DNA of 64,000 nucleotides. It comes from Anaerococcus octavius. Lineage in GTDB: Bacteria > Bacillota > Clostridia > Tissierellales > Peptoniphilaceae. Each line of letters starts with the position of its first letter. Within the stretch, counting starts at the first letter, position 1. The notes under the pieces were generated by a model that had not been told where the DNA came from, made no database searches, and worked only from the letters and a program-made list of their open reading frames with translations. Both the position numbers and the translations under genes were made by a program. The stretch is from assembly GCF_900445265.1 (NCBI RefSeq), contig NZ_UFTA01000002.1:744001-808000 (forward strand), given 5' to 3'. Below are positions 1 through 64,000 of this stretch, one piece after another.

Positions 1-34
1 GTCCTTATGGGTAAAAAATAACAGAGGTGATATA

Positions 35-1459
35 ATGAATTTAGAAACATTAAATAACGAAAAGTTTTATATTAATGGAGAATACGTTGAAAGTTCTAGT
101 GGTAAATTTATAGATGTAGAAAATCCAGCTACAGAAGAAATCTTTGCAAAAATCCCTAGTGCTAACGAAGAAGATATAAATAAAGCAGTTGATGCAGCTT
201 ATGATGCCTTTAAAACTTGGTCAAAAACTTCCTTAGATAAAAGAGTTGCATTAGTAAAAAAATTAAATCAATGGATAAAAGATCATCAAGATGAGTTTGA
301 TGAATTAATACTACTTGAACTTGGCATTCCAATCAATATAGGTCATGATTCTCAAGTAGGTAGGCAAATAGATCGCACAAATGTATTTATCGAACAAGTC
401 CAAAATATCGATTTAGAAACATCAATGGAAGGTGGAATATTAGTTCGTGAACCAATAGGTGTCATAGCGTCAATTACTCCATGGAATTATCCGCTTGGTC
501 AAATAATTCAAAAGGTAATACCTGCTCTACTTTCTGGATGTACAGTAGTGCAAAAACCAGCAACAAATACTCCCTTATCTGCATATTTACTTGCAAAAGG
601 TATTGATGAAGTTGGTTTCCCAAAAGGTGTATTTAATTTAATAACTGGTCAAGGATCAGAAGTTGGAGATATATTAAATAAGCATCCAAAAGTAGCTATG
701 ATTTCTTATACAGGTTCCCTTAAAGGTGGTGCAGAGTCTGCAAAAGCTGGAATGGATACAGCAAAAAAAGTTGTCCTAGAACTTGGAGGCAAATCACCTG
801 CAGTATTTGTTAAGGGAGCCAATATAAAAGAAGGTGTTAGCCAAGTATTAGGTACAGTTTATAAAAATATCGGACAAACATGCTCATGCCTATCACGTGC
901 AGTAGTTACAGAAGATATATACGATGAAGTTTTAGAAGAATTTTTGAAACAATATGAAGATTATCCTGTAGGAAATCCTACAGATAAAAAAACAGTTATA
1001 GGACCTCTTTCAAGTAAAAAACAATTTGAGAGAGTTAAATATTATATAGAAAAAGGTATTGAAGAAGGTGCTGAACTTATTCGTGGTGAAATACCAAACA
1101 AAAATAACAAGGGATACTATGTAAAACCTGTAATATTCACAAATGTAAAAGCTGGAATGACAATTCACGATGAGGAAATATTCGGTCCTGTACTTTCCAT
1201 TATAAAGGTAAAAGACGTTGACGAGGCAATAAAGGTTGCCAACTCTGTAGATTACGGTTTATCTTCAGCAGTATTCGGAAAAAATGATAAAGCTATCGAA
1301 ATCGCAAAAGAAATTAATGCTGGCGAATGCTATGTAAATACATCAGCAAAAGGACCAAATTTACCATTTGGTGGTTACAAGCAATCTGGTATAGGTAGAG
1401 AAGGTGGACTTTACGGCTTACTAGAATACTATGAGTTAAAATCAATATACACAAAATAA
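35..1459 (+). CDS. NAD(P)-dependent aldehyde dehydrogenase
   Basis: 474 residues, the normal length for the aldehyde dehydrogenase superfamily; oxidises an aldehyde to the acid with NAD(P)+ in the cytoplasm. Visible: the TPWNY cofactor-site motif (about 148-152), catalytic-base Glu249 in LELGGKSP, nucleophile Cys283 in GQTCSC, the EIFGPVLS segment and the C-terminal FGGYKQSGIGREGG motif. All catalytic residues are present. The ATG follows AGAGGTGA (23-30) at good spacing. It stands alone, closed by a strong terminator. The substrate cannot be told from sequence; a general-purpose aldehyde scavenger is my inference. Confidence 0.93.
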   Translation: MNLETLNNEKFYINGEYVESSSGKFIDVENPATEEIFAKIPSANEEDINKAVDAAYDAFKTWSKTSLDKRVALVKKLNQWIKDHQDEFDELILLELGIPINIGHDSQVGRQIDRTNVFIEQVQNIDLETSMEGGILVREPIGVIASITPWNYPLGQIIQKVIPALLSGCTVVQKPATNTPLSAYLLAKGIDEVGFPKGVFNLITGQGSEVGDILNKHPKVAMISYTGSLKGGAESAKAGMDTAKKVVLELGGKSPAVFVKGANIKEGVSQVLGTVYKNIGQTCSCLSRAVVTEDIYDEVLEEFLKQYEDYPVGNPTDKKTVIGPLSSKKQFERVKYYIEKGIEEGAELIRGEIPNKNNKGYYVKPVIFTNVKAGMTIHDEEIFGPVLSIIKVKDVDEAIKVANSVDYGLSSAVFGKNDKAIEIAKEINAGECYVNTSAKGPNLPFGGYKQSGIGREGGLYGLLEYYELKSIYTK

Positions 1460-1465
1460 ATTTCT

Positions 1466-1491
1466 GAAGAGCTTAGGCTCTTCTTTTTTTT
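1466..1491 (+). terminator. Rho-independent terminator of the aldehyde dehydrogenase gene
   Basis: Perfect 7-bp stem (GAAGAGC/GCTCTTC) with a 4-nt loop, followed by a run of eight T on the + strand, 6 nt after the stop codon. Confidence 0.9.
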
Positions 1492-1505
1492 GCCTAGAAA
1501 TATAC

Positions 1506-1511
1506 TATAAT
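1506..1511 (+). promoter_or_regulatory. Probable -10 box immediately before the trmN6-type gene
   Basis: TATAAT lies 6 nt before the ATG at 1518, so transcription would begin at about the start codon itself. No Shine-Dalgarno sequence sits between it and the ATG. No good -35 is visible at 17 nt (TTGCCT at 1490-1495 is only 10 nt away). This suggests a leaderless mRNA, which is an inference. Confidence 0.45.
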
Positions 1512-1517
1512 TGTATT

Positions 1518-2219
1518 ATGACAAAATTAGATTATATACCAAAAACAAATATAAAAATGCTACATGTTGATAAGTCTTATACTTTTGGAGTTGATTCTAT
1601 AATTTTATTAGATTTTGCAAAAATGAAAAAAAACAAGAATCTAATAGATATAGGCAGTGGTTCTGGCATACTTAGCTTAGGTGCGAATGACTACTACAAT
1701 CTAAAAAAAGTTTACGCTATAGAAATCCAAAAAGAAAAAGCAAATTTATTAAAAGAGAATTTAAATATAAATGACATTTATAATGTAGAAGTTGTTAATA
1801 AAGATTTAAATAATGTTGATCTTGGGTCAAATTTAATTGATTACATAATAACAAATCCTCCCTACTATAAAATAACAGACAATATAAGAAATAAAAACGA
1901 AGAATTTTTAATATCTCGTCAAGAAAAATACCTAAAGTTAGAAAACATCTTTGACTTTGCAAATAAAACTCTTAAAGATAGAGGAAAACTCTTTATGATC
2001 CACAAACCTGAAAGGATGGTAGAAATTTTTAACAAATCAGGTAATTTAAAGCCTAAGAGAATAAGATTTGTTCAATCTACCTACAATAAAAAACCACAGT
2101 TTATTTTAATAGAATTTGTAAAAAATGCTAATGATGGAATAAAGATAGAAGATCCACTAATTATATACGAGAATAGTACTTATACAGAGGAAATGAAAAG
2201 AATAAACGGATCACTCTAA
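1518..2219 (+). CDS. TrmN6/YabB-type tRNA adenine-N6-methyltransferase
   Basis: 233 residues with a class I SAM-methyltransferase fold: DIGSGSGILSL (SAM loop, about 44-54) and the N6-adenine motif NPPYY (about 114-118). The N-terminal pattern YTFGVDSIILLDFA is typical of the TrmN6/YabB family, which methylates A37 of tRNA-Val in characterised members. In Bacillus yabB sits just before rsmI; here a flavoprotein gene separates them, which supports the call. The start is chosen by homology. There is no ribosome site before it and a -10 box abuts the ATG, so it may be read from a leaderless transcript. Family confident, exact tRNA target inferred. Confidence 0.82.
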   Translation: MTKLDYIPKTNIKMLHVDKSYTFGVDSIILLDFAKMKKNKNLIDIGSGSGILSLGANDYYNLKKVYAIEIQKEKANLLKENLNINDIYNVEVVNKDLNNVDLGSNLIDYIITNPPYYKITDNIRNKNEEFLISRQEKYLKLENIFDFANKTLKDRGKLFMIHKPERMVEIFNKSGNLKPKRIRFVQSTYNKKPQFILIEFVKNANDGIKIEDPLIIYENSTYTEEMKRINGSL

Positions 2220-2231
2220 ACAACGTATAAT

Positions 2232-2260
2232 TTGTTAAATATTTGTAAATATGTTAAAAT
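2232..2260 (+). promoter_or_regulatory. Promoter of the flavin reductase lipoprotein gene
   Basis: TTGTTA (2232-2237), 17-nt spacer, TAAAAT (2255-2260) with an extended TG at 2252-2253. Transcription would start near 2267, giving a short leader ending in AGGAGGAG before the ATG at 2295. This promoter rules out the upstream TTG at 2232 as a start codon. Confidence 0.75.
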
Positions 2261-2294
2261 TATAATAATAAATTTTATTATATTAGGAGGAGAT

Positions 2295-4148
2295 ATGAAA
2301 TTTAATCAACTAACACCAATAGTTTTAGCACTATCACTTTCATTAGTATTTGCTGGTTGCGAAAATAATAATCAAAAAGAAGAACCAGCTAATAAAACTG
2401 AACAAAACGAATCAGTAGAAAATACCGATAAAGTTGATAAAGAAAAAAACGAAGAAACTGATCAAGCAGGGGATCAAAAAGAAGATAAAGATGAAAATAA
2501 AGAAGCTAAAAGCAATTCATCTTTAAAAGACGGTACATACAAGGCAAGTGCAAACGGCTATGACCGTGAATTAAATCTAGAAGTAAAAATTGCAGATGGC
2601 AAAATTAGTGACATAGAGCTTTTAGATAATCACGAATCAGATCCTGTAATTAACAGAGCATTTCCTATAATTAAAGAAAGAATAATCGAGGCAAATAGCC
2701 CAGATGTTGATTCTGTTTCTGCAGCCACATATTCTACAACAGCAGTAAAACAAGCAACTTTAGCTGCTTTAGAAGAAGCTGGTCTTGAAAAAGACTCTAT
2801 AAAAGTTACAAACTCCACAGGCTATGAAGAAGATAGAGAATTAAAAGAAGGTGAGGATAAATCAACTGATTTATTAGTAATCGGTGCTGGTCCAGCTGGC
2901 CTTTCTTCAGCTATCCAAGCTAAACAAGATGGAGTTGAAAATGTAACAGTTATCGAAAAAATGGATATCTTAAGTGGTAACGGAAAATTTGATATGAACT
3001 TCTTTGATATGGCTAATTCCGAAGCTATGAAAGCAAATAACAACGAAGTTACTAAAGAAGAATACAAAGAAAAATTTGCTGAAAATTCTTGGGATAGTGA
3101 TGAAAGAATAGATGCTATGACAGACGGAGCTTTTGAAGTTGATAGTTGGTTAAGAGATCAAGGAATTAAACTTGAATACAACTTCGGTGAAGATGGATCA
3201 ATGAACCACATGGCTAAGGAAGATGAATATGCCGGTAACTATATCCAAACAAAATTAGAAGAAACTGCAAACAAATTAGGTATCGAAATTATACCTGGAA
3301 CAAAAGCTACAGATTTAATAATAGAAGATGGCAAAGCAAGCGGAGCTGTTGTAGAAGATAAAGAAAATACTTACAATATAAATGCTACATCTACTGTCAT
3401 CGCAACAGGTGGTTTCTCAAATAATCCTGACTTACTTGCAGAATATATTCCAGGTGGAGAAGAACTTCCAACATCAAATCAAATAGGAGCAACTGGTGAC
3501 TTTGTAAAAATAGCTAAAGATCACAATATTAAATTAGATGATATGGATAAACCATCTGTATTTCCAAAAATTTTAGATCCTAGACGTGACCTAACAGGAG
3601 CATTTGATAACAACTTTATCTTCGTAAATGAAGATGGAGAAAGATTTATAGATGAAACAAGCAGTGGTATCGAATACGGACAAGAAATGGTAAAACATCG
3701 CCCAGTTTATTATATATTTGACGAAACTGCCAAAGATTCATTCTATAGATTATCAAGCCAAGTTGAAAAAGGTTATATAGATGAATATGATTCAGTAGAA
3801 GACTTAGCTAAAGCTATAGGATGTGAAACAGATACATTAAATGATACACTTGACACTTATAACAAAGCCGTGAAAGGTGAAGCTGACGATCCATTTAGAG
3901 AAGAAGCTGGAGAAGAAGAAATAAATACAGATGGCAAATTATATTGCGTAAAAGTAACTCCTGCCCTACACATGACAAAAGGTGGAATTGTTGCTAATGA
4001 AAAAGCACAAGTTTTAGATAAGGATGATAACATAATTGATGGACTATATGCAGCAGGTGAAGTAACAGATACTTCTGGAGCATATTCATCAGCAGTTATA
4101 TTTGGTAGAATCTCTGGTAAATCAGCAGCAGAAAATATCAATAAATAA
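2295..4148 (+). CDS. Lipoprotein FMN-binding / FAD fumarate-reductase-like flavoprotein
   Basis: 617 residues. Signal peptide 1-21 ends in a lipobox-like VFAGC with lipidated Cys22, followed by an acidic Lys/Glu/Asn linker (about 25-75). An FMN_bind domain (about 77-163) carries the flavin-attachment region DSVSAAT with Thr145; the usual Gly of SGAT is Ala here. From about 190 comes a FAD_binding_2 domain with GAGPAG (197-202) and the late HMTKGG motif. The layout matches the extracellular fumarate/urocanate/acrylate reductase family, so it probably passes electrons from a membrane carrier to an organic acceptor outside the cell. The acceptor is not evident. The start has AGGAGGAG upstream. 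Own promoter and terminator. Confidence 0.87.
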   Translation: MKFNQLTPIVLALSLSLVFAGCENNNQKEEPANKTEQNESVENTDKVDKEKNEETDQAGDQKEDKDENKEAKSNSSLKDGTYKASANGYDRELNLEVKIADGKISDIELLDNHESDPVINRAFPIIKERIIEANSPDVDSVSAATYSTTAVKQATLAALEEAGLEKDSIKVTNSTGYEEDRELKEGEDKSTDLLVIGAGPAGLSSAIQAKQDGVENVTVIEKMDILSGNGKFDMNFFDMANSEAMKANNNEVTKEEYKEKFAENSWDSDERIDAMTDGAFEVDSWLRDQGIKLEYNFGEDGSMNHMAKEDEYAGNYIQTKLEETANKLGIEIIPGTKATDLIIEDGKASGAVVEDKENTYNINATSTVIATGGFSNNPDLLAEYIPGGEELPTSNQIGATGDFVKIAKDHNIKLDDMDKPSVFPKILDPRRDLTGAFDNNFIFVNEDGERFIDETSSGIEYGQEMVKHRPVYYIFDETAKDSFYRLSSQVEKGYIDEYDSVEDLAKAIGCETDTLNDTLDTYNKAVKGEADDPFREEAGEEEINTDGKLYCVKVTPALHMTKGGIVANEKAQVLDKDDNIIDGLYAAGEVTDTSGAYSSAVIFGRISGKSAAENINK

Positions 4149-4165
4149 TTAATAAACATATAAAA

Positions 4166-4196
4166 ACGCGTCTAATTTTACTTAGACGTGTTTTTT
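4166..4196 (+). terminator. Rho-independent terminator after the flavin reductase gene
   Basis: 10-bp stem (ACGCGTCTAA with TTAGACGTGT, one G-U pair), 6-nt loop, then seven T. Confidence 0.88.
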
Positions 4197-4221
4197 GATA
4201 CAATTAATTAAAGGAGATTTT

Positions 4222-5043
4222 ATGGATTATCAAATTTATTTTATTCCAACACCAATAGGAAATTTGGAAGATATGACAATTAGAGCAATAAATACTTTAA
4301 AAAAAGTAGATATTATTGCATGTGAAGACACCAGAGAAAGTAAAAAATTACTCGATTATTATGAAATTAACAAGCCTCTTACCTCTTATCATAAATTTAA
4401 TGAAACAAGTAAATCAATAGAAATTATTGAAAATGTAAAAGAAGGAAAAACTTATGGAGTTATTACCGACCAAGGTATGCCAGGTATTTCTGATCCAGGT
4501 CATATACTTATAAAACAATGTATAGAAGAAAATGTATCTTATACAATATTGCCAGGTGCAAGTGCTATGATAACAGCTCTTGTAGGTTCAGGACTTGATA
4601 ATAATAAATTTACTTACTATGGATTTATCCCTAAAAAAAAATCTGATAAGATTAAACTTTATAAAGAATTAGAAAATGAAAATAAAACATCAATAATATT
4701 TGATACCCCCCATAATTTAGAAAATACTATAGCTGACTTTAAGAAATATTTTTCTGATCGCAAACTATGTATAGCACGTGAGCTTACAAAAAAATTTGAG
4801 GAATATATATTAGAAGATATTTCAAAAATAAGTATAGAAGAAATAACTTTAAAAGGTGAATTTGTATTGCTATTATCAGGAAAAAAGCAAAGCAATAATC
4901 TAAAAATTACTGACTATGAAGATAAAATTAAAAATCAAATCGACCAAGGTATTAGTACAAAAGATATAGTCAAAAATATAAAAAAAACTACAGATTTTTC
5001 AAAAAATGAGATATATGAATATGTACTTTATTTAAATAAGTAA
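4222..5043 (+). CDS. rsmI: 16S rRNA (cytidine-1402-2'-O)-methyltransferase RsmI
   Basis: 273 residues. Methylates the ribose of C1402 at the ribosomal decoding centre using SAM. Family blocks are all present: PTPIGNLEDMT near the N-terminus, CEDTRESKKLL, the TDQGMPGISDPG glycine-rich block and LPGASAMITAL. The start at 4222 follows AAAGGAG (4210-4216); nine extra codons upstream are possible in frame but lie across the terminator and leader. A TGATACAAT box (4196-4204) just after the previous terminator may be an extended -10 promoter. It is closed by a hairpin shared with the convergent downstream gene. Confidence 0.94.
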   Translation: MDYQIYFIPTPIGNLEDMTIRAINTLKKVDIIACEDTRESKKLLDYYEINKPLTSYHKFNETSKSIEIIENVKEGKTYGVITDQGMPGISDPGHILIKQCIEENVSYTILPGASAMITALVGSGLDNNKFTYYGFIPKKKSDKIKLYKELENENKTSIIFDTPHNLENTIADFKKYFSDRKLCIARELTKKFEEYILEDISKISIEEITLKGEFVLLLSGKKQSNNLKITDYEDKIKNQIDQGISTKDIVKNIKKTTDFSKNEIYEYVLYLNK

Positions 5044-5066
5044 ATCGGGCATTAAACCCGATTTTT
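5042..5066. terminator. Bidirectional terminator between rsmI and the dehydrogenase gene
   Basis: AAATCGGG paired with CCCGATTT across a 7-nt loop. T residues follow on the + strand and A residues precede it, so it can serve both convergent genes. It overlaps the last bases of each. Confidence 0.85.
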
Positions 5067-6048
5067 AATTCACTCTATTTTCACTATCACCAGTTTCAAT
5101 AACCTCTACTGCATTATCTAAGGCAAATTTAATTTGATTTTCTAATGCAGTTTTTGTAAAATATGCAACGTGATTATACATATCAACTTTAGGATTTTCT
5201 AGTAAACTATCAAAGATCTTATCATCATATTTAGGCTTATCATAGCCATATATATCAGCTTCGTTCTCATAAACATCTAAAGCCGCCCCATGAATCTTTC
5301 CACTTTTAATTGATGATAATAAGGCTTTTGTATCAATTAATCCACCTCGAGAAGTATTTACAATAAATGATCCATCCTTCATTTTGTCAAAAGCTTTTTT
5401 ATCAAACTGGTGGAAGTTTTCTTTAACTAAGGCTGAATGGATTGTAATAATATCTGATTTTGCTAAAAGTTCATCAAATTCTACAAAATCCACTATGTTT
5501 TTTGAGTAAGTTTTTGGATGTGGAGTTGTCGATATTATTTCTACACCAAATCCGGTTAATCCTTGTGCAACTAAATAACCTATTGTGCCTAAACCATAAA
5601 TACCAATAGTTTTTCCTCTAATAGTTTGCCCTAATTTATTTTCACTAAAGCGAAAGTCTTTTTTTCTCATATCTTTTTGAATTTCGCTATCCTTTTTAAG
5701 TAATTTTAATATCATCATTATAGTAAACTCTGCAATAGATTCTGGCGAATAATTAGGAGTATTAGTTATTATAAGTCCTGATTGTTTTGCTTTATCTAAG
5801 TCTATTTGGTCAAATCCAACCGATGTAATGGATATTTGTTTTATACCATAATCCGCAATCTTTTGATAAATATTATCTTCCAAAGAATTTTTAATCGTAC
5901 ATACCACACCGTCTGCATGCTCTAGTCTATTTATATTATCATTATTTATAACTTCATCTATTATATCCACTTCTATATTATTTTCTTCTTCCCAGTCCTT
6001 TATATATTTTATGGCTAGAGGATGTGGTTTATACACACATATTTTCAT
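5065..6048 (-). CDS. D-2-hydroxyacid dehydrogenase, D-lactate dehydrogenase type
   Basis: 327 residues. Reversibly reduces a 2-keto acid (probably pyruvate to D-lactate) with NADH. The Rossmann motif GLGTIG is at 152-157, catalytic Arg234 is in NTSRGG, Glu263 in YENEAD and His293 in YNHVAYFT; these match the Arg/Glu/His triad positions of the D-LDH family. The ATG follows AAGGAG. A promoter (TTGCCT, 16-nt spacer, TATTAT) lies upstream. D-LDH would regenerate NAD+ in a fermenting anaerobe and supply D-lactate; the substrate assignment is by family resemblance. Confidence 0.88.
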   Translation of the reverse strand: MKICVYKPHPLAIKYIKDWEEENNIEVDIIDEVINNDNINRLEHADGVVCTIKNSLEDNIYQKIADYGIKQISITSVGFDQIDLDKAKQSGLIITNTPNYSPESIAEFTIMMILKLLKKDSEIQKDMRKKDFRFSENKLGQTIRGKTIGIYGLGTIGYLVAQGLTGFGVEIISTTPHPKTYSKNIVDFVEFDELLAKSDIITIHSALVKENFHQFDKKAFDKMKDGSFIVNTSRGGLIDTKALLSSIKSGKIHGAALDVYENEADIYGYDKPKYDDKIFDSLLENPKVDMYNHVAYFTKTALENQIKFALDNAVEVIETGDSENRVN

Positions 6049-6072
6049 ATAATGCTCCTTAATATAGTTTAT

Positions 6073-6100
6073 ATAATATATCTACCCTATTTTTAGGCAA
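6073..6100 (-). promoter_or_regulatory. Candidate promoter of the D-2-hydroxyacid dehydrogenase gene
   Basis: On the minus strand TTGCCT (6100-6095), 16-nt spacer, TATTAT (6078-6073), just downstream of the rpsU terminator. Plausible, not strong. Confidence 0.45.
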
Positions 6101-6102
6101 AA

Positions 6103-6127
6103 TAAAAAGAACCCAAGGGCTCTTTAA
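6103..6127 (-). terminator. Rho-independent terminator of the HIT-rpsU operon
   Basis: Minus-strand stem AAGAGCC/GGGTTCTT (one G-U pair) with a tight loop, followed by TTTTTATTTT, directly after rpsU. Confidence 0.8.
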
Positions 6128-6135
6128 ATTTCAAA

Positions 6136-6315
6136 TTATTTTTTTCTGTTTTTTCTTTTAGCTGCGTCATTTTTTTTCTTTTTAATAACGCTTGGTTTTT
6201 CGTAGTGTTCTCTTCTTCTGTATTCAGAAAGTACACCGGATCTTGCGCATTGTCTTTTGAATCTTTTAATTGCACTATCGATTGATTCGTTTTCTCCAAC
6301 TTTGATTTCTGTCAT
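6136..6315 (-). CDS. rpsU: 30S ribosomal protein S21
   Basis: 59 residues, the usual size. [21 protein letters not shown] start and a very basic C-terminus ending KRKNRKK are characteristic of bS21, which helps the small subunit engage mRNA during initiation. The ATG at 6315 follows a strong GAGGGGGGAT site; 13 further in-frame codons upstream are not needed and do not match the family. It is the second gene after the HIT protein, and the end of the heat-shock-to-rpsU synteny seen in Firmicutes. Confidence 0.95.
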
Positions 6316-6373
6316 CTCTATCCCCCCTCTCGTATAACACAAAAATTTTTTCAAATTCTATTGTAAAACATTT

Positions 6374-6709
6374 TTAGCCTGGAGGCCAGTGAAATGCTCT
6401 GCCACCTAGAACATGAAAATGCAAGTGAGGAACAGATTGCCCCCCGTCTTCGCCGATATTAGTAACAACTCTATAGCCTTCCAAATTATTTTCCTTAGCC
6501 AATTTTTGTATAACTAACATAATCTTTGCTACAAGATCGCTGTCACTTTCATCAAGCGTAGCTAAACTTGTTATGTGCTTTTTTGGTATAACAAGAAAAT
6601 GGATAGGTGCTTGTGGATCTAAATCATTAAAAGCAATTATATCTTCATCTTCGTAGATTTTGTCAGTAGGAATTTCTCCTTCTACAATCTTACAAAATAC
6701 ACAATCCAT
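6374..6709 (-). CDS. HIT-family (HinT-like) nucleotide-binding protein
   Basis: 111 residues. Purine nucleotide phosphoramidase-type histidine-triad protein; catalytic triad HLHFH (His95, His97, His99) and the C-terminal HWPPG of the HinT branch. An N-terminal CVFC pair may bind zinc as in some bacterial members. Good ribosome site (GGGGGTGAAG) and a strong promoter 25-50 nt upstream; cotranscribed with rpsU 58 nt downstream. Confidence 0.92.
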   Translation of the reverse strand: MDCVFCKIVEGEIPTDKIYEDEDIIAFNDLDPQAPIHFLVIPKKHITSLATLDESDSDLVAKIMLVIQKLAKENNLEGYRVVTNIGEDGGQSVPHLHFHVLGGRAFHWPPG

Positions 6710-6730
6710 ACTTCACCCCCATTAGTATTT

Positions 6731-6759
6731 ATTTTACCACAATAAAAAAAGTGAGTCAA
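6731..6759 (-). promoter_or_regulatory. Promoter of the HIT-rpsU operon
   Basis: Minus strand TTGACT (6759-6754), exactly 17 nt, TAAAAT (6736-6731), with an extended TGG before the -10. One of the best promoters in the window. Confidence 0.8.
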
Positions 6760-6839
6760 TAAATTTATATTGGTAAATGCACATCTTCTTAAAAAAAATT
6801 AAGGGTATCTATAAATATAATATAAGAAACGATCTTTAA

Positions 6840-7404
6840 ATGAAAATGTTAATTTTAGGATCTAATGGTGGAGTAGAAAGTGAAGTAAGGAACTGAGCTT
6901 TTAAGAAAGCAAAATATAGACTTTACAACCAGTGTTATAAATAAAGAAAAATATATACAGTATTAATAGATATAGTAAATAACTCAATCGATTCCAATGG
7001 TAAGGGTGGAACCGAAAATACTATAAGTGTTGATTTTGATGGAGCTGTTAAAACAATGATAGCTGCTAAAAAAGCAAGAGTAAGACAATATTATATAATA
7101 TTTAAGAATAGCTATTGATAATACTGATGATCCAATAAAATCTTATATATTTGCAAACATTATGCAGATTTACATCTAAAAAAACATCTCAGACTTAAAC
7201 TATACTATTATTCACACAGCAGTATTAAATTATGAAAAAGAAAAAGTATCTATAGAAATAACTGGCACCCAATCAACAAAAATGCAGGTAATCAATCTAT
7301 ATCACACCAAGATATAGCAGAAGTTTTAACTTACTTACTATTAAACGATGGAAATAAAACTTGATCAAGGTGATCCAAATATTAGACAAGCCTTAGAAAA
7401 ATAA
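6840..7404 (+). pseudogene. Decayed SDR-type NAD(P)H-binding oxidoreductase
   Basis: About 565 nt with family blocks scattered over three frames. It opens with MKMLILGSNGGVESEVRN and then a TGA stop. Further on come VDFDGAVKTMIAAKKARV, a YTIIHTAVL-like stretch, ISHQDIAEVLTYLLLND and a C-terminal DPNIRQALEK. These match the order of an atypical short-chain dehydrogenase (NAD(P)-binding, about 210 residues). There are several stops and frameshifts and no ribosome site. A terminator still follows. A dead gene, probably once a stress-type NAD(P)H-binding protein. Confidence 0.75.
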
Positions 7405-7418
7405 AAATAAGACAAAAT

Positions 7419-7445
7419 AAAAGACAGTTTTTTAACTGTCTTTTT
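7419..7445. terminator. Bidirectional terminator between the SDR pseudogene and mtaB
   Basis: 11-bp stem AAAAGACAGTT/AACTGTCTTTT with a TTTT loop; T tract on the + side and A tract on the other. It covers the mtaB stop codon. Confidence 0.85.
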
Positions 7446-8739
7446 CTACTATTTCACCAACTAATTCATCATCAATTATATTAATAATATTTACATCAAT
7501 AATAGTATTGGCAGCTATATTCTCTTTTACATTTACTTTTAAATAGTTTGTAGAATGTCCTCCACTATATCCTTCCAAATCTGATTTTGATTCTATTAAT
7601 ACTGATAAAGTTTTTCCAATTTGTTTATTTAAAAATTCTTTACGATTGGCTTCTTCTATTTTTTCTAAATCATGAAGGCGATTTTTCTTAGTCCTACCAT
7701 CTATTTGATTGCTCATTTTTGCAGCACGAGTACCTTCTCTGGGAGAATATTTAAATAAATGCATTTTAGAAAATTTAATTTCTTCTGCATATTCCATAGT
7801 TTGTTTGTGATTTTTTTCTGTTTCACCGGGAAATCCTACTATAATGTCTGTGGTGATGCCAGCATTTGGAAAAACTTGTCTAATTTCTTCTACCTTTTGT
7901 TTATAAATTACTGTATCATATTTTCTATTCATAGCTTTTAAAATATCATCTGATCCAGATTGTAAGGAAAGATGGAAGTGGTCACAAGCTTTTTTTGTGG
8001 CTTTCATTCTTTCAAGAAATTCTAAACTAATATGTCTAGGTTCCATTGATGAAAGTCTTATTCTTTCTATACCTTCTACCTCTGCTACCGCTTCTATAAC
8101 ATCTATTAGGCTTAATTCATCATCAATATCTTTTCCATAACTTGATACATGTATTCCTGTTAAAACAATTTCTTTAAAATTATTATTAGCTAATCTTTTG
8201 CTCTCTTCTACTATTGACTCTATATCACGACTTACTATATTACCACGCGCATAAGGTATTAAGCAGTAGGAACAATACATGTTACAACCATCTTGAATTT
8301 TTAAATATGCTCTAGTCATTTCTGTTTGGTTTGAAATTTGTAGTTCTTCAAATGTCTTACTTTCACTTGGAGCAATTATTTTATCAATAGCTTCTTTATT
8401 TTGTAAAATATCTTCACAATGCTCTACTACATTTTCTTTATTACGAGAGCCTAGAACTATATCTACACCTTCAATTGATGCTACTTCTTCAGGTTTTACT
8501 TGTGAATAGCAGCCCATAACTGCTACAACAGCGTTAGGATTATCTCTGCGGGCACGTGAAATCATCTGCCTACTTTTTCTATCACTCATATTAGTTACAG
8601 TACAAGTATTTATTACATATATATCAGCATTCGCACTTACTTTTTCATAACCTTTTTTTATAAATAGTTCTTCAACAGCTTCTGATTCGTACTGATTAAC
8701 CTTGCAACCTAAAGTGATTATATTAAATGTATTCGTCAT
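7432..8739 (-). CDS. mtaB: tRNA t6A37 methylthiotransferase MtaB
   Basis: 435 residues. Radical-SAM enzyme that adds methylthio to t6A37 of tRNAs reading ANN codons. The N-terminal UPF0004 domain has the three cluster cysteines Cys12, Cys46 and Cys77; the radical-SAM motif CxxxCxxC is Cys152/156/159 (GCNMYCSYC); a TRAM domain ends the protein. GCKVNQYES is the MtaB signature rather than MiaB. Its ATG overlaps the dnaJ stop (TAATG), so it is translationally coupled to the heat-shock operon. The prmA and rsmE genes that usually lie between dnaJ and mtaB are missing. Confidence 0.94.
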   Translation of the reverse strand: MTNTFNIITLGCKVNQYESEAVEELFIKKGYEKVSANADIYVINTCTVTNMSDRKSRQMISRARRDNPNAVVAVMGCYSQVKPEEVASIEGVDIVLGSRNKENVVEHCEDILQNKEAIDKIIAPSESKTFEELQISNQTEMTRAYLKIQDGCNMYCSYCLIPYARGNIVSRDIESIVEESKRLANNNFKEIVLTGIHVSSYGKDIDDELSLIDVIEAVAEVEGIERIRLSSMEPRHISLEFLERMKATKKACDHFHLSLQSGSDDILKAMNRKYDTVIYKQKVEEIRQVFPNAGITTDIIVGFPGETEKNHKQTMEYAEEIKFSKMHLFKYSPREGTRAAKMSNQIDGRTKKNRLHDLEKIEEANRKEFLNKQIGKTLSVLIESKSDLEGYSGGHSTNYLKVNVKENIAANTIIDVNIINIIDDELVGEIVEKDS

Positions 8740-9854
8740 TATTCAAATAAGTCCTTAATTTTTGCAAAGAATCCTTTTTCGTGAGCTTTTACATCTTCTC
8801 CAAGCGTATTAGCATAAGCTTCAAGGGCTTCTTTTTGATCTTTATTTAAGTTAGTTGGAGTAACAACATTTACATAGAAATATAAATCTCCAGTTCTCTT
8901 TGTTCTACCATCAATGATTCCTTCTTTTTTAAGTTTGAATTTTGTTCCTGTTTGAGTACCTGCAGGTATTTCAAATTTTCTAGTTTGATGCAAAGTTGGT
9001 ATTTCTATTTCTCCACCTAAGGTAGCTGTAGGGAATGAGATAGGCATATTGTAATAAATATCTAGACCATTACGTTTAAATATTTCATGATCTTCAACCT
9101 CAATTATTACATATAAATCACCATTTGGACCACCATTTTCTCCAACATTTCCTTTATTAGAAATACGCATAACATTATTTGTTTCTACTCCAGAAGGAAT
9201 ATCTACTTTGATGCGTTCTGATTTTGTTGTTTTTCCTTCACCATGACAAACTTTGCAAGGATCTTCGATGACTTGCCCACTACCATTACATTTATCACAT
9301 GTTACAGTCCTGCTCATTCTGCCAAATGGTGTTTGGCTTACTTCATTTACTACTCCGCTACCATTACACTTATCACAAGTATGGATAGAACTTTCATCAC
9401 GTGCTCCTGTACCATTACATGCTTCACATTCTACTTCTCTTCTTATTTGAACTTCTTTGCTAACACCAAAAGCTGCTTCTGCAAAAGTTAGATTTATAAC
9501 GTGTTGAATATCAGCGCCTTTTCTTGGTCTGTTAGAATTTCCACTACCTGAACCATAAAACAAATCACCAAATAAATCTCCAAAAATGTCTCCAAATCCT
9601 CCAGAAAATCCTCCGTTAAATCCAGCTCCACCATTTTCAAAGGCCGTTTCTCCGTATCTATCGTATTGGGCTCTTTTTTCCTTATCTGATAATATTTCAT
9701 AGCTTAAAGTTGCTTCTTTAAATTTTTGTTCTGCTTCTTGATCTCCCGGGTTTAAATCTGGGTGATATTTTTTAGCAAGTTTTCTATATTCTCTTTTTAT
9801 TTCTTCATCGCTTGCATCACGGCTTACGCCAAGCACTTCATATGGATCTTGCAT
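8739..9854 (-). CDS. dnaJ: Chaperone DnaJ (Hsp40)
   Basis: 371 residues. Stimulates DnaK ATPase and delivers unfolded clients. J domain with HPD at 31-33, a Gly/Phe-rich linker (about 75-110), four CxxCxGxG zinc repeats ([16 protein letters not shown] twice, CKVCHGEG) and the C-terminal substrate domains. A full-length type I DnaJ. The ATG follows GGAGGG. A terminator-like hairpin lies between dnaK and its ribosome site with no room for a separate promoter, so it must depend on read-through from dnaK. Confidence 0.97.
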
Positions 9855-9872
9855 TTTCCCTCCATTTACACT

Positions 9873-9905
9873 TAAAAAAAGCTATTTCATAGTGAAATAG
9901 CTTTT
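9873..9905 (-). terminator. Terminator-like hairpin between dnaK and dnaJ
   Basis: Minus-strand 13-bp perfect stem (9877-9889 with 9893-9905), 3-nt loop, then TTTTTTT. The dnaJ start is only 18 nt beyond the U-tract. It may act as a partial terminator that sets the DnaK:DnaJ ratio (inference). Confidence 0.8.
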
Positions 9906-9960
9906 ATTTTATTTAACTTATTATACTTATTTTGTTTAAGTTTGCTATTATAAATTAAAT

Positions 9961-11778
9961 TTATTCTTCATCATCATCTATAACTTCGTAATCAGCATCA
10001 ACTACATCATCATCTGGATTACCAGCTTCTGCACCTTCAGTACCAGCATTTGCTTTATACATTTGTTCACTCATTGAGTAGATTTTTTCTTGAAGAGCTT
10101 CTGTTTGAGCTTTGATTTCTTCTGTATTATCTGAGGCAATTGCATCTTCTAATTTTTTGATTTCTGCTTCAATTTCGTCTTTTTGAGCTCCTTCAATGCC
10201 AGCTTCTTCAAGAGTTTTACGTGATTGGTATACTAAGCTTTCTGCATTATTCTTTGTATCAATGCCTTCTTTTTTCTTTTTATCTTCTTCAGCAAATTGT
10301 TCTGCTTCTTTTACTTTTTTATCGATTTCTTCTTCAGTTAGGTTTGAAGATGAAGTGATAGTGATTTTTTGTTCTTTTCCAGATCCTTGATCTTTTGCTG
10401 TTACATTTACGATACCATTTGCATCTATATCAAATGTAACTTCAATTTGTGGAACACCACGTCTTGCTGCTGGTATTCCTGTAAGTTGGAAACGACCAAG
10501 TGTTGTATTGTCTGCTGCCATTTCACGTTCACCTTGTACAACGTGGATATCAACTTCTGTTTGACCATCTGCTGCAGTTGTAAATACTTGTGATTTTTTA
10601 GTTGGAATTGTTGTATTTCTTTCGATAAGCTTTGTTGCAACTCCACCTAATGTTTCAATACCTAATGATAGTGGTGTAACATCTAGTAATAGTAAGTCTT
10701 TTACTTCACCTGTTAGTACCCCACCTTGGATAGCTGCACCTAGAGCTACTGATTCATCAGGGTTGATATCTCTTTGTGGTTCTTTACCTACTAAGTTTTT
10801 TACTAATTCTTGAACCGCAGGAATTCTTGTTGATCCACCTACTAAAAGAACTTTATCAATATCAGAAGATTTTAATCCTGCATCTGATAGAGCATCTTCT
10901 ACTGGTTTTCTAGTTTCGTCTACTAAGTCTTTTGTTAGTTCATCAAATTTAGCTCTACTAATAGAAATATCTAAGTGAACCGGTTGTCCATCAACAGCTG
11001 TAATAAATGGTAAATTTACGTTGCTTGTAGTTGTTGAAGATAATTCTTTTTTAGCTTTTTCAGCTGCATCTTTAAGTCTTTGCATAGCAGTTAAATCTTT
11101 TGTAAGATCTACGCCATTTTCCTTTTTAAATTCACTTGCTAGATAATCTACTAATTTATTATCAAAGTCATCTCCACCTAATTTATTATTACCACGTGTT
11201 GAAAGTACTTCAAATACTCCATCACCAACTTCTAGGATAGAAACATCAAATGTACCACCACCAAGGTCATAAACCATGATTTTTGATTGATCATCTTCTT
11301 TATCTAGACCATAAGCAAGAGATGCTGCAGTTGGTTCATTGATAATTCTATCTACAGTAAGCCCTGCAATTTTTCCTGCGTCTTTTGTTGCTTGTCTTTG
11401 AGCATCCGTAAAGTATGCTGGTACTGTAATTACAGCATTTGTCACTGTATCATTTAAGTATTTTTCAGCATCAGATTTTAATTTTTGTAAGATCATTGCA
11501 GAAATTTCTTCTGGTGAATATTTTTTGCCATCTATTTCAGGTGTTTTATAATCAGATCCCATTTCTCTTTTAATTGATGAAATAGTCCTATCTGGATTTG
11601 TTATTGCTTGTCTTTTTGCAGTTTCACCTACAAGTCTTTCTCCATCTTTTGAAAAAGCAACAACTGATGGAGTAGTTCTATTACCTTCGCTGTTTGGTAT
11701 AATTACTGGGCTTCCACCTTCCATAACAGCTACTGCTGAGTTTGTTGTACCTAAGTCAATTCCTATAATTTTTGCCAT
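9961..11778 (-). CDS. dnaK: Molecular chaperone DnaK (Hsp70)
   Basis: 605 residues. ATP-driven chaperone. The N-terminal ATPase domain opens with [15 protein letters not shown], with [13 protein letters not shown] and [14 protein letters not shown] further in; the substrate domain follows from about 370 and the C-terminus is acidic ([17 protein letters not shown]). It has the Gram-positive deletion in the first ATPase lobe, as expected from its length. The ATG follows GGAGGC. Third gene of hrcA-grpE-dnaK under CIRCE control. Confidence 0.98.
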
Positions 11779-11790
11779 ATTTATAGCCTC

Positions 11791-12366
11791 CTATTTTGCT
11801 ACCTTAACCATTGCTGGTCTAATTACTCTATTGTTTAATTTATAACCTTTTTGAAATGTTTCTATGATATGATCACTTTCAACTTCATCAGAATCTTCAG
11901 CTAAAACTGCTTGGTGAATATTCGGATCAAAAAGCTCACCATCTGATGATATCTCTTCTAAACCTTCATTCTTAAGAATACTTAACATTTCATCGCGAGT
12001 CATTAAGATTCCTTTGACCAAACCATCTTCTGGATTTTGGTCTTTTAATGCTCTATCAAAATTATCTAAAACTGGTAAAAGTTTTTCTACCAAATTACTT
12101 ACAGCATATTTTTTAAAATCAGCTTTGCTTGCTTCTTCTCTTTGCTTATAATTAGTAAAATCAGCTAATAATCTTTGATATTTATCTTTAAACTCGTTAA
12201 AGTCTTCTTCTAATTTATCATTATTTATTTCATTTTCATCTTCATCGACAGCTTCATAATCATCATCAACTATTTCACCATCAATGACTTCATCTTCTTC
12301 TAAAATTTCTTTATCTTCTGACTGTTCTTTATTCAGCTTATCATCATTTAAATTTTTTTCATCCAT
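11791..12366 (-). CDS. grpE: Nucleotide exchange factor GrpE
   Basis: 191 residues. Releases ADP from DnaK. A long acidic N-terminus (about 1-55), a coiled coil from about 55 (FKDKYQRLLADFTNYKQR, the GrpE signature region), and the C-terminal beta domain ending GYKLNNRVIRPAMVKVAK. 12 nt from dnaK and 12 nt after hrcA. The ribosome site is GAAAGGG. Confidence 0.95.
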   Translation of the reverse strand: MDEKNLNDDKLNKEQSEDKEILEEDEVIDGEIVDDDYEAVDEDENEINNDKLEEDFNEFKDKYQRLLADFTNYKQREEASKADFKKYAVSNLVEKLLPVLDNFDRALKDQNPEDGLVKGILMTRDEMLSILKNEGLEEISSDGELFDPNIHQAVLAEDSDEVESDHIIETFQKGYKLNNRVIRPAMVKVAK

Positions 12367-12378
12367 CCTTAAACCCTT

Positions 12379-13392
12379 TCAATCATTAAGTAGTCTAGAT
12401 ATCATCATAATATCGGATATTACATCAATATAATTTAATCTAGTAAGCCCGATTACACCAATATGTCCAACCACATCATCATTTATTTTAAATGATGATG
12501 TTATGACAGTATTTTGCTTCAGTTCATCAAGCTCATTTTCATAACCAATTGATATATCCAATGTATCGTATATGTTGTTACCCAAAAAACTATTTAATTT
12601 CTCTTTGCTATCTAAGAGCTTTATAAAATCGCGGGTCTTAGATAAATCATCATATTCTTTAAAATTGAAAATATTTCCTAAGCCTTCTATTTGAATTTCT
12701 CTATTAAGTTTTCCAAAAGATTGATTTTGAAGTCTCTTTTCTATAATTTCAATTAAAGACTTATAATCATTTAACAAAGTTGTTTCAAGTAAATTTAGAT
12801 TATTATAAACCTCATTGATATCAGTTTCTACCATTGTCTTTTTAAGAGCATTATTAATAAATATTAGCTCATCGCTAGTTATTTCATAGTCAAGGTAGAT
12901 ACTATCTTTAACTATTAAACCATTATCGAAAACTGCCAGTAAAAGTAATTGTCTATCTGATAATTGGATAAGCTCCATATTTACTATTTTTTTTATTTCA
13001 TTTTTTAGTGTCATAGATACTGCTGTTAATTCCGTAAGATCAGCAAGCATCTTTGTTGCAGTCTCAACAATGTCTTCTGCATTGTGATAATTTTTATCAA
13101 GTAAGTTTATAATTGTATCACTTTTTTTAGCCTTACTTATATTCTCAATTTCATTTTCAAGAATATAATCTACAAACATCCTGTAACCTCTATCAGAAGG
13201 AAGTCTTCCACTTGAAGAATGGGCTTTTTCAATAAGTCCCATTTTTTCAAGAGAACTCATCTCATTTCTAATTGTAGCAGGAGATACATTTAAGTTGTAA
13301 GTATCTGCAAGGCTTTTTGAGCCAATAGGCTCACCATCTAAAATGTAAGAGTCTATGATAGAGAATAATATTTTTAGCTTTCTATCATTCAA
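12379..13392 (-). CDS. hrcA: Heat-inducible transcription repressor HrcA
   Basis: 337 residues from a TTG start at 13392. Binds CIRCE and represses the chaperone operon. An N-terminal winged helix (VSPATIRNEMSSLEKMGLIEKAHSS region) and a C-terminal GAF-like inducer domain. The TTG is preceded by AAAGGAG at 6-nt spacing. A longer GTG reading frame from 13410 would begin inside the CIRCE element and has no ribosome site, so I reject it. CIRCE overlaps the ribosome site edge, so HrcA could block both transcription and leader use. First gene of hrcA-grpE-dnaK-dnaJ-mtaB. Confidence 0.95.
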   Translation of the reverse strand: MNDRKLKILFSIIDSYILDGEPIGSKSLADTYNLNVSPATIRNEMSSLEKMGLIEKAHSSSGRLPSDRGYRMFVDYILENEIENISKAKKSDTIINLLDKNYHNAEDIVETATKMLADLTELTAVSMTLKNEIKKIVNMELIQLSDRQLLLLAVFDNGLIVKDSIYLDYEITSDELIFINNALKKTMVETDINEVYNNLNLLETTLLNDYKSLIEIIEKRLQNQSFGKLNREIQIEGLGNIFNFKEYDDLSKTRDFIKLLDSKEKLNSFLGNNIYDTLDISIGYENELDELKQNTVITSSFKINDDVVGHIGVIGLTRLNYIDVISDIMMISRLLND

Positions 13393-13403
13393 ATTTATCT
13401 CCT

Positions 13404-13430
13404 TTAGCACTCTTTAGTATCGACTGCTAA
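13404..13430. promoter_or_regulatory. CIRCE operator (HrcA-binding inverted repeat)
   Basis: TTAGCACTC, 9-nt spacer, GACTGCTAA. This matches the CIRCE consensus with a single mismatch in the right arm (GAC for GAG). It lies at the transcription start of hrcA. Confidence 0.95.
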
Positions 13431-13432
13431 TT

Positions 13433-13462
13433 ATAATATACTAGCTAAAAACACCCTGTCAA
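13433..13462 (-). promoter_or_regulatory. Promoter of the hrcA heat-shock operon
   Basis: Minus strand perfect TTGACA (13462-13457), 18-nt spacer, TATTAT (13438-13433); TATATT at 16 nt is an alternative. CIRCE starts just downstream. The -35 sits 3 nt from the end of hemW, so hrcA has its own promoter. Confidence 0.8.
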
Positions 13463-13464
13463 GA

Positions 13465-14589
13465 TTATATAATTAATCTTAAAAATTCATTAGATAAATT
13501 CATTCCTTCTTGGCTAAATTTAAAGTGTGTATCTATTATAAAAAAGTTTTGTCCTTCAAATTTTTCTATTTCTTTGCTATACTTTTCAATAAAATCACAG
13601 GCAAATTTTTCCTTAAATTCTTCTAGATTTATGCCCTCAGTTTCTCGCAATTTAAATATTATATATTCTTTTTCTCTTTCAGCCTTATCAACATAATAAT
13701 AATCTTCTATAGGTAACTTATAATCATTAATTCTATCATTATATTGAATAAAATTTTTAGTATTTGTATATCTATAATTTGTAAGATAGCCTGATGCACT
13801 CATACCAAAAGCTATATAGCCATTAGCTTCCCAATATTTTTTGTTATGATAAGAATCTTTACCTTTTTTTGCAAAATTCGATATTTCATATCTGTGCAAA
13901 CCTATATTTTCTAATTGTTCTACAATTTCATTAAAAATATCTACTTCTTGATCATCATCCATCAAATCCAGTTTCCCTTTTTTATCAAGGCTATAAAATC
14001 TAGAACCTTCTTCTAATATAAGTGAATACCAAGAAATATGTTCTGGAGAAATTTTTTTAACTAAATCTAGATCTTTTTTAACAGACTTATAATTCTGCTG
14101 TGGCAAATTTAGCATTAAATCAAAACTTAAATTATCAAATCCCATTTTCCTTATAAGTTCAATATCATTTAATGCAATATTTGCGGTATGATTTCTGCCA
14201 ATTGCTTTTAAAACTTTATCATCAAAGGACTGAACACCAAGCGAAATACGGTTTATTCCTAAATCTCTATATAATAATAACTTATCTTGAGAAATAGAAT
14301 TCGGATTACATTCTATGGTAAATTCTTTTACATCATCCATCTTAAAAGAATCCAAAGCTTTAACAATCCTTTCTATATATATGCCATCTATGTAAGAAGG
14401 CGTGCCACCACCTATATAAATCGAATCTATTTCACATGATAACTTTTCTTTACAAAGTTCTATTTCTCTAATTAAGTTTTCTATGTAATTATCTATTCTA
14501 TGCTCCACATTCATATATGCACAAAAATCACAGTAATAACATTTTTTTTGGCAAAATGGAATATGTATATAGCATCCAACTTTCTGCAT
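13465..14589 (-). CDS. hemW: HemW-type radical-SAM protein (heme chaperone; annotated as coproporphyrinogen oxidase-like)
   Basis: 374 residues. The N-terminal radical-SAM motif CxxxCxxC is Cys13/17/20, followed by an extra CDFCAY, then IGGGTPS and a HemN-like C-terminal domain. The short N-terminus and missing HemN extension mark HemW, a proposed heme-binding chaperone, rather than true HemN. The ATG follows AAGGAG. Classical position before hrcA. A terminator-like hairpin of the upstream gene ends about 17 nt before it, leaving no room for a promoter. Confidence 0.9.
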   Translation of the reverse strand: MQKVGCYIHIPFCQKKCYYCDFCAYMNVEHRIDNYIENLIREIELCKEKLSCEIDSIYIGGGTPSYIDGIYIERIVKALDSFKMDDVKEFTIECNPNSISQDKLLLYRDLGINRISLGVQSFDDKVLKAIGRNHTANIALNDIELIRKMGFDNLSFDLMLNLPQQNYKSVKKDLDLVKKISPEHISWYSLILEEGSRFYSLDKKGKLDLMDDDQEVDIFNEIVEQLENIGLHRYEISNFAKKGKDSYHNKKYWEANGYIAFGMSASGYLTNYRYTNTKNFIQYNDRINDYKLPIEDYYYVDKAEREKEYIIFKLRETEGINLEEFKEKFACDFIEKYSKEIEKFEGQNFFIIDTHFKFSQEGMNLSNEFLRLII

Positions 14590-14605
14590 ATGTACTCCTT
14601 AAGTT

Positions 14606-14630
14606 AAAAAAGATGGCGTCTGCCATCTTT
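14606..14630 (-). terminator. Terminator-like hairpin before hemW
   Basis: Minus-strand stem AAAGATGGC/GCCATCTTT (9 bp), 4-nt loop, followed by TTTTT. It ends the flavin oxidoreductase transcript but lies only 17 nt before the hemW start. Confidence 0.85.
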
Positions 14631-14632
14631 AG

Positions 14633-15364
14633 TTAGACTATCATTTTATAATTATTTAATGTTTCAAAAACAATATCTCTTTTTTCAATATCCTTATCAA
14701 TTATCATTTGATCATCGGAAATACCGTTTTTCCTTAATATATATAAATTATCTAAAACAAATATTTCACTACCAACTACATAAAAGTACGCATCAGCTTT
14801 TTCTTTTGAAATAGCTTCTAATTTTTTAAAATATTCGCTTCTGGATTCTAACCAATATTTTATAAATGATGATCCATCTATGCATTCGAAATCTTTTTCA
14901 TAAAGATGATTATCTTTTTTATTTACATTCAAACTAATAAGCTCTGGTATATTTGAACTATCTATTTCAAATTTTTTAATTAGTGGTCTCATTGTTGACA
15001 TTGATAGTCCTTGAGAAAGTAAAACTATAGCTTTATTCTCACGTTTAAGTGCCATATGGGATTTAAATTTAAAAATAGTAACCTCATCCCCAACTTTAAG
15101 TTTAGCTAAGGCCTTTTTAAACGTTGATTTTCTTATAGGTACTTTAGTTGTAAATTTTATTTCAGCTTCATCAGTTAGAGTATTGATACTTAGGTGATGG
15201 ATTAATTTTTTATTTATTTCACTTCCTTCATCATATCCTGGCAATCCTAAATGAAAACTGGTACCTTCTTCCCAAACTAATTCTTCAGGTTTTTCCAATG
15301 TATAAGTATAAACATTTTTATATTCTTCTTTTATATCTAAAATTTTAACTTGATATTTGTCCAT
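14633..15364 (-). CDS. Ferredoxin-NADP reductase-like FAD/NAD-binding oxidoreductase
   Basis: 243 residues. Looks like a stand-alone FAD/NAD domain of the ferredoxin reductase fold. It has a beta-barrel half with HHLSINT where the FAD motif RxYS would be, then GDEVTIFKF and a nucleotide half with AIVLLSQGLSMSTMRPLI and YFYVVGSEIFV. No 2Fe-2S motif. It may move electrons between NAD(P)H and a carrier. The partner is unknown. The motif match is loose, so substrate and even activity are uncertain. The ATG follows AAGGAG. Confidence 0.65.
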   Translation of the reverse strand: MDKYQVKILDIKEEYKNVYTYTLEKPEELVWEEGTSFHLGLPGYDEGSEINKKLIHHLSINTLTDEAEIKFTTKVPIRKSTFKKALAKLKVGDEVTIFKFKSHMALKRENKAIVLLSQGLSMSTMRPLIKKFEIDSSNIPELISLNVNKKDNHLYEKDFECIDGSSFIKYWLESRSEYFKKLEAISKEKADAYFYVVGSEIFVLDNLYILRKNGISDDQMIIDKDIEKRDIVFETLNNYKMIV

Positions 15365-15441
15365 TATTTCTCCTTACTGATAACTATTATCATCAGCTAC
15401 ATTATACTGTTTAAATATTATTGTTCACACAAATGATTATC

Positions 15442-16575
15442 TTAATTTTTATTAATATCTAGGGTATTTTGAACGTAATTAAAAAATAATTTATAATCGT
15501 AAATCCAATTATCAAGTATACCAGACCTGTATATACCCACTATAAATATCATTAAAATTGGAAAAAATATAGCTCCCTTAACTCCAAATAATCTAAGACC
15601 AGCATATAGAGAAATTACTGATAATATAGGATGAATATCCACAGATGTCCCTATAATTTTTGGAGCAATAACTTGGCGGAGGCCAGTCCAAAAAGTCAAA
15701 ATAATTAAAAGTGCTACTCCTTTATTGATATTTGAAAAAATAAATAATTCAATAATAGACCATGGTAATAAAACTATAACCGGTCCTATTAATGGCAATA
15801 AATCTACAAAACCTAAAATTAATGCTATCGGTATAAAATATTGTTGTCCTAAAAATTTTAAGCAAACAGCCATAAGTATAGTGCATAAAATAGCTAGTTT
15901 TAATTGAGCTTTGATATACTTCCATGTAGAATTTTTAAATATATTTTTTACCAATTTTAATTTATTTTTTATATTTTCAGAAAACTTTGTATTATATTTT
16001 ACACTCACCTCATTTATATCACCAAGCATTATATAAAATGCTACTATAAAAGTAATTACGAAAAATATAATATTATTTGAAGTATTTATAAAAGCAGTTG
16101 TAAATCCGAAAGTGATATTTATAACATTTTTTTGTAAATTTCCTAAAAATTGATATAAGGAATTAAGGCTTGATCTTATAGTATTGGCAGCAAATGTTGG
16201 TAATAAATTTATTTTAGAATTAATAGATTGTATCCATTGATTTGTGGAACTAACAATCTGATCCCAATTTCCTATAATATTTCCTATCAGCCCACTTACT
16301 TGGTTAATTATAAATTGTAAAAGCCAAAATAATAAAAATAGAATTACAATTAATAGAATAGTTCCCACAACATAAGATATGACTGTATTTTTTATTGGTA
16401 AAAGATCATCAATTTTTTTAATTGTTGGAGCCAGTAGCATAACTAAAATAATAGCAAGAATAATTGGCAATAGAGCATCAATTATATTAACAGCCCAATA
16501 TTTGATAAAGTAACATAGTAAAATAATTATCCCAGTCCTTAAAATAATTCTTTCGTATAATTTTTTGTTATCCAT
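15442..16575 (-). CDS. AI-2E family (PF01594-type) transporter
   Basis: 377 residues with about eight hydrophobic segments: a pair near the N-terminus (about 12-50), one near 62-90, a hydrophilic middle (about 95-145) and a cluster of helices after about 155, including GFVDLLPLIGPV, the family hallmark. Members are reported as AI-2 exporters or Na+/H+ antiporters. The actual cargo here is unknown. An extended -10 (TGATATAAT) precedes it. Monocistronic as far as can be seen. Confidence 0.85.
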   Translation of the reverse strand: MDNKKLYERIILRTGIIILLCYFIKYWAVNIIDALLPIILAIILVMLLAPTIKKIDDLLPIKNTVISYVVGTILLIVILFLLFWLLQFIINQVSGLIGNIIGNWDQIVSSTNQWIQSINSKINLLPTFAANTIRSSLNSLYQFLGNLQKNVINITFGFTTAFINTSNNIIFFVITFIVAFYIMLGDINEVSVKYNTKFSENIKNKLKLVKNIFKNSTWKYIKAQLKLAILCTILMAVCLKFLGQQYFIPIALILGFVDLLPLIGPVIVLLPWSIIELFIFSNINKGVALLIILTFWTGLRQVIAPKIIGTSVDIHPILSVISLYAGLRLFGVKGAIFFPILMIFIVGIYRSGILDNWIYDYKLFFNYVQNTLDINKN

Positions 16576-16604
16576 AATATTTCCTAAAGTTTTTATTTAA
16601 AAAT

Positions 16605-16613
16605 ATTATATCA
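16605..16613 (-). promoter_or_regulatory. Extended -10 promoter of the AI-2E family gene
   Basis: Minus strand TGATATAAT (16613-16605), about 30 nt before the start codon; no clear -35, as allowed for extended -10 promoters. Confidence 0.5.
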
Positions 16614-16667
16614 TGATAGTATTGTTAATAAAATATATAAGTAAAATTTCTATAAGAATAAAGGATT

Positions 16668-16999
16668 ATGAAAATGACATTATGATAGTTGATGTTAAAG
16701 TGTAAATTTCAGATTTAGTGAAGCCAAAAAATTTTTATGAAGAAGTTTTAAAAATTATATGTTTAGAGTAAAAGCTTGAATATAAAAATGATGTAAATTT
16801 TTAGTAAGCGTTTATATCATAAAAAATTTTAATAATTTCTATCTAGTTTTAAAATAAATAGTAAAAGAAAGTTAATGATTTTTATTAAAAAGTTATCAAA
16901 TTGGAAGCTATAGATAAAAGAGTATAAGCGAAGAATATATGTCTAATTATTATGATTCTTTTCCATGATTATGATTGAAATAATATAGAATCAGTTTAA
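16668..16999 (+). pseudogene. Decayed VOC (glyoxalase/bleomycin-resistance fold) gene
   Basis: The only recognisable content of the 475-nt gap. AAAGGA precedes an ATG at 16668. The remnant reads IVDVKV, stop, ISDLVKPKNFYEEVL, the typical VOC first-strand/helix pattern, and ends FHDYD, stop, NNIESV, the usual VOC C-terminal block. It contains at least four stops and frameshifts, so it cannot make a protein. A perfect hairpin/T-tract still follows at 17019. Family identity rests on two short blocks in the right order. Confidence 0.6.
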
Positions 17000-17018
17000 T
17001 ATGGATAATTATATAGAT

Positions 17019-17052
17019 AATAGCTTTCCAAATTTTGGAAAGCTATTTTTTT
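17019..17052 (+). terminator. Orphan + strand terminator after the VOC remnant
   Basis: A long stem AATAGCTTTCCA/TGGAAAGCTATT followed by a T run on the + strand. The minus-strand side has only a weak T tract, so it was built for + strand transcription, i.e. the now-dead VOC gene. It may also weakly serve the convergent 3-hydroxyacyl-CoA dehydrogenase locus. Confidence 0.8.
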
Positions 17053-18003
17053 AATTATACTTATAGAATCCCTCTCCAGTTTCTACTCCTTTAAGTCCCT
17101 TATCTGCCCTTTCTTTTAGCTTCTCTACTGCTTTAGCTAAAGCTGAGTTTGGATCTTTGGCTTCTGGATTAGCGCTTGTAATATTAATTACTGTTGTAAT
17201 TCCAACTATATCTATTATTTCAAAAGGTCCTCGTGGAGATCCTGTTCCAATTTTCCAGTCCATGTCTATATCCTGTGGGCTAGCTATATCATCACCATAT
17301 AGTCTCAATCCAGCATCGATAAATGGAACTAAAATAGAATTTAATATATATCCAGGCTGTTCTTTTTTATTATAGCTGGGTACATTCCTATAGATTTTGC
17401 AAATTCTACCACTATATCAAAAACTTCTTCACTAGTTTTATCATGACCCATTACTTCAGCTAAGTTTTGTCTCCAAATTGAATTTGCAAAGTGCAAACTT
17501 AAAAATCTCTCTTGTCTACCTGTATAATCTCTAAATGTAGAAGGTAAAAAAGTTGATGAGTTTGTAACTAAAATTGCATCATTTTTTAAATAAGGCGTAA
17601 TCTTTTCGTAAAAAGCTTTTTTCTCATCCACAATTTCCGCTATAGCTTCTATTACTAGGTCTGCGCTTGAAAAAGCTTCTTGTAAATCTGTAGTATATTT
17701 TATAACTCTGTAAGTATTCTCGTTAATCTCTTTAAGTTCATCAATTTTTTGTTCAGTAATTTCTGTCTCATCGTTAAAAAGTGCTCTTGGATAATCAGGT
17801 TTTTCAGCTCCAATATATGAAGGAGCTATTTCTAATTCTTTGCTAAAAATCTCATGCAATTTATCTATACGAGGTCTAACTCTTTGAATAGATCCTTCGC
17901 TTCTTCCCCAAATAGTGACATTGTATCCATGAAAAGCAGTTATATAGGCTATCTGAGCACCAAGTACTCCTCCACCTGCTATTGTTACATTTTTAATTTT
18001 CAT
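17051..18003 (-). pseudogene. 3-hydroxyacyl-CoA dehydrogenase, frameshifted
   Basis: Two reading frames make one gene. The first part starts MKIKNVTIAGGGVLGAQIAY (NAD-binding GxGxxG-type loop; ATG at 18003 after AAAGGAG) and contains LVIEAIAE and VTNSSTFLPS. It runs into a stop at about 17341. The next frame continues PGYILNSILVPFIDAGLRLYGD and GPFEIIDIVG to a stop at 17051, the C-terminal domain. The break is one missing A in an A6 run near 17370 (A7 would restore frame, giving 317 residues). Loss of function, phase variation or sequencing error are all possible; everything else looks intact. Confidence 0.88.
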
Positions 18004-18132
18004 AAAATTCTCCTTTATACCTCTATCTAAAAATATACCCAAAACTATAAAAATAAAGCAAGCATTATATGAAATATATTAAATGGTGTAATATTTTACT
18101 GAGTAAATTGTTATATAAGTAAGGAGGGCAAA

Positions 18133-18621
18133 ATGGATATAGAAAAGATTTATCATATATATTTTGATGACATATATAAATTTATGCTCTCCTTTATAAA
18201 AAATAAGGAGATTGCCCAAGATATAACCAGTGAAACTTTTTTAAAAGTTATTAATAACCCAGATAAGTTTGAAAATATTTCAAATCTTAAATCATATCTT
18301 TTTACTATTGCTAAAAATACCTATATAAACTATTACAAACGCAATAAAATTTATATTTCAACGGCTGATATTGAAGATTTTGATAAAGATATCGAATCAT
18401 TTGAAAATGAATTGATAGCTAATGAAGAAAAGCAAAATCTAAAAACTTCAATTGAAAAATTAAACGAACCACATAAGGAAATTACTAAGCTTAGGCTAGC
18501 TGGCTTAAATTTTAAAGAAATAGCAATAATATATAACAAATCTCCTAATTGGGCATGCGTAAACTTTTATAGGGCAAAAGAAAAACTTAAAATTATTATG
18601 GAGGAAGATTATGGAATGTAA
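18133..18621 (+). CDS. ECF-type sigma-70 factor
   Basis: 162 residues. Region 2 (IYHIYFDDIYKFMLSFIKNKEIAQDITSETFLKV, about 5-40) and region 4 (PHKEITKLRLAGLNFKEIA to the C-terminus); regions 1 and 3 are absent, as in extracytoplasmic-function sigma factors. The next gene is a zinc-finger anti-sigma, and the two overlap by 11 nt. Strong AAGGAGGG site. Likely released by an envelope signal and autoregulated, which is usual for the family and inferred here. Confidence 0.9.
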   Translation: MDIEKIYHIYFDDIYKFMLSFIKNKEIAQDITSETFLKVINNPDKFENISNLKSYLFTIAKNTYINYYKRNKIYISTADIEDFDKDIESFENELIANEEKQNLKTSIEKLNEPHKEITKLRLAGLNFKEIAIIYNKSPNWACVNFYRAKEKLKIIMEEDYGM

Positions 18622-19489
18622 GGTAATACGTGATTTAATCCCATTATATAAGGAAAACATGTTAAGTGAAGAATCAAAGAAACTTGTAAAAGAACATTTA
18701 AAAACTTGCAGTTCTTGTAGAAATTATTATAACTTGTTAACTAATGATACTGATGTGGAAATAAAAAATGAAAATGAATCTTTATCTTTTTTAAATAATA
18801 CAATAAAAAATGATAAGAAAAATCTAGTCATTATGATCATATCCTTGTTAGTGAGTATTTTTTTAATAATAATATCATATGTCAGCAAGACAATACCGAT
18901 TGATTATAAGGATAATTTGATAAATATAAAATCAGATAATGAAAATGTAAATATAGAATTTAGTGATGAAGTCACTCGTGTAGATACTGACATGGATACC
19001 TATGACGGATATAACATCTATTATGTAGATGGTTACACCACAAAAATAGACAAAAAATCAAATAATAGATACGTTGGGCTAAAAATACCTAAAGATGATG
19101 TTGATATTATCGCTTATACAAATAATGGAGAAAATACTAATAAAATCTTATATGATCCAAGTAGAGTTTTTGAAAGTGGTGGTACAGTAGCTCTCCCTAG
19201 ATTAATACTAGGTATATATGCTAAGTTAGCTTTAATAATTCTAGGAATTTCTATTATACTTATATTAACATTCTTTAAAAAATTAAATGTATACAATAAA
19301 ATTAGAATAATATCTATTCCTTTTTCATACCTAGCTTCTACATTTTTTGTAAAGGGCAAAAATTTATCTAGTAACTATCTTGTTAGAGATTTCATATTTA
19401 TTATATTAACTGCCCTTGCTATATACCTATTTATATATTCAATAACTCTATATCTTAAGCAAAAATCAAATCATAAGTTAGAAATATAA
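18611..19489 (+). CDS. Membrane anti-sigma factor with zf-HC2 domain
   Basis: 292 residues. The cytoplasmic N-terminus carries MECKVIRDLIPLYKENMLSEE and HxxxCxxC (EHLKTCSSC, about 29-36), the anti-sigma zinc finger. A membrane helix at about 74-94, an extracellular stretch of about 100 residues (Asp/Tyr/Asn-rich) and then three or four more helices to the C-terminus. It should hold the upstream sigma factor at the membrane. The extra helices are unusual compared with one-helix RsiW-like proteins. Start codon inside the sigma gene after GGAGG. Confidence 0.85.
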   Translation: MECKVIRDLIPLYKENMLSEESKKLVKEHLKTCSSCRNYYNLLTNDTDVEIKNENESLSFLNNTIKNDKKNLVIMIISLLVSIFLIIISYVSKTIPIDYKDNLINIKSDNENVNIEFSDEVTRVDTDMDTYDGYNIYYVDGYTTKIDKKSNNRYVGLKIPKDDVDIIAYTNNGENTNKILYDPSRVFESGGTVALPRLILGIYAKLALIILGISIILILTFFKKLNVYNKIRIISIPFSYLASTFFVKGKNLSSNYLVRDFIFIILTALAIYLFIYSITLYLKQKSNHKLEI

Positions 19490-19512
19490 AAGCGGCTTTT
19501 AGCCGCTTTAGT
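19488..19512. terminator. Bidirectional hairpin between the anti-sigma gene and lepA
   Basis: AAAGCGGCT/AGCCGCTTT with a TTT loop. Short T tracts on both sides; weak as a terminator for the + strand, better for lepA. Confidence 0.65.
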
Positions 19513-19515
19513 AGT

Positions 19516-21339
19516 TTATTTATCATTATTTTCATCATCATATTTTAATACAGCAAGGAAAGCATCTTGTGGCACCTCTACGCTTCCTAACTGACGCATA
19601 CGCTTTTTGCCTTCTTTTTGCTTTTCAAGAAGTTTTTTCTTTCTTGAAATATCACCACCATAACACTTAGCAATTACATCTTTTCTAAGTGCTTTTACAG
19701 TTTCTCTTGCAATTACCTTACCACCAATTGCTGCTTGAATAGGTATCGCAAATTGTTGACGTGGTATTTCATCTTTTAATTTTTCCACTATTCCTCGTCC
19801 TCTAGCATAGGCACTATCTCTATGAACTATTATTGAAAGAGCATCTACAACTTCATCATTTATTAGAATTTCAAGTTTAACAAGATCTGATGGTTTATAA
19901 CCTATTACTTCATAATCTAGTGAAGCATATCCACGTGTCCTTGATTTTAGACTATCAAAAAAGTTATATATAACTTCATTAAGTGGTATTTTATATTTAA
20001 TAGAAACTCTTGTTTCATCAATATAATTCATATCAACCAATTCCCCACGTCGATTTTGAGCAAGACCCATTATTTGACCAATATAATCACTTGGACTTAT
20101 GATTTCTGATATTGTCATTGGCTCTTCAATATATTCAATAATAGTTGGATCTGGGAAATCATTTGGATTTTGAATTTCAGTCTTTTCTTCTTGACCTTTT
20201 AATTTTAATTTGTAAATAACTGAAGGAGCTGTTGCTATAATATTTAAATCATATTCACGCTCTAGTCTTTGAGTAATAATGTCCATATGAAGAAGACCTA
20301 AAAATCCAGCACGTAAACCTACTCCAAGAGCCTGAGAATTTTCTTGTTCAAAAACTAATGACGCATCATTTACTTGAAGTTTTTCTAAAGCATCTCTTAA
20401 TTTATCAAAACTTTCTCCCTCTGCTGGATATATACCAGAATAAACCATAGGTAAAACTTCCTTGTATCCAGATAGTGCTAGATCGGTTGGATTAGCTGCA
20501 TTGGTAATTGTATCACCTACTCTAGCATCTTTTACTTCTTTAATACTTGCCTCTATGAATCCAACATCTCCAGAACGCAAATCTTTTGTTTCTATACGAT
20601 TTTTCATGGTATAACCTACAGTATTTACTTCATAAGTTTTACCAGTATTCATCATTTCTATAGTATCACCTGGTTTTACAACTCCTTCGAAAACTCGTAC
20701 ATAGCAAATTACACCTCTATAAGCATCATAATATGAGTCAAAAATAAGTGCTTTTAGTGGTTTATCATCATGATCTTCAGGTGCTGGGATATTTGCCACT
20801 ATATCTTCTAAGACATCTTCTATATTAAGACCAGTTTTTGCAGATACCAGAGGTATCCCATCAGTATCTAGACCTATTTGATTTTCAATTTCCTTTTTTA
20901 CTTCATCCACTCTTGATGATGGCAGATCGATTTTATTAAGGACTGGTAAGATTTCCAAATCTTGATCAAGAGCTAGATATGTATTTGCAAGGGTTTGTGC
21001 TTCTACACCTTGGCTTGAATCTACTACTAAAATAGCTCCTTCACAAGCTTTAAGAGATCTTGACACCTCGTAGTTAAAGTCTACGTGTCCTGGAGTATCT
21101 ATTAAGTTTAAATCATAAATATTGCCATCTTTGGCCTTATAATGTATTTTTATAGACTTAAGTTTAATAGTTATGCCACGTTCACGCTCTAATTCCATAT
21201 CATCAAGCATTTGATTTTGCATTTCTCTTTGAGATAGATTTTCTGATTTTTCAATTAATCTATCAGCGAGTGTGCTTTTACCATGGTCTATATGGGCAAT
21301 TATAGAAAAATTTCTTATATTGTCTTTTCTTTGTGTCAT
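19516..21339 (-). CDS. lepA: Translation elongation factor 4 (LepA)
   Basis: 607 residues. Ribosome-bound GTPase that back-translocates or assists initiation/assembly under stress. G1 [14 protein letters not shown], switch region [10 protein letters not shown]3 DTPGHVDF, G4 NKID and G5 SAKTGLN; the LepA-specific C-terminal domain ends [13 protein letters not shown]. The start follows directly on the lepB stop, with GGAGAAAG inside the end of lepB, so lepB-lepA form one operon. The usual downstream hemW lies about 5 kb away, separated by inserted genes. Confidence 0.97.
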
Positions 21340-21984
21340 CTAATTACTTTCTCCATATGGATTATTATCTATATTTCCCATATCACTAAATGGGTAAAAT
21401 CTGAAAAATGCATGTCCAACTATTTCATCTTTTTCAACTGGACCATAGTTTCTTGAGTCATTACTTGCGCCTTCTGCTCTATTATCACCCATTACAAAAT
21501 ATTGATTATCTAAAAGATACCATTCATAAGTATCACTTGTTTGTAGGGTATAATCAACAGAAGTATATGGTTCGTCCAATTCTTCGCCATTTAAATAAAC
21601 TTTTTCATCTTTTAAGGTGATTGTATCACCAGGCACACCAACTACTCTCTTTACATACAATTTATTATATGCATCTGGGGCTTTCAATATTACTATATCT
21701 CCTCTTTCATAATCATGGAAATGCTTGCCTATTTTATTCATAAAAAGCATATCTCCATTATGCAAAGTGTTAAGCATTGAATTTCCTGATACCTTTGTGG
21801 CATCAAAAAATAACCATTTAATAACACCGGCAATAACTAAGGCTATTACAATAGATTTTATCCATTCCAAAACTCCATCTTCTTCTTTTTCGTTTTTAGG
21901 TGGTTTTTGTTTTTTTGTAATAGTTGGTCCCTTATTAGTTTCTGTTTCTATTACTACTTTTTCATTTTTATTTTCACTATTCAT
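21340..21984 (-). CDS. lepB: Signal peptidase I
   Basis: 214 residues. Cleaves signal peptides of exported proteins. A charged, Lys/Glu-rich cytoplasmic tail (1-36), one membrane helix (about 41-60), catalytic Ser69 in GNSM and Lys112 in VKRVVGVPGD, then GDNRAEGASNDSRNYGPV. A type I (SipS-like) Gram-positive enzyme. Sits where gpr and spoIIP stand in sporulating Firmicutes. Promoter and GAGG ribosome site are clear. Confidence 0.94.
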   Translation of the reverse strand: MNSENKNEKVVIETETNKGPTITKKQKPPKNEKEEDGVLEWIKSIVIALVIAGVIKWLFFDATKVSGNSMLNTLHNGDMLFMNKIGKHFHDYERGDIVILKAPDAYNKLYVKRVVGVPGDTITLKDEKVYLNGEELDEPYTSVDYTLQTSDTYEWYLLDNQYFVMGDNRAEGASNDSRNYGPVEKDEIVGHAFFRFYPFSDMGNIDNNPYGESN

Positions 21985-22010
21985 TTATTAATCCTCTCAT
22001 TCATTATTAT

Positions 22011-22039
22011 ATTATAATATAAAAGTTTAAAACCACCAA
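22011..22039 (-). promoter_or_regulatory. Promoter of the lepB-lepA operon
   Basis: Minus strand TTGGTG (22039-22034), 17-nt spacer, TATAAT (22016-22011). Confidence 0.7.
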
Positions 22040-22067
22040 TTTTTTTACCAACTTTTTTAAATAAAAC

Positions 22068-22096
22068 TTGTATGAATATAAATTATATGGTAAAAT
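22068..22096 (+). promoter_or_regulatory. Promoter of rpsT
   Basis: TTGTAT (22068-22073), exactly 17 nt, TAAAAT (22091-22096) with the extended TGG at 22088-22090, the same arrangement as the HIT-rpsU promoter. Confidence 0.78.
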
Positions 22097-22141
22097 GTAT
22101 CAGTCAAGCAAAAAAGACTAATTAAGAAAGAGGGTGAAATA

Positions 22142-22411
22142 ATGGCAAATATTAAATCAGCTCAAAAAAGAATTGATGTAGCAAAAAGAAATACTGAAAG
22201 AAATAAAGCTAAAAAATCTGAAATCAAAACATACATTAAAAAATTTGATAAAGCTATAGAAGCTGGAAACGTTGATGAAGCTAATGAAATTTTCAAAAAT
22301 GTTGATAAAAAAATGAAACAAGCAGAAGCTAAAAACATCATCCACAAAAATAAAGTAGCGAAAACAACTTCTAAATTACAAAAAGCAATCAATGAAGCAC
22401 AAAATGCTTAA
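22142..22411 (+). CDS. rpsT: 30S ribosomal protein S20
   Basis: 89 residues, very Lys/Ala-rich: MANIKSAQKRIDVAKRNTERNKAKKSEIKT is the bS20 signature and the protein is one helical bundle that binds 16S rRNA. AAGAAAGAGGGTG precedes the ATG. Single gene between its promoter and a long hairpin. Conserved next to holA-comEC, as in Bacillus. Confidence 0.96.
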   Translation: MANIKSAQKRIDVAKRNTERNKAKKSEIKTYIKKFDKAIEAGNVDEANEIFKNVDKKMKQAEAKNIIHKNKVAKTTSKLQKAINEAQNA

Positions 22412-22414
22412 TAA

Positions 22415-22474
22415 AAAATGAGCAATAATCAGTAATGGATCCACACATATGTCTACTGATAATTGCTCATTTTA
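22415..22474. terminator. Long bidirectional hairpin between rpsT and holA
   Basis: A 20-bp inverted repeat with one mismatch region (22415-22434 with 22454-22473) and an unusually long 19-nt loop. T runs follow on the + side and A runs on the other, so it can end both convergent transcripts. It includes the holA stop codon. Confidence 0.75.
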
Positions 22475-23488
22475 TTTTGCAGAAATTTTTCTAAGTAAAA
22501 GCAATAATTCTAATTCCATATCAAAATCTACTGATTTTTGCCTATATTCCATATCAAATATCCTGCTATGAATATCAAACAATTCAGTTAATGAAAAATT
22601 TCTACTAAAAGATTTTAATTTTTTTAATTCATAAGATCCTATTCCAAGACTTTTCATCATAAAACTATCATTATAACCATTTATATAAAGACTTTTGACT
22701 CCTATTAGATTTCTAATTTGTCTAATAACCATATGATATATCATAAATATATCTTCATTTGCCCTAGTCATTTTTAAAAAAGTTTCTACAGTATCTTTTG
22801 GATTTTTACTACTCATAGAATCAGTAAGATTAAAAATATTAATATTTAAAACTTCATCCAAATGGTCAAAAACATCTTGAGAATTAACAATTTCGTTACT
22901 AGAACTTGCAATTATTTTATCAACTACATTTACTATTTCATATAGGTCAATTTCACTATCTTTACTTAAATAAGAAAACCTACTTACAATTTCTCTTACC
23001 AAAAACTTTTGGATTTTTTTACCATTTCTCACAAATCTTTTTCCTATAAAAGATTCTAACTCTTTTTGATTCAATCTGTTTATTTCAACTATTTTACCGT
23101 TTTTTGCAACAGATTTATAAAATTTTCCTTTAAAGGGTGGATTATCTGAAAATATTAAAAGTAGGGCAAATTCTGGAAATTCTTTGAAATCGTCGGCTAA
23201 TATATTTAAAGTATTTTCATATTCTTTAATAGATTTTTTTGATATATCTATATTTCTCCAGATAATATATTTTTTCTCATCCATCACTGGATATGTTTCG
23301 TAAGAATTTTTTATAGTCTCTATGTTAGTATTTCCTTTTATTTCTACTAGATTAAAATCAGGAATATTTACTTTATTTCTAACTTCTTCAATTATAGTAT
23401 CATTTAAAAACTCTTCTTTAGAATCAAATAAATAAACTCCTTTCAATTTATCATCTATTAATAAGTTCATAAATTCTTTAAAATTCAT
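22472..23488 (-). CDS. holA: DNA polymerase III subunit delta
   Basis: 338 residues. Clamp-loader subunit that opens the beta clamp. Recognised by the N-terminal YLFDSKEEFLNDTII pattern, the degenerate AAA+ middle and the C-terminal helical collar region, plus its fixed position next to comEC and rpsT. The family has no Walker A, consistent here. Its ATG overlaps the comEC stop (ATGA), so it is translationally coupled to comEC. Confidence 0.9.
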   Translation of the reverse strand: MNFKEFMNLLIDDKLKGVYLFDSKEEFLNDTIIEEVRNKVNIPDFNLVEIKGNTNIETIKNSYETYPVMDEKKYIIWRNIDISKKSIKEYENTLNILADDFKEFPEFALLLIFSDNPPFKGKFYKSVAKNGKIVEINRLNQKELESFIGKRFVRNGKKIQKFLVREIVSRFSYLSKDSEIDLYEIVNVVDKIIASSSNEIVNSQDVFDHLDEVLNINIFNLTDSMSSKNPKDTVETFLKMTRANEDIFMIYHMVIRQIRNLIGVKSLYINGYNDSFMMKSLGIGSYELKKLKSFSRNFSLTELFDIHSRIFDMEYRQKSVDFDMELELLLLLRKISAK

Positions 23489-25665
23489 TTAAAAAATCTT
23501 CCTTTCAAATATCTCTCTATTCTCACATCTTTATCAAAATAAATCTTAACCATACCATCATTTTGAGTATTATAAATTTTTACACCATTTAGATTTTCTA
23601 TTACTTCCGCTGTTGGATGACCATATCTATTATTTCGACCAGCTGATATTAATGCAACTTTTGGGTTTACATTTTCTACGAACTGCTTTGATGTAGATGT
23701 TTTTGAACCATGGTGGGAAACTTTTAGAATATCTGCTTTTTGATCGATAAGATTTTCATATTCTTTAGGTAAATCTCCCATAGTTAATATGCTAGCTCCT
23801 TTTATATTTACTAATAACCCTAAGGATTCTGCATTTTCTTCTCCAGCTACTCCCTCGAATATACATTTTATATATCCATCTTTTAATCTTATTTTATCAT
23901 CTTCTTCTATTATTTTAGGATTATATTTTCTTAAAGTATTTATATTATTTTTGCTAGTAACTACATTTTCTATATTAAAATTATTATTTAATATTTCAAT
24001 ATTTCCACTGTGATCACTATCTTCATGAGAGATAAAGACAGCTTTAATATTTTTAACTCCAATTGATTTTAAATATGGAATAAGAATTTTTTCTCCACTA
24101 TCATAATTATCATATTTCGGACCACCAACATCAATTAAATAATAATCTCCCCTATCATTTATTAAAAACGCGTCCCCCTGGCCAATATCTATCATAGAAT
24201 AGCTTATTTCTGTATTTAACCTATCATATCCTAAACTTAATACTATAGCTAGTAAATTTATAGTATAAAATTCTTTTATAAGTTTCTTGTTAGATTTTTT
24301 TATATAAACACTTACTAAAACTAGAAAATATAAGTATATAGAAACCAATATACTTTGATGAATAAAGTCAATATTTAAAAACTTTATACTATTTAACATA
24401 AAAGTTAAATTTAAAATTGAATTTATCAGATAATTTAACAAGGTAAACATCGGTAACATTATAAAATGAATAAGCGGATAAAATAAGACTATGACAAAAA
24501 TAATATACATGCATATACTAAAAATAGGTAGTATTAAAAAATTTGCTAAAATGCTTAAAATATTTATTTTTCCATAATAATAAGCTACAAATGGCAAAAT
24601 ACTAGCTTGTATACAAGTTATAAATCCTATACTTTCACTTATCAAACAATTATTTAGATATTTTTTTAATTTTGGATATAGCAAGTAAATCCCACTAGTT
24701 GCTATAAAAGATAATACAAATCCTACGTTTAATATAGCAAAAGGATTTATAATTAAAATTAAAAATGCTGCAATCATTAGCGATTTTATTTTATCCTCTG
24801 GGAATTGATATAAAAATGCCAAAAATCCTATAAGATAAATTATTAAAACTCTAATTACAGAAAACGGAAAGGATATTAAAGATCCATATAATAAGGCTAT
24901 TAGCAAAGCAAAAATATAGCCGTACTTATAATTAATATTTAGTTTTTTAAAGCAATATAAAATAAAAGTTACAAGCAAATCTATATGCAAACCAGAAACA
25001 GCTAATATATGAGTAAGTCCCAAATCTTTTATATCATCATTTTCAATTAAGTTTTCTCCCAAAATAACTGAAACTACTAAATCAGATGCTTGTTTATCCA
25101 AGTGGATTTCAAAAATATTATGTATATAAGTGTAAAATTCATTTCTAAGTTTTAATATAATTGAGGAATCGTGAGATTTTTTATAAATCTTATTGATTTT
25201 TATATTAGAAGCAATACTTTTAGAAAGTAAGTAATTTCTATAATTAAACAAATTGGGATTAGTATTTTTATTTGCTAAAGAAATCTGCCCATCTATTAAG
25301 AATTTATCACCTATTTCAAAATTTTCATCAGTAAATATTAAAGATTTTTCGTCAATTCCTTTCCCTCTAGCTTTAACAAAGTACCTATAGTCATCATTTA
25401 CTTTTCTTTTTTCAATTATAGTTATCTCTAACTTACTTTCCTCATAATTTCTAAGCTTATAACTATCTAAATTTTGTGAACTAAGAAAAAAACCTAAAAC
25501 AAAAGTTAGGGCAAATATTGATAACTTTTTATCTATTAAGGTAAAAATAAGCGCAGAAACAAATCCAATAAGCATTATTAGTAAAAGATTTATCGTTTCA
25601 AAATTAATAAATAATCCTATTCCTGCTAAAATTCCTATTAAAGCGATAAAAATATTCTTTCTCAT
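23485..25665 (-). CDS. comEC: DNA uptake channel ComEC/Rec2
   Basis: 726 residues. Forms the membrane pore for single-stranded DNA in natural transformation. An N-terminal DUF4131-like region with early helices, a central Competence domain with many membrane helices (about 190-450, with LAVSGLHIDLLVTF), and a C-terminal metallo-beta-lactamase domain with IDIGQGDAF, HEDSDHSG and SHHGSKTS. The ATG at 25665 has GAGG at 7-nt spacing; a TTG six bases upstream would leave only 1 nt. Extended -10 TGATATAAT is just upstream. No comEA or comEB neighbours are present, so competence is possible but unproven. Confidence 0.93.
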   Translation of the reverse strand: MRKNIFIALIGILAGIGLFINFETINLLLIMLIGFVSALIFTLIDKKLSIFALTFVLGFFLSSQNLDSYKLRNYEESKLEITIIEKRKVNDDYRYFVKARGKGIDEKSLIFTDENFEIGDKFLIDGQISLANKNTNPNLFNYRNYLLSKSIASNIKINKIYKKSHDSSIILKLRNEFYTYIHNIFEIHLDKQASDLVVSVILGENLIENDDIKDLGLTHILAVSGLHIDLLVTFILYCFKKLNINYKYGYIFALLIALLYGSLISFPFSVIRVLIIYLIGFLAFLYQFPEDKIKSLMIAAFLILIINPFAILNVGFVLSFIATSGIYLLYPKLKKYLNNCLISESIGFITCIQASILPFVAYYYGKINILSILANFLILPIFSICMYIIFVIVLFYPLIHFIMLPMFTLLNYLINSILNLTFMLNSIKFLNIDFIHQSILVSIYLYFLVLVSVYIKKSNKKLIKEFYTINLLAIVLSLGYDRLNTEISYSMIDIGQGDAFLINDRGDYYLIDVGGPKYDNYDSGEKILIPYLKSIGVKNIKAVFISHEDSDHSGNIEILNNNFNIENVVTSKNNINTLRKYNPKIIEEDDKIRLKDGYIKCIFEGVAGEENAESLGLLVNIKGASILTMGDLPKEYENLIDQKADILKVSHHGSKTSTSKQFVENVNPKVALISAGRNNRYGHPTAEVIENLNGVKIYNTQNDGMVKIYFDKDVRIERYLKGRFFK

Positions 25666-25682
25666 AGCCAAACCTCGGGTAT

Positions 25683-25691
25683 ATTATATCA
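25683..25691 (-). promoter_or_regulatory. Extended -10 promoter of comEC-holA
   Basis: Minus strand TGATATAAT (25691-25683). The implied transcript start leaves a leader of only about 11 nt that just includes the GAGG site. Confidence 0.5.
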
Positions 25692-25730
25692 TATGATTAA
25701 CAAATAGTTTTAATTATAGAAAGGCTTACA

Positions 25731-26357
25731 ATGCAAAAAGTTTATTTAAAATATCCAGAAATATATGAATTAAAAGCAAATATAATTTCAAGAAGAGTAC
25801 AACATGGCACTACTCAAATAATTCTAGATAGAACTATTTTTATGCCAAAAACGAATGGATTTCTAAAAGAATATGGAAGTATTTCAAATCTTGATATTAT
25901 TTCAGTTGAAGAAAAACGTGATAATATAATCCACACAGTAAAAGGTAAACCAAACAAATCAGAAGTTATATTAAATCTAGATTACAAAAATCGCAATAAA
26001 AACTTGGTTTATAATACAGCTTTTATAATTTTTAAATTAATTTTTGAAAGCTTTTACCAAGCCAAGGATTTAATTTTAAACCTAGATGCTGATAGAGCAG
26101 TTATAAAAATTACTGATTTTTATGAAGTATTTGATAAAGATTTAATTGAAAATCAAATTAATTTTACTGTTGAAAAATCTTTAAAAATAGAAAACATACA
26201 AGGAATTACATCTATTTATCCTTTAGGAGAAGTGATAAATAATGAAATATGCTTTGACAATACTAGTAAAATTCGCGGTTTTAAAATAATAGAAAGCGAA
26301 ACATTTGGCAATGATTTAGAATTAGAGTTTTTAGCAGGCGGGGATTTGCTAAAATAA
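25731..26357 (+). CDS. AlaX/AlaRS editing-domain-like protein lacking the metal ligands
   Basis: 208 residues. The order of elements follows alanyl-tRNA editing proteins: VYLKYPEIYELKANIIS, then IILDRTIFMPKTNGFLKEYGSI (family: LDxTxFYPxGGGQPxDxG), LDIISVEEKRDNIIHTVKG, then NLDYKNRNKNLVYNTAFII in place of WxxRxxxMRxHTGxHLL. The zinc histidines are gone (VYNTA at 93-97) and the GGGQ loop is PKTNG (39-43). The C-terminal Cys/His ligands (CGGTH) are not seen. Probably a non-hydrolytic relative with a binding or structural role, or a neofunctionalised paralog. Own terminator; ribosome site AGAAAGG. Homology is my reading, not tested. Confidence 0.62.
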   Translation: MQKVYLKYPEIYELKANIISRRVQHGTTQIILDRTIFMPKTNGFLKEYGSISNLDIISVEEKRDNIIHTVKGKPNKSEVILNLDYKNRNKNLVYNTAFIIFKLIFESFYQAKDLILNLDADRAVIKITDFYEVFDKDLIENQINFTVEKSLKIENIQGITSIYPLGEVINNEICFDNTSKIRGFKIIESETFGNDLELEFLAGGDLLK

Positions 26358-26358
26358 T

Positions 26359-26383
26359 GATGGCAATATAGCCATCTTTTTTT
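26359..26383 (+). terminator. Terminator of the AlaX-like gene
   Basis: GATGGC/GCCATC stem, AATATA loop, then seven T. Confidence 0.88.
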
Positions 26384-26411
26384 ATATTATATTTATCAAA
26401 TTTTATACATA

Positions 26412-26440
26412 TTTACATCTATAAGTTACCATACTATAAT
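26412..26440 (+). promoter_or_regulatory. Strong promoter before the mini-ORF and ABC pseudogene
   Basis: TTTACA (26412-26417), exactly 17 nt, consensus TATAAT (26435-26440). Followed by AAAGGAGG (26452-26459). Confidence 0.8.
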
Positions 26441-26465
26441 CAAATACATAGAAAGGAGGATAAAA

Positions 26466-26510
26466 ATGAATATTAATATAAATAATAAACTAGGAGAAAC
26501 AAGTAACTGA
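26466..26510 (+). CDS. 14-codon mini-ORF with ideal expression signals
   Basis: Encodes MNININNKLGETSN and ends in TGA. A consensus promoter and a near-perfect AAAGGAGG with 6-nt spacing precede it. After the TGA the same frame continues for 14 codons (IVKVSTYTPCFDYK) to a TAA at 26553, so it may be a 29-residue peptide cut by a TGG-to-TGA change, or a true leader peptide. The second half lies in an inverted repeat. It is followed by a broken ABC exporter. A peptide substrate of that exporter is possible but speculative. Confidence 0.4.
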   Translation: MNININNKLGETSN

Positions 26511-26549
26511 ATAGTCAAAGTAAGTACATATACTCCTTGCTTTGACTAT
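26511..26549 (+). repeat. Inverted repeat (stem-loop) after the mini-ORF
   Basis: ATAGTCAAAG and CTTTGACTAT form a perfect 10-bp stem that extends to 14 bp with TAAG/CTTG (one G-U pair); loop of 11 nt. It starts right after the mini-ORF stop. No T-tract follows, so it is not a plain terminator. Confidence 0.7.
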
Positions 26550-26589
26550 AAATAAAAGACAAGGGGGTCGTGGGAATATTCCTACACTT

Positions 26590-27820
26590 ATGAAAGAACT
26601 AAAATTTATTTTAAATCAAATGTGGTCCAAAGACCCTTTCCTATATATCATAGTAATCCTTAATTCCATAATCAATGGTGTGCCATTCATATGGATATTT
26701 GCTCCTGCCTATGTTATAGATAATAAGGACAAAGGATTAGAATTTTTTATTCCATTTTTTATAAGATTATTTATCCTAACATCTTTAATGAAATTCTTAA
26801 ACTCGTTCTTAACTGGCAATTACAGGGTGAGAATGAATAATATACGTTATAGTTTAAATATAAATATTATAAATTATAGCCTTAGTTTGTCATACCCAAA
26901 ACAATAAAATAAGAAATATAAAGAGATCATTACTGACGCTATAAGATCAATACAATATCCCTTTGATGGTTTTGGAGGAATAATTCTTCATATGTCTTTA
27001 ATTTTTGGTTTAATCATATCTTTAATTGGTTATCTTTGGAAATTTACAGCTCTATAATGGTGACTAATAATTCATATGATGGTATTAACGTTTTTCTCTT
27101 GTAAATTCATATATAAAACGACATTTATATATGATGCTTTTTGGAATGACATGGATTATACATGGGAATAATTACAACAATTTAACTATGAACTTCAAAG
27201 TCCAATTAGCAAGCTTGATATACTTATGTATGATTTATAATACGTTGTTTAAAAAGTATTATTCCAGTATTACAAAACACTGGGATAATGAATTTGTAAA
27301 ATCAAACAGTAAAGTTTTTACACTCAATTTAAGGGCTAAGGCCATATCTTTAATCCGTGATGTACATATTTTCTATTGGCTGATATCCAATCTTCAAAAT
27401 GGAAATATAAGACTATCAAAATTTTATATTTTGTTTGCTGGCTTATTTTCTTTTGTAATTATCGTTGACAATCTAGCAGATGGAAAAGAAAATTATTTAA
27501 CGACTGTCTTTGACAATAACGGAGTATCTACATCAGGTGGTTTAGGTCAAAAATTAGCCTTAGCACGTTCCATGCAACACAAAGGTAAGTTTATAATTAT
27601 GGATGAACCAACAAGTGCTATTGACCCTCGTAGCGAACAAGAAATATTCGAAAATATGCTAAAAATTACATAAGATCAAACATCACTATTCATATCCCAT
27701 AGCTTGTCTTCTACTAAATATGCTGATAGAATTATTGTTTGTAATAATGGTCACATTGAAGAAAATGAAAGTCACACTGAACTTCTAAAAGCCAATAAAC
27801 TATACGCAGAAAATGTTTAA
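26590..27820 (+). pseudogene. Decayed half-size ABC exporter (permease-ATPase)
   Basis: The pieces, in order: helices LYIIVILNSIINGVPFIWIF and following, a stop near 26905; GFGGIILHMSLIFGLIISLIGYLW, more stops; a third piece with ITKHWDNEFVKSNSKVF; then an abrupt joint to STSGGLGQKLALARSM (signature), FIIMDEPTSAIDPRSE (Walker B), another stop, and FISHSLSSTKYADRIIV (H-loop) to TAA at 27818. Walker A and the Q-loop are absent, so roughly 500 nt are missing relative to a normal half transporter. Four or more lesions: certainly dead. Confidence 0.85.
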
Positions 27821-27847
27821 CACACAAAAAGAACTATATGCATAAAA

Positions 27848-27898
27848 TAAGGAGTACTTACAAAATAATGGATTATCATCATTTTGTAGTGCTCCTTT
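27848..27898. terminator. Large bidirectional hairpin between the ABC pseudogene and the first VTT gene
   Basis: About 22-bp imperfect stem AAGGAGTACTTACAAAATAATG with the matching right arm ending GCTCCTT, then TTTT on the + strand; A-rich on the other side. Confidence 0.65.
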
Positions 27899-27903
27899 TC
27901 AAA

Positions 27904-28494
27904 TTATATTTTATTAACGATCCACTCTAATCCCATTGCCCATCCCATTGAATATAAGAATATTGAAGGGGGTTTACATAAAAGAATTATAGTTGAAAAT
28001 TTTTTAAAACTCATATCAGATAAACCGGTTAAGTAGCATAGAAAGTCATCTGGAGCTACAGGTAATAAAATAGCCCAAGCAAAAAACTTCTCATAAGTCT
28101 TATCTTTTATTTTATGCTTATACTTATCAAAAGTATCTTCACCAAATAAGTTTAGTACAATTGATTTTCCAAATGTTCTGGATATAAAAAACACCAACAT
28201 AGATCCAAAACAAATGGATATATAATTGTAAATAAATCCCCATAGTGGACCAAAGATAACAACTCCAAAGATTGTAGTTAATCCACCTGGTATTATCGGT
28301 ACTACAATTTGTGTTACTTGCACAAGCATAAAAATAATATTTGCCCAAGCTCCATAAGATAATATAAAATCCCTAAAAGTATCTATTGAATTAAATAAAC
28401 CTTCTTTGTAACCAAGATACCCTAGTACAGTCAAAATTAAAAGCACAATTACCGCTATAATATTATATAAATTTTTTTTGAAAAATTGTTTCAT
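27904..28494 (-). CDS. TVP38/TMEM64 (VTT/DedA-like) membrane protein, copy 1
   Basis: 196 residues with an N-terminal helix (about 12-31), a helical hairpin region including QIVVPIIPGGLTTIFGVVIFGPLWGFIYNY and a conserved ISRTFGKS arginine motif, plus two helices near the C-terminus. VTT/DedA proteins are lipid scramblases or flippases in studied cases. Adjacent paralog upstream shares most positions. RBS AAGGAA precedes the ATG. Role here unknown. Confidence 0.85.
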   Translation of the reverse strand: MKQFFKKNLYNIIAVIVLLILTVLGYLGYKEGLFNSIDTFRDFILSYGAWANIIFMLVQVTQIVVPIIPGGLTTIFGVVIFGPLWGFIYNYISICFGSMLVFFISRTFGKSIVLNLFGEDTFDKYKHKIKDKTYEKFFAWAILLPVAPDDFLCYLTGLSDMSFKKFSTIILLCKPPSIFLYSMGWAMGLEWIVNKI

Positions 28495-28557
28495 ATTTCC
28501 TTCTTAATTGTATTATTAGTATAATACAATAATACATAAATTTAATAATTTTGTCAA

Positions 28558-29160
28558 CTACGATAAAGATTGTATTTTTTGTATAAACCAATCAAAGCCA
28601 TAGTACCAAGCCATAGAGTAAGCCAAGATAGATGGTGGTTTACAAAGTAAGATAATTTTTGCAAAAGTTTTAAAACTCATATTGCTCAAACCTGTAAGAT
28701 AGCATAAAAAATCATCAGGAGCTGCGGGAAGCAATATAGCAAGTGCAAAAAACTTTTCATAAGTATTATCTTTTATCTTATCCTTGTATTTGTTAAAAGT
28801 TCCTTCTCCAAACATTTTTAATACAAGGCTTTGACCAAATGTTCTAGAAATTAAAAAATTAAGCATAGATCCTACACAAATAGAAAGATAATTATAAATA
28901 AATCCTTTTAAAGGTCCAAAAGTAATTACTCCAAAAGCTAAAATAATTCCACCAGGAACTCCCGGTACAACTACTTGCATGATATTTGCTATGAAAAATA
29001 TTAAAAATGCCCACGGTCCAAATGACAAAACATAAGTACGAAAAGATTCTATAGAATCAAAGAGACCTTTTTTGTAACCATAGTATGCTAATAAAGCAAA
29101 AAATATCAACATGAGTAACGATATTATATTGTAAATATTTCTTTTAAAAAAATCTTTCAT
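28558..29160 (-). CDS. TVP38/TMEM64 (VTT/DedA-like) membrane protein, copy 2
   Basis: 200 residues from the ATG at 29160 after GAAGGA; 18 upstream in-frame codons have no ribosome site. Same architecture as copy 1, with near-identical blocks (GFIYNYLSICVGSML, ISRTFGQS, DNTYEKFFALAILLP, APDDFLCYLTGLS). The two genes are a tandem duplication 63 nt apart in the same orientation, which suggests a dosage or substrate split. Monocistronic or first of the pair. Confidence 0.85.
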   Translation of the reverse strand: MKDFFKRNIYNIISLLMLIFFALLAYYGYKKGLFDSIESFRTYVLSFGPWAFLIFFIANIMQVVVPGVPGGIILAFGVITFGPLKGFIYNYLSICVGSMLNFLISRTFGQSLVLKMFGEGTFNKYKDKIKDNTYEKFFALAILLPAAPDDFLCYLTGLSNMSFKTFAKIILLCKPPSILAYSMAWYYGFDWFIQKIQSLS

Positions 29161-29270
29161 AATTCCTTCTAAAATAATCCATTTTAAAATTTCTATTTTA
29201 TTTAATATACCCAATAATCTAATTTAATAATTAAACTTTAATATCGTTAATTATTATATAAATATATAAG

Positions 29271-29293
29271 GTGTATCACTTATAATGATACAC
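29271..29293. promoter_or_regulatory. Candidate operator, perfect inverted repeat
   Basis: GTGTATCA, 7-nt spacer, TGATACAC: perfect dyad, no T-tract. It looks like a repressor site rather than a terminator. It lies about 110 nt upstream of the second VTT gene start. Confidence 0.45.
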
Positions 29294-29640
29294 TAATAAA
29301 TTAAATTTACAAATTATTTTTTTATTATTATCTTTATTTTTATAATCCTTTTGGATAATATATAGGATAAAAAAATATATAAGCATTTTATAGAAATAAT
29401 AGACATTTTCTCATTATAGAGTTCACTATATAAAATACTAAATAATTTTTTATAATAGCCTTATCTTTTTATTTTCTCTGCTTAATTCTTTTACTAATTT
29501 TCTTGCATTTATAAATAATTAGTAAATAATAGCAATTAATATGTATAACTATTTGAAACCTAATATTTCAACTATATTCATAAAATATCTTATATAACAA
29601 GTTTTGTAGGCTAATATCTTACAATATATATTAAACATAT

Positions 29641-29667
29641 ATAAAAACCTAGCAATAATGCTAGGTT
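29641..29667 (-). terminator. Terminator of the WrbA-like gene
   Basis: Minus-strand AACCTAGC/GCTAGGTT stem, 6-nt loop, then TTTTTAT. Confidence 0.88.
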
Positions 29668-29672
29668 CTATA

Positions 29673-30281
29673 TTAATCATTTATATATTTTTTCGTAATA
29701 TCTATTAGTCTTCTTGTTTGATGTTCAATTGCAGCTTTTACATCATTTACTATTTGATCATCTTCACCCTTTTGAGTTGCTGTTACTCCGTAAGGATTTC
29801 CACCTTGAGCATAAATTGAATCATCTGTATAACCAGTAGGAACTATTATTGATCCCCAGTGCATAGCAGAAGTATAAATTGCACGTATCGTATGCTCTTG
29901 TCCACCATTGTTATTTTTTGCTGATGCAAAAGCAGTTACAAATTTATTAACAAGTTTGCCACTAGCCCAAACTCCTCCCAGTGAGTCAATAAAATCTTTC
30001 ATTTGACTTGATATATTACCAAATCTAGTTGGGGTTGAAAATATAATCGCATCTGCCCATACTAAATCTTCTGGTTTTGCAATATCAATATTTTCTGTTA
30101 CTTTAATAGTTTTATCCCATGGTGAGTTTGCTATAACATCTGAAGTATCTCTAAGTTCTTTAACTTTTAATAGTTTAACTTCAGCTCCATGTTTTTCTGC
30201 TTCTTCTTTTGCAATAGATGCCATTTTATAATTAACTCCTGTTTGAGAGTAAAAAACTATAGCTAATTTTATTTTTTCCAT
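29673..30281 (-). CDS. NAD(P)H:quinone oxidoreductase, WrbA-type flavoprotein
   Basis: 202 residues from the ATG at 30281 (AAAGG at 8 nt); the ATG six bases earlier leaves only 2 nt. A flavodoxin-fold FMN protein: KLAIVFYSQTGVNYKMA phosphate loop, AIIFSTPTRFGNISSQMKDFID and the WrbA-like GGNPYGVTATQKG near residue 165. Likely reduces quinones by two electrons to avoid radicals. Monocistronic with its own terminator. Confidence 0.9.
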   Translation of the reverse strand: MEKIKLAIVFYSQTGVNYKMASIAKEEAEKHGAEVKLLKVKELRDTSDVIANSPWDKTIKVTENIDIAKPEDLVWADAIIFSTPTRFGNISSQMKDFIDSLGGVWASGKLVNKFVTAFASAKNNNGGQEHTIRAIYTSAMHWGSIIVPTGYTDDSIYAQGGNPYGVTATQKGEDDQIVNDVKAAIEHQTRRLIDITKKYIND

Positions 30282-30365
30282 AACCATATCCTTTCTGTAT
30301 TCATTAAACTAAAGTACATAGATTAAATACCCAAATTTTATTAATATTATTTACTTTGTTTTTAC

Positions 30366-30392
30366 ATAAAAAAAGTAGGACAAAATCCTACT
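30366..30392 (-). terminator. Terminator of the rarA-asnS-leuS operon
   Basis: AGTAGGA/TCCTACT stem on the minus strand, 5-nt loop, followed by seven T. Confidence 0.88.
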
Positions 30393-30398
30393 AATTTT

Positions 30399-32831
30399 TT
30401 ATCCTACCACTATATTTAATATTTTTCCTGGAACGTATATTATTTTTCTAATTTCTTTTCCATCTAAATGATTAAAAATATTGCTATCTGATTTTGCTGC
30501 ACTAATTGCATCTTCTTCGCTAGCTTCCATAGCCATTAGAACTTTGCCACGCATTTTTCCATTAATTTGAACTGGCATTTCAAATTCATCTAAGACTAAT
30601 TTTTTCTCATCATAGCTTGGCCATGTTGTTTGATTTAGCATACCGTCAAATCTTGCTAGTTCCCACAATTCTTCAGTTAAGTGAGGAGCTACTGGATTTA
30701 AAAGTATAAGATATGTTCTAAAATCAGCTTTAGTAATTTTACCTATTGATCTCATTTCATTAGACAGTGACATCAAGCTTGCAATAGCTGTATTAAATTT
30801 AAGATTTTCATAATCTTCAGATACTTTTTTAATTGTTTGATGGATTGATACTTCTAAATCTTTCGAATATTCTTCTCCATCTTCAACTAAATCGAGCATA
30901 TTATAAACGCGCTCTAGGTATTTTCTACATCCACGTACACCTTCATCTGACCATATAGCAGTTGATCCAAAATCACCTATAAACATTTCATAAGTACGAA
31001 GTGTATCCGCTCCATAATCACGAATAATATCATCGGGGTTTACTACATTTCCTCGAGATTTACTCATTTTTTGATGATCTTCACCTAAAATCATACCATG
31101 GCTAGTTCTTTTTTGATAAGGTTCTTTAGTAGGTACAACTCCTAAATCATAAAGAAATTTGTGCCAAAATCTTGAATAAAGCAAATGAAGTGTTGTATGC
31201 TCCATTCCTCCATTATACCAATCTACTGGACTATAATAATTTAATGCTTGATCACTTGCGATAGCTTCATCATTGTGTGGATCCATATATCTTAGATAAT
31301 ACCAAGAGCTTCCTGCCCATTGTGGCATAGTATCTGTTTCTCTTTTTGCAGGTCCCCCACAAACTGGGCAAGTTGTATTTACAAAATCTTTTATTTCTGA
31401 AAGTGGAGACTCTCCAGTTGCTGTTGGCTCATAAGTATCTACTTCTGGAAGCATTATAGGTAGTTCGCTTTCATCTACTGGATTCCAACCATGCTCTTCA
31501 CAGTAAACCATCGGAATTGGCTCTCCCCAATATCTTTGACGAGAAAATACCCAGTCACGGAGTTTAAAGTTTGTTGTAGCTTCTCCTAGATTATTTTCTT
31601 CTATATACTCTATAGATTTTTTCTTAGCATCTGCTACATTTAATCCATTTAAGAACTCTGAATTTATAGAATTACCTTTGTTTATATCTGTAAGTGGTAA
31701 TTCTTCTTTATTTGCTGTTTCATAAACAGGAATAATTGGCATATCAAAAGTTTTTGCAAATTCATAATCACGGCTATCATGAGCTGGAACTGCCATTATA
31801 GCACCTGTTCCATAGGACATTAAAACATAATCTGAAACCCAAATAGGAATTTCTTTTCCAGAAAGTGGATTTATAGCTGATATTCCATCAAGCATAACTC
31901 CAGTCTTATCTTTATTTAATTCTGCTCTTTCAAAATCGGATTTTTTGCGAGCCTCTTCTTGGTAAGATAAAACATCTTGATAATTTTGGATTTTTTCTTT
32001 ATAATCTTCTAAAATTGGGTGTTCTGGAGAGATTACCATATAAGTCACGCCAAATATTGTATCTGGTCTTGTTGTGTAAACCGTAAGCTTTTCATCAACT
32101 TCTTTTAGATTAAAGTTTACATTTGCTCCATTAGACCTACCAATCCAATTTATTTGTTGTGCCTTTATCCTATCTTCGAAATCAACTTCATCTAAATCAT
32201 CTATTAGTCTATCAGCATATTCTGTAATTTTTAGCATCCATTGATTTTTCATCTTGTGCACAACTTCAGTTCCGCATCTTTCACACTTGCCATCAACAAC
32301 TTCTTCATTAGCAAGCCCTACTTGGCAAGATGGACACCAGTTTACACTCATTTCATTTTTATAGGCTAAACCATGTTTATATAATTGGATAAAAATCCAT
32401 TGACTCCATTTATAGTATTCGGGATTAGTAGTATTTATTTCTCTATCCCAATCAAAAGAAAAACCTATAGATTTTAATTGACCTTTAAAATTCTTGATAT
32501 TATCTTCAGTTACCTTTGATGGATGAATTTTATTTTTTATAGCATAATTTTCAGTTGGCAATCCAAAAGCGTCCCAACCCATTGGATATAATACGTTGTA
32601 TCCTTCAAGTCTACGTTTTCTAGAAACCACATCTAAGGCGGTATATGGTCTTGGGTGACCAACGTGAAGACCTTGCCCTGAAGGATAAGGAAATTCTACT
32701 AAAGCATAATATTTTTCCTTGTCATGGTCTATTTCACTATGGAATGTTTTATTTTCATCCCATATTTTTTGCCATTTTTTTTCAATAGCGTTGGGATTAT
32801 ATTCTGGAATATTAGAAATATTATCTGTCAT
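30399..32831 (-). CDS. leuS: Leucyl-tRNA synthetase
   Basis: 810 residues. Class I synthetase with HVGH (56-59) in the HIGH position, KMSKS at 588-592, a CP1 editing domain (about 220-400, with the TTRPDTIFG and [15 protein letters not shown] blocks), zinc-knuckle-type CxxC pairs and an anticodon-binding helical C-terminus. The normal length for bacterial LeuRS is about 800-860. AGGAGAAAAA before the ATG. Immediately follows asnS; there is no T-box leader in the 8-nt gap, so control would be with the upstream operon. Confidence 0.97.
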
Positions 32832-32839
32832 TTTTTCTC

Positions 32840-34228
32840 CTAGTTTTGGTTTGATAGTGCATTTACGTATCTTGGATAAGCAATTACGTCACGAATATTT
32901 TTCATACCTGTTACATACATTACAGCTCTTTCAAAACCTAATCCAAATCCTGAGTGTACAACTGTACCAAATCTTCTTAAATCTAAGTAATTTTGATAGT
33001 CCTCTTCTTTTAGACCATTTTCCTCAAATGATTTTAAAAGCTCGTCAATATTTTCTTCCCTTTGGGAGCCACCTATTAATTCACCAACACCTGGCACAAG
33101 CATATCAAAAGCTGCTACAGTTTTGCCATCTGCGTTTCTTTTCATATAGAAAGCTTTAATATCTTTTGGATAATCTGTTACAAATACTGGACCGTTTACA
33201 ATTTCTTCTGATAGATATCTTTCATGTTCTGTTTGTAGATCCATACCCCATTCGACTGGGAATTCAAATTCTTTTCCACTCTCTTGTAATTTTTCGATTG
33301 CTTCAGTATATGTTACTCTTGCAAAATCTTTATTCCTTACTTGATCAAGTCTATCAAATAATTCTTCATCTATAAATTTATTGAAAAATTCCATCTCATC
33401 TTTATTATTTTCTAGCAAGTAATCAATAATGTATTTAATCATATCTTCTGCAACATCCATAGCTTGATTATAATCTGCAAAAGCCATTTCTGGTTCTAGC
33501 ATCCAAAATTCTGCAGCATGACGTGGTGTGTTAGAAACTTCAGCTCTAAATGTAGGACCAAAAGTATACACATCACCAAAAGCTAGAGCATAATCTTCTG
33601 CTTCCAATTGACCAGAAACTGTTAGATATGCTTTTTTTCCAAAGAAATCTTTATTGTAATCTACATTACCTTCTTCTGTCATTGGTGCCTCATTAGGGTC
33701 TATTGTTGTTATATTAAACATTTCTCCAGCACCTTCTGCATCAGAACCTGTTACAATTGGTGGATTTACATATAAAAATCCACGTTGTTGAAAAAATTGA
33801 TGGAGAGCAAATGCTAGAGAGCTTCTTACTTTAAAAACAGCTCTATATGTATTGGTTCTTGGACGAAGATGAGGAATAGTTCTCATATATTCTAAAGTTT
33901 GTCTTTGTTTTTGGATAGGAAATTTTTCTGAAGATTCACCTAAAACTTTAATTTCATTTGCTTGTATCTCGTATGGTGTTTTATTATTACCTGTTGCAAC
34001 CAATTTACCTTTTACTGCTAAGCTAGTTGATAAAAATTGGTGAGAAAGTTCATCATAATCTGAATAATCTGCTCCTACTACAACTTGTAAATTTTTGAAA
34101 GTACTACCATCATTTAGTTCGATAAATCCTACATTTTTGCCAAATCTAGAATTTCTTATCCAACCATTAACTTCTACTTCCTGATCTACATACGAATCAA
34201 TATTATTTAAAATTTCTCTAATCTTCAT
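32840..34228 (-). CDS. asnS: Asparaginyl-tRNA synthetase
   Basis: 462 residues from the ATG at 34228 (GGAAGG site). Class II: an OB-fold anticodon domain at the N-terminus ([21 protein letters not shown]), then motif 2 [25 protein letters not shown] and motif 3 [15 protein letters not shown]. An upstream frame of 16 codons would extend into rarA and has a poor ribosome site. Its start overlaps the rarA stop by 11 nt. Confidence 0.96.
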
Positions 34229-35537
34229 TAGTTTCATCCTTCCTTTTTTTAAGTTTTTCATTAAGTTCTTTTTCATAGCCTATATCAAGGGCTTGGTAAA
34301 ATTTCTCTCCTACAAAATCATCTGGCAGATAAGATTGATCTACATATCCGCCAAATGAATGCGGATATAAGTATTTGTCATGAATTAAATTCTTACTTCC
34401 AGAATAATGAGAATCTTTTAATTTATTAGGTACTTCTCTATCTTTATTTTCTCTAACAAATTTCATCGCCTTATCAATCGCTAAATATGTTGAATTACTT
34501 TTATCAGCAAGAGATAAATAGGTTACAGTTTGAGATAAAATTATGCAAGCTTCTGGCATACCTACATTATTTATAGCATCAAAGGTATTTGTTGCAAGTA
34601 CCAAGGCATATGGATCTGCATTCGAGATATCTTCTGATGCAAAAATAATCATACGTCTTGCTATAAATTTTATATCTTCACCAGATTCTAACATTTTAGC
34701 TAAATAATAAACAGCGGCATCAGGATCTGATCCTCTCATTGACTTTATAAAAGCAGAAATAGTATCATAATGCCTGTCGCCTTTTTTGTCATAGATAGCA
34801 ATCTTTTTTTGTATAGAATTCTCAATTGTATCTTTGCATATATTTATTTTACCATCTTTCTCATTTTCTGAAAATACAGCAATTTCTAGAGCATTTAAAA
34901 GAGCTCTGCTATCTCCATTAGAATATTTTATAAGTGTATCTTTTGCGTCAGCATCTAATGAGACATTTTTATTTTTTAATATAGTATCCTTATCTAAAGC
35001 CAAATTTATTAAACTATTTAATTCATTATTATTTAAAGATTTTAGCTCAAATACATACATTCTCGATATTAAGGCTTTGTTAACCTCAAAATATGGATTT
35101 TCTGTAGTTGCACCTATTAATATGATTGTAGAGTCTTCAACAAAAGGTAAAAGATAATCTTGCTGAGATTTGTTAAATCTATGGATTTCATCTATAAACA
35201 AGATTGTTTTTTTATTCTCGTATTTTAAATTATCCTTTGCAATTTCTATTTTTTTCTTAACATCAGAAATTCCACTAGAAACTGCGGAGAGTTCTTCAAA
35301 ATCCATATTTGTTGATGCTGAAATTATTTTTGCAAGAGTAGTTTTGCCTACACCTGGGGGTCCATAAAAAATCATAGAGTAAATCCTATCGGCCTTTATC
35401 ATACGATTGATTATCTTACCCTCACCTACTAAATGCTCTTGACCAATATAGGTCTCTAAAGATTTTGGCCTAAGCCTATCAGCTAAAGGTGCAGATTTTT
35501 CTAATTCTCTTTGTTTATTTAGTTCAAATAAGTCCAT
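34218..35537 (-). CDS. rarA: Replication-associated recombination protein RarA (MgsA)
   Basis: 439 residues. AAA+ ATPase that acts at stalled replication forks. Walker [13 protein letters not shown] and Walker [16 protein letters not shown], sensor-region TTENPYFE, and the helical tetramerisation C-terminus. ATG at 35537 after AAAGG; 14 extra in-frame codons upstream overlap a hairpin and are not used. Located between nrdR and asnS. The hairpin before it has a U-tract, so it is either read through or separately started. Confidence 0.94.
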
Positions 35538-35553
35538 ATTAGCCTTTCTAGTA

Positions 35554-35604
35554 TAAAAAAAGATGCAGCAAAAGTACAATTACTGCTCTTCGCTGGCATC
35601 TTTC
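35554..35604 (-). terminator. Terminator-like hairpin overlapping the end of nrdR
   Basis: The minus-strand 5' arm (AAGATGC plus part of CAGC) is the last codons of nrdR; the 3' arm GCATCTT is followed by seven T. Stem about 11 bp with a large loop. It lies just before the rarA ribosome site, so it should limit rather than block transcription into rarA. Confidence 0.6.
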
Positions 35605-36053
35605 TTATCTCTTAAATTAACAATTTCATTATAAAATGAATCGACATCTTTGAATTCTCTATAAACTGAAGCAAACCTCACATATGCCACAGGATCTAAA
35701 TCTTTTAGTTCATCCATGACAAGCTCTCCAATATAGGTCGACGTAACTTCTTTTTTGCCTGTATGGTTTATTTTAATTTCCACATTTTTAGCTACTTGCT
35801 CAATTTCATCCAGAGACACGGGTCTTTTTTGACAGCTTTTTACTATACCATTTATGATTTTAGATGGATCATAGGCTTCCCTGGTTTCATCTTTTTTTAT
35901 AACCATCAGGGTAATATTTTCATAGCGTTCATAGGTTGAAAATCTTTTACCACAATCCTCACACAATCTTCTACGTCTTATAGCTGTATCATCTTCAGTG
36001 GTTCTTGAGTCGAGTACCTTTGTGTTAGTTGAATGACAATACGGCCATTTCAT
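35580..36053 (-). CDS. nrdR: NrdR, ribonucleotide reductase repressor with altered zinc ribbon
   Basis: 157 residues, normal size. Senses dATP/ATP and represses nrd genes. Zinc-ribbon ligands Cys6, Cys31 and Cys34 are present, but the first, usually Cys3 in MRCPxC, is Trp3 (MKWPYC, codon TGG). The DSRTTEDDTAIRRRRLCEDCGKRFSTYE DNA-binding block and ATP-cone (VIKKDETREAYDPSKIING) are intact. It starts 1 nt after the ftsZ stop without a clear ribosome site, so it is translationally coupled. Function may be weakened or zinc binding altered (see findings). Confidence 0.9.
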   Translation of the reverse strand: MKWPYCHSTNTKVLDSRTTEDDTAIRRRRLCEDCGKRFSTYERYENITLMVIKKDETREAYDPSKIINGIVKSCQKRPVSLDEIEQVAKNVEIKINHTGKKEVTSTYIGELVMDELKDLDPVAYVRFASVYREFKDVDSFYNEIVNLRDKKDASEEQ

Positions 36054-36054
36054 A

Positions 36055-37167
36055 TTATTTTAAGAAATCTGGTAGATCTATATCATCAAATGGATTTGAT
36101 TTCGCTTTTTTTTCTTCTGCTGGGCGAGCTGGTCTTGGTTGTGATTCGTATTCAGATCTAGAGTTTCTAGTTGGAGCATTCATCTCGCTTGATCTAGAAG
36201 ATGGTCTACCTTGATTATCAAATCCTGTTGCAATAACTGTAATTTTGATTTCATCTCCCATAGATTCGTCAGAACCAACACCAAATATGATATTTGCATC
36301 TGAGTCTATGTTATCACGTATTAGCTCAGCAGCTTCATTTGCTTCCATTAATCCTACCTCTGCAGCTGTTACGTTAAGAAGAACAGCCTTAGCACCTTCA
36401 ATTGAGGTTTCAAGTAGTGGTGAGTTAATAGCAGCTTTTGCAGCATCTACTGCTCTGTTTTCTCCACTAGCTCTGCCTATACCCATGTGGGCAATGCCTT
36501 GATCAGACATTATTGATTCAACATCTGCAAAGTCAAGATTAATAACATTTGGTATAGCAATTAGTTCTGAAATACCACTTACCGCATCCATTAATACTTG
36601 GTCTGCAAGTTTAAAGGCATCTACCATTGATGTTCTTTTTTCAACAATTTGTAATAATCTATCGTTTGGAATGGTGATAAGTGTGTCTACATTTTCTTTT
36701 AATCTTTCGATACCAGCTTCTGCTTGAGATTGTCTTTTCCTACCTTCAAATGTAAATGGTTTTGTTACAACACCTACTGTTAGGATGTCCATATCTTTTG
36801 CAACACCTGCTACAACTGGAGCAGCACCTGTACCTGTACCGCCTCCCATACCAGCTGTTATAAACACCATGTCAGCACCTTTTAGGGATTCAGTAATATC
36901 ATTTTTTGATTCTTCCGCTGCTTTTTCTCCAACAGTTGGATTTGCGCCAGCACCTAGACCTCTAGTAAGTTTTTCACCAATTTGTAGTCTTAAATCAGCA
37001 TTTGATTCTTGTAGAGTTTGTAAATCTGTATTTACTGCTACAAATTCTACTCCTGATAATCCATTATCTCTCATGCGGCTAATAGCATTATTTCCACCGC
37101 CACCAACTCCAATAACTTTTATTTTAGCTAAAGAGTTGTCATCCATTTCCATGTTAATGTTCGCCAT
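36055..37167 (-). CDS. ftsZ: Cell division protein FtsZ
   Basis: 370 residues. Tubulin-like GTPase that forms the Z ring. G-box [13 protein letters not shown], nucleotide loop [13 protein letters not shown]7-loop region GVSDLI-like variant in [11 protein letters not shown], and the conserved C-terminal peptide [11 protein letters not shown] that normally binds FtsA or SepF. Neither ftsA nor sepF lies next to it. Last but one gene of the dcw cluster; a GGGGGA site precedes it. Confidence 0.97.
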
Positions 37168-37197
37168 ATTTTCCCCCGTGTTCTAGTTTCTTTTTAA

Positions 37198-38028
37198 TTA
37201 ATGATTTAGATTATCACTATATGAATCAGGACTTACTTTTACAACAGGATTTTTCCCATTATCTAAATCTATTTCTGTAATAGTTATAGATTTTTCCCTG
37301 GCATCATTTAGTATATTATCTAAAATTTTTAGTTTATAGTCTATGTCGTTCAAATCTCCGAATTTCACATCTATATCATTTATCATTATACCAATTTGAG
37401 TTTTATTTTCCAAATTTAATTGCTTGATATCGTTAAAATATGAAAATCTTTGGATAGATTTTATAAAGTTTAAACTTGCTTGTGAACTAGTAAAATTTTC
37501 ACCAATTTCTTTTCTAAGATTTGCTCCATTTATTTCTTTGAGCAAAGATTTGTCGAACTCTCCTATATCCTCCCCTAAAAAAACACCTGTATTTGATATA
37601 TATAAATCTTTGCCATCGGCATTTTGAAAAAATAAAGGATAATTCTCTTCTACAATTATACTTAATAAATTAGGAAAAACTTTCTTTATACTTGCACTTT
37701 CTATATATGGTAGTTTTGTTATATTAGGTTCTTGATCTTTTGTGTCATAAAACAATATATTTTCTCCAATAGGATTTCCTATTTGACCAATAATTTCAGA
37801 ATCAGCACTTATATTATTACCTGTAATATATATTTGTGAAATTTTCATATAAGAATGTGCATATGCACTATATAATATTGAAGCAATAGCTAGTATAACT
37901 AGTACCAAAACATATGACTTACTAAAAAATTTTTTGTTCTTTTCCTTACTATGTTTTTTTGCTATATACTTTTTATTTACGGTTCTGCCGTCTTTTTTTA
38001 AATATCTATCATCATTAGAATTTTGCAT
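37198..38028 (-). CDS. ftsQ: Cell division protein FtsQ/DivIB
   Basis: 276 residues. A bitopic protein of the divisome: basic cytoplasmic N-terminus rich in Lys (1-35), one membrane helix (about 38-57), then a POTRA domain (MKISQIYITGNNISADSEI...ENILFYD) and a beta domain. Typical order murG-ftsQ-ftsZ. The ribosome site is weak and it begins just after the murG stop, so translation is likely coupled. Confidence 0.88.
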   Translation of the reverse strand: MQNSNDDRYLKKDGRTVNKKYIAKKHSKEKNKKFFSKSYVLVLVILAIASILYSAYAHSYMKISQIYITGNNISADSEIIGQIGNPIGENILFYDTKDQEPNITKLPYIESASIKKVFPNLLSIIVEENYPLFFQNADGKDLYISNTGVFLGEDIGEFDKSLLKEINGANLRKEIGENFTSSQASLNFIKSIQRFSYFNDIKQLNLENKTQIGIMINDIDVKFGDLNDIDYKLKILDNILNDAREKSITITEIDLDNGKNPVVKVSPDSYSDNLNH

Positions 38029-38029
38029 A

Positions 38030-39115
38030 TCATTTCTCTATTAGTTCTAAAACAAGTTTTAAAATAGCATCACTAGCACCGTCTTGAGCTAATTTCCCGC
38101 TATTTTGTCCCATTTCTTTTAATTTTTCTTTATCATTTATAATACTAATTATATTATTATATAAAATTTTACCGTCAAGATCTTTTTCTAAAATCATCAA
38201 TGAAGCATTATTTTTTACATAAGTTTCAGCATTGTACTGTTGATGATTTTCTGTTGTGTATGCTTTTGGTATTAGTATAGATGGTTTTTTGACACTTGAA
38301 ATCTCAGAAAGACTCATTGCACCGCTTGAAGCAATTACCAAATCGCTTACAGCATAAAATAGATCAATATTATCTATATAAGGGAATACTTTTAAATATT
38401 TATTATCTGGTAAATCTTCTAAAAATTTATCATAATTTTTTTTGCCAGTTTGATGCAATAAGTAAAAATCTCCTTTTAGCTTTTCTGCCATTTCCTTTAC
38501 AGCTTTATTCATTGAATATGATCCATTGGATCCACCAAAAGAAAATACTACTGGTAGATTTTTATCTATGCCAAGTTTATCTAAATCCTCATTATTATAA
38601 GTACTTACAAAGTTATTTCTTACAGGATTTCCAGTAACAACTATATTGTCTTTAAATTTAAAGTGTTTGATTGCTTCTGCATATGATATACATACATAAT
38701 CAACCTTTTTTGATAAGTATTTTGATGTCTTTCCTGGATAAGAGTTAGATTCGTGGATAATGGTTGGCACTTTTAGCTTGGCTGCCTGGTAAATTATCGG
38801 TCCACAAACATAACCGCCAGTACCTATTGCAATGTCTGGTTTAAATTCATTTATTATTTTCCTGGCCGCTTTAAAACCTCTCATATTTTTAGAAAGAGAT
38901 TTAAAAAGCCTTCTGTTAATTTTTCTTGGCATTCCCATGCCTTCAATCGGCTCAAATTTATAGCCATATTTTTTTGCAATGGCTTCTTCAGGTCCGCCTT
39001 TTATCCCTACATATAAAATATTTACATCATTAATATTTTCTTGGATTTTTTGGGCGATTGCTACTGCTGGATATATATGACCACCAGTGCCTCCTCCTGA
39101 AATAATTACATTCAT
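38030..39115 (-). CDS. murG: MurG, lipid II synthase (GlcNAc transferase)
   Basis: 361 residues. Adds GlcNAc to lipid I on the inner face of the membrane. N-terminal GGTGGHIYPA loop, GIGTGGYVCGP-type region (AIGTGGYVCGPI), and the nucleotide-sugar motif SSGAMSLSEISSVKKPSILIPK. Start overlaps the murD stop (ATGA) with AAAGGA upstream in murD. Confidence 0.96.
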   Translation of the reverse strand: MNVIISGGGTGGHIYPAVAIAQKIQENINDVNILYVGIKGGPEEAIAKKYGYKFEPIEGMGMPRKINRRLFKSLSKNMRGFKAARKIINEFKPDIAIGTGGYVCGPIIYQAAKLKVPTIIHESNSYPGKTSKYLSKKVDYVCISYAEAIKHFKFKDNIVVTGNPVRNNFVSTYNNEDLDKLGIDKNLPVVFSFGGSNGSYSMNKAVKEMAEKLKGDFYLLHQTGKKNYDKFLEDLPDNKYLKVFPYIDNIDLFYAVSDLVIASSGAMSLSEISSVKKPSILIPKAYTTENHQQYNAETYVKNNASLMILEKDLDGKILYNNIISIINDKEKLKEMGQNSGKLAQDGASDAILKLVLELIEK

Positions 39116-40437
39116 TTTATCATTCCTTTATATTTTTCTATTTTTTCCTTAAAGTCATTGCCTCTTATTTCATAGGACTTATACATGTCCCAGCTAGCAC
39201 TTGCTGGTGATAAGAGTATTACATCATTTTTTTCTGCATTTTGACAAGCTAATCTTGCTGCATGATCCATATCATTAGCTAAAATATAATCAATATTTTC
39301 TAATTCGCAAATGGCTCTCAATTGTTCTTTAGTTTCACCTATAATTATCATCAATTTGCCATTTTCTTTAAACGCTTTTACATAATCACTATAGTCTATT
39401 TTTTTATCATAACCACCAGCGATAATTATGATGGGCTCAGAAAATGATTTTATTGCTTTTACCGCACTATCCACATTAGTAGCTTTTGAATCATTGTAAA
39501 TTTTTACTCCATTTATTTCATTAACAAATTCTAGTCTATGTTCTATAGAAACAAATGTTTTTGCTGCTTTGGATATTGCTTGAAAATCAAGTCCATATAA
39601 GTAACATTCGAGCATAGAAGCCATTAGATTTTCATAATTATGAGTACCAATTATTTTTAATTCATTTGTATTTAGCACTTCTTTCTTACTTTTTTCATCT
39701 ATATAATAAATTATATTTTTATCTATATAAAGTCCATTTTTAACTGGGCCTAGTGATGAAAATTCATAAATATTTGCTCTAAAATTGTCTTTGTTTCTTT
39801 GTAAAATCTCATCGTTTTTATTTATAATTAAATAGTCATTTTTATTTTGGTTTTTAGCTATATTTAATTTTGACAAAATATAATCATCAAAATCTCCATG
39901 CCAGTCTATATGATCTGGACTAATATTTAAAATACTTGCTATATGAGGATGAAATTTATATGTATTTTTTAATTGGAATGAAGAAAGTTCTTCGACAAAT
40001 ATTACATCATGCTTATACATTTGCCATAAAATTCCCTCACCAATATTACCGACAGAAATTGCATCTATACCTGACTGATTTAAAATATGTGTAACCATAG
40101 AAGTGGTAGATGTTTTTCCATTTGTTCCAGTGATTGATAGAAAAATCTTATTTGGAAATAATCTATAGGATAATTCTATATCACTTATTATTTCATATTT
40201 TTCAGCAAGTTTTAATAACGTATCATCACTTGGCTTTATACCAGGAGATTTTACCACATATTCAAAATCATAATCTGTCAAATCTGAAAGAGAAAGAGGG
40301 CTATAATTATAGCCCTTTAATTGATCTATTTCTTTTTTATTTTTATCATAAGTATAAACATCATATCCTTTTTTCGCCAAAGTTTTAACTGTTGATATGC
40401 CACTTACACCTAATCCATAAATTAATACTTTTCTCAT
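39112..40437 (-). CDS. murD: UDP-N-acetylmuramoylalanine--D-glutamate ligase MurD
   Basis: 441 residues from ATG 40437; nine upstream codons are unsupported. Adds D-Glu to the stem peptide. MRKVLIYGLGVSG, ATP loop SITGTNGKTSTTSM, and the C-terminal LSPASASWDMYKSYEIRGNDFKE. It overlaps mraY by 4 nt (ATGA). A GGTGG ribosome site sits inside mraY. Confidence 0.96.
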   Translation of the reverse strand: MRKVLIYGLGVSGISTVKTLAKKGYDVYTYDKNKKEIDQLKGYNYSPLSLSDLTDYDFEYVVKSPGIKPSDDTLLKLAEKYEIISDIELSYRLFPNKIFLSITGTNGKTSTTSMVTHILNQSGIDAISVGNIGEGILWQMYKHDVIFVEELSSFQLKNTYKFHPHIASILNISPDHIDWHGDFDDYILSKLNIAKNQNKNDYLIINKNDEILQRNKDNFRANIYEFSSLGPVKNGLYIDKNIIYYIDEKSKKEVLNTNELKIIGTHNYENLMASMLECYLYGLDFQAISKAAKTFVSIEHRLEFVNEINGVKIYNDSKATNVDSAVKAIKSFSEPIIIIAGGYDKKIDYSDYVKAFKENGKLMIIIGETKEQLRAICELENIDYILANDMDHAARLACQNAEKNDVILLSPASASWDMYKSYEIRGNDFKEKIEKYKGMIK

Positions 40438-41384
40438 AATATTGCCACCAATGTTATTAAGCATAATAGTACAGAAACTATTGAAAATGCTGAAACTATT
40501 TTAGGTTCTTTGTATCCTTTCAATTCAAAATGATGATGAATCGGAGTCATTAAAAATACTCTTTTTTTGTTACGGTGTCTGTAGGATAAAACTTGAATAA
40601 TAACTGATAAAGTTTCCATTACATAAACTCCACCAAAAATTACAAGATATATAGGAATTTTTTCTATTATTGCAAGTGCAACAATAGCACCTCCTATTGC
40701 CATCGATCCAGTATCTCCCATAAAAACTGAAGCTGGATTGGTATTAAAATATAAAAATCCTAGTAAACTTGCAAACAATATAACAGAAAATAATCTAGTA
40801 GAATCTGTTGTCGCTAATAAAAATAAGCAAATAGCTACTGGTAAACTAACACTTGTTGCCAGACCATCAAGACCATCTGTTAAATTCACTGCGTTTGTAG
40901 TTCCTACTATAATAAATACTAAAATAGGGAATCCGAAAAAGCTTACATGTAAAGGATAATTAGAAAATGGAATAGTTAGATATGTAATACTCTCATTATC
41001 ATTTACATAAGCTAAAACTGTTACTAAAATAGCAAGACCAAATTGTAAAATAATTTTTTCATTTGGTTTCAATCCTTCTGATTGCTTTAGTACTAATTTT
41101 CTAAAGTCATCTATAAATCCAATAGCACCATAACCTATAAATGAAATTAATATAATCGCTGTGCTCATATTAAAAGGAACATAAATAAGTGTCATCAATA
41201 GTGCAGATATTAAAAATATAATCCCCCCCATAGTTGGTGTTCCAGCTTTTTGATAGTGACTTTTAGGACCTTCTTTTCTAATATTTTGACCAACTTTCAT
41301 ATTTTTTAAAATTGGTAAAATTACATAACCTAAAATTATTGTTGTAATAATGCTTACAATAGTTATTTTAAATATATCATTCAT
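40434..41384 (-). CDS. mraY: MraY, phospho-MurNAc-pentapeptide translocase
   Basis: 316 residues, about ten membrane helices. Makes lipid I from UDP-MurNAc-pentapeptide and undecaprenyl phosphate. GFIDDFRK carries the Asp pair, NLTDGLDGLAT another active-site Asp, and FLMTPIHHHFELKG the HHH motif. Slightly shorter than average but complete. No clear ribosome site; it begins right after ftsL. Confidence 0.96.
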   Translation of the reverse strand: MNDIFKITIVSIITTIILGYVILPILKNMKVGQNIRKEGPKSHYQKAGTPTMGGIIFLISALLMTLIYVPFNMSTAIILISFIGYGAIGFIDDFRKLVLKQSEGLKPNEKIILQFGLAILVTVLAYVNDNESITYLTIPFSNYPLHVSFFGFPILVFIIVGTTNAVNLTDGLDGLATSVSLPVAICLFLLATTDSTRLFSVILFASLLGFLYFNTNPASVFMGDTGSMAIGGAIVALAIIEKIPIYLVIFGGVYVMETLSVIIQVLSYRHRNKKRVFLMTPIHHHFELKGYKEPKIVSAFSIVSVLLCLITLVAIL

Positions 41385-41385
41385 A

Positions 41386-41778
41386 TTAATTATCTATTCT
41401 TTCTGCTCCGTCTTTTTCGTATACCATTCCTAGTTCTTCTAAAGCATACCTTTGTATACGGTTTAAGTCTACAGTATCTTCAAGTTTTGCATTTAATCTA
41501 TCTCTTTTTAGCTCTTGAGAAATAGTTTCGCTTGCTAAATTTTTATACTGATCACGTTTTGCAAGTAACTCATTTCTAGTAGTAAAAGTAAAATATCCTA
41601 GGCTTAGTACGATAGCAAAAGTTAGAAAAGATAATATAGCTTTAAATCGCTTATCTTTTTTCTGTTGAATCTTCATTTGATTTTTTCTACTGTACTTAGG
41701 GTTTTCTTTTGCCTTAAATCTCTTTCTATTGTGATTATTATTTTTTCTTGAATCTACTTTTTCTATTCTTTCCGCCAT
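41386..41778 (-). CDS. ftsL: FtsL-like septum protein
   Basis: 130 residues. Very basic cytoplasmic N-terminus (KRFKAKENPKYSRKNQ...), one membrane helix (about 48-66) and a short coiled-coil-like tail (ELLAKRDQYKNLASETISQEL). Position between rsmH and mraY identifies it as FtsL. In most Firmicutes ftsI/pbpB and murE or murF follow here; they are missing. Confidence 0.75.
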   Translation of the reverse strand: MAERIEKVDSRKNNNHNRKRFKAKENPKYSRKNQMKIQQKKDKRFKAILSFLTFAIVLSLGYFTFTTRNELLAKRDQYKNLASETISQELKRDRLNAKLEDTVDLNRIQRYALEELGMVYEKDGAERIDN

Positions 41779-41779
41779 A

Positions 41780-42700
41780 TTAAATCCTCTTACATACTCT
41801 AAGTTTGGCGCTTTTTGCTCTAGAGTTTTCTTTCAGTTCTTTTTTACTTGCAGTGATTGGTTTTTTTGTGATAATTTTTACCTTTGCCTTATGATTGCAT
41901 ACACAAACTGGTAAGTCCGGTGGGCATATACAATCTTTTTCTAATTCTTTAAAAGTATTTTTAACTATACGGTCTTCTAGAGAGTGGAAACTAATTACGC
42001 ATAATCTAGCGTCTTTATTTAGATAGTCTATAACTTTTTGTAATGTCTTTTCTAAAACTTCTAGTTCTCTATTGACTTCAATCCTTAGTGCTTGAAAAAC
42101 TCTTTTCTCTGGATGAACTTCCTTAGTTTTAACTGATTTGTTTACTAAATCTCTTAGCTTGAAAGTAGTATCTATTCGCTGTTTATTTCTAGTTTCTACA
42201 ATATTTCTAGCTATAGTTTTAGAAAATCTTTCTTCACCATATTTAGAAAAAATCTCTTGAAGTTCATCCAAAGAATATCCGTTTACGATTTTTTCTGCTG
42301 TTAACTCATTATTGGCATCCATTCTCATATCTAAAGGTCCATCGTGCATATAAGAAAAACCACGTTGTGCATTATCTATTTGATATGAGCTGACACCTAT
42401 ATCCATCAAAGCACCATCAATTTTACTAATTTCTAGCTGATCTAAAACCTTATCTATATCTTCAAAATTACTTTTTATAAAAGTAACATTAGGATAATCA
42501 GACAGATTTTTTTTTGCGGCATTTAACGCATCTTGATCTTGATCTAGGGCTATCAGTCTACCATTTTCTGATAATTTTTCTAAAATTCTTTTACTGTGTC
42601 CACCTTTTCCTAAAGTAAGATCTACATAAATTCCATCAGGTTTTATATTCAAATTTTCTATTACTTCATCAGCTAGTACTGATATGTGATTAAATTCCAT
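41780..42700 (-). CDS. rsmH: 16S rRNA (cytosine-1402-N4)-methyltransferase RsmH
   Basis: 306 residues from ATG 42700; another ATG 9 nt earlier overlaps mraZ. Methylates the same C1402 as RsmI earlier in the window. SAM site DLTLGKGGHSKRIL and later CVISFHSLEDRIVKNTF, family hallmarks. Sits in the canonical place after mraZ. Confidence 0.95.
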   Translation of the reverse strand: MEFNHISVLADEVIENLNIKPDGIYVDLTLGKGGHSKRILEKLSENGRLIALDQDQDALNAAKKNLSDYPNVTFIKSNFEDIDKVLDQLEISKIDGALMDIGVSSYQIDNAQRGFSYMHDGPLDMRMDANNELTAEKIVNGYSLDELQEIFSKYGEERFSKTIARNIVETRNKQRIDTTFKLRDLVNKSVKTKEVHPEKRVFQALRIEVNRELEVLEKTLQKVIDYLNKDARLCVISFHSLEDRIVKNTFKELEKDCICPPDLPVCVCNHKAKVKIITKKPITASKKELKENSRAKSAKLRVCKRI

Positions 42701-42701
42701 A

Positions 42702-43115
42702 CTAATCATCCATTATATCGGATAAATTCACCTCAACTTCATTTATATATTCTTGCCATAAATCTAAATCCCATATTTCTATAGTAAGATTATTTCCAAT
42801 AATCATGGCTTCACTTTCAATATGGGCATAGTCTCTTAAATTTTTATTTAGTAAAACCCTGCCTTGTTTATCAAAACTAGTTTTTATAGTGGATGAAAAA
42901 AACAATCTCTTTATAGCTCGATTTTTCTTATTTTCATTAACAAGTTCATCAAGTCTTAAACTTTGCCTTTCAAACTCATCCTTTGTATATATGACTAATG
43001 AGTTTTCGGGTCCTTTTGTGATATAAAATTCCTCGCCTAAGTCATTGCGAAATTCACTAGGTATCATTATTCTATTTTTAGAATCTAATTTGTGTGTGAA
43101 TTCACCTAAAAACAA
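42702..43115 (-). CDS. mraZ: Transcription factor MraZ
   Basis: 137 residues from a TTG start (43115). Two SpoVT-AbrB-like halves (FLGEFTHKLDSKNRIMIPSEFR and FFSSTIKTSFDKQGRVLLNKNLRDYA). Represses its own dcw operon in other bacteria. Ribosome site AAGGTGG at 8 nt is itself one of three MraZ-type boxes, so MraZ would block its own message. First gene of the dcw cluster. Confidence 0.93.
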   Translation of the reverse strand: MFLGEFTHKLDSKNRIMIPSEFRNDLGEEFYITKGPENSLVIYTKDEFERQSLRLDELVNENKKNRAIKRLFFSSTIKTSFDKQGRVLLNKNLRDYAHIESEAMIIGNNLTIEIWDLDLWQEYINEVEVNLSDIMDD

Positions 43116-43120
43116 CTTTT

Positions 43121-43150
43121 TACCACCTTAAACCACTTTAATCCACTTTA
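43121..43150 (-). promoter_or_regulatory. MraZ operator: three 10-nt-phased AAGTGG boxes
   Basis: Minus strand reads TAAAGTGGAT, TAAAGTGGTT, TAAGGTGGTA, three direct repeats with exact 10-bp spacing, matching the AAAGTGG-type repeats bound by MraZ in Mollicutes. The third box contains the mraZ ribosome site. Confidence 0.85.
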
Positions 43151-43155
43151 TAATC

Positions 43156-43184
43156 ATTTTATACTATATATAGTAAAAAATCAA
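43156..43184 (-). promoter_or_regulatory. Promoter of the dcw operon
   Basis: Minus strand TTGATT (43184-43179), exactly 17 nt, TAAAAT (43161-43156). The transcription start would fall just at the first MraZ box. Confidence 0.7.
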
Positions 43185-43186
43185 AC

Positions 43187-43213
43187 AAAAAAACCGGTCT
43201 AATTTGACCGATT
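43187..43213 (-). terminator. Terminator of the hflX-lgt operon
   Basis: Minus-strand AATCGGTC/GACCGGTT stem (one G-U pair), 6-nt loop, then TTTTTTTG. It separates the lgt operon from the dcw promoter. Confidence 0.85.
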
Positions 43214-43245
43214 TATCATAATTAAAACTTATTAAATTGTTGATA

Positions 43246-44049
43246 TTATTGAAATCTAATGATGTTTGCTTCTTTTTCTTTATCAGACTTTTTAGGTCTA
43301 AAATAAGGTGGGAGATTTTTTTTATTAGACCATACTAGTAGTATTGCCCCCCCTAATATAAATACTATGGATATTAGTTGAGCTGTTCTAATTGGTCCCC
43401 AATATAAAGAATCTGTTCTAAGTCCTTCTACCAAAAATCTTAATATTCCATAGGCTATAAGATATAATGAAGTTATTTTTCCTTTATTTGGATTTTTCTT
43501 AATAGCATTTATTAATATTAGAAAAATTATAATGTCGCCTATAGATTCATATAAAAATGTAGGGTGTACTTTTTGACCATCAATTATTATTCCCCAAGGA
43601 AGATCTGTAGGTCCTCCGTGAGCTTCTTGATTCATAAAGTTTCCCCAACGACCAATGCCTTGACCTAAAGCCAATGATGGCACTAGCATATCTGTCATAT
43701 CTAAGAAAGGAACATTTTTCTTTTTTCCATATAAATAGAGGGCTAAAGATCCAAAAATTATTCCACCGTGAATAGCTAATCCTCCGCCTCTAATGTTTAA
43801 GATTTGTCCTGGATTTTGTGAATAATAATCCCATTCGAAAAGTACATACCAAAATCTAGCACCTAAGATGCCAATTGGTATTATTACAAATAATACATCA
43901 TATATAAAGTCTTCATCAAAACCACGTCTTACAAACTCTTTTTTTGCAAAGTATGTTCCAAGTAGCATACCCGCAATTATAATTAAGGCATACCAGCGGA
44001 TTTCTATACCAAATACAGAAAAGGCTACTGGATCAAAATTAAATTCCAT
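43246..44049 (-). CDS. lgt: Prolipoprotein diacylglyceryl transferase
   Basis: 267 residues, seven membrane helices. Attaches diacylglycerol to lipobox cysteines (at least two such lipoproteins are encoded in this window). Signature GRWGNFMNQEAHGGPTDLPWG and HGGIIFGSLALY. Coupled to yebC (TAATG). Last gene of its operon, closed by a terminator. Confidence 0.96.
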   Translation of the reverse strand: MEFNFDPVAFSVFGIEIRWYALIIIAGMLLGTYFAKKEFVRRGFDEDFIYDVLFVIIPIGILGARFWYVLFEWDYYSQNPGQILNIRGGGLAIHGGIIFGSLALYLYGKKKNVPFLDMTDMLVPSLALGQGIGRWGNFMNQEAHGGPTDLPWGIIIDGQKVHPTFLYESIGDIIIFLILINAIKKNPNKGKITSLYLIAYGILRFLVEGLRTDSLYWGPIRTAQLISIVFILGGAILLVWSNKKNLPPYFRPKKSDKEKEANIIRFQ

Positions 44050-44783
44050 TATTCTTCCTCGTTAGGTGCATCCCAGTTGGTGTAAACTTCCTGAACATCA
44101 TCATTGTCTTCTAGAGTATCTATTAATTTTTCTAATTTTCCGTGATGCTCGCTAGCAACTTCTATATCATTTTGAGCAATATAGGAGATATCTGATCTTT
44201 CTACTTTATAGCCAGCATTTTTTAAATTTTCTACTGCATCGTTAAATGCTTCAATACTTGTTATAGCTTCAAAGAACTCTTTTTCTTCTATAACATCATC
44301 TGCACCTGCTTCTAAGGCATCCATCATAAATTGATCAAAATCTTTATCAGCATTGTTTACTAATATTTCTCCTTTATGGTCGAACATAAACATTACTGAT
44401 CCATCTGTACCTAGATTTCCTCCATTTTTATCAAATGCATGACGTACATCAGGAGCTGTCCTTTGAACATTATCTGTAAGACAGTCAACTATTACTGCAA
44501 CCCCACCTGGACCGTATCCTTCGTAAATAATCCTTGAATAATTATCTCCAGCACCTTCTCCACTAGCTTTTTTTATAGCCCTATCTATATTATCATTTGG
44601 CATATTGTCTGCTTTTGCTTTGTCTATTGCTTGCTTTAAAGCTGGGTTATAATCTGGATTATCTCCACCTTGTCTAGCTGCTACAGTTATATTTCTAGCA
44701 TGCTTTGTAAAGATTTTACCTCTTCTAGCATCTTCACTTCCTTTTTTATTTTTAATTTTGCTCCACTTATTATGTCCTGACAT
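44049..44783 (-). CDS. YebC/PmpR-family protein
   Basis: 244 residues. Start MSGHNKWSKIKNKKGSEDARRGKIFTK is the family signature. Members act as transcription regulators or ribosome-associated factors; in Firmicutes a role in resolving stalled polyproline translation has been reported for some. Exact role here unknown. AGGAGGATTT before the ATG. Confidence 0.92.
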   Translation of the reverse strand: MSGHNKWSKIKNKKGSEDARRGKIFTKHARNITVAARQGGDNPDYNPALKQAIDKAKADNMPNDNIDRAIKKASGEGAGDNYSRIIYEGYGPGGVAVIVDCLTDNVQRTAPDVRHAFDKNGGNLGTDGSVMFMFDHKGEILVNNADKDFDQFMMDALEAGADDVIEEKEFFEAITSIEAFNDAVENLKNAGYKVERSDISYIAQNDIEVASEHHGKLEKLIDTLEDNDDVQEVYTNWDAPNEEE

Positions 44784-44791
44784 AAATCCTC

Positions 44792-45427
44792 CTATTCACT
44801 AAATAGCATTACCGCTTCTTTATTTAAAATATTTATATTACCACTGGTCAAATTGATTAGTTCAGACTCTGTTTTTTTAAAGTCCTCTTCTTTTATATAC
44901 AATGTTTCTTTTACTTTGTCTGTATATTCCTTATCTATAACTTTAAAATTATTTTCATTTATATAATTTTCAATAATGCCCAGTAATTCATAAGAATGAA
45001 TTAATTCTACTACAAAAAATGGTCTTTTGTAAATGATATTATTTTCTAATGTTTCACTTACTCCCCTACCATAAGCTCTCACTAGCCCACCTTTTCCTAA
45101 TAGTTTACCGCCAAAATATCTTGTCACTACTACACAAATATTTGTAAGATCTACTTTTTCTAGAACTGAAAGCATTGGTAAACCAGCCGATCCTTTAGGC
45201 TCACCATTATCATTATATCTTTTTATTAATGGTGTTTCATTGATTATAAAAGCTGTACAATTATGGCTTGCATCTTTATACTTTTCAGAAATTTCTTCTA
45301 TAAATTTATTGGCTTCTTCTTCATTTTCTACATGAGATATTGTAGTTATAAACTTTGATTTTTCTTCTTCAAATTCACTTCCTATAGTGCCTTTTACAGT
45401 TTTATAAGCTTTGGATATATTTTCCAT
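44792..45427 (-). CDS. YigZ/IMPACT (UPF0029) family protein
   Basis: 211 residues. N-terminal UPF0029 domain (SKFITTISHVENEEEANKFI, DASHNCTAFI, LGKGGLVRAYGRGVSE) plus a C-terminal DUF1949-like half. Function not established; proposed link to translation control. Its start lies 26 nt inside hflX with GAGG 12 nt upstream, a somewhat long spacing. Confidence 0.9.
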   Translation of the reverse strand: MENISKAYKTVKGTIGSEFEEEKSKFITTISHVENEEEANKFIEEISEKYKDASHNCTAFIINETPLIKRYNDNGEPKGSAGLPMLSVLEKVDLTNICVVVTRYFGGKLLGKGGLVRAYGRGVSETLENNIIYKRPFFVVELIHSYELLGIIENYINENNFKVIDKEYTDKVKETLYIKEEDFKKTESELINLTSGNINILNKEAVMLFSE

Positions 45428-46640
45428 ATTTTTTCATATCCTCGATTGAAATTTCAAATTCTATATTTGTGCCATTTTCATCATAGTCTGTATTTAATAT
45501 ATCATAATTTGTCATCATATAATCTAGTATATCACCATCTTTAAATGGTATGTGCATAGTTACTTTTTGATAATTGACCTTTATAATACTTACAATTTTT
45601 TCTTTTAACTTTTCTAAATCTTCATCATTTTTTGCAGAAATATATATTCTCTCCTGATCACGTTTAAAAAGCTTTACATCCAGTTCATTTTCAACTTTAT
45701 CTATTTTATTAAATACATAAAGAATATCTTTATCAGATGTTTCAATATCAGCTATAGCTTTTTGTATTGCATTAATCTGATGCTCGATATTATGACTTGA
45801 ATCTATAACTATTAAAAGCATATCCGCAAATCTTATTTCATCTAATGTAGTTAAAAATGAATCGTTTAATTCAGCTGACAGATTATCAATAAATCCTACC
45901 GTATCTGTAAGTGTTACTTTGGTATTTGCAAAGTCAAGTCTTCTTGTAGATGTATCTAGAGTTGCAAAAAGCAAATCATCAGAATATACAAACTTCTCTT
46001 GTCCATATAAATACATCATCCCGTTTAAAATTGTGGACTTACCAGCATTTGTATAGCCTAAAAGAGATATATTTGTAATGTTTTTTCTTGCATTTCTATT
46101 TATTCTTTTCGTTTTTTCTATATCTTTTAGTTGTCTTTCAAGAGATTTTATATCACGAACCACAGCACGTCTATCTATCTCAAGCATTGTTTCACCAGGA
46201 CCTCTTGTACCAATACCACCTGCTTGTCTGGATAGATAAGAAAACCATTTATTTAATCGTGGTAACTGATATTTTAATTGAGCTAATTTTATTTTTAGTC
46301 TGCTTTCCTTTGTGTGAGCCCTTTGGGCAAATATATCTAATATTAAACTAGTCCAATCGACTACATGGATTTTTAATTTTTCTTCCAAATTATATAATTG
46401 ACTGGCTGACAGTTCTACATCAAAAATAACTGTTTTTACATCAAGTTTTTCTGCTAAGTCTTTTATTTCAGCTACTTTGCCACTTCCTATATAATATCTA
46501 GGATTTACTTTTTCTACTACTTGGCTAACATAAGCCACAGTATTTCCACCAGCAGTATTTATTAATGATTCTAGTTCATATATTTTATTTTCTTCATCAT
46601 CGTCTCTTTTTAATACATTTACTTGTATAACTTCTTGCAT
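45402..46640 (-). CDS. hflX: Ribosome-associated GTPase HflX
   Basis: 412 residues. Splits stalled 70S ribosomes after stress. N-terminal HflX domain with the glycine-rich SRQAGGIGTRGPGETMLE segment, then the G domain: GYTNAGKSTILN, DTVGFIDNLS and NKID. First gene of hflX-yigZ-yebC-lgt. GAAAGGGAG precedes the ATG; a TATAAT (46666-46661, minus strand) may be its -10. Confidence 0.94.
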   Translation of the reverse strand: MQEVIQVNVLKRDDDEENKIYELESLINTAGGNTVAYVSQVVEKVNPRYYIGSGKVAEIKDLAEKLDVKTVIFDVELSASQLYNLEEKLKIHVVDWTSLILDIFAQRAHTKESRLKIKLAQLKYQLPRLNKWFSYLSRQAGGIGTRGPGETMLEIDRRAVVRDIKSLERQLKDIEKTKRINRNARKNITNISLLGYTNAGKSTILNGMMYLYGQEKFVYSDDLLFATLDTSTRRLDFANTKVTLTDTVGFIDNLSAELNDSFLTTLDEIRFADMLLIVIDSSHNIEHQINAIQKAIADIETSDKDILYVFNKIDKVENELDVKLFKRDQERIYISAKNDEDLEKLKEKIVSIIKVNYQKVTMHIPFKDGDILDYMMTNYDILNTDYDENGTNIEFEISIEDMKKYGKYIQSL

Positions 46641-46700
46641 AAACTCCCTTTCTTTTGTTAATTATACGACTTAGTTAAAATTTATAAAGAATACACATTA

Positions 46701-46729
46701 TGGATTAAATCACAAAAAAATGATAAAAT
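46701..46729 (+). promoter_or_regulatory. Candidate promoter of the PBP1A gene
   Basis: TGGATT (46701-46706), 17 nt, TAAAAT (46724-46729) with extended TGA. Another TATAAT at 46761 is too close to the ribosome site. Confidence 0.45.
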
Positions 46730-46778
46730 GAATTAATAAAATGTATAAATTTAAATTCAATATAATTTAGGAGGAATG

Positions 46779-49727
46779 ATGGCTAAAAAAATCACCTCTA
46801 TGGTACTAAAACTTATTTTAATAGTTTTATTAATATTAATGTCAATTGGCGTGGTTATGGCTGGTCTTAGCGGCGGAGCAATACTTGAGGTTATGAAAAC
46901 AGCTCCAAAAATTGACGCTAATATTATAAAATATGAAATGAGTCAAAACTCTACTATAGTTGATGAAGACGGAAAAGAAGTTGACTCTATTGCCACAAAA
47001 GAATACAGGGAAATAGTCGATTATGATAAAATTCCCGAAAATCTAAAACATGCTTTTGTTGCTGTCGAAGATGAAAGGTTTTACAAACACCCTGGTCTTG
47101 ACCCACAATCTATAATTGGCTCTGCCATAGAAAATTTTAGGGCTGGTGGCATAGTTCGTGGTGGTTCTACTATTACTCAACAATTGGCTCGTAATACTTA
47201 TCTAAATAATGACCAAACATATCAAAGAAAAATTAGAGAAATATATTTAGCATTAGAAATAGAAAAAAATCTAGACAAAGATGAAATTTTGGGAGCATAC
47301 TTAAATCGTGTATTTATGGGACAAAACTCATATGGAGTACAAGCTGCTGCAAAAACTTATTTTGACAAAGATGTTTCAGATTTAAATCTAGCCCAATGTG
47401 CAGCCCTTGCAGGAATTGTACAATCTCCTTCAGAAAATTCTCTTTATAAGGCTATTAAAGTCAGTGAAGTAACTGATCAAAAAGTTTTAGGAGAATTTAC
47501 TATAGAAGGCGAAAAATACGCGGCAGTATTTAATCCTGCACCTTTTGAAAGAGAAAAATATGTTTTAGACAAAATGCTAGAACATGGTTATATCTCAAAA
47601 AAAGAATACAAAGATGCCAAAAACTTTGACGTAGCTTCTTCGATAGTTCCAGCAGAGAGAACAAATACTGAAATAGCAAGTTATTTTAACTCTCTACTTG
47701 AAAAGCAAGTTGTAAACAAACTTATGGAATTATATAACATGAGTGAAAATCAAGCTTGGGATAGACTCTATTATGGTGGGCTTAGAATAACAACAACTAT
47801 AGATCCTGATATGCAAAAACAACTTGAAAATATATATGCAGACTTTTCCTCATATCTAATTGGAGATACATCTGGATGGAGTTCCGCTCCCCTACTTGAT
47901 TTAAAATATGATGATTATGGAAATATTATAAATAGTAAGGGTAATTTAATTTACTATAGTAAGGCAAATTTATTAAATGAAAATAATGATATAAGGTTAC
48001 GCAATGACGAAGCATGGTTTGATGAAGATGGAAATATTGTATTATCTACAAACAAAGCATATCTTGATCAAACAAATTTGATGTTTAGAGATTATTATTC
48101 ACTTGATGATCAAAATAAAAATTTACGCACCCATAAAACAGGATATATTTCCTTTAAGACAAACGATGATATTAAACTCGATGATAATGATAATATAGTT
48201 ATTTCTAAAGAATATTTAGAAAAAAATCCTAAACTCTTTACTTATTACGATGATGAAACATTCTCCATAAATAAAGACTTTTACGATATAGATTTAAACG
48301 GAGTTATCCAACCCCAAGCTTCCACAGTTGTAATGGACCACGAAAATGGGCACATAAAAGCTATAATGGGAGGACGTGATCAAACTGGTACAAGGATTTT
48401 AGATAGAGCATCTTCAATACCTCGTCAACCAGGTTCAGCCATTAAACCAATTGCTACTTATACTGCAGCTTTGGACAATGGTTTTAATCTAGCAACAGGT
48501 GTAGATGATGTTCCTTTATTAATGAATGAAGATGATGAACCTTGGCCAAAGAATGTTTATAATTATTATGAAGGTGTAGTGCCTATTAGAAAAGCTATTG
48601 AAAGATCTATAAATACTATCGCTGTTCGTACTTTAAATGAAGTAGGTATAGAAACTAGTATAGATTACCTAAAAAACTTTGGAATCATAAAAGAAAATGG
48701 TAATGACAACTTTGTAAGTGCATCAGAAAATAATCAAACAAATGATGAGAATTTAGCCGCACTAGGTGTTGGTGCAATGACTCATGGTTTGACCAATCTT
48801 GAAATGACTGCAGCCTATGCAGCTCTAGCTAATAAAGGTGAATATAATGAACCACTTACATTTTCAAAAATAGAAGATTCAACAGGCAAAGTTTTATTTG
48901 ATGACAAGGATATAGTCAAACATAAAGTAACCAGTGAAGAAACAGCATATCAAATGACTTCTGCACTACAATCAGCAGGAGAAAGCTATGGTAATATTTA
49001 CTTAAACGGTACCGATTTTGCAACAAAAACTGGTACAACCGATGATTATGTTGATTTCTGGTGTATGGGTTATACCCCTTATTACACAGTGGGAATTTGG
49101 ATGGGTGCTGATGATCAAAGTATCAGAATGAACGGTACATCAATCCAAAGGGCAGCTTTAATGTGGAATACCATAAATAATCAAATATTAGACGGATATG
49201 AAACAAGAACATTTGAAAGACCTGAATCAATTGTAGAAATGAAAGTAGACACAATGAGTGGTAAACTTCCAACAGAACTATCATATATGGATCCTAGAGG
49301 TACCGTAATAACAGAAATATTTGGACCTGATAATAAACCACGTAAAGAAGATGATGTGCATACTTTAGTATCAATAGATACCAGAAATAATCTATTGGCA
49401 TCTGATGTAACTCCAAGTTGGGCAGTTGCTCAAGTTTCATATTTAAAACCAAAAAGTAATTATATTCCAAAAGAATTCAACGATATTTATCCAAGAGATT
49501 GGAAGTATAGAGCTCCAACTGAATATTCAGATTTAATTTATGTTGCTCCATTACCAAAAATAAACACTGATTATACAGACGAACAAAAAGAAAATGATGA
49601 AGAAGATGATAACAACACAGAAAATCCAGAAGCAGCTGATAGTCCAGATGTAGACAAAAATAAACAAACTACTCCTGACTCACCAAGCTCGCAAAATGAA
49701 AATGAATCTTCTAGAAATAATAGATAA
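46779..49727 (+). CDS. Class A penicillin-binding protein (PBP1A type)
   Basis: 982 residues from the second ATG (GGAGG, 4-nt spacing). Builds peptidoglycan. A membrane helix (about 7-30), GT51 glycosyltransferase with Glu97 in AVEDERF and RGGSTITQQLARN, then a long insertion (about 340-510) between the domains, and the transpeptidase with SAIK (Ser553), SIN (610-612) and KTG (Lys750). The C-terminal tail (from about 930) is an acidic Asn/Glu/Asp-rich low-complexity stretch. All catalytic motifs intact, so a functional bifunctional enzyme and a beta-lactam target. Confidence 0.95.
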   Translation: MAKKITSMVLKLILIVLLILMSIGVVMAGLSGGAILEVMKTAPKIDANIIKYEMSQNSTIVDEDGKEVDSIATKEYREIVDYDKIPENLKHAFVAVEDERFYKHPGLDPQSIIGSAIENFRAGGIVRGGSTITQQLARNTYLNNDQTYQRKIREIYLALEIEKNLDKDEILGAYLNRVFMGQNSYGVQAAAKTYFDKDVSDLNLAQCAALAGIVQSPSENSLYKAIKVSEVTDQKVLGEFTIEGEKYAAVFNPAPFEREKYVLDKMLEHGYISKKEYKDAKNFDVASSIVPAERTNTEIASYFNSLLEKQVVNKLMELYNMSENQAWDRLYYGGLRITTTIDPDMQKQLENIYADFSSYLIGDTSGWSSAPLLDLKYDDYGNIINSKGNLIYYSKANLLNENNDIRLRNDEAWFDEDGNIVLSTNKAYLDQTNLMFRDYYSLDDQNKNLRTHKTGYISFKTNDDIKLDDNDNIVISKEYLEKNPKLFTYYDDETFSINKDFYDIDLNGVIQPQASTVVMDHENGHIKAIMGGRDQTGTRILDRASSIPRQPGSAIKPIATYTAALDNGFNLATGVDDVPLLMNEDDEPWPKNVYNYYEGVVPIRKAIERSINTIAVRTLNEVGIETSIDYLKNFGIIKENGNDNFVSASENNQTNDENLAALGVGAMTHGLTNLEMTAAYAALANKGEYNEPLTFSKIEDSTGKVLFDDKDIVKHKVTSEETAYQMTSALQSAGESYGNIYLNGTDFATKTGTTDDYVDFWCMGYTPYYTVGIWMGADDQSIRMNGTSIQRAALMWNTINNQILDGYETRTFERPESIVEMKVDTMSGKLPTELSYMDPRGTVITEIFGPDNKPRKEDDVHTLVSIDTRNNLLASDVTPSWAVAQVSYLKPKSNYIPKEFNDIYPRDWKYRAPTEYSDLIYVAPLPKINTDYTDEQKENDEEDDNNTENPEAADSPDVDKNKQTTPDSPSSQNENESSRNNR

Positions 49728-49762
49728 AAAACCAAGCTAGTTACATCCTAGCTTGTTTTTTT
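49728..49762 (+). terminator. Terminator of the PBP1A gene
   Basis: CAAGCTAG/CTAGCTTG stem, 7-nt loop, seven T. Confidence 0.9.
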
Positions 49763-49784
49763 ATAATTTTACTTTATGAAATCT

Positions 49785-49813
49785 CAAAAAAATCAGGGCT
49801 TAACAAGCCCTGA
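49785..49813 (-). terminator. Terminator of the GlsB-like gene
   Basis: Minus-strand TCAGGGCTT/AAGCCCTGA stem, 3-nt loop, then TTTTTTT. Confidence 0.88.
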
Positions 49814-49821
49814 TAGTCATT

Positions 49822-50127
49822 TTAGTATTTTTTTGTCTTATTCGAATGGTTATTAGATTTATTACTGTTTTTTGTAATAAGTCCTATAATCCATAATAAT
49901 AAGCAAGCGCCAATTACTGCCCATAAAATTTGAAGACCTGTATTAGGTGCAGATCCATTAGCAAATGCTGCATTATATATCCAGCCTCCAATTATTGAAC
50001 CTACAATACCTACAATAATATTCGCTACTGAACCCATTTGAGCATCTTTACCCATTATCATGCTTGCAATCCATCCTGCAAGAGCACCTAGGATAAGTGT
50101 CATTATAAATCCTTGTGTTGAAAACAT
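49822..50127 (-). CDS. GlsB/YeaQ/YmgE-family stress membrane protein
   Basis: 101 residues from the ATG at 50127 (AAAGGAG). Three membrane segments with glycine-rich ALAGWIASMIMG and NIIVGIVGSIIGGWIYN, the transglycosylase-associated family signature. Induced by envelope or general stress in other Gram-positives; a C-terminal basic tail (KNSNKSNNHSNKTKKY) faces the cytoplasm by inference. Monocistronic. Confidence 0.85.
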   Translation of the reverse strand: MFSTQGFIMTLILGALAGWIASMIMGKDAQMGSVANIIVGIVGSIIGGWIYNAAFANGSAPNTGLQILWAVIGACLLLWIIGLITKNSNKSNNHSNKTKKY

Positions 50128-50250
50128 ATTTACTCCTTTCATTTTCTAAAATAATCTGGTAATAAAACATAAATTATTACAATATATATATTCCCTATTT
50201 TATTCTATTTAAACAATAATCTAACATAGTCCCTAATATCTTCTCTCTTG

Positions 50251-50259
50251 TGGTATAAT
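50251..50259 (+). promoter_or_regulatory. Extended -10 promoter of the two-component operon
   Basis: TGGTATAAT at 50251-50259; no clear -35. Transcription would start near 50266, leaving a leader of about 12 nt to the ATG. Confidence 0.55.
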
Positions 50260-50277
50260 AATTTTGAGGTGAAGGCC

Positions 50278-50991
50278 ATGAATGATATTACAATTTTAAT
50301 AATAGAAGATGAGAAAAAAATTTCTACAATAATGAAATCATATTTCGAAAAAGAAGGTTATAGGGTATTTCAAGAATTTGATGGACAAGAAGGTCTAGAT
50401 ACGTTTAATAAAGAAAACATAGATTTAGTTATTCTAGACTTGATGCTACCAAAAATACCTGGTGAAGAAGTTATAAAAGAAATTAGAAATCAATCAGAAG
50501 TACCTGTTATAATGGTTTCTGCAAAGGTTGAAGAAAATAACAGAGTTGATGGACTAAGACTTGGTGCTGATGATTATGTAACCAAACCATTTTCTCCAAA
50601 AGAGCTTGTAGAAAGAGTTAAAGCTGTTTTACGACGTATAGAAAAATACAATATACCTAGAGCAGACATTATAAAAACTAGTGATGGCAGATTAGAGATG
50701 GATCTTGAATATAACAGAATATTCAAAGATGGCAATGAAATACTACTAACTAAAAATGAGTTTCAAATTCTAAAAACTCTTTTTACAAATCCAAATAAAA
50801 TATACTCTAGAGATGAAATTATAGAGCAAACTTTCGGATATGATTATGATGCTTACGATAGAGCCATAGACACTCATATAAAAAATATCCGCTCAAAAAT
50901 TGAAGATAATCCAAAAAAACCTATGTATATCAAAACTATTTATGGAATGGGTTATAAATCAGGCGGGATAGATGATTACATTAAAGAGTAA
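50278..50991 (+). CDS. OmpR-family response regulator
   Basis: 237 residues from ATG 50278 (GAGGTGAAGG). Receiver with the acidic pair IIEDEKK, phospho-acceptor Asp in LVILDLMLPK (about residue 54) and Lys in DYVTKPF; winged-helix DNA-binding domain ending YIKTIYGMGYKS. Overlaps its kinase by 20 nt. The PBP1A gene lies upstream, so a cell-envelope regulon is a reasonable guess. Confidence 0.93.
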   Translation: MNDITILIIEDEKKISTIMKSYFEKEGYRVFQEFDGQEGLDTFNKENIDLVILDLMLPKIPGEEVIKEIRNQSEVPVIMVSAKVEENNRVDGLRLGADDYVTKPFSPKELVERVKAVLRRIEKYNIPRADIIKTSDGRLEMDLEYNRIFKDGNEILLTKNEFQILKTLFTNPNKIYSRDEIIEQTFGYDYDAYDRAIDTHIKNIRSKIEDNPKKPMYIKTIYGMGYKSGGIDDYIKE

Positions 50992-52294
50992 AATAATCAG
51001 AAACTTTACCGCAGGCATATTATCCTGCGTTTTAGTTTTTTCTATTTTAGTAACTTTACTTGTCACATCTAGCTATATCGAACTTATAAAAGAAAATGCC
51101 GACTCAAGGCCAGATCAAGTTGCTACTTGGTTTAAGAAATTTAATAATGATCCTGCTTTTACAAAAAAAGATATGCAGGATGGTTTAGATAATCTAGCAA
51201 AAAATTTGGAAGTAGATATTTATTTTCAAAATTTAAATGGTACTATTTCTTATCCGGCCTATGGAAGAAATAAAAATAATCCGTTAAGAAAAGATGAAAA
51301 AGTATTTTCTGTTTATAATATTAACAGAAATAGAAGGTCAGGTACCCTACATATTATTTATAATGCAGATCCTGAACCAGTGCGAAAATTACAAAGAGAT
51401 TTTTCTAGGGCAATAGTTTATTCTCTTAGTATTTCACTTCTTATAGGTATTATCATTTCAATAATATTATCAGAAAATATATCAGAACCTATAATGATTA
51501 TAAGTGATGAAACTATAAATCTTAAAGATGGTAATTATAAAATTGATGATAGAATAAGTGATATTAAAGAAATAGAAACTTTGCAGACAAATATTAATTA
51601 TCTTTCTAATAACTTACAAAAACAAGAAGAAATCAGAAAGCAGTATGCTCAAGATATTTCTCATGAGCTACGCACTCCCCTAACTAATTTACAATTATAT
51701 ATTGAAGCAATAAAAGATGGAGTAATAGAACCTGATGAAAACACAATGTCCGTTCTATTAGAAGATGTAAATAGATTAGAAGGACTTATAGAAGGATTGA
51801 AAAAAACTTTTGACCAAAATGTAGAACATTTAGAATTAAAAAAAGAAGATTTTAACGCATCTGAACTAACAGAAAGTATTGTACAAAGCTTTAGAGCTAG
51901 TGCTGGCTACAATAATATAAAAATAAATACCTATATTCAAGAAGACATCAATTTTTATTCTGACTATGATAAGTATAGTCAAATACTACAAAATCTTATT
52001 TCAAATGCTATAAAAGCAATTGGCAAAGATGGAGAAGTGGATGTTTATTTAAATGCAGATAATGAAAGTATTACTCTACGAGTTGCCGATAATGGTGTAG
52101 GCATAGCAGAAGATAAAATCGAACGAATATTTGATAGATTTTATCGAATAGAAGATTCTAGAAATACAAAAGAAAATGGTCATGGATTAGGGCTTTCTAT
52201 TACAAAAAACTTTGTAGATGCTCTAGATGGTAAGATAAGTGTAGATTCACAACTAAATGTAGGAACAACATTTATTCTTACATTTATTAGATAA
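50972..52294 (+). CDS. Sensor histidine kinase
   Basis: 440 residues. Membrane helix about 10-30, an extracellular domain of about 100 residues, second helix (about 150-168), HAMP, dimerisation/phosphorylation motif DISHELRTPLTNLQLY, and ATPase boxes NLISNAIKAI, VADNGVGI and GHGLGLSI. A PhoR/YycG-like architecture without PAS. GGCGGGA before the ATG. Partner of the overlapping regulator. Confidence 0.93.
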   Translation: MITLKSKIIRNFTAGILSCVLVFSILVTLLVTSSYIELIKENADSRPDQVATWFKKFNNDPAFTKKDMQDGLDNLAKNLEVDIYFQNLNGTISYPAYGRNKNNPLRKDEKVFSVYNINRNRRSGTLHIIYNADPEPVRKLQRDFSRAIVYSLSISLLIGIIISIILSENISEPIMIISDETINLKDGNYKIDDRISDIKEIETLQTNINYLSNNLQKQEEIRKQYAQDISHELRTPLTNLQLYIEAIKDGVIEPDENTMSVLLEDVNRLEGLIEGLKKTFDQNVEHLELKKEDFNASELTESIVQSFRASAGYNNIKINTYIQEDINFYSDYDKYSQILQNLISNAIKAIGKDGEVDVYLNADNESITLRVADNGVGIAEDKIERIFDRFYRIEDSRNTKENGHGLGLSITKNFVDALDGKISVDSQLNVGTTFILTFIR

Positions 52295-52305
52295 GGGTTA
52301 AAATT

Positions 52306-53682
52306 ATGGCAAGAAGACATTCCAGTAAATCAAAAAGATCTAATAGATCTAAAAGTGCTACTAGAAATCTAAATAATAAATCATACTCTTCGAGTAGAAA
52401 AAGAGCCCAGCAAAAAAAGATAAAGAGGAAAAAAAAATATAGAAGAAGGCGCATTGTTTTAGCTATAATAGCCCTTCTTATCTTATCCTTTTTAGTAAAT
52501 ATAACAATAAACGCAATAAATAGATATAAAATAATGGGATATCCAGATTTTCGAGATGAAGTTTTAGAAGATATGGGGAAAAGTGTATTTATAGCTTCTT
52601 CAGAAGGCAGAAGCTTGAGTACAGCAGAAAAAGTAACCGATTTTGATGAGCTTTACAAAACTATAAAAAGAAACTATGCAGTAGATAATTTGAATAAAGA
52701 AGATTTTGAGAATTTTATAAGCGAATATAGCAACTATAGAAAGAGAGTCTATAGCTCAAAAACTGATCAAGAATACTTTCAATTATTAGAAAAATACTTA
52801 GATATCCTAAATGACAACAGAACATTTATCTTAGATAAAGAAACTTATGATAATCTTTTTGAATACTATAGAAAATCTAATGATAGTATGAGAAAATCAG
52901 TTTTAGAAAATCCTCAAGCTGTTGATAGGTACAAAAGGTTAATCACATCCAGCAATATAAAAACACCATCTATGAATGCAAATATAGAAGCTGACGGAGT
53001 ACTAAAGATAAGCTTAGAGGACTTTAAGCCAAACGAATTTGATAATGATTTAGAAACTATAGTAGATATATTTTTAAAAAATCCTCCTATTACAACAATA
53101 ATCCTGGACTTATCAAATAATGATTCTATAGATGACGTTTATAGAAATAAACTATTAGAAGTTTTATTAAACGAAAATTATACAGAAAATAATTTGATAT
53201 TTTATAGAGGTAAACTTGCTAGTCGCACTTTAGATAATATAAAAAATGATCAAGATGATTACGAGAAAACAGCAAGTGTAAAAAATATAGCTGATAAATA
53301 TAGTCAAGAAATTGAAAAAATAGATTTAAATGATTATATGTATTATGATGAAGTTAGTTTAAATATTAATAAAAATCCAGATTTCTCAAATAGAAAGATA
53401 TATGTACTCACAAATGAACAAACAGCTAATGAAGCTATAAAGTTAGCTGATATTCTTCAAAAAAATGGAGCATATATAGTGAAAAACGGTTTTGATAATC
53501 AGCCTACTTCAAAAGACATTATTTATAACTTTAGATCAGATCTTTATACTTTAAATCATTCCGGTCTAGTAATTAGTATAAATAGTGCCTACAGCAAAGA
53601 TGAAAAAAAATTATCATTATCATATGATCAAAAAATAAATTCAAAAGATCCAATAAAATCTATACTTAGTATAATTAATTAA
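52306..53682 (+). CDS. Membrane-anchored S41-peptidase-like protein without catalytic residues
   Basis: 458 residues. A strongly basic N-terminus (about 1-50, Ser/Arg/Lys) on the cytoplasmic side, one membrane helix (about 50-68), then a large outer domain. The core VLKISLEDF...ITTIILDLSNN...RKIYVLTNEQTANEAIKL has the order of C-terminal processing (S41) peptidases, but the serine position (TNExSAS) is Thr373 and the GKxxxKG lysine region is missing. A pseudo-peptidase with a sensing or scaffold role is likely. Third gene of the two-component operon, 11 nt after the kinase. Confidence 0.6.
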   Translation: MARRHSSKSKRSNRSKSATRNLNNKSYSSSRKRAQQKKIKRKKKYRRRRIVLAIIALLILSFLVNITINAINRYKIMGYPDFRDEVLEDMGKSVFIASSEGRSLSTAEKVTDFDELYKTIKRNYAVDNLNKEDFENFISEYSNYRKRVYSSKTDQEYFQLLEKYLDILNDNRTFILDKETYDNLFEYYRKSNDSMRKSVLENPQAVDRYKRLITSSNIKTPSMNANIEADGVLKISLEDFKPNEFDNDLETIVDIFLKNPPITTIILDLSNNDSIDDVYRNKLLEVLLNENYTENNLIFYRGKLASRTLDNIKNDQDDYEKTASVKNIADKYSQEIEKIDLNDYMYYDEVSLNINKNPDFSNRKIYVLTNEQTANEAIKLADILQKNGAYIVKNGFDNQPTSKDIIYNFRSDLYTLNHSGLVISINSAYSKDEKKLSLSYDQKINSKDPIKSILSIIN

Positions 53683-53715
53683 AAAGTAACTAGCAATGAA
53701 CTAGTTACTTTTTTT
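53682..53715 (+). terminator. Terminator of the two-component operon
   Basis: AAAAGTAACTAG/CTAGTTACTTTT 12-bp stem, 7-nt loop, T run. Confidence 0.9.
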
Positions 53716-53720
53716 AATAA

Positions 53721-53752
53721 AAAAACCAGCAAGACTAAAAGCCTTACTGGTT
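53721..53752 (-). terminator. Terminator of the membrane stress-type gene
   Basis: Minus-strand ACCAGTAAG/CTTGCTGGT stem (one G-U), 9-nt loop, followed by TTTTTTT. Back-to-back with the preceding terminator. Confidence 0.82.
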
Positions 53753-53765
53753 AATATTTTAATAA

Positions 53766-54962
53766 CTATCTAATTGTATCTTTTCTTACGATTTCTTTAG
53801 ATTTTTCTTCACCTAGTTTACCACCCCAAGCTGATAGTGCTAGAGCTACTAGTAATCCTAGGAATGTAATTACAGAACCTGCTGAAAGTTTGTTTGAAGC
53901 ATCATCTGCACCTTCTTTAGCTCCATCGACAGTTTCATCTACTTTATTTTGAGCTTCATTAGAAAGTTCTTTAACTTTTACAGATGCATCATCTAATGAT
54001 TCTTGAGCTTGTTTGTTAGCTTTATTTAATCCTTCATAAATGTTATCTGTAACTTGTTCAGCTTCTTCTTGTGTTAAGTCAGAGTTTGCTTCAACTGCAT
54101 TTGCAATAGCATCTCTATCTGCTGAATCTGCTATAGTTTGAGCTCTATCTGCAAGATCTTTAGATACTCTATCAATTTCATCTTCTGCTGAATCTGGGTT
54201 AACTGCAATATTTTTTGCTGCTTCGGCAATTTCATCTTTAGATTCTTCAAGTTGATTATTTAAATAATCTGGTTGAAGTTCTGGAACATCTGTGTCAGAA
54301 AGATATTTATCAATATCTGATTTTACTTCTTCATCATCAATATCTACATCTTTGATAGCATTTCCTGCTTTATCAAATCCTGAACCAATTGCATCATTTG
54401 TTGATGTAATTGCAGAACCTGCTACATTACCAACACCACTTGCTACATTACCAGCTACATTTGCTGCTGTTCCTAATACAGATGTTATAGCACTTAATAC
54501 AAGTGATAGTAAAAGTAAAAGTGTAACAGCCCATGTTATAGTACCATGTAATTTACCAGATTTTCTAGCAGAATATCCTGCGATATATCCACCTGCTAAA
54601 AATGATAGTATAAGTGTAATTGCTGTCCAAATGCCTGTTCCTACTCCAACACCATCTAATGGGTGTGCATTAGTTGGTGAGAATAATCCAAATCCTAATG
54701 CTGCTGTAATTAAGCTTAGTGTCGCAAAGCAAGCTGCTGCTGTTACAGCTCCAGCAAAGATTGATGCCCAAGAGAGGTTGTTTCCTGCTGGAAGCACACT
54801 AGTTTCTTGTTCGTAAACTGGAACTCCTTCTCTACGTCTTTCTACTCTTTCTCTTTCGCCTCTGCGTGGTGTTCTACCAGCTTGACGATTATTTGATCTC
54901 TCAACAGTAGTTTCTGTTTCAAAAGTATCAACTTTTGGATCGTTATTTTTTCTATCTGTCAT
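53766..54962 (-). CDS. Polytopic membrane protein of unknown function with apolar/acidic middle
   Basis: 398 residues. A cytoplasmic basic N-terminus rich in Arg and Glu (1-60), three membrane helices (about 65-90, 105-130, 140-165), then a long soluble region from about 170 to 360 rich in Ala, Asp, Glu and Asn with helical repeats (SKDLADRAQTIADSADRDAI, VKELSNEAQNKVDETVDGAK), and a final helix (about 363-382). It resembles YtxH/apolipophorin-like stress proteins only in composition. Adjacent genes are also membrane stress proteins. No clear family; AGGAGG before the ATG. Do not read more into it. Confidence 0.6.
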   Translation of the reverse strand: MTDRKNNDPKVDTFETETTVERSNNRQAGRTPRRGERERVERRREGVPVYEQETSVLPAGNNLSWASIFAGAVTAAACFATLSLITAALGFGLFSPTNAHPLDGVGVGTGIWTAITLILSFLAGGYIAGYSARKSGKLHGTITWAVTLLLLLSLVLSAITSVLGTAANVAGNVASGVGNVAGSAITSTNDAIGSGFDKAGNAIKDVDIDDEEVKSDIDKYLSDTDVPELQPDYLNNQLEESKDEIAEAAKNIAVNPDSAEDEIDRVSKDLADRAQTIADSADRDAIANAVEANSDLTQEEAEQVTDNIYEGLNKANKQAQESLDDASVKVKELSNEAQNKVDETVDGAKEGADDASNKLSAGSVITFLGLLVALALSAWGGKLGEEKSKEIVRKDTIR

Positions 54963-54987
54963 AATTCCTCCTTTTTATATAATAACA

Positions 54988-55006
54988 AATAAGAATGTTT
55001 CTTATT
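54988..55006. repeat. Perfect inverted repeat upstream of the membrane gene
   Basis: AATAAGAA, 3-nt spacer, TTCTTATT, 26 nt before the 53766-54962 gene start. Possible operator; weak by itself in AT-rich DNA. Confidence 0.35.
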
Positions 55007-55052
55007 AATCTATATTACCCTTGTAATAGGAATTTAAAACTAATTTCTAAAT

Positions 55053-55598
55053 TTAATAATATTTATAATTTTGGAAAGCATGAATAATTGATCTAATACC
55101 TAGTACTAAGAAGTATATACCTACTAGCGTTATTATAGTAAGAGAAGCGCTCATAGGGTTATTGATCATCATAGCTCCCAAAATTATACCTAAAATATTT
55201 AATACTAGTAGTGAAGTCCAAGCACCATTTGCAAAAATTTTTAATGGACTACTAATTACAATTCCCATAATAGAAGTAAATATAAACCAAATTGCAAATA
55301 TATATGGTAGGGCCATAAATGTAGTTTGAATATCAGCTAATATTATAATACCTAGGATAATTTGTATAACACCAGAAAATATGCTTGCATTATAATTATC
55401 ATAATCATAATATTTATTTAGTCTACTACCAAGTGTAATTTCTCCGATTCCAGATAAAATTACTGATATTCCTAATAAAACTGCTATACTCATTAAACTC
55501 GTCTGTGGATCTCTAAATGCAATAATTGCAATAATAATATATAAAATTCCTAATACAAGACTATCCCAATTTACACGGTTATTTCTTCCATCTGCCAT
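55053..55598 (-). CDS. HdeD-family (DUF308) membrane protein
   Basis: 181 residues from ATG 55598 (AAAGGAG); seven extra codons upstream have no site. Six membrane helices with LVLGILYIIIAIIAFRDPQTSL and IILGIIILADI, the HdeD/DUF308 hallmark. Associated with acid or general stress in other bacteria. Directly follows the HEPN/nuclease gene; the stop of that gene and this ribosome site overlap. Confidence 0.85.
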   Translation of the reverse strand: MADGRNNRVNWDSLVLGILYIIIAIIAFRDPQTSLMSIAVLLGISVILSGIGEITLGSRLNKYYDYDNYNASIFSGVIQIILGIIILADIQTTFMALPYIFAIWFIFTSIMGIVISSPLKIFANGAWTSLLVLNILGIILGAMMINNPMSASLTIITLVGIYFLVLGIRSIIHAFQNYKYY

Positions 55599-55611
55599 AA
55601 TACTACTCCTT

Positions 55612-56532
55612 TTATTCAAAGCTATTTTTTATTTTTCTAGCTCTTTCAATTTCACTGACCATATCCCTACCTGCCATCATTTTTTTAATATTTTTTACAT
55701 CTAAAATAATAACTTCATGGTCTAATAGCTCTTCTTTACTTTCTTCATCTAAATATGACGTATTTATTATAAGCAAAGGAGTTATGCCATCCATCAACTC
55801 TTCGTATTGATCTAATAATTCTTTAATAAAATTCTTATCCACCACCTTTTCATAATCATAATTTTTAATATCTATAGCATATTTTTTATCATTTTTTTTA
55901 GCAAATAGTTCAAATTCATGACTTTTTTCATACTTTTCCTGGAATGATGCTATATAGTAGCCGTTTTGTTGAAAAGCTTTTGTAATAAATTTTTGTGAGT
56001 TAAAGTCAAATAATATATTTCTCAATGCCTTTAATAAATTACTAGGATTAATTTTGAAAAATCCTCTATATTCTGTGGTTTCTTCATATCTTTGTAAATC
56101 AAAACCTACTAGAATATTATCAATCACATTAAAATTTCCATGTGCTATAGCATTTCGAATATGCCTTAATAATGCCATAGTTTTAGTTTCACCATTTGCT
56201 AATGTCATTATAATCTTTGGACATTTCGTACAAATCTTATCTAAAAATGGTTTGATTAGTTCATCTGAAATCTCATCTGTAAAAAGCACATCTTCATCTT
56301 TGAGCTTCATTTTCTTCATTAATTCTATAAAAATAAAATCATCATATCTAGGATTTAATAATAGCTCATTATGCTGTGATTGCTCAGATTTTATATTTGG
56401 CACATACCATAATAGATAATAAATAGCTTCCCTGAGCTCATCGCTTAACTGGAGAGGAATATCTTTATGCTTTATTGAATATTCAATTTTATTATCTGGC
56501 GGATCAAATTCAAATTTTTCTGTAAGTTCCAT
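55612..56532 (-). CDS. HEPN-like RNxxxH and PD-(D/E)xK-like two-domain protein
   Basis: 306 residues, soluble, no signal. Middle: LLRHIRNAIAHGNF, with Arg126-Asn127-x3-His131 on a predicted helix, the HEPN ribonuclease motif; an acidic helical stretch precedes it (about 60-115). C-terminal: HEFELFAKKNDKKYAIDIKNYD, with Glu208 and Asp221-x-Lys223, looks like a PD-(D/E)xK nuclease core. I do not recognise a named family. It follows a macrodomain gene by 9 nt in one operon. The combination suggests a nuclease effector with an ADP-ribose-acting partner, as in toxin-antitoxin or antiphage systems; this is inference. Confidence 0.55.
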   Translation of the reverse strand: MELTEKFEFDPPDNKIEYSIKHKDIPLQLSDELREAIYYLLWYVPNIKSEQSQHNELLLNPRYDDFIFIELMKKMKLKDEDVLFTDEISDELIKPFLDKICTKCPKIIMTLANGETKTMALLRHIRNAIAHGNFNVIDNILVGFDLQRYEETTEYRGFFKINPSNLLKALRNILFDFNSQKFITKAFQQNGYYIASFQEKYEKSHEFELFAKKNDKKYAIDIKNYDYEKVVDKNFIKELLDQYEELMDGITPLLIINTSYLDEESKEELLDHEVIILDVKNIKKMMAGRDMVSEIERARKIKNSFE

Positions 56533-56541
56533 ATAAAACCT

Positions 56542-57036
56542 TCAAACACTTTTTGCTAAATTATATAAATTAATGTCTATAATAGTTAAATAAATTTCCA
56601 TATCATTTTCACTTAAAAATCTATTTATAATATCTTGTGCAACTGCTATAGCTTCTTTATATGGATACCCATAAATGCCGGCAGATATCAAAGGAAACGC
56701 CAGAGAGTTAACGTTATTTTCTTTAGCTAGCTTTAAAGAATTCTTATAAGAATTTTCCAAATATTTTTTTGAAATTGCCGGATTGTTAGGATCATAAATA
56801 GGGCCTGCTGTATGTATTATATATTTTGTTTTTAAATCAAATCCATCTGTTATTATTGATTCTCCAGTTTTTATAGGAGCAAGTTTATCGCAAGCTTCTT
56901 GTAATTTTTTTGCTCCTGCTGCTTTAAAAATTGCACCACATACTCCTCCTCCCATTTTTAAGGAAGTATTTGCTGCGTTTACTATTGCATCGACTTCTAA
57001 ATTTGTTATATCTTCATTAATTATTTTAAAACTCAT
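56542..57036 (-). CDS. Macrodomain protein (ADP-ribose-binding/deacylase-like)
   Basis: 164 residues, one macro domain. AIVNAANTSLKMGGGVCGAIFKAAG is the MacroD-type loop; the usual Asp and His of GGGVDGxIH are Cys and Phe here (GGGVCGAIF). LISAGIYGYP is the second ligand loop. In relatives it binds ADP-ribose and removes O-acetyl or ADP-ribosyl groups; catalysis is uncertain given the changed loop. Ribosome site AAGG. Starts an operon with the HEPN/nuclease-like gene. Confidence 0.85.
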   Translation of the reverse strand: MSFKIINEDITNLEVDAIVNAANTSLKMGGGVCGAIFKAAGAKKLQEACDKLAPIKTGESIITDGFDLKTKYIIHTAGPIYDPNNPAISKKYLENSYKNSLKLAKENNVNSLAFPLISAGIYGYPYKEAIAVAQDIINRFLSENDMEIYLTIIDINLYNLAKSV

Positions 57037-57132
57037 TTTAGACCTTAGATAATTCTATTTTTTTAAAATCTTCACTAAAGTGTATATCCATATAGTGTAA
57101 ATAATTACTTTACTAACTATATGAACTTAAAA

Positions 57133-58149
57133 TCACCTTATATACTGCTCAATATCATTAAAAAAATCACTTACATAATAATCAGTAAATTCTTTCTTTG
57201 ACCTATCAAAATAATAAAAATAATACGGACTACCATTTGCAACCATTCCTGTAACATCTACATAGGACCAATTGTCATTAAGCTTTATGACATTCCACTG
57301 ATGTTCTCCAGAATATCCATCTGGTCTTTTCTTCTGTTTAGTATTTCCTGTTACTGAGTAAGTAGGAATACCTACTCTTTGGCAAAGTATAGCAAAACTT
57401 TGTGCAAAACCAGAACACTGAGATAGCCCTTTTACTAAAGCACCATACATATTATTTTCTATTATATTATCTGGACTTGCATCAAATTGATATTCATTAT
57501 TTTCTGCAAGCCATTGGGCGAAATAATATGCCTTATCGTAATTATTATCATAATTTTCATTGGCATAATCCACTAGAACTTGCAATTGTCTTTCAACTTG
57601 TTCTGTTTCTTCTTCTGTCATATATGTTTTTGTGTTTTCTTCAATCTGATATCTTGGGACTATTTTAAATGTATCCTCATCAAACCAATAATTAGCATAG
57701 ATATAAGCTTCCATTTTCCCTTGTGAATAATATGGACTGATTAAAAATAAATCTCTTATAAAATACATCTTGTCATCAAAATCATCTTCTAAATTTACTT
57801 TTGGGTCTTGTAAAGCCTCAGTAAGCAAACGGCTTACATAAAAGATATTATTTTCATCATCGTAATACTCCATCATGCGAGTGCCATACTTATCTTGTGT
57901 TTTTAAATCAGCAAATCTATCTTTTAACAAAAAATCAGGTTTTATTATTTCATAATTTAATTTTTTCGGCTTAAAATTAACATGCTTTAATATAGGACTT
58001 TTGGGTTTTACTTTTTCTTTTGATGGATAATTTTTATCAGCAAATTCTTCTTTTTTTGTATTTGGAATTGGTGAAATGCCACCTTCTTTACTTTTGCTCC
58101 CACAAGAAGTTAGCGTCAATAAAATAAGTACATAAATAAGCTCTTTCAT
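57133..58149 (-). CDS. Lipoprotein with transglutaminase-like cysteine-protease domain
   Basis: 338 residues. A lipobox LTSC puts the lipid on Cys16; a Lys/Pro-rich linker follows. The domain has Cys245 (GLSQCSGFAQ), His283 (GEHQWNV) and Asp298 (SYVDVT), the catalytic triad order of transglutaminase-core proteins. Likely an outer-surface protease or transglutaminase acting on cell-wall proteins; no target evident. AAAGGA before the ATG. Confidence 0.88.
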   Translation of the reverse strand: MKELIYVLILLTLTSCGSKSKEGGISPIPNTKKEEFADKNYPSKEKVKPKSPILKHVNFKPKKLNYEIIKPDFLLKDRFADLKTQDKYGTRMMEYYDDENNIFYVSRLLTEALQDPKVNLEDDFDDKMYFIRDLFLISPYYSQGKMEAYIYANYWFDEDTFKIVPRYQIEENTKTYMTEEETEQVERQLQVLVDYANENYDNNYDKAYYFAQWLAENNEYQFDASPDNIIENNMYGALVKGLSQCSGFAQSFAILCQRVGIPTYSVTGNTKQKKRPDGYSGEHQWNVIKLNDNWSYVDVTGMVANGSPYYFYYFDRSKKEFTDYYVSDFFNDIEQYIR

Positions 58150-58174
58150 TAAAATTCCTTTAGTTTTTAGTTAT

Positions 58175-59167
58175 TTACATTTTACCATAAAAGTAAAGCC
58201 CCATAGAAAACTCTCCATCTTTATTAGATAGAACATTAACATCAATTCCCAAATCATCTGTATATTTTTTTACTAAATATAAACCCAATCCTGTGGATAA
58301 ACTATTTTTCGATGACTTGCCAGTATATCCTTTTTCAAATATAAAGGGTAAATCTTGATTATCTATATGCTTACCATTGTTTGTTATGATTAAAATTTTG
58401 TTATCCCCTATTATAGTTTTAAAATTTATAGTGTCTATAGTATATTTTATAGCATTGCTAATTATTTGAGATATAATAAATTTTAATGTATAAAAATCAC
58501 TCAAAACATACATATCTTTTATTTCATCTATAATTTTTATTTCTTTTTCTGAAAGTATTGGATAGTAATCAGAGATTGCCTTATAAACTACTTCTTTTAT
58601 ATTTAATTCTTTTAAATCATAGTCAGTTTTTATAGAATTTGACCTTGCAAAATATAAGATGAGATCTAAATCTACTTTTATAAGTTGGCTAGCATATAAA
58701 AGTTTTTCATAAGTACTTGACTTTATATCATTTTGATTATTTTCTAAAACTAAATCTAGTGATGATATTGGTACTTTTACTTCATGCACCCACTTTTCAA
58801 TGATATCTTTGTAAGAAAGTAAATCAATTCTTTGCTTTTCAATCTTTTCGTTTAAAGACTTATTTAAATTAAAAATGTTATATACAGTGGATTTATAATC
58901 AATCCCCAAAACATCAATTAATTTATCCATACTTTCATAGTCCATCTTTTTATAAAATTTACTCAACGATTTTTTTATATTTCTTTGTCTATTTATTTCT
59001 TTTAATAAAATTATACCTATTGAAATTATCGAAAAAATTATAATTATTGCTAATATGTTTTTTATAATTTTTCCATTTACTACATATATTAAAAAAATAA
59101 AAAGAAAATTTGTTAAAATGATTATAACTATACTAGGTGTAATGTTTTTTAAAAAACTGTATTTCAT
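58175..59167 (-). CDS. BceS-type intramembrane-sensing histidine kinase
   Basis: 330 residues. Two closely spaced N-terminal membrane helices (about 10-31 and 35-53) with only a few residues outside, so it cannot sense by itself; in this family the partner permease does. His-box WVHEVKVPISSLDL, ATPase boxes QIISNAIKYTI and GLGLYLVKKYT. Overlaps the regulator by 4 nt and belongs to the adjacent ABC transporter, as in BceRS systems for peptide antibiotics. Confidence 0.88.
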   Translation of the reverse strand: MKYSFLKNITPSIVIIILTNFLFIFLIYVVNGKIIKNILAIIIIFSIISIGIILLKEINRQRNIKKSLSKFYKKMDYESMDKLIDVLGIDYKSTVYNIFNLNKSLNEKIEKQRIDLLSYKDIIEKWVHEVKVPISSLDLVLENNQNDIKSSTYEKLLYASQLIKVDLDLILYFARSNSIKTDYDLKELNIKEVVYKAISDYYPILSEKEIKIIDEIKDMYVLSDFYTLKFIISQIISNAIKYTIDTINFKTIIGDNKILIITNNGKHIDNQDLPFIFEKGYTGKSSKNSLSTGLGLYLVKKYTDDLGIDVNVLSNKDGEFSMGLYFYGKM

Positions 59168-59835
59168 ACTTCCTCTATGTTTATCTTGTATCCTACCGAT
59201 CTTACATTCACAATAAAATTATCCAATCCCAAACTTTTTAACTTTTTTCTAAGCCTATTTATATTCACATGCAAGATATTTTCATCAATATATTCGGTAT
59301 TCCATGTTTGCTTTAATAATTCATCTTTACTTATAGCATTTGGATAAGCTTTCATAAGACTAGCTAATAATTCTCCCTCGTTTTGTGCAAGTATTACAAA
59401 TGTATTTTTATAAGTTAATTTATTAGTAGAAGTTTCTAAAACTATATTGTTTAATCTTATTTCATCTGAGAAATTTTCATATATATTGAGAAGTTTCTTA
59501 GATCTTGCTATCAGTCTGTTTACTGAAACAGGCTTTGTCAAAAATTCATCTGCACCTAAATCAAACGATTGTAATTCATCTTCTAAAGTATTTCTGCTTG
59601 TCAAAATCAAAACAGGAGTTGTCAATTTATCTTTTATACTTGTTAAAATTTCATATCCTGAATAATTTGGTAAATTTATATCTAATATTATTAAGTTGAA
59701 ATTTTTAAAGTAACTTATATCTAAAGATTGATCAAAATCATTAAAAATTACTGCATCAAAATCTCTAGAAATAAACAAATTTTTCAGTTCTTCAGCTAAA
59801 ATTTTATCATCTTCAATAATAATTATTTTTTTCAT
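59164..59835 (-). CDS. BceR-type OmpR-family response regulator
   Basis: 223 residues. Receiver with IIEDDKI, phospho-Asp in LIILDINLP (about 54), Lys in EFLTKPVS; C-terminal winged helix with NVRSVGYKI. Ribosome site GGAG. Lies between the permease gene (3 nt away) and the kinase. Confidence 0.9.
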   Translation of the reverse strand: MKKIIIIEDDKILAEELKNLFISRDFDAVIFNDFDQSLDISYFKNFNLIILDINLPNYSGYEILTSIKDKLTTPVLILTSRNTLEDELQSFDLGADEFLTKPVSVNRLIARSKKLLNIYENFSDEIRLNNIVLETSTNKLTYKNTFVILAQNEGELLASLMKAYPNAISKDELLKQTWNTEYIDENILHVNINRLRKKLKSLGLDNFIVNVRSVGYKINIEEV

Positions 59836-59838
59836 AAT

Positions 59839-61707
59839 TTACTCCAGTTTCGTTATGCTTATTTCTAAAAATCTTTTTAAAATAATGTATAAAATAACAT
59901 TTAAAATAATGGGCAGTATAATTGTAAGAAGAATAAAAATGATACTTTTGCTAGTAAAGATCCTTTTACTTATATAAATAGATACCAATATACCATAGTA
60001 TATGATATAAATAAGACTAAAAATATATCTTAAAATATAAAAATAAAAGTCTTTAACGTCAGTCTCTAATTTTTGTTTTGAAGCCCCAAGGTCTTTCATA
60101 ATTCTAAATCCTACACTATTATCTAAAATTACTCTCATTAACCTCATACCTAAAAATGAATAAGAGGTAAATAAAGAAATAATTGCTAAATAACATATCA
60201 TAAATAAAGATCCTAATATTTTTGCGTATGTATCTTTAATCATCCATATTAAACTTTCAAAACGTATATTATTTTTTTCAAGATCTTTCCTAAACTTTTC
60301 AGATACCTTTTCATATCCATTTTTCTCGGTATAATTCTTATTTAGTACTATATTATATGCATGATAATTAGTGAATTTCTTAAACTTATTATATAAGTTA
60401 TCATTTATTACATAGATATTACTTTCTGTAATTACATTATTTGCAAAAATAACATTAGAATTTTGAATACCTTTTATTAGTAATTCTTTATTATCAATAT
60501 ATATTTTTCTCTTATTTTTTAATAAATACTTATTTATATTTGAGTTTATGTTCTTCATACTGGTTAAATAAATAGCCTCATTTGCCTTTAATTTTAAAGC
60601 ATCTTCCTTAAAAATATATTTATAAGTAGAATAATCCATTATTATAGGATCATTTAAAATTTGATCATCACTCTTATCAGTCATATAAAATAATAAATTC
60701 TTAAAGTCGCTATCGTCAATTTTGTTTACTGATGATAAATTAACGGTATAGATATTATTCGTAATTTTCGAAAATTTTTTTATATTGTATATATCATTAA
60801 TATTTTTAGAATCTACAAAAATGGTAAAATCAGGTCTTAACTCTTTGTTTATTTTATATTTGTTATATTGAGTTAAGCCATATAAAAACTCAAAGCTTGA
60901 TATAATAATTAAAAAAATAACTAATATCATTGTAAATTTTTCTTTAGAAAAGATATCATTTAACAAAGCCTTAATCAAGAAAGCATTTTTATGAATTTTA
61001 TTAATATGAGCTATTATAAAATTTATGCCAACAAAGATACAGACAAAAATAACGATACTTAGTATAAGCACTTCATTAAGGTAATAGTTATTTTTGAAAT
61101 AATATATTAAAGTGATTAAGAAAAATAAGCTTGTTAATATTCTTGTATTATGTTTTCTTTTTACTAAATCTAATGGATAACTTTTTGTAAGATTTCGAGT
61201 TATTAATAAATTTGAAATCCCAATAAAAATGATTATACATATTAAAGATAGAAATATAGCATTTAATGAAATAAAAAATTTATGTTCACTAAGTATTAAT
61301 TTTGTAAAAGAAATTGATAATAAGTTTAATAGTTCAGAAATAAATAGTGCTACTGGCAAAGAAATTAAAATTGTATTTATTAAGTCAGATAGTGAATCTT
61401 TCATAAGAATAAAAAACAAGTCTTTAGATTTTAATCCTAGACTTAATAAAGCTCTTAAGTCCATCTCTTTGCTTTTACTATTAAAAATAATTGTTTCTAT
61501 AATCAAACTACCAATAACGAATAAAGAAACGATTAAAATATATTTTATATTATTAGTAACCGCTAACTGTTCGTCATAATATATATTAAAAAATAGTTCA
61601 TTATTTACCAGATTTAGCAAAGTATATAGAAAAATAAAAGTTAGAGCTATTATAAAACTATTTATGAAATTTTCTTTATCCAGTTTTTTATAGCTTAATT
61701 TTTTCAT
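59839..61707 (-). CDS. BceB/FtsX-type ABC transporter permease
   Basis: 622 residues. About ten membrane helices arranged as 1+3, 2+4 with a large outer domain (about 280-480) between helices 7 and 8, the BceB plan for binding peptide antibiotics such as bacitracin or lantibiotics. It should signal to the kinase next to it. Substrate unknown. Confidence 0.86.
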   Translation of the reverse strand: MKKLSYKKLDKENFINSFIIALTFIFLYTLLNLVNNELFFNIYYDEQLAVTNNIKYILIVSLFVIGSLIIETIIFNSKSKEMDLRALLSLGLKSKDLFFILMKDSLSDLINTILISLPVALFISELLNLLSISFTKLILSEHKFFISLNAIFLSLICIIIFIGISNLLITRNLTKSYPLDLVKRKHNTRILTSLFFLITLIYYFKNNYYLNEVLILSIVIFVCIFVGINFIIAHINKIHKNAFLIKALLNDIFSKEKFTMILVIFLIIISSFEFLYGLTQYNKYKINKELRPDFTIFVDSKNINDIYNIKKFSKITNNIYTVNLSSVNKIDDSDFKNLLFYMTDKSDDQILNDPIIMDYSTYKYIFKEDALKLKANEAIYLTSMKNINSNINKYLLKNKRKIYIDNKELLIKGIQNSNVIFANNVITESNIYVINDNLYNKFKKFTNYHAYNIVLNKNYTEKNGYEKVSEKFRKDLEKNNIRFESLIWMIKDTYAKILGSLFMICYLAIISLFTSYSFLGMRLMRVILDNSVGFRIMKDLGASKQKLETDVKDFYFYILRYIFSLIYIIYYGILVSIYISKRIFTSKSIIFILLTIILPIILNVILYIILKRFLEISITKLE

Positions 61708-61716
61708 ATTATTAGC

Positions 61717-62469
61717 CTACTTTATAATTTGTTTGCTTACTAAATTTATCCTTTGTTTATAATCTTTAATACTTTCTCTATCTTTTTTGCTTATTTCATT
61801 ATATATCTTTCCATCTTTTAAAAATAATATTCTACTACAAATGCTTGCAGCATTTATATCATGTGTTGCCATTATTATAGAGATATTACTACATTCATTA
61901 ACATTTTTTAAAACTTTTAAAAATTTTCTGGAATTTTTTGTATCCAAAGCACTTGTCGGTTCATCAGCCAAAATAATTTTGGGATTAATAGAAATTGCTC
62001 TTATTGCTGCAATCCTTTGTTTTTGTCCACCTGATAATTCCTTAGGATACATATTTAAACAATCATATACATCCAACTTTTTAGCCAGTTTTTCGATGTT
62101 TTCCATATCTATTTCTTTATTATGAATTATAAATGGCACTTCTATATTTTCCAATGCTGTCATATTTTCAATTAGTCTATAATCTTGAAAGATATTTGTA
62201 ACTTCGTTTCCTCTATACTTTTCTAAATCTTTGCGGCTAAATTTATTTAAATTTTTGCCGTCAAAATTTATCTGACCATTAGTAGCTTCTACTACACCAG
62301 AAATCATGTTTAACAAAGTAGTTTTACCTGAACCACTCATTCCCATTATCCCCAAAAATTCACCTTCTAACAAGTCTAAGCTAATATCATTAACTGCAGT
62401 TATATATTCATTTGTAGTTCCATATATTTTATTTAAATATTTGACGACCAAAATACGTTTAAATTTCAT
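61717..62469 (-). CDS. BceA-type ABC transporter ATP-binding protein
   Basis: 250 residues. Walker A GMSGSGKTTLLN, Q-loop NIFQDYRLIENMT, signature LSGGQKQRIAAIRA, Walker B IILADEPTSALD, H-loop ATHD. MacB/BceA-like. First gene of an ABC-permease-regulator-kinase operon (order A-B-R-S, the reverse of Bacillus bceRSAB). GAGG ribosome site. Confidence 0.94.
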   Translation of the reverse strand: MKFKRILVVKYLNKIYGTTNEYITAVNDISLDLLEGEFLGIMGMSGSGKTTLLNMISGVVEATNGQINFDGKNLNKFSRKDLEKYRGNEVTNIFQDYRLIENMTALENIEVPFIIHNKEIDMENIEKLAKKLDVYDCLNMYPKELSGGQKQRIAAIRAISINPKIILADEPTSALDTKNSRKFLKVLKNVNECSNISIIMATHDINAASICSRILFLKDGKIYNEISKKDRESIKDYKQRINLVSKQIIK

Positions 62470-62501
62470 TTTTAACCTCAGTTAAAATATAGTATTATAT
62501 A

Positions 62502-62532
62502 TAAAAAGTAAACTGCAAAAATGCAGCTTACT
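62502..62532 (-). terminator. Terminator of the secreted-protein gene, overlapping its end
   Basis: Minus-strand AGTAAGCTGCA/TGCAGTTTACT 11-bp stem (one G-U), 4-nt loop, then TTTTTA. The 5' arm includes the stop codon of the gene. Confidence 0.85.
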
Positions 62533-63235
62533 TTACTTCTTCAATACTTTTTGCTTGTGTCATTTCACTTATCTTTGATAAATAGTAATTATAAACTCCC
62601 TCTACATCATCTGTTGATTTTAACCAAGTTGTAGTAACTTTCCCTTGGCTATTATCAAGATATGATAATATGAAATTTCCATTTTTATCATAAATTTCAT
62701 ATCCATCATTCAATTCATCAGATAAAATTGTTTTATAACCACCATCTATTCTCTCTACTGTCCTAGGTAAATCTCCAAAAACTTTTATTACTTCTTTTTC
62801 ACCATAAGTAAGTGGATTTGAAGTTGTAATCTTAGCAATTTTATGATCATTTATTTTATCAGTGTAATAGTTATTCTTATTAAAATTTAACCAATATCTA
62901 TTATCACCATCTGATATAAATATAAATCCACCGTTTTCTTTAAGTTGACCATCTATCATTATTCCTTTATCTAAGTCATCACCGCTAATCTCAGTATAGT
63001 TTATGCTTCCATCATCTGATTTTAATTTATAATAATTAACCTCTGATCTATATTCTTTTTTTAATAGTTTCTCTACAAACTCTCTTTTTACCGCATCAGA
63101 ATTATTCATCAATTCATAAACTTTTTCTTTTTCTGTTGCATTTTCATTCTCATAATAGTTGTTATTAAATCCTACCAACGTACTTACACCTAATAAAACA
63201 ATAGCTGTTTGAATAAAAAAATTAAATTTTTTCAT
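62528..63235 (-). CDS. Secreted protein of unknown function
   Basis: 235 residues. A signal-peptide-like N-terminus (MKKFNFFIQTAIVLLGVSTLVGFNNN) without a lipobox, then an acidic/aromatic secreted body with YWLNF, SILNPLTYG-like and GNFILSYLDN stretches, but no motif I know. AGGAGG before the ATG. Its neighbour is a Bce-like antibiotic-response module, so an envelope role is possible. No function assigned. Confidence 0.6.
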   Translation of the reverse strand: MKKFNFFIQTAIVLLGVSTLVGFNNNYYENENATEKEKVYELMNNSDAVKREFVEKLLKKEYRSEVNYYKLKSDDGSINYTEISGDDLDKGIMIDGQLKENGGFIFISDGDNRYWLNFNKNNYYTDKINDHKIAKITTSNPLTYGEKEVIKVFGDLPRTVERIDGGYKTILSDELNDGYEIYDKNGNFILSYLDNSQGKVTTTWLKSTDDVEGVYNYYLSKISEMTQAKSIEEVK

Positions 63236-63291
63236 AATATCCTCCTCTTGTAAGTAAAGAATACCACGATTTTTTTACTGATTTAATTACA

Positions 63292-64000
63292 TTAGTTGTA
63301 AGAATTAGATTTAAAATTAGATTTGTCTATATTCACATTCAGATACTTGTATGCGCCTTCTAGGTCAAGATAATTATTTATAACATATTCTGCTCTCAAA
63401 TTCTCAGGAACTAAAACCATGTACTTATTTGCAATAAGATATGCATCTAACAAAGTTTTTTCTTTAAGCAAAAATTTAAATATTTGATCTTTGCTTACCG
63501 GATTTATTCTGCTCTCATCAAAAATTTCTGGTGTATTGGGACCACAAACCATACTATCAGCTTCTGAAATAAAATATGAAGTAGATTTGCTGATTATATT
63601 AAACATAATAGCAAGCGTTCTATTTATCTTTGTAGACTGAAATGTCATAAGACCTATATAATCATCTTCTACAGAAAATGGATAGTGGTAAGGTTTTAAG
63701 GCATCATGCAACTCATAGATATATTTTTTAGAATCGTCATCAAATTCAAACTCGTTTGGGTTATCAATTATAAATCTCATTCTTTCTCTAATAATAGGAC
63801 TGATATCTACATTCCCTGCTGATAAGAATTTTGGTGGTGCTCCTTCACTTGCAGCTGAAACACGAATTTTTTTGCTGTCTCTATATATTTTATCTATTTT
63901 CCAAACTTGACCAGCTAAGAATATATTTGCCTCTTCTTGAACTTCTGGACGTATTTCTATTTCCCCAATTTTTCCACTTTCGTTATAGACAGTAAATGCC
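63292..64000 (-). CDS. Lhr-type DEAD/DEAH helicase, C-terminal fragment
   Basis: The frame is open from the window end (first full codon at 63999) to a stop at 63292. The ATG at 63780 is internal, not the start. The visible 235 residues read ...GEIEIRPEVQEEANIFLAGQ, VWKIDKIYRDSKKIRVS and EGAPPKFL, the beta-rich domain that follows the helicase core in Lhr-like ATP-dependent helicases. Helicase motifs lie beyond the window. Likely DNA repair or RNA/DNA remodelling; the assignment rests on that C-terminal block. Confidence 0.6.
   Translation of the reverse strand, partial: AFTVYNESGKIGEIEIRPEVQEEANIFLAGQVWKIDKIYRDSKKIRVSAASEGAPPKFLSAGNVDISPIIRERMRFIIDNPNEFEFDDDSKKYIYELHDALKPYHYPFSVEDDYIGLMTFQSTKINRTLAIMFNIISKSTSYFISEADSMVCGPNTPEIFDESRINPVSKDQIFKFLLKEKTLLDAYLIANKYMVLVPENLRAEYVINNYLDLEGAYKYLNVNIDKSNFKSNSYN

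Follow-up and report, generated by a model that had tools for sequence, protein, structure and literature searches.

Two open reading frames on the minus strand of the 64,000-nucleotide stretch analysed here (the window) encode a macrodomain protein and, downstream of it, a protein referred to below as HEPN-Mrr; the 9-nt gap between them that the first-pass annotation had reported was confirmed (Table 1). They form part of a one-strand run of 12 genes, extending from the gene for SngA, beyond the window, to a gene for an HdeD/DUF308 membrane protein that lies directly downstream of HEPN-Mrr in three genomes (G000, G019 and G020). A two-component and ABC transporter set resembling that of the window was seen upstream of HEPN-Mrr in seven genomes of the genus. 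No restriction-modification genes were recognised in the window neighbourhood of HEPN-Mrr, and a promoter scan returned 19 sites, against 24.7 expected. The window's genome (G000, 1.9 Mb) belongs to a genus of 31 genomes (g1), taken as Anaerococcus; the best named matches were from Anaerococcus, followed by Peptoniphilus.

Table 1. Coordinates of the genes and motifs at the locus (window positions).
Feature	Position	Strand	Remarks
HdeD/DUF308 membrane protein, downstream of HEPN-Mrr	55053..55598	-	
HEPN-Mrr protein, 306 aa	55612..56532	-	ORF; 70 distinct homologues over 250 aa; AlphaFold pLDDT 79.7
PD-(D/E)xK (Mrr_cat-like) C-terminal domain, residues 178-300	55633..56001	-	
E208...D221-x-K223 block	55864..55911	-	E/D positions acidic in 71/71 and 70/71 rows; K in 48/71
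HEPN motif R126-N127-A-I-A-H131	56140..56157	-	R, N, H identical in 70/70 copies over 250 aa
Second signature LLWYVPNIKSEQS, residues 40-52	56377..56415	-	Consensus LLWYVPNIxSxQS, near-invariant
Macrodomain protein, 164 aa, MacroD-like	56542..57036	-	PF01661 1.5e-39; best solved chain MACROD2
Macrodomain loop GGGVCGAIF	56926..56952	-	Cys for Asp, Phe for His
Transglutaminase-core lipoprotein, directly upstream of macrodomain gene	57133..58149	-	PF01841 4.7e-12; family f15
Sensor kinase, response regulator, permease, ABC ATPase, between Shango and macrodomain/HEPN-Mrr genes	58175..62469	-	ABC_tran over cut-off, FtsX below; kinase and regulator named by eye
SngC (Shango helicase), 3' part	63292..64000	-	Gene continues past window end, then SngB, SngA at L201:8293-13476

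Domains of the HEPN-Mrr protein

The RNAIAH motif that the first-pass annotation had picked out conforms to the Rx4-6H pattern, with a polar residue after the arginine, by which the HEPN superfamily is recognised, and its R126, N127 and H131 are invariant among the homologues. Since the protein scored 15.8 bits against PF18736, short of the gathering score of 26.6 bits, it was filed as a PF18736-like protein of the HEPN superfamily, not as a member of PF18736. The same profile matched all 12 A1 members at E ≤ 1, below threshold (best, 3.2e-5), and profile-profile comparison of HEPN-Mrr with PF18736 gave 95.4%. Motif and profile thus support a predicted HEPN domain. The C-terminal domain has the PD-(D/E)xK (Mrr_cat) nuclease fold, so that the structure check suggested at first pass bore out the nuclease half, the HEPN call resting on motif and profile and not on fold. 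A PDB sequence search with the 306-residue query gave no match, and PADLOC returned RTasHEPN at E 0.039 only.

The catalytic signature D...(D/E)xK reads E...DxK in the window copy, as had been noted from the sequence, and across the alignment its acids are nearly invariant and its lysine is present in about two-thirds of rows. In a search of viral structures, 5 of 648 matches reached E ≤ 0.001, three of them named restriction endonucleases and two uncharacterised or unnamed. Mean identity over 2415 pairs was 48% for the N half and 38% for the C half, and in close pairs the two halves were under similar constraint. Within the second signature, W42, Y43, P45 and Q51 were present in 71/71 alignment rows with a letter at these positions; most of this segment falls inside a low-confidence stretch of both structure models.

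The nearest described relatives are in the pEK499_p136-like HEPN family (PF18736), some members of which, according to Table 1 of Anantharaman et al. 2013 (PMC3710099), lie in operons with restriction-modification genes, ART or Macro, and also with Pgl components. HEPN-Mrr shares with this family the R-N-x3-H motif and the sub-threshold Pfam match, and differs in being fixed in one genus instead of patchy and in its fusion to Mrr_cat, which that table does not list for the family. Thus, the HEPN-macrodomain context is not new, and the statement at first pass that no described system has exactly this pair has to be qualified. As far as literature searches for a HEPN-macrodomain or HEPN-Mrr system show, the new element is the Mrr fusion fixed in one genus. 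PF18736 proteins were found elsewhere in G471, G846 and G751, and neighbours were considered for the first two: the G471 gene directly precedes an HsdR gene, and the G846 gene sits in what by eye is a BREX/Pgl-like operon, where the one neighbour scanned, of 305 aa, had no Pfam match. These two loci agree in part with the contexts listed in PMC3710099. Other HEPN families of that paper, EC042_2821 and DUF4145-REase, likewise join a HEPN RNase to a restriction-endonuclease-fold domain in one protein; unlike them, as they are described there, HEPN-Mrr ends in an Mrr-type domain and lacks a wHTH or helicase part.

Inheritance of HEPN-Mrr and its linkage to Shango

As a rule, HEPN RNases and Mrr nucleases are defence genes of patchy distribution. 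HEPN-Mrr was found in 31/31 genomes of the genus, with no match in 26 of the 39 genera of the family or in the 119 other genomes of the order. Searches of plasmids, phages and viral contigs were negative as well, and a mobile or phage origin of the window copy was rejected on these grounds. In 13 close pairs its omega, obtained by a simple counting method, was 0.023-0.119. The HEPN tree largely followed those of flanking genes: of its splits with support of at least 0.9, 16 of 21 were common to the tree of f5 (27 genomes) and 11 of 20 to that of f4 (29 genomes), with one conflict in each case; counting all splits, conflicts numbered 4/24 and 7/26, respectively. Second, diverged copies occur in G014, G018 and G009 (L049, L050 and L051, respectively, at about 4870-5790), where each is preceded at 6 nt by a member of one gene family, which matches thioesterases in L049. 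A very diverged relative (L053:5239-6183) lies near PrgI, TraG-like and phage-antirepressor-like genes, and these neighbours make a conjugative element its likely location.

In the flanks examined within the genus, gene order downstream of HEPN-Mrr is mostly constant and upstream content is variable. The upstream genes include those of Shango, an anti-phage system whose three genes encode TerB, ATPase and helicase domains (PMC10250203). At L001, the upstream genes f25-f19-f14 matched SngA, SngB and SngC at 51, 467 and 574 bits. The window's genome carries all three on the HEPN-Mrr strand as open frames of 582, 441 and 709 aa, with 51, 84 and 65% identity to the L001 orthologues. A search for SngB in 20 genomes of the genus yielded 11 with one match each, on the HEPN-Mrr strand and 7.2-12.0 kb away; in the other nine, six of them at least 90% complete, SngB was not found and HEPN-Mrr was kept. 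Eight further genomes had SngB in the fetched flank, giving same-strand linkage in 19/28 genomes (G012, G036 and G037 lay outside the search). SngC is directly upstream of HEPN-Mrr in five genomes, with gaps of 3-167 nt. In the fetched flanks of other genera, neither SngB nor Shango was found. HEPN-Mrr is no described component of Shango, and the word HEPN is absent from the text of PMC10250203; the gene also occurs without Shango. The defence link that the first-pass annotation had proposed is supported through the upstream Shango system instead of through the macrodomain.

The macrodomain gene as a neighbour

In MacroD-type ADP-ribosyl hydrolases, the Asp and His of the GVDGxIH loop are catalytic. 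The best solved chains for the window macrodomain are of this type, and, in agreement with the altered loop remarked on at first pass, C33 and F37 replace these two residues. Among 64 fetched full-length macrodomains, which are a part of all macrodomain matches, the loop was C/F in 47, D/H in 16 and C/Y in one. The C/F type occurred 35 times in HEPN-bearing genomes and 12 times in HEPN-less ones, and by hand count of this set in 6/13 HEPN-bearing and 6/26 HEPN-less genera. Because 12 C/F loops come from HEPN-less genomes, the loop is a trait of a subfamily and not a mark of pairing, and it was rejected as evidence of co-adaptation with HEPN.

Two loops depart from GGG, MGAGVCRAIF in G023 (L031) and GGEICGQIF in G012 (L004), both in genomes whose HEPN-Mrr gene is intact, and perhaps reflect relaxed constraint on the macrodomain. 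Away from the main locus, G000 carries a macrodomain fragment covering profile positions 81-115 only (L015, G000:C1:157356-157460), and similar short matches occur in G019, G034 and G038. The C-type macrodomains of L120 and L127, from genomes without HEPN-Mrr, are part of proteins of 333-340 aa that have an additional C-terminal portion, for which L120 shows a weak HTH match.

The first-pass annotation had proposed a two-gene unit in which the macrodomain controls the nuclease or is its antidote, a reading that we now regard as very unlikely. In its favour, each of the 16 full macrodomain genes of the genus shares the strand of HEPN-Mrr and lies at most 10 kb upstream of it; in nine genomes the macrodomain gene is the next gene upstream, separated from HEPN-Mrr by -17 to 21 nt in eight and by 131 nt in the ninth. 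In a second genus (g36), it lies about 2.6 kb from HEPN-Mrr on the opposite strand in 8/12 HEPN-bearing genomes; the remaining four have it at 3.4, 10.7 or 68 kb, or on another contig. In one of these eight pairs (G112; L083:5059-6045), HEPN-Mrr is broken into two ORFs and the nearby macrodomain gene is open. The mention of Macro in operons of the pEK499_p136-like family in Table 1 of PMC3710099 also speaks for a regulated pair.

Against it, conservation of the adjacency failed in the neighbourhood survey. Fifteen of the 31 genomes of the genus, of which 12 are at least 90% complete, have an intact HEPN-Mrr but no full macrodomain gene, and reading the HEPN-Mrr flanks of all 15 revealed none. 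Of the 16 genomes that have both, seven carry intervening genes: in five, the macrodomain gene lies at a distance of 1.1-2.6 kb, beyond a flavodoxin-like gene on the opposite strand (four) or transposase-like genes (one), and in two it is 9.6 kb away, behind sugar-metabolism-like genes (names assigned by eye). In the HEPN tree, the macrodomain-bearing genomes form one clade of eight and one of nine that includes macrodomain-less G030; G028 and a clade of 13 have none. Among 24 HEPN-bearing genomes of other genera, a hand comparison found no macrodomain gene within 100 kb on the same contig; seven have no macrodomain match, and many are in pieces, which restricts the distances that could be read.

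Selection points the same way. Constraint on HEPN-Mrr was the same without the macrodomain gene (omega of 0.023, 0.052, 0.065 and 0.086 in four macrodomain-less pairs of the genus), and omega was higher for the macrodomain than for HEPN-Mrr in 7/8 pairs with both (0.12-0.20 vs 0.03-0.05 in five pairs of the genus), the exception being G109-G121 (0.041 vs 0.053). In a type II toxin-antitoxin system the antitoxin gene accompanies the toxin gene; natural genomes that keep an intact HEPN-Mrr without a macrodomain gene therefore rule out the macrodomain as an obligatory antitoxin. In DarTG-type systems, the antitoxin is a macrodomain. The window resembles them in that a macrodomain adjoins a putative nucleic-acid-acting protein, and differs in that this macrodomain is MacroD-like, with a weak match to the DarG profile, and in that its pairing is not conserved; no ART toxin gene was matched among the neighbours that were scanned. 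We read the adjacency as an old gene order with losses and not as an obligate pair, the strongest counterpoint being that the vicinity recurs in two genera. The macrodomain protein looks dispensable, an accessory or incidental neighbour of HEPN-Mrr.

Possible roles of HEPN-Mrr

The explanation that we favour, at a probability of about one half, is that the 306-residue protein is an intrinsic HEPN endoribonuclease, fixed in the chromosome, that carries an Mrr-type PD-(D/E)xK domain at its C-terminus. Encoded at the 3' border of a locus that contains Shango, it would act as an effector of dormancy or of an abortive type. The HEPN half, the more conserved, would probably be catalytic, cleaving RNA without metal through R126 and H131. 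For the Mrr-type half, binding or sensing of DNA or RNA is the most likely function, with cleavage in some lineages at most. The macrodomain protein would be accessory or incidental to this effector and not its antitoxin. Against this explanation, fixation in every genome of the genus and strong purifying selection are unusual for a defence gene and suit a housekeeping RNase equally, and HEPN-Mrr is kept where SngB is absent, both in the genus and in the fetched flanks of other genera.

The main rival, which we hold to be possible and rank next, is that HEPN-Mrr processes cellular RNA as a housekeeping or stress RNase; the gene would then simply form the core flank of a variable region, and its defence neighbourhood would be incidental. 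Universal presence in the genus, tree congruence, omega down to 0.023, mostly constant downstream genes beside variable upstream content and the lack of plasmid, phage or viral-contig matches all fit such a role. Less easily accommodated are its absence from 26/39 genera of the family and from the 119 other genomes of the order, the HsdR and (by eye) BREX/Pgl-like neighbours of PF18736 proteins elsewhere, and the diverged L053 copy beside conjugation genes. More doubtful, and third in our order ahead of the macrodomain as antidote, is that HEPN-Mrr belongs to the chromosomal Shango locus as an additional component, a backup released when SngABC senses phage or fails against it. Same-strand linkage in 19/28 genomes, a single SngB match wherever the search found one, and the genomes with SngC directly upstream would be expected of such a component, but this arrangement could be ancestral synteny confined to part of one genus, nine of the 20 searched genomes have HEPN-Mrr without SngB, and the fetched flanks of other genera hold no Shango. 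A broader reading, which we consider speculative and improbable, would make HEPN-Mrr a built-in, genus-fixed dual-nuclease effector served by upstream plug-in sensors (Shango, macrodomain and transglutaminase proteins, and others); in one clade, the macrodomain would tune HEPN-Mrr by way of ADP-ribose signals.

In this genus, every genome has a HEPN and Mrr fusion that is strongly constrained and borders a region where a defence system is often found. This opens to experiment the question whether the cell has permanently adopted a potentially lethal RNase, and illustrates that a convincing two-gene toxin-antitoxin reading can arise from gene order in one clade.
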